Positions 1 to 12,314 of a stretch of 12,314 nucleotides of DNA are shown piece by piece. The stretch comes from JBFLYE01 sp040756715 [NCBI: bacterium] (GTDB lineage Bacteria > UBA9089 > UBA9088), in contig JBFLYE010000014.1 of assembly GCA_040756715.1 (NCBI GenBank), positions 1 to 12,314 on the forward strand, given 5' to 3'. The first letter of the stretch is position 1; every line of letters begins with the position of its first letter. A program made the translations under genes and the position numbers. Under the pieces are notes generated by a model. That model saw only the letters and a program-made list of their open reading frames with translations. It was not told the DNA's origin and ran no database searches.

Positions 1-6
1 TCCTTA

Positions 7-35
7 AGATTATCTAAACACATACATTTTGTAAA
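7..35 (-). promoter_or_regulatory. Possible sigma70-like promoter pointing out of the window
   Basis: On the minus strand there is TTTACA (30-35), a 17-nt spacer, then TAATCT (7-12), followed by an AAGGA stretch at the window edge. This could drive a gene lying left of position 1. The sequence is AT-rich, so chance matches are likely. The rest of 1-125 holds no ORF I can support, only the heptad repeat at 102-128 and a palindrome at 95-112. Confidence 0.2.
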
Positions 36-94
36 GCGTTATGGAATCAACTATAAGTGTTTATCTGTTTAAAAAATTCATTCACCTTTTAAGA

Positions 95-112
95 AATTTT
101 GAATTCAAAATT
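95..112. repeat. Perfect 18-bp palindrome downstream of nrnA
   Basis: The sequence AATTTTGAATTCAAAATT is its own reverse complement and is centred on GAATTC at 101-106. It overlaps the left end of the heptad repeat just beyond the nrnA stop. As RNA it could fold back weakly, but it is pure AT apart from one G and one C, has no loop and no following U-run on the minus strand, so it is a poor intrinsic terminator. It may be a by-product of the repeat running into its own complement. Confidence 0.45.
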
Positions 113-128
113 CAACATTCAAAATTCA
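102..128 (-). repeat. 27-bp heptad repeat, copy A, supplying the nrnA stop
   Basis: This 27-bp stretch is identical, base for base, to 1585-1611. Read on the minus strand it is built of 7-bp units TGAATTT, TGAATGT, TGAATTT and a partial TGAATT. Four TGA triplets fall at 126-128, 119-121, 112-114 and 105-107, so the 7-bp period puts a stop in every minus-strand frame. The first TGA is the nrnA stop codon. Heptanucleotide dispersed repeats are known in cyanobacteria (STRR elements); membership in such a family here is only an analogy. Confidence 0.8.
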
Positions 129-1058
129 TAATTTTATGAGGCATGACATTATCTTTTCTTCTGCCTCGTCTATGGGAAGAGAAAGAATACAACCAGCGGC
201 ACAGAGGTGACCACCGCCACCAAAGAGAACTGCTATACTCCTTACATCAAGACCTTCTTTTGACCTTAAAGAAACCTTTGTCCTGGAAGGAGAAAGCTCC
301 CTGAATAAAAGAATGACTCTGCTATCCTTTATCCCTCTCATCAGATCAAGCAATGTGCCTGTTTCTGGTTCTCTATTAGCCTCCTTTATCATCTTTTCTG
401 TAATCCTTGCTGAAACAATAGAACCATTCATTTTAAGATTAGATAATGCCTTTCCAAAGAGCCTTAATTCGTCTAAACTCTTTGTGCTATAAAGCTTTTC
501 TTTTATTTCGGATGGCTCTATTCCATATTCAAGGAGACTTGCACATATTCTTAAAGCACTAGGCGTTGTGTTTCTGAAGCTAAAAAACCCTGTATCGGTT
601 GCTATACCAACATATAGAAGAAGGGCTATATCTTTGTTTGGTTTTTTTGAAAGCCCTATTAAAAGCCTATAGATCATCTCACAGACAGATGATGCCTTCT
701 CATCTATCCAATTTACATTTCCTATACCACCTCCAAGGTGATGGTCAATATTTATCTTTAAAGGGATTCTTTCAATTATTTTTTTTGTCCTAACCCCTAG
801 CCTTTCTATCTCATTTACATCAAGAATTAAGGCTACATCTTTTCTATTATCATCGGGTGGTAATATTTCCGAAAGATGGGGGAGGAAGGAGAAATGAGGC
901 GGTGGATTATCCTCATTTATAATTATAACCCTTTTCCCCAAACCTTTAAGGATAAGAAAAAGGGATATCTGGCTTCCAATTGAGTCTCCATCTGGACGGA
1001 TATGGGATGTTATAATAAAATTATCCCTCTCTTGTAAGACCTTTAAAACTTCATTCAT
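126..1058 (-). CDS. nrnA: NrnA-type DHH/DHHA1 phosphoesterase (nanoRNase / pAp phosphatase)
   Basis: This is a cytoplasmic DHH-family phosphoesterase. The family degrades 2-5 nt RNA fragments to mononucleotides and dephosphorylates 3'-phosphoadenosine 5'-phosphate, using two Mn ions. In 310-residue numbering the metal-binding motifs are intact: S-H-I-R-P-D-G-D-S near 18-26, D-V-N near 80-82, D-H-H at 105-107 and A-T-D-T-G near 153-157. The C-terminal DHHA1 domain has G-G-G-G-H at 280-284 followed by C-A-A-G. Length is normal. I chose the ATG at 1058, which overlaps the rbfA stop by 8 nt; an in-frame TTG three codons upstream (1067) is also possible, and neither has a strong Shine-Dalgarno. 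The stop codon is the first TGA of the heptad repeat. The rbfA-nrnA pairing is common in bacteria; the usual truB partner is not seen in the remaining 125 bases. Confidence 0.93.
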   Translation of the reverse strand: MNEVLKVLQERDNFIITSHIRPDGDSIGSQISLFLILKGLGKRVIIINEDNPPPHFSFLPHLSEILPPDDNRKDVALILDVNEIERLGVRTKKIIERIPLKINIDHHLGGGIGNVNWIDEKASSVCEMIYRLLIGLSKKPNKDIALLLYVGIATDTGFFSFRNTTPSALRICASLLEYGIEPSEIKEKLYSTKSLDELRLFGKALSNLKMNGSIVSARITEKMIKEANREPETGTLLDLMRGIKDSRVILLFRELSPSRTKVSLRSKEGLDVRSIAVLFGGGGHLCAAGCILSLPIDEAEEKIMSCLIKL

Positions 1059-1329
1059 CTTCTTCAATAAAAAATGTTAGGTCTGGTGTATAGCGAAGGT
1101 TAATCTCTTTTGCTAAATATGCCCTGATAGAAGGCTTCGCCCTCTTTAAACCCTTAAGGCACTCCTTTTCATTTGTTAAGCTGCTTATATAAACCTTTGC
1201 CTCCCTCAGGTCGCCTGTCAGCTTAACCCTTGTAACCGAAAGGAGGTCATTGCTACTTATCTCCTTTAGGATAAATTCACCTATCTTCTCCCTTATAGCT
1301 TGCGCAACCCTTTCTTTTCTTTTATCCAT
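1051..1329 (-). CDS. rbfA: Ribosome-binding factor A
   Basis: RbfA is a small single KH-fold protein that binds the pre-30S subunit near the 5' end of 16S rRNA and helps its late maturation and cold adaptation. The 92 residues show the family pattern: N-terminal R-K-E-R-V-A-Q-A-I-R-E helix, a central L-S-V-T-R-V-K-L-T-G-D-L-R-E-A-K-V-Y-I-S strand block near 29-48, and the C-terminal R-Y-T-P-D-L-T-F-F near 79-87. It is slightly shorter than typical homologues, ending right after the last strand. GAAGAGGG upstream of the ATG is a fair Shine-Dalgarno. It sits 16 nt after the pilin-like gene and overlaps nrnA, implying translational coupling. Here a pilin-like gene takes the place of the more usual infB upstream. 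Confidence 0.93.
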   Translation of the reverse strand: MDKRKERVAQAIREKIGEFILKEISSNDLLSVTRVKLTGDLREAKVYISSLTNEKECLKGLKRAKPSIRAYLAKEINLRYTPDLTFFIEEDE

Positions 1330-1345
1330 TAATCCCTCTTCCCTT

Positions 1346-1564
1346 TTACTGGGTTTTTGTTCCTGTTTCTGTTATTGTTCCTGTAGCAGTTGGCGTTCCT
1401 TGTAATTGTGTTGTTGGTGTTCCTGGTTCCTCTACCTTTACCTCTGCTCCTTTAAGCAGAACCTTAATTTGGGGAGCTAGAGCTAAAGCAACAGCAATTA
1501 TAATAACGGCAATCAACCCAACTACCAGCCCGTATTCAACCAAGCTTTCTCCCTTTTTTTTCAT
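1346..1564 (-). CDS. Flp-family type IVb pilin-like peptide with Thr-rich tail
   Basis: This encodes a 72-residue peptide with the layout of Flp/Fap (type IVb) prepilins: a very short basic leader M-K-K-K-G, then E-S-L-V-E-Y-G-L after the expected prepilin-peptidase site. Glu and Tyr fall at mature positions 5 and 6, the Flp signature. A hydrophobic helix runs to about residue 30, followed by a short amphipathic part and a tail in which 11 of the last 26 residues are Thr. The tail codons are repetitive (plus-strand GTTCCTGT recurs), suggesting a slipped simple repeat; it could be O-glycosylated, which is inference. A strong Shine-Dalgarno (AAAGGAGG at 1574-1581) precedes the ATG. No tad secretion genes are visible nearby, so assembly into a pilus is unproven; it could instead be a membrane peptide processed like a pilin. 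Confidence 0.75.
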   Translation of the reverse strand: MKKKGESLVEYGLVVGLIAVIIIAVALALAPQIKVLLKGAEVKVEEPGTPTTQLQGTPTATGTITETGTKTQ

Positions 1565-1573
1565 CCCGTTAAA

Positions 1574-1581
1574 CCTCCTTT
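1574..1581 (-). promoter_or_regulatory. Strong Shine-Dalgarno of the pilin-like gene
   Basis: Minus-strand AAGGAGGT lies 9 nt before the ATG at 1564. It is the best ribosome-binding site in the window, and contrasts with the SD-poor starts of the FmdB-like, prodomain, giant-protein and DUF5618-like genes. It suggests this small gene is translated at a high rate, as is usual for a structural pilin. Confidence 0.7.
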
Positions 1582-1584
1582 TTT

Positions 1585-1611
1585 AATTCAAAATTCAACA
1601 TTCAAAATTCA
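1585..1611 (-). repeat. 27-bp heptad repeat, copy B, just after the phoH stop
   Basis: Identical to copy A at 102-128. On the minus strand it begins 5 nt after the phoH TGA (1617-1619). It carries TGA at 1609-1611, 1602-1604, 1595-1597 and 1588-1590, covering all three frames. It lies between phoH and the pilin-like gene, directly upstream of that gene's Shine-Dalgarno. Both copies share orientation relative to the upstream gene and both sit at a gene 3' end. Confidence 0.8.
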
Positions 1612-1616
1612 GAATT

Positions 1617-2591
1617 TCATAAATTCTTACCCCAATTTTGACTTTTGACTTTTGACTTTTCCTCATATGCCTTTATTATTTTGCTTACCAATGGATGTCG
1701 GACAACATCTGATTTATCAAGATAAGAAAATCCTATTCCCGATACACCTTTCAATATTTCCTGAATCTCAACCAGGCCTGAGGTTACCTCAGAAGAAAGG
1801 TCTATCTGGGTAATATCTCCTGTAATCACAGCCTTTGAATCAAAGCCAAGCCGTGTTAAAAACATCTTCATTTGTTCAGAGGTTGTATTTTGAGCCTCAT
1901 CAAGAATGACAAATGAATCATTCAATGTCCTTCCCCTCATATATGCCAAGGGTGCTATCTCAATTACACCATTTTCAAACATCTTATGAAATTTTTCAAT
2001 TCCCATCATATCATAGAGGGCATCATACAAGGGCCTTAAATATGGATTTACCTTTTCTTGCAGGTCTCCGGGAAGAAATCCAAGCCGCTCGCCTGCCTCA
2101 ACCGCTGGCCTGGCAAGGATTATCCTCTCAACCCTCCTTATAAGAAGGGAGGAAAGAGCCATTGCAACCGCAAGATATGTCTTTCCTGTTCCTGCAGGAC
2201 CAATGGCAATTACCAAGTCATTCTTCTTCATCATCTCTACATACTTCCTCTGATTTATGCTCTTTGGTTTTACCAGCCTTCCCCTTTCTGAGACACAGAT
2301 TGTATCCTCAAATACCCCAAGGATATCCTCCTTGTCCTCAAAAAGCCTTAAGGCATATTTTATCTCCTCGCTTCTTATTAAATGGCCATTCCTTATAAGA
2401 AGAAGGAGGGAATTAAGCAGGGAAAGGATTCTTTCATTCTCCTTTTTTTCTCCCAAAAGGATTATCTGGGTTCCCTTTGGAATTATCTTTGAAGCAAATG
2501 CATTTTGAATAATCCTTAAATTTTCATCATCCTTTCCACAAAGCCTCAAAACCTCATCTTCATCAGCAAGGACAAACCTCTCTTGTACCAT
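1617..2591 (-). CDS. PhoH-family ATPase (PhoH/YbeZ type)
   Basis: A cytoplasmic P-loop ATPase of the PhoH family, associated with RNA metabolism and stress; the exact substrate is not settled for the family. The 324 residues show a poorly conserved N-terminal domain (1-100), then G-P-A-G-T-G-K-T (Walker A, 131-138), A-R-P-A-V-E-A-G-E-R-L-G-F-L-P-G-D (160-176), V-I-L-D-E-A-Q-N (Walker B, 228-235), I-T-G-D-I-T-Q-I-D-L (256-265) and R-H-P-L-V near 298-302. This is a complete and probably active enzyme of normal length. The last dozen or so residues (K-S-K-V-K-S-Q-N-W-G-K-N-L) are encoded by three 7-bp TTTTGAC units and flanking repeat, so the tail looks repeat-derived. It starts 12 nt after the FmdB-like mini-ORF with an AAAGG-type ribosome site. 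The usual ybeY partner is absent here. Confidence 0.93.
   Translation of the reverse strand: MVQERFVLADEDEVLRLCGKDDENLRIIQNAFASKIIPKGTQIILLGEKKENERILSLLNSLLLLIRNGHLIRSEEIKYALRLFEDKEDILGVFEDTICVSERGRLVKPKSINQRKYVEMMKKNDLVIAIGPAGTGKTYLAVAMALSSLLIRRVERIILARPAVEAGERLGFLPGDLQEKVNPYLRPLYDALYDMMGIEKFHKMFENGVIEIAPLAYMRGRTLNDSFVILDEAQNTTSEQMKMFLTRLGFDSKAVITGDITQIDLSSEVTSGLVEIQEILKGVSGIGFSYLDKSDVVRHPLVSKIIKAYEEKSKVKSQNWGKNL
1636..1660. repeat. TTTTGAC x3 heptad tandem repeat inside the phoH 3' end
   Basis: Three perfect TTTTGAC units (1636-1656) and a partial fourth TTTT are read as GTCAAAA units in phoH sense. They encode the Lys/Ser-rich tail of the protein. The 7-bp period matches that of the 27-bp element 25 nt away, suggesting that the two form one composite repeat region at this gene end. 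Confidence 0.7.
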
Positions 2592-2603
2592 TAAGCCTTT
2601 TCT

Positions 2604-2720
2604 TTAAGATTTTTCTTTATTGGGTTTATTATCCTCCTTTAGCTTCTTTTTGTATTCAGGGCTTCTATAAATTGAGGCAAAAACCTCAAACCTTCCACAT
2701 TCATACTCATATGTTGGCAT
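2604..2720 (-). CDS. 38-residue FmdB-like mini-protein with degenerate zinc ribbon
   Basis: The ORF begins M-P-T-Y-E-Y-E-C-G-R-F-E-V-F-A-S-I, closely resembling the start of FmdB-family zinc-ribbon proteins (M-P-x-Y-E-Y-x-C-x-x-C-G-x-x-F-E). The segment that normally carries the second Cys of the first C-x-x-C knuckle is missing, and there is no second C-x-x-C. The rest is a Lys-rich tail ending N-K-E-K-S. One Cys cannot hold zinc as in the family, so this is a reduced variant, a remnant, or a chance look-alike. It sits 12 nt upstream of phoH in the same direction. A promoter-like TATACT ends only 7 nt before the ATG and there is no Shine-Dalgarno, so any mRNA from it would be nearly leaderless. 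Function unknown. Confidence 0.5.
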   Translation of the reverse strand: MPTYEYECGRFEVFASIYRSPEYKKKLKEDNKPNKEKS

Positions 2721-2727
2721 TTTAATA

Positions 2728-2757
2728 AGTATAAGCTTTAATCATACCTTTTGTCTA
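2728..2757 (-). promoter_or_regulatory. Likely promoter for the fmdB-like/phoH/pilin/rbfA/nrnA run
   Basis: On the minus strand TAGACA (2752-2757), an 18-nt spacer, and TATACT (2728-2733) fit a sigma70 promoter. Transcription would begin at about 2721, within a base or so of the FmdB-like ATG at 2720. No other obvious promoter lies between this point and phoH. The start site is inferred from spacing only. Confidence 0.45.
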
Positions 2758-2786
2758 GCGATTTTAAGAAAAAAACTCCCCTTTTC

Positions 2787-2815
2787 TTGACAAACAAAAA
2801 ACGAAAGACTAAAAT
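2787..2815 (+). promoter_or_regulatory. Near-consensus sigma70 promoter of tRNA-Lys
   Basis: TTGACA (2787-2792), a 17-nt spacer, and TAAAAT (2810-2815) give a perfect -35, ideal spacing and a good -10. A start near 2822 would leave a leader of about 20 nt before the tRNA at 2845, typical for a stable RNA gene. It diverges from the minus-strand promoter at 2728-2757. The 124-nt gap 2721-2844 holds these two promoters and nothing else I can identify. Confidence 0.75.
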
Positions 2816-2844
2816 ATACTTTTTAAAATTTACAATTTTTAAGA

Positions 2845-2917
2845 GGGTCCTTAGCTCATCTGGCAGAGTAGCGGCCTTTTAAGCCGTGGGCGGTTGGTTC
2901 GAGTCCAACAGGACCCA
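2845..2917 (+). tRNA. tRNA-Lys (anticodon UUU)
   Basis: A complete 73-nt cloverleaf. The acceptor stem GGGTCCT pairs with AGGACCC (2910-2916), with discriminator A at 2917. The D stem is GCTC/GAGT with one G-U pair, and the D loop carries the GG of TGG. The anticodon stem GCGGC/GCCGT encloses loop CTTTTAA with anticodon TTT. The variable loop is 5 nt and the T arm GTTGG/CCAAC has loop TTCGAGT. The 3' CCA is not encoded, so it must be added by CCA-adding enzyme. The next CDS starts 8 nt downstream, so the tRNA and the protein gene probably share a transcript. Confidence 0.96.
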
Positions 2918-2925
2918 ATTAAGAA

Positions 2926-3678
2926 ATGCAAAAGGCAAAATTATATGGATTTGTTATTTTACTTTTAGCTTTTTTTTCTTATGCTTTAGATTTTAAAAAG
3001 GGGGAGGTTTTGGTAAAGACAAAAGATAGGGAGGTAATTACTTCAATCGGTGAAGGGTTTGGGCTTTTATCTTATGAGAGGCTTTATGAAGAGAAAGATG
3101 GCTCTGTTTTCCTGCTTAAATTTCCCCCTGATAGTGATATTAAAGAGATTATTGCCTCATACAAAGACAACGAAAATGTTGTATATGCAGAGCCGAATTA
3201 TCTCAGCGCTATAGCAACAAAAAATGAAGAAAAAGAGACCCCTTTAACCTTTCAAGATGAGCCAGGCATATTAGAGGTTCAAGAGATGGCAATAAGGTAT
3301 AATAATCTTTCACCTTCTGTGGTAAAATCCTGGCAGAAAAGGGCAAAATACAAGGTGCTTCTTCCCGAACTTTCTTTTAGCTATGGAAACTATGTAGCTT
3401 ATGGCAAAGAGGGACCAGACCAGTGGAGCCTTTCTTTTGATTGGCATCTTAGTGAGCTTATTTACAACCCTGATCAAACCTCAATTGATGAGCGATCAAG
3501 GCTTATGACACGCTTAAGAAATGAAATTCTTGCCGAGCTTACAAAGCTATATTTTGAAAGAAAGAGGCTTATTTTAGAAGACAAAGAGAAAAATAGGATA
3601 AGAATAGAAGAGCTAACCGGCCTAATTGATGGATATACCGGAGGGGCGTTTTCAAAAAAAATTATTGACAAAAGATAA
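2926..3678 (+). CDS. Secreted protein: subtilase-prodomain-like domain fused to an unnamed domain, no protease
   Basis: The 250 residues start with a Sec signal peptide (hydrophobic 8-19, likely cut after S-Y-A at 20). Residues 24-95 look like the N-terminal prodomain of subtilisin-like proteases: K-G-E-V-L-V-K near 25-31, a central V-F-L-L-K-F strand, a helix with I-I-A-S-Y, then V-V-Y-A-E-P-N-Y near 85-92. No Asp/His/Ser catalytic domain follows. Instead residues 117-215 have a pattern I recall from uncharacterised secreted proteins: V-K-S-W-Q-K-R-A-K-Y-K-V-L-L-P-E-L-S, then W-S-L-S-F-D-W-H-L-S-E-L-I-Y, then D-Q-T-S-I-D-E-R-S-R-L-M and a charged helix rich in Arg/Glu. It may be periplasmic or outer-membrane linked. 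The start is 8 nt after tRNA-Lys with no Shine-Dalgarno; the signal peptide supports this ATG. Function unknown; a role as protease inhibitor or chaperone is speculation. Confidence 0.82.
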   Translation: MQKAKLYGFVILLLAFFSYALDFKKGEVLVKTKDREVITSIGEGFGLLSYERLYEEKDGSVFLLKFPPDSDIKEIIASYKDNENVVYAEPNYLSAIATKNEEKETPLTFQDEPGILEVQEMAIRYNNLSPSVVKSWQKRAKYKVLLPELSFSYGNYVAYGKEGPDQWSLSFDWHLSELIYNPDQTSIDERSRLMTRLRNEILAELTKLYFERKRLILEDKEKNRIRIEELTGLIDGYTGGAFSKKIIDKR

Positions 3679-3694
3679 TTTACAAGGATAAACT
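3665..3694 (+). promoter_or_regulatory. Possible promoter for the giant secreted protein
   Basis: TTGACA (3665-3670), overlapping the end of the preceding gene, is followed after 18 nt by TAAACT (3689-3694). A second -10-like TAAAAT at 3698-3703 has no -35 at a normal distance. A start near 3701 would leave a leader of about 9 nt before the ATG at 3710, where no Shine-Dalgarno is present. The 31-nt gap could equally be an intra-operon junction. Confidence 0.35.
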
Positions 3695-3709
3695 AGCTAA
3701 AATTTTAAT

Positions 3710-6700
3710 ATGAAAAAATTATTATGGGTAGGAATTTTTGCTGCCAGCCAGCTCTTTGCTGCAACAGAAACAATAACCACATACTCGGATAAAAGTTTTA
3801 AAAATCCATCCTCTTACTTTAAGGATGGAGCAACTATATATGTAGCCGCAAGGGTTGAAAATGCAAGTGGATCTTATTGCATCGGAACTGTAAAAAGCTT
3901 ATTCCCTCCGGTAAAGCCTTGGCCACCAGAAGCAAATAGCGTCCCCAATCAAATGGAAATACCCTTTGTTGATTTTGATGGTGATGGAACATATAGCGCA
4001 AGCTTTGTAATAAAATCAACCGATGAGCCTAATTCCCTATTTGTCTTTGATGGTGCGGGAGTAGAAATTAGTGTTGATATAGATGGAGTTGATACAGGAA
4101 AGCAAATAATCATTGCCGATTATCAAGCACCCTTGGGGGGTCTCAATGTTTCTGATTATCGGTTTTCTCCTTATACATCGCCCAATTCAGAGGATACAAC
4201 AACAATTACTCTAAGTTGCGAAGAAGCTGGCAGATATAGAATTGCTATGGAGGGAAAGGAACTAAAAACAGGGACCATAGCCGCAAATATACCCCTAGAT
4301 TTTGTCTGGGATGGCTATTATTGGGATAAGCAGGTAGGAGCCTGGCTTTCCTTTGAGGAAGGAAGCCATATATTGGATGTTTCAATATTTGATCTTGCAG
4401 GGAATGAAGGTACAAAAACCGAGAAAATTACCATAGATAGCACAAGCCCAATTATTCAGGTTTGGGCAGACCCCCTATTCTTTTCTCCGGGAACATCTAC
4501 GGGCAGTGGAGATTATTGTTCTCTTTTCTTCTCTTCAAATGAATCGGGAAGGTATGAGGTTTCCATAGACAATAAGACTCCCTCAGGGGAATATTCAGGG
4601 GAGCTTTTTAATTATTCTGGAATCTATACATGGGATGGCTCTTACACAACACAACCGGCAGATGAAGGAACCCATTCTGTAGAGGTTGTGATATGGGATA
4701 CAGCAGGAAACTATAGAGAAAAAACTATTGTTGTAACCATTGATAACACACCACCCTTAATCACCTCCCTTACCGAGAATACAGGGGGTGAGGTTTTTTA
4801 TCTTAATGAGGTAATCCAGTTCACAATGAAGGCAAGGGATTGGATGGGAAACCAGGAGATAGATGCTGATGATGGATTAAAGGCAATAGCCAATATCAAT
4901 GGAAAGGATATAAAGCTTACCTATCTTGGTGAGGGATTGGGAACAGAGGGAAGCATATATCAAGGATATTATACAGTTTCAGAACAAGACTACGGAACAT
5001 GGACAATTTCTGGATATTTTATGGACAAAGCAGAAAATCCAGCCACAAATTATGGGACGATAAGTGGAACAATTAGTGTAAATGGAAGAAGGGAAAGACC
5101 AGTGAAGCGATCAAGGATTTCAAGGGTAAGTCTTTTATATCCAAAAGAGATAAGGCCATCTTTATCAGGCCTTACAATTATAGGCTCAACAACAGATTCT
5201 CTATCCATTAAATGGGAAGGTGAAAGCCTGGAAGAAGGGCAAAGAATAAAGGTAATTGAAGAGGAAAGAAAGCATATCTGGGTGGGAACTTTTACGAATT
5301 CTCTGCTTTCTCTTAACAATGGGCTTCTTTACTATGGAGAGCCTATTTCTGATTATAGAAATGTAAAAATAGGGGTTGCTTATGCCTTAAAGAAAGCCTT
5401 GAAAGTCAATGATGAGCTAATTCTATCCCTTGAAGGATGTGTCCTTCTTGACGAGCTAATTTTTAGCCCGCCAAATGTTAGCTCAACAAGCCTAACCATT
5501 CAAAATAGTAAGATAAACATCGGCGATTATATCCTTGTCTCTGATAATGTAAGAACCTGGATGTCAACGGCAACCGATAATGGTTCATTTACCATATCCA
5601 ATTCAAATCTTTATTCAGGACCAATTATTTCTGATTATACCGAGCTTACTAATCTTGTGGCAAGAAGGGTAGCTAAGGCAACCGGTGGTGATGCAACGAT
5701 TGATATTGGAGAGATAAGGCCAAATATTCCCCTATCCGATGACGGCGTTGACGGGGTTGGGATTTTATCCGGTGATATTACCGGAGGCGATGGGATATAT
5801 TCTGGGGTCTATACCATTAAGGAGGGTGACACCACAGATGATGCACAAATTCTTGGACACTTTTTCTATAACAAAAAGAGGGCAGAGAATGATCCATATA
5901 TTGACGAAAGGCTAAAGGTAACCATTGATGCAACACCACCAGAGATTACCAATAACAATATCTTCCCTACCCCATTTAATCCCTGCCTTCCCTACCCTAA
6001 GAATCTTGCGATAATGTTTAATCTTTCAGAAAAGTCCTATATTGTAATCACCATTAAAAATAGTAAAGGTGAGGTAGTAAGGGTTCTAAAATCTCCCAAG
6101 GCAGAATTTGGAGATAATGTTACCATATTTTGGGATGGAAGGACAAGTGCAGGCGACATACCACCCGATGACCATTATTCTTATACAATTGAGGCAGAGG
6201 ATGAGGCGGGAAATAAGGCAATTCCTAAAATGGGAGAGATTGTGCTCACCACTATAGAGATAAAGGTAGAAGACCTTAATATTTCACCCAACCCATTCTG
6301 GCCAGACAAGGCTAAACCAGAGACAATTGATGTGGTTATAAATTTTAGGATTATCCTTAAGAATTTAAGGGGAGGGACGGTAACCGATGAGCAACTTAAT
6401 AACTTAGGCTTTGATTTTATTCAGGGTTGGAATTGGCTTGACGCACCCTATGCCTTAATCGACCTCCAACTCTATGATGAGGATGGAGAAAGAATAGAAT
6501 TGAAAAGTTATCCTGACTCCTGTGATAAAACAGATAGCGATCCCTGGCTTAGACCTGATATTCTTCCAAACTATGGAGATTATAAGTATTCCCTGGGAGA
6601 CCCTGCAAAACCTGACAAAGGCGATGATGATACCAAAAATGACTTTAATTACTTTGTTCCCTTCTATAAAGATTTAGATGGGAACTATTACAAAAACTTT

Positions 6701-9700
6701 AGCTTTGGGATGAAGGACTGGGACGATGCAAAAGGTCAGTATATCTTTAGGATCGGGGCAGACCTTACCAGCATTTACTGGAAGCTTATCAACAAACCAG
6801 AAGACCCAGAGGAAAAGTGGCATGCAATTCCCTATTTTTTTGACCACAATGGGCTTAAGGCAGATTATATTGAGGGAAAGGTTTTGGCACAGCCTTCACC
6901 CCCGCCTCCCCCTTCTGATGATGAAAAACCCCTTATTATCGCAACCCAGCCTGCAGAGCAAGATGTAATCTCACAAGGGACAATTTCAAAAGTATGGGCA
7001 AAACTTATTGATATGCCAACCGAGGGAGGCTCTGGGATAGACTTTGAAAGGAGTGAAATCTTCCTTGCCGATTCATTTGACCAGAAAATAGGAGGCAAAA
7101 AGATTAATGATGGCATTGATACAATATATTGGATACTTGATAATCCATTGGATAATTCAAAGCCTGGCTCATATACCATAAAGATAAGACCGGTTGATAG
7201 AGAGGGAAATGGTGTTTTAGATGACTACCAGAGGGCGACATTTCAGATAAAGGATATAATGAAGCCCGATGTCTTTAATCCCTGGCCAACCGGGGTAGTT
7301 ATTTCACCCTTTGAAGATGTTATTTATTGCTTTATCTCAGATGTAGGCTTGGGCAATTCTGGCATAGATTCTTTAAAAACAACAATGTCTATGAAAAAAG
7401 AAAAGGCTGCATTTACCCTTGTCCAAAGCTATAGCCCAACCGGAAAGAACTCGGGAAAGCTGATGGGAGACCTTGGTTTTCCATTATTAGATGATGGATT
7501 ATGGGATGGAACATATACAGTATCTGTAAAGGCTTATGATGGTGCGGGAAATTACAATCTTTATCAATGGAGCTTTTATCTTAAGACAATTGTTCCCAAG
7601 ATATATGATGCTTATCCTGTAGGATCTATCCTTAAGCCATATCAGGGAACTATAAGCGCAGGAATATCTGAACTTGAGGAGGATGCCTCAGGGATAGATT
7701 GGCAAAGGTCAATAATCACCCTAAAAGACCCAGATAATAATTTAATTCCTCTAAATATTACCTTCCAATATGGAACATCCAGCAATATAGGGTTTCTTAT
7801 CGGAAGCCCTATCTTAGGCTCTTTAACCAAAGAGGGGCTTTATACCTTTGTGGTATATGCCTATGATAAAGCAGAGCATTGTTCAATAGGAACCTACACA
7901 TTTGAGTTAAGGGAGCTTATTACCGCAAGGATAAAGTTTTTCTCTGTTTCTGATAATAGGTTTTCTCCAGGTAGCTCTACCGGCAGTGAAGATACAATCG
8001 AGATTAGCTTCTTAATTATGGATAAGGATGGAAGCTGGACACTTTTTGCCGATAATGCAACCCTTACTACAGGGTTTTTAAAGAAGGATGAATTAGGGTC
8101 ATATATATGGGCTCCTGGTGGGACCGCCTTTGAAGGTTCGCATACAATTACATTAGAGGTTATTGATCCTGACACACAAAGGAGAGAAACCCAAACCATA
8201 TCTGTATATGTTGATAATACACCACCCGAGGTTATAAGCATTATAGATAATACAGGCCAAAGAACATTCTATAGGGGTGAAAAGGTTGTCTTTATCCTAG
8301 AGGTAAGGGGAACGGATACAGATGTTATTAGTGCAGGCTGTGTACTTCGTGATAATATCTTTGTTCCCCTTAATAAAATAAGCGAAACTAAATGGCAGGG
8401 CGAATATACCGTAAAAGAGCAAGATAAAGGCGACTTTAATGTTAAAGGCTTTGTGATGGATTCTGCAGGAAATGGCGGAACATCTACTAATGTCTTTGGC
8501 ACAATAACCCTTGATGGAACAAAAGCAAATCCCATTACTCTATCAAGGATAGCAAGGCTGGGAATAATTCCAGAAAGGAAAGAGGAAAGGGCTTTATCGG
8601 GCTTGACCATTATAGACTCTACAACCGAGACATTAAGGGTTAAATGGCAGGATGAAATAGGTTTAATGGAAGGAGAAAGGATAGAGATTACCTCAGGTAA
8701 TTATATCTGGATTACAACCCTTAAAAACCAAGAGGCTCTTATTTCAAATGCAGAGCTATATTATGGTTTGCCCATTTCAGATTATCGAAGCATTACACCC
8801 CAAGCAGGCTATTCCTTAAAGAGCCTCTTAAAGGAGGGTGATAAACTCATCATCTCTCTTGCAAGCTTTAAGGTAGAAAAAACCATAAGGGCAATTTCCA
8901 CAAAAACAACAACAAACATTACCATTACAAGCCCTGAGATAAAATGGGGAAGATATATCCTTGTTTCTGATAGTATGCATACCTGGTTTTTGCAAGCAAA
9001 GGAGAATGGAAGCTGTACCATTTCAAATCAAAATTTATATTCTGGCCCTCTTGTCTCTTCCTATAATACCATTTCAAACCTTGTGGTAGAAGAGGTTAAT
9101 TGGGCAACCGGTGGTGATGCCTCAGCTGATTTAGGGGTTATGTATCAAGGCATCCAGCTTGTAGATAATGGAATGTCTTCATTCTTCGATAAGATGCCAG
9201 GTGACGGCATTTATTCAAGTGTTTATGAGATAAAGGAGGGAAATATCGGCACAGGGGTTTTAATACAAGGACACTTCATTTATAATAATTATAATGCCCT
9301 AAATGACCCATATATCGATGAGAGGATAAAGATTGATGTAGATGGAACAAAGCCCGAAATTAAAAATCAAAATATAGAACCCAATCCATTCAATCCCTAC
9401 ATTCAAAATCTTTCTATAAAATATAACCTTTCAGAGAAAAGCCGTGTTCAAATAAATATCCTGAATGAAGATGGAGGGGTTGTAAAGAGGATTATCTCTC
9501 CAAATCCAAAATATGGAGAGAATACCTCTGATTTCTGGGATGGAAGGGATAATAATGGGGATATAGTCCCTGATGGAACTTATTATTATACCATTGATGC
9601 AAGGGATATGGCAGGAAATGAGGCTACTAAAGTAAAGGGTGAGATAAAGGTAACCTCCATTGAGATAAAGATAGAAAACCTTACCTTCTCTCCAAACCCA

Positions 9701-12004
9701 TTCTATTCAGATGATATTCCTGAAAGCTGTGATGTCTTAGTAAAATTCAGGGCTGTCCTTAAGAGCTCAAAAGGTGGTGAGGTAACCGATAAGCAACTTA
9801 ATAACCTAGGCTTTGATTTTGTCCAATATTCTACTCACCTTAACATCCCTTATGGCCTGCTTAATTTTGAAACCCATAATGATGAAGGGGAGAAGATTCC
9901 CCATACAAGCTACCCTGATATGACTGCAGGAAATGATATAGATCCCTGGCTATATAGCTTAAGGGATGGAAAATGGGTATGGGGGGTTCCCCCAAACTAT
10001 GGAAATTATACGATGTCTTTAGGAAACCCTGTAAAACCTGATAAGGGCGATGAGGATACCGAGAATGATCAGGGAACCCTTGTTCCCTTCCTTAAGGATG
10101 AAGAGGGAAATTACTATTGTGACTATGAATATGGGGAGCTTGATTGGAAAAATCCACCGGGTAATTATTATGTCCGGATATGGGCAGAGCTTGTAAGTAT
10201 AGATTGGGAGCTTACCAATAAGGAGGAGGAAGAAGAGGAGAAATGGCATGCAGAACCTCGCTACCATGGGCATTATAAGCTTCGCTCAGATGTAGTTGAT
10301 GGAATAATGAGATGCGTGGAGAACCCTGAGATTATAAAACAAGATAAAACCCCTCCCATTGTAATTAGTTCCAATCCTACATCAGGTGAGGAAAAGGAGA
10401 TAGGTATAGTTTCCTCTGTTTGGGTAAAATTATATGATGGAGAAGGAGGCGTAGGTGTCTCTCCGATAAACTCAAGTATATATCTTGAAGATAAATTGGG
10501 CGAAAAGATAGGGGGTATTCTCACAAATGACAATAAAGATACCCTATATTGGATACTTACAAAGCCATTAACCATCCCTGGAACTTATACAATTAAAATC
10601 ACTGCCGTAGATTTTAACAATAATAAAGCCACTTATTCTATAACCTTTGGGGTAATTGATTCCATTCCTCCCATAATTTCAGACCCATACCCCACGGGAA
10701 CGGTTACTGCCCCATTTTCTGGTGCGATTAAAGTTAATATTTCAGAGATAGGTTGTGGTGAGTCTGGGATAAATTGGGCAAGTTCAACCATATCATTAAA
10801 GAAAGATGGGCTAGACATTCCTTCAACCAAATCCTATACAGAGACAGGAAGCAATACAGGACAGCTAAAAGGAAATCTTATTTCTCCCTTAACCGAATCA
10901 GGCACATATACAATCACTGCAATTGCCTATGATAATAAAGGAAATTTTGCCCAGGAAACATTTTACTTTAGCATTCCAAAGGAGATAGAGGTGATCTACA
11001 ACGACGAGATATATCTTAATATCCCTTATGACACAGAGATTACCTTGGATAAGGCTCCTGGTATTCCTGTGGGGACAAATACAGTTTTTGTAAGGCTTTT
11101 CCCTGATACCAGAGATCATAAGGAATATGAGCTCATTGGCTCAATTACCAAATTTTACTATGGCACACAAACCCCTCTTTATAAATGCAAATTTAGCAAG
11201 GATGTAACTTTGACCCTCCATTATAAGGATTATCATCTTCCATCCCCTTTCTTCAAGGAAGAAAAATTACTTATCTATGGAAGTGGAAGTTTGTGGACAA
11301 GGCTTGGTGGAACAATTGATCCAGCAAATAACAAAATTAGCCTTAAAATTCCAGCCAATACAGAAATAAAGGATATGTATGCAATTATGTATGATGAGGA
11401 TGATTTACCAAATATTGATCACACACCACCCCCTGTTGCATTTGTAAATGAACCAATAAATATTAAGGCAGTAATCTATGATGAAGGGGTTGGGCTTAAC
11501 TTTGCAGAGATAATTCTTTATTATCAGCCCCTTGGTTCGCAAACCATAGGAACAAAAAGCTATGAGAGTATCTTGGGAACAAATACATTTGTTTTCAATA
11601 TCCCACCCCAAAATAAATGCACCCTAAATTATTGGATCTCTGCATCTGATAACAATGGGAATGTAAGAAGTGCGACATATCAAATAAATGTAGTAACAAA
11701 AGAGGAGGCATCTATTGAAAAATCTGTTTATACCTCTCCAAACCCAGCAAAGGGCTCTACAAAATTCAATTTCTTTTTAGAAACAAATGCAAATGTTAAG
11801 ATTAAGCTCTATACCATTACCGGAGACCTTGTCTGGGATTATGAGGAAGATTTTTCAGAGGGAGGAAAGAAGGAGAAAGATTACAATTGCACAAACAAGG
11901 ATGGAAAGAAATTAGGAACTGGGCTTTATATCTATAAGGTAACCATAGAATACCCAACAAAGAGAGAGAGGGTAATAAAGAAGATGGTTATTATAAAGCA
12001 ATAA
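3710..12004 (+). CDS. Giant secreted Ig-like/FlgD-like repeat protein with FlgD/T9SS-type C-terminus
   Basis: A 2764-residue exported protein. A signal peptide (M-K-K-L-L-W-V-G-I-F, cut near A17) is followed by an N-terminal beta region with an acidic D-F-D-G-D-G-T-Y segment and an F-S-P-type Ig-like module at about 152. Two long tandem copies of one module series follow (about 258-1405 and 1418-2424). Each holds: an F-S-P-G-x-S-T-G-S module; a D-N-T-P-P Ig-like module; a double S-D-Y module; a FlgD-like Ig module with P-x-P-F-N-P and W-D-G-R; a roughly 210-residue unrecognised module; and Ig-like modules ending in A-Y-D-x-x-G-N. A unique region (about 2425-2670) and a C-terminal domain with S-P-N-P, G-x-Y-I-Y-K and K-K-M-V-I-I-K complete it. 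That domain resembles type A T9SS sorting domains and FlgD Ig domains. No enzymatic motif is seen; surface adhesion or cell-envelope scaffolding is inferred. The gene ends in tandem TAA stops. Confidence 0.9.
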   Translation: MKKLLWVGIFAASQLFAATETITTYSDKSFKNPSSYFKDGATIYVAARVENASGSYCIGTVKSLFPPVKPWPPEANSVPNQMEIPFVDFDGDGTYSASFVIKSTDEPNSLFVFDGAGVEISVDIDGVDTGKQIIIADYQAPLGGLNVSDYRFSPYTSPNSEDTTTITLSCEEAGRYRIAMEGKELKTGTIAANIPLDFVWDGYYWDKQVGAWLSFEEGSHILDVSIFDLAGNEGTKTEKITIDSTSPIIQVWADPLFFSPGTSTGSGDYCSLFFSSNESGRYEVSIDNKTPSGEYSGELFNYSGIYTWDGSYTTQPADEGTHSVEVVIWDTAGNYREKTIVVTIDNTPPLITSLTENTGGEVFYLNEVIQFTMKARDWMGNQEIDADDGLKAIANINGKDIKLTYLGEGLGTEGSIYQGYYTVSEQDYGTWTISGYFMDKAENPATNYGTISGTISVNGRRERPVKRSRISRVSLLYPKEIRPSLSGLTIIGSTTDSLSIKWEGESLEEGQRIKVIEEERKHIWVGTFTNSLLSLNNGLLYYGEPISDYRNVKIGVAYALKKALKVNDELILSLEGCVLLDELIFSPPNVSSTSLTIQNSKINIGDYILVSDNVRTWMSTATDNGSFTISNSNLYSGPIISDYTELTNLVARRVAKATGGDATIDIGEIRPNIPLSDDGVDGVGILSGDITGGDGIYSGVYTIKEGDTTDDAQILGHFFYNKKRAENDPYIDERLKVTIDATPPEITNNNIFPTPFNPCLPYPKNLAIMFNLSEKSYIVITIKNSKGEVVRVLKSPKAEFGDNVTIFWDGRTSAGDIPPDDHYSYTIEAEDEAGNKAIPKMGEIVLTTIEIKVEDLNISPNPFWPDKAKPETIDVVINFRIILKNLRGGTVTDEQLNNLGFDFIQGWNWLDAPYALIDLQLYDEDGERIELKSYPDSCDKTDSDPWLRPDILPNYGDYKYSLGDPAKPDKGDDDTKNDFNYFVPFYKDLDGNYYKNFSFGMKDWDDAKGQYIFRIGADLTSIYWKLINKPEDPEEKWHAIPYFFDHNGLKADYIEGKVLAQPSPPPPPSDDEKPLIIATQPAEQDVISQGTISKVWAKLIDMPTEGGSGIDFERSEIFLADSFDQKIGGKKINDGIDTIYWILDNPLDNSKPGSYTIKIRPVDREGNGVLDDYQRATFQIKDIMKPDVFNPWPTGVVISPFEDVIYCFISDVGLGNSGIDSLKTTMSMKKEKAAFTLVQSYSPTGKNSGKLMGDLGFPLLDDGLWDGTYTVSVKAYDGAGNYNLYQWSFYLKTIVPKIYDAYPVGSILKPYQGTISAGISELEEDASGIDWQRSIITLKDPDNNLIPLNITFQYGTSSNIGFLIGSPILGSLTKEGLYTFVVYAYDKAEHCSIGTYTFELRELITARIKFFSVSDNRFSPGSSTGSEDTIEISFLIMDKDGSWTLFADNATLTTGFLKKDELGSYIWAPGGTAFEGSHTITLEVIDPDTQRRETQTISVYVDNTPPEVISIIDNTGQRTFYRGEKVVFILEVRGTDTDVISAGCVLRDNIFVPLNKISETKWQGEYTVKEQDKGDFNVKGFVMDSAGNGGTSTNVFGTITLDGTKANPITLSRIARLGIIPERKEERALSGLTIIDSTTETLRVKWQDEIGLMEGERIEITSGNYIWITTLKNQEALISNAELYYGLPISDYRSITPQAGYSLKSLLKEGDKLIISLASFKVEKTIRAISTKTTTNITITSPEIKWGRYILVSDSMHTWFLQAKENGSCTISNQNLYSGPLVSSYNTISNLVVEEVNWATGGDASADLGVMYQGIQLVDNGMSSFFDKMPGDGIYSSVYEIKEGNIGTGVLIQGHFIYNNYNALNDPYIDERIKIDVDGTKPEIKNQNIEPNPFNPYIQNLSIKYNLSEKSRVQINILNEDGGVVKRIISPNPKYGENTSDFWDGRDNNGDIVPDGTYYYTIDARDMAGNEATKVKGEIKVTSIEIKIENLTFSPNPFYSDDIPESCDVLVKFRAVLKSSKGGEVTDKQLNNLGFDFVQYSTHLNIPYGLLNFETHNDEGEKIPHTSYPDMTAGNDIDPWLYSLRDGKWVWGVPPNYGNYTMSLGNPVKPDKGDEDTENDQGTLVPFLKDEEGNYYCDYEYGELDWKNPPGNYYVRIWAELVSIDWELTNKEEEEEEKWHAEPRYHGHYKLRSDVVDGIMRCVENPEIIKQDKTPPIVISSNPTSGEEKEIGIVSSVWVKLYDGEGGVGVSPINSSIYLEDKLGEKIGGILTNDNKDTLYWILTKPLTIPGTYTIKITAVDFNNNKATYSITFGVIDSIPPIISDPYPTGTVTAPFSGAIKVNISEIGCGESGINWASSTISLKKDGLDIPSTKSYTETGSNTGQLKGNLISPLTESGTYTITAIAYDNKGNFAQETFYFSIPKEIEVIYNDEIYLNIPYDTEITLDKAPGIPVGTNTVFVRLFPDTRDHKEYELIGSITKFYYGTQTPLYKCKFSKDVTLTLHYKDYHLPSPFFKEEKLLIYGSGSLWTRLGGTIDPANNKISLKIPANTEIKDMYAIMYDEDDLPNIDHTPPPVAFVNEPINIKAVIYDEGVGLNFAEIILYYQPLGSQTIGTKSYESILGTNTFVFNIPPQNKCTLNYWISASDNNGNVRSATYQINVVTKEEASIEKSVYTSPNPAKGSTKFNFFLETNANVKIKLYTITGDLVWDYEEDFSEGGKKEKDYNCTNKDGKKLGTGLYIYKVTIEYPTKRERVIKKMVIIKQ
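4481..7920 (+). repeat. Long intragenic duplication, copy 1 (about residues 258-1405)
   Basis: This copy runs from F-S-P-G-T-S-T-G-S-G to the end of a third Ig-like unit. It aligns throughout by eye with 7961-10980; matches include L-S-G-L-T-I-I-x-S-T-T, Y-I-D-E-R, L-N-N-L-G-F-D-F, K-P-D-K-G-D and E-K-W-H-A. It carries two things that copy 2 lacks: a proline-rich linker (S-P-P-P-P-P-S, about residues 1061-1067) and one additional Ig-like unit at about 7590-7920. Divergence at many positions makes an assembly artefact unlikely. Confidence 0.85.
6254..6880 (+). other. Unrecognised ~210-residue module, copy 1
   Basis: Starting at I-E-I-K-V-E-D-L and S-P-N-P-F-W, the module contains L-N-N-L-G-F-D-F-I-Q, an N-Y-G-D-Y segment, S-L-G-D-P-A-K-P-D-K-G-D-D-D-T, V-P-F-Y-K-D, G-N-Y-Y, D-W, R-I-G-A-D-L-T-S-I-Y-W and E-E-K-W-H-A-I-P. 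It is rich in Asp and aromatic residues. I cannot assign it to a known family; the Asp cluster could bind calcium (inference). Its second copy is at 9659-10305. Confidence 0.65.
7961..10980 (+). repeat. Long intragenic duplication, copy 2 (about residues 1418-2424)
   Basis: The copy begins with F-S-P-G-S-S-T-G-S-E and repeats the module order of copy 1. It ends after one Ig-like unit starting I-P-P-I-I-S-D-P-Y-P-T-G. It has a run of six or seven Glu (E-E-E-E-E-E-K-W-H-A) just before the conserved W-H-A, where copy 1 has a P-E-D-P-E-E segment. Key structural positions are conserved while surface loops differ, as expected for an old in-frame duplication under purifying selection on fold. Confidence 0.85.
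9659..10305 (+). other. Unrecognised ~215-residue module, copy 2
   Basis: The counterpart of 6254-6880. Shared landmarks are S-P-N-P-F, G-G-x-V-T-D-x-Q-L-N-N-L-G-F-D-F, S-Y-P-D, D-P-W-L, N-Y-G-x-Y, S-L-G-x-P-x-K-P-D-K-G-D-x-D-T, V-P-F-x-K-D, G-N-Y-Y, R-I-x-A-x-L-x-S-I-x-W-x-L and E-K-W-H-A-x-P. These are more densely conserved than the Ig-like modules around them, suggesting a specific function such as ligand or metal binding. Confidence 0.65.
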
Positions 12005-12008
12005 TAAA

Positions 12009-12314
12009 ATGAAAGAGCCATTAAGGTATTTAAATAATGCAAAGAAAATCTTAAAAAATGCTCCTCGTGAGGACAATTACTATACCGATGTTAAATATGT
12101 CCAGGAGGCTTGTGGCACTGCCTATCTTGCGGTATTAAAGGCTATTGATACATATTTATTAAAGAAAGGAGATGAAAAAAAATTACCGAAATCTGTAAAT
12201 AGCTATAGGGAAATGTTGCGAAAGCATCTTACAATTCATAATGGGAAGATATTAAAAAGTTTTGAATTTTTATATAAAGAGTTACACATAGCAGGTTATT
12301 ATAGAGGACTTCTT
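12009..12314 (+). CDS. DUF5618/HEPN-like small protein, cut by window end
   Basis: The first 102 codons of a gene running off the window. It reads P-L-R-Y-L-N-N-A-K-K-I-L, then Y-Y-T-D-V-K-Y-V-Q-E-A-C-G-T-A-Y-L-A-V-L-K-A-I-D, then S-V-N-S-Y-R-E-M-L and H-I-A-G-Y-Y-R-G. This fits the DUF5618 pattern: an all-alpha, HEPN-like small protein of about 110-130 residues, so little is probably missing. Its function is not established; HEPN-like proteins often pair with nucleotidyltransferase-like partners in toxin-antitoxin pairs, but no partner is visible. It begins 4 nt after the giant gene's stop with no Shine-Dalgarno, so translational coupling is likely. Confidence is good for a real gene, moderate for the family. 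Confidence 0.75.
   Translation, partial: MKEPLRYLNNAKKILKNAPREDNYYTDVKYVQEACGTAYLAVLKAIDTYLLKKGDEKKLPKSVNSYREMLRKHLTIHNGKILKSFEFLYKELHIAGYYRGLL

What the first reader, a model, noticed from the sequence alone, without database searches (positions are those of the whole stretch)
6254..6880. Candidate undescribed ~210-residue domain, present twice
The two copies (here and at 9659-10305) keep long strings of identical residues, notably L-N-N-L-G-F-D-F, K-P-D-K-G-D-x-D-T-x-N-D, V-P-F-x-K-D, and E-K-W-H-A, while flanking Ig-like modules have diverged more. I recognise no family. Conserved Asp and aromatic positions hint at calcium or carbohydrate binding.
Basis: partly seen in the sequence, partly recalled or inferred. 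Interest (0 to 1): 0.72.

Follow-up and report, generated by a model that had tools for sequence, protein, structure and literature searches.

The report
Undescribed domain in giant surface protein
A very large secreted-type bacterial protein carries two copies of a protein module that no tested family library describes; the same module turns up in 25 genomes from three bacterial phyla, keeps six Asp or Asn residues unchanged that could bind calcium, and is usually encoded next to an outer-membrane barrel protein.

Summary
Residues 842-1060 and 1977-2203 of one 2764-aa protein are homologous (51% identity) and all four quoted motifs are present. One correction: they lie inside a ~1,000-residue internal duplication, and the two modules just upstream are as conserved (51.6%, 51.8%; domain 50.5%), so the domain is not unusually conserved. 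The outer Ig-like modules are more diverged (35-43%).

Pfam, NCBIfam, PHROGs and PDB sequences gave only chance-level matches or none. It is a real family: 29 copies in 25 genomes of three phyla (15 of 19, 9 of 45 and 1 of 2 genomes searched). In 26 of 29 copies the WDG landmark of FlgD_ig precedes it at a fixed distance. A PorV/UPF0164-type barrel gene lies downstream, at most one small ORF away, in 21 of 22 genomes where this could be checked. Ten columns are invariant in all 29 copies; six are Asp/Asn (P about 0.002).

AlphaFold2 (pLDDT 64 and 68) gives an Ig-like sandwich with a poorly modelled acidic insert. Best reading: a calcium-stiffened Ig-like module of a surface stalk; calcium is inferred, not shown. 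The genome has no hit for the T9SS PorU-type peptidase or SprA_N, so the export route is open.

The parts
3710..12004 (+). Gene for a 2764-aa multi-domain protein; signal-peptide-like N-terminus (by eye)
   Evidence: ORF; Pfam Big_13, FlgD_ig and CHU_C hits
6233..6889 (+). Novel domain, copy 1 (residues 842-1060)
   Evidence: HMM of the family (built with this copy in it), residues 842-1056, E 9.5e-75; alignments
9638..10318 (+). Novel domain, copy 2 (residues 1977-2203)
   Evidence: HMM of the family (built with this copy in it), residues 1977-2198, E 2.2e-72; 51% identical to copy 1
6515..6643 (+). Acidic insert of copy 1, D936 to D978, holding all six invariant Asp/Asn
   Evidence: 29 of 29 copies keep D936, D942, D944, D972, N977, D978
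9917..10069 (+). Acidic insert of copy 2, D2070 to D2120
   Evidence: Same alignment columns
5975..6232 (+). FlgD_ig module directly before copy 1 (residues 756-841)
   Evidence: Pfam PF13860 on the whole protein, two stretches; WDG 35 residues before the domain; alignment
9389..9637 (+). FlgD_ig module directly before copy 2 (residues 1894-1976)
   Evidence: Pfam PF13860, best stretch 1900-1965
5690..5974 (+). 'GDGIY' module before FlgD_ig, copy 1 (residues 661-755)
   Evidence: 51.6% identical between copies; GDGIY 150 residues before the domain
9116..9388 (+). 'GDGIY' module, copy 2 (residues 1803-1893)
4481..7600 (+). Internal duplication, unit 1 (residues 258-1297)
   Evidence: 446 of 996 aligned pairs identical
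7961..10981 (+). Internal duplication, unit 2 (residues 1418-2424)
11738..11983 (+). C-terminal sorting-type tail (residues 2677-2758)
   Evidence: NCBIfam TIGR04183, 25.0 bits against cut-off 23; Pfam PF18962 24.2 bits, below its cut-off 27
12009..12314 (+). Start of a gene cut by the contig end; it resembles the DUF5618 gene that lies between the giant gene and the barrel gene in genome G001
   Evidence: ORF; the G001 gene hits PF18498 at E 7.9e-37; the window ORF itself was not scanned, similarity judged by eye

Best explanation
The region encodes an undescribed ~215-residue domain. Shown: it is a coherent family; every one of 29 copies has at least one of two FlgD_ig landmarks (WDG, DxAGN) at a set distance before it; it lies in one large protein per genome, usually ending in a FlgD/sorting-type tail and usually encoded before a PorV/UPF0164-type outer-membrane barrel. 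Predicted, with moderate confidence: an Ig-like beta-sandwich core. Inferred: the insert with D936-x5-D942-x-D944 and D972-x4-N977-D978 (43 and 51 residues in the two copies) folds around one or more calcium ions, stiffening or shaping the module. Also inferred: the protein is exported through the outer membrane, is held there by its tail with help from the partner barrel, and works as an extracellular stalk or adhesin whose head varies between genomes (subtilase in G001 and G003). The two copies come from an old duplication and have been kept.
For: Family and spread: 15 of 19, 9 of 45 and 1 of 2 genomes of three phyla. Invariants: 10 columns in 29 of 29 copies, 6 of them D/N against a 15.4% background, P 0.0016. 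Architecture: WDG 34-37 residues before the domain in 26 of 29 copies, DxAGN in 26 of 29, each copy having at least one. Barrel gene downstream in 21 of 22 testable genomes; of these 21 barrels 15 match Pfam PorV and 11 UPF0164 at E<=0.01. Tail over the NCBIfam cut-off. Ig-like core in two models, with VIA Z up to 9.3 over 116 residues, rmsd 2.8. Second copies from families f1 and f2 group together (support 0.949), so the duplication is old.
Against: No metal binding was tested, and the acidic insert is modelled at pLDDT below 50 over most of its length, so no pocket can be shown. Foldseek gave no PDB match at E<=0.001 for either model, and Z of 7-9 may be only a common beta arrangement. Asp/Asn can be invariant for turns or for catalysis. 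H1038 and P1041 (28 of 29) are not explained by calcium stiffening. Own genome has no Peptidase_C25 or SprA_N hit, so a T9SS-like route is doubtful. In genome G004 the next gene is not the barrel. In the window's own genome the closest barrel (83% identical to G001's) follows a different tail-bearing protein on another contig. The barrel profile was built from these neighbours themselves, picked by length and last residues, so only the Pfam check is independent, and at E<=0.01 not every match passes Pfam's own cut-off.
Confidence: 0.55

Rival explanations
1. It is a ligand-binding (for example glycan-binding) or catalytic domain, and the invariant Asp/Asn with H1038 and Y1011 form the site; the Ig-like core is only a scaffold.
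For: Invariance in 29 of 29 copies across three phyla, at 22% mean identity between the two larger ones, is more than a stalk spacer needs. H1038 and P1041 are kept in 28 of 29. Weak fold look-alikes include the Wzt carbohydrate-binding domain (Z 7.2) and biofilm protein RbmA (Z 7.9).
Against: No library or PDB-sequence match to an enzyme or carbohydrate-binding family. The Trp of EKWHA is absent in the two out-of-phylum copies. Two copies in a stalk fit a structural or binding role better than a catalytic one (inference).
Confidence: 0.22
2. It is an extreme member of a known Ig-like family (FlgD_ig, Big_x or a sorting-tail Ig) swollen by insertions, which profile methods miss.
For: Most copies near the window's begin with a PNPF-type stretch like the tails and FlgD_ig modules (alignment, by eye); the core models as an Ig-like sandwich.
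Against: hmmscan finds no Ig family in 10 diverse members at E<=0.1; profile-profile comparison with the family's own FlgD_ig modules gives probability 2.7 over 22 columns.
Confidence: 0.2
3. It is an export or docking module recognised by the adjacent barrel protein, which would explain the joint inheritance of domain and barrel.
For: 21 of 22 testable genomes pair the gene with a barrel.
Against: Other tail-bearing proteins lie next to PorV-like barrels in the own genome without this domain: only the two window copies are found there, yet a tail-bearing ORF lies upstream, on the same strand with at most two ORFs between, of 6 of 14 barrel loci. The tail is thus the likelier link.
Confidence: 0.08

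Closest known systems
FlgD_ig (Pfam PF13860) and sorting-tail Ig modules (PF18962, TIGR04183)
   Same: Same protein, FlgD_ig directly adjacent; probably the same broad Ig-like sandwich class
   Different: No profile match; about 215 instead of about 80 residues; the acidic insert with six invariant Asp/Asn has no counterpart in the family's own FlgD_ig modules
Bacteroidota T9SS substrates with the PorV shuttle (PMC5562754, abstract read)
   Same: Large protein with a type-A-like C-terminal tail; PorV-type barrel genes present
   Different: Own genome has no hit for Peptidase_C25 (PorU type) or SprA_N; 14 PorV-like barrel loci in one genome, several beside tail-bearing proteins
Bacterial multi-Ig surface proteins (Big_13, Big_3 and similar)
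   Same: Chains of Ig-like modules in one very long protein
   Different: This domain matches none of the described Ig families
Structural look-alikes only: a subunit of Integrator (INTS7, name recalled), GH2 enzymes' Ig-like domain (recalled as such), RbmA
   Same: Core of about 104-119 residues superposes at Z 7.7-9.3
   Different: No sequence relation (6-17% identity); at these Z values possibly only a common arrangement

Membership tests
FlgD_ig (PF13860) | Profile match of the domain itself | tested here: not met
   0 FlgD_ig hits in 2 copies at E<=10 and in 10 diverse members at E<=0.1; hhalign probability 2.7
Any Pfam, NCBIfam or PHROGs family | Match over the curated cut-off | tested here: not met
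   Best were chance-level: SMI1_KNR4 E 0.7, SpoIIID E 0.074 in 1 of 10; none in NCBIfam for 2 copies or PHROGs for 19 members
Immunoglobulin-like fold | Greek-key beta-sandwich of the Ig type | tested here: inconclusive
   AF2 pLDDT 63.5 and 68.4, pTM 0.64 and 0.68; Foldseek none at E<=0.001; VIA Z up to 9.3
Calcium-binding domain | Conserved cluster of acidic side chains | tested here: met
   Six Asp/Asn invariant in 29 of 29 copies; that they lie together in space is not shown
Calcium-binding domain | Bound calcium | not testable with these tools
   Needs a structure or a binding assay
T9SS substrate | Type A sorting tail at the C-terminus | tested here: met
   TIGR04183 25.0 bits against cut-off 23; the Pfam tail model is below its cut-off, 24.2 against 27
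T9SS substrate | T9SS core machinery in the genome (PorU-type C25 peptidase, SprA) | tested here: not met
   PF01364 and PF14349: no match in the own genome, 96% complete; across the phylum 9 of 19 and 7 of 19 genomes match at E<=0.001 (SprA_N over its cut-off in 2), so SprA_N is a weak detector here
PorV/UPF0164 barrel family (partner gene) | Profile match | tested here: met
   PorV 15 of 21 and UPF0164 11 of 21 members at E<=0.01; best E 1.8e-13 and 3.2e-8

The most novel reading that the evidence does not exclude
The domain is a metal-dependent ligand-binding or adhesion domain that marks one ancient, vertically kept surface machine shared by three poorly known phyla: a giant stalk with exchangeable heads, exported and anchored through its tail by a dedicated PorV-like barrel, without the T9SS sortase or SprA channel.
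Probability: 0.15. Interest if true: 0.65.

Novelty: new variant of a known kind. Interest (0 to 1): 0.38.

Why it matters
If right, it adds a well-defined family (signature: L-x-F ... P ... D-x5-D-x-D ... D-x4-N-D ... G-x-Y ... L ... H-x-x-P) to surface proteins that library scans see only as Ig-like chains. It also gives a marker for a giant-protein and PorV-barrel gene pair, and raises a testable question: do PorV-like barrels anchor tail-bearing proteins where PorU and SprA are not detected?

Tried and rejected
Duplicated-domain-only view: rejected, because the duplication spans about 1,000 residues (a first self-comparison table printed no rows). Special conservation against neighbours: rejected for the two modules directly upstream; between the two larger phyla the domain is even less conserved overall (22% mean identity) than FlgD_ig (30%) and the module before it (29%), on the 28 copies that passed a length filter (1 of 29 dropped). 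Phage, plasmid or viral origin: no match. Disorder throughout: rejected for the core, open for the insert. FlgD_ig homology: not found. Naming the phylum: not achieved. Paper searches for UBA9088 (0 papers), Yessentuki (3 papers listed; one passage of PMC11708057 seen) and DeMMO4 (1 paper listed) gave no classification; the named records are only 'bacterium' MAGs. The first genome-contig scan found nothing. A barrel test in the own genome showed 14 barrel-like loci: 6 with a significant tail-bearing ORF upstream on the same strand with at most two ORFs between, C153 with a tail hit away from the end of the ORF, C35 with only a look-alike ending, and 6 with none. PDB folds not listed by the fold searches are not excluded by them. 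Literature on the domain itself: no paper search can target an unnamed domain; I ran UPF0164/PorV and FlgD/T9SS/candidate-phylum searches, saw the listings, and read the abstract and section list of PMC5562754.
Full report
What is there. The window is a whole contig (G000:C14). It holds, on the minus strand, a DHH-family gene (126-1067) and a phoH-like gene (1617-2591). On the plus strand it holds a 250-aa ORF (2926-3678) with a fervidolysin-type prodomain, the 2764-aa ORF 3710-12004, and a cut ORF at 12009-12314. Pfam finds Ig-like families and FlgD_ig in the large protein; NCBIfam finds a type A sorting tail just over its cut-off (25.0 against 23 bits).

Check of the observation. The two copies are in one frame and 51% identical over the domain. 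A shuffle control gives 588 against a maximum of 70 in 500. But the copies are part of a longer duplication (residues 258-1297 and 1418-2424; 446 of 996 pairs identical). The 'GDGIY' module and FlgD_ig just before the domain are as conserved as the domain (51.6%, 51.8%, 50.5%), and 243 of 778 equal blocks reach the domain's identity. A tree of 28 of the 29 copies groups the second copies of WIN, G001, G003 and G002 with the single copy on G004's cut contig (support 0.949), so the duplication predates the split of families f1 and f2 and both copies have been kept since; the grouping of the first copies is poorly supported (0.39-0.52 at the deeper nodes).

Is it a known family? No NCBIfam match for either copy; Pfam only at chance level (E 0.7 for copy 2; E 0.074 in 1 of 10 diverse members); none in PHROGs in 19 members. 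PDB sequences gave none with the single copy at E<=10 and two chance-level ones with the profile (best E 0.48).

Spread. With the family profile: 15 of 19 genomes of the own phylum, 18 of 386 in a broad sample (15 own phylum plus G082, G353 and G288), 9 of 45 in the phylum of G082 and G353 and 1 of 2 in that of G288. Two further, overlapping broad samples with a wider profile, 3 of 386 and 10 of 384, found only genomes already known to carry it. Together 25 genomes carry it. I saw no genome with more than one such protein: where two copies occur they are in one ORF, except G002, where they lie on two contigs whose ORFs are cut by the contig ends. Phages, plasmids and viral contigs gave none.

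Anatomy. Across 29 copies from 26 sequences (the window and 25 loci) L899, P913, D936, D942, D944, D972, N977, D978, Y1011 and L1019 are invariant; L896, F901, P953, H1038 and P1041 are kept in 28 (G012's copy is cut by a contig end before H1038). Six of ten invariant columns are Asp/Asn against a background of 15.4% (binomial P 0.0016; columns treated as independent). WDG of FlgD_ig lies 34-37 residues before the domain in 26 of 29 copies, and DxAGN close before it in 26 of 29; each copy has at least one. Foldseek finds nothing at E<=0.001. The tool's own note says that middling values may reflect only a common arrangement.

Genome context. Of 25 genomes with the domain, 22 show what follows the gene. 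In 21 a PorV/UPF0164-type barrel gene follows on the same strand: 18 with a gap of at most about 720 bases in which I saw no ORF of 120 aa or more, 3 with one small ORF between (G001, G014, G015). G004 is the exception. G012 and G018 are cut within the gene. The window is cut in the next gene; the barrel nearest to G001's (83% identity) lies on contig C10 behind another tail-bearing protein and two small ORFs that look like DUF5618, so the arrangement in this genome may differ. The barrel assignment used a profile built from these neighbours and was checked against Pfam: PorV in 15 of 21, UPF0164 in 11 of 21 at E<=0.01. The heads of the large proteins differ: a subtilase in G001 and G003, a sub-threshold C39-like stretch in G017 (22.4 bits against 24).

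How it most likely works. Shown: domain family, architecture, gene pairing. Inferred from PorV in Porphyromonas (PMC5562754, abstract: PorV delivers T9SS substrates to the attachment complex): tail-bearing proteins may be handled by the neighbouring barrel. Against full T9SS membership, the own genome shows no PorU-type peptidase and no SprA_N, though the genome is 96% complete and SprA_N is only weakly detected across this phylum (7 of 19 at E<=0.001, 2 over the cut-off). Inferred: the acidic insert binds calcium and stiffens the module. The strongest rival is a ligand site made of the same residues.

Verdict. This is a genuine undescribed domain with a clean signature, in an otherwise familiar class of giant Ig-rich surface proteins. 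Interest is modest, because function remains inferred and the fold is probably a variant of a very common one.

Noticed in passing
window 2926-3678: A 250-aa ORF with a fervidolysin-type protease prodomain and no protease domain found. ORFs before the giant gene in G001 and G002 share an 'LYFERK' stretch with it by eye (not scanned), while in G001 and G003 the giant protein itself carries prodomain plus subtilase. The own genome has two subtilase loci on other contigs.
   Followed up: partly
G000, 14 loci (L105-L118): The own genome has 14 PorV-like barrel loci though no PorU-type peptidase or SprA_N hit; 6 of 14 have a tail-bearing ORF upstream with at most two ORFs between, suggesting protein-barrel pairs.
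   Followed up: partly
window 12009-12314; L105 1445-2192: Small ORFs resembling DUF5618 (only G001's copy was scanned) sit between tail-bearing proteins and the barrel, in tandem on contig C10.
   Followed up: no
window 102-133, 1585-1660: Seven-base tandem repeats (AATTCAA, TTTTGAC) beside the DHH and phoH genes.
   Followed up: no
window about 5327-5650 (residues about 540-646): A sub-repeat seen by eye before the GDGIY module: 'LYYGEPISDY' and 'LYSGPIISDY' stretches about 90 residues apart.
   Followed up: no
L039 (G004): The only testable genome where the barrel does not follow the domain-bearing gene.
   Followed up: no
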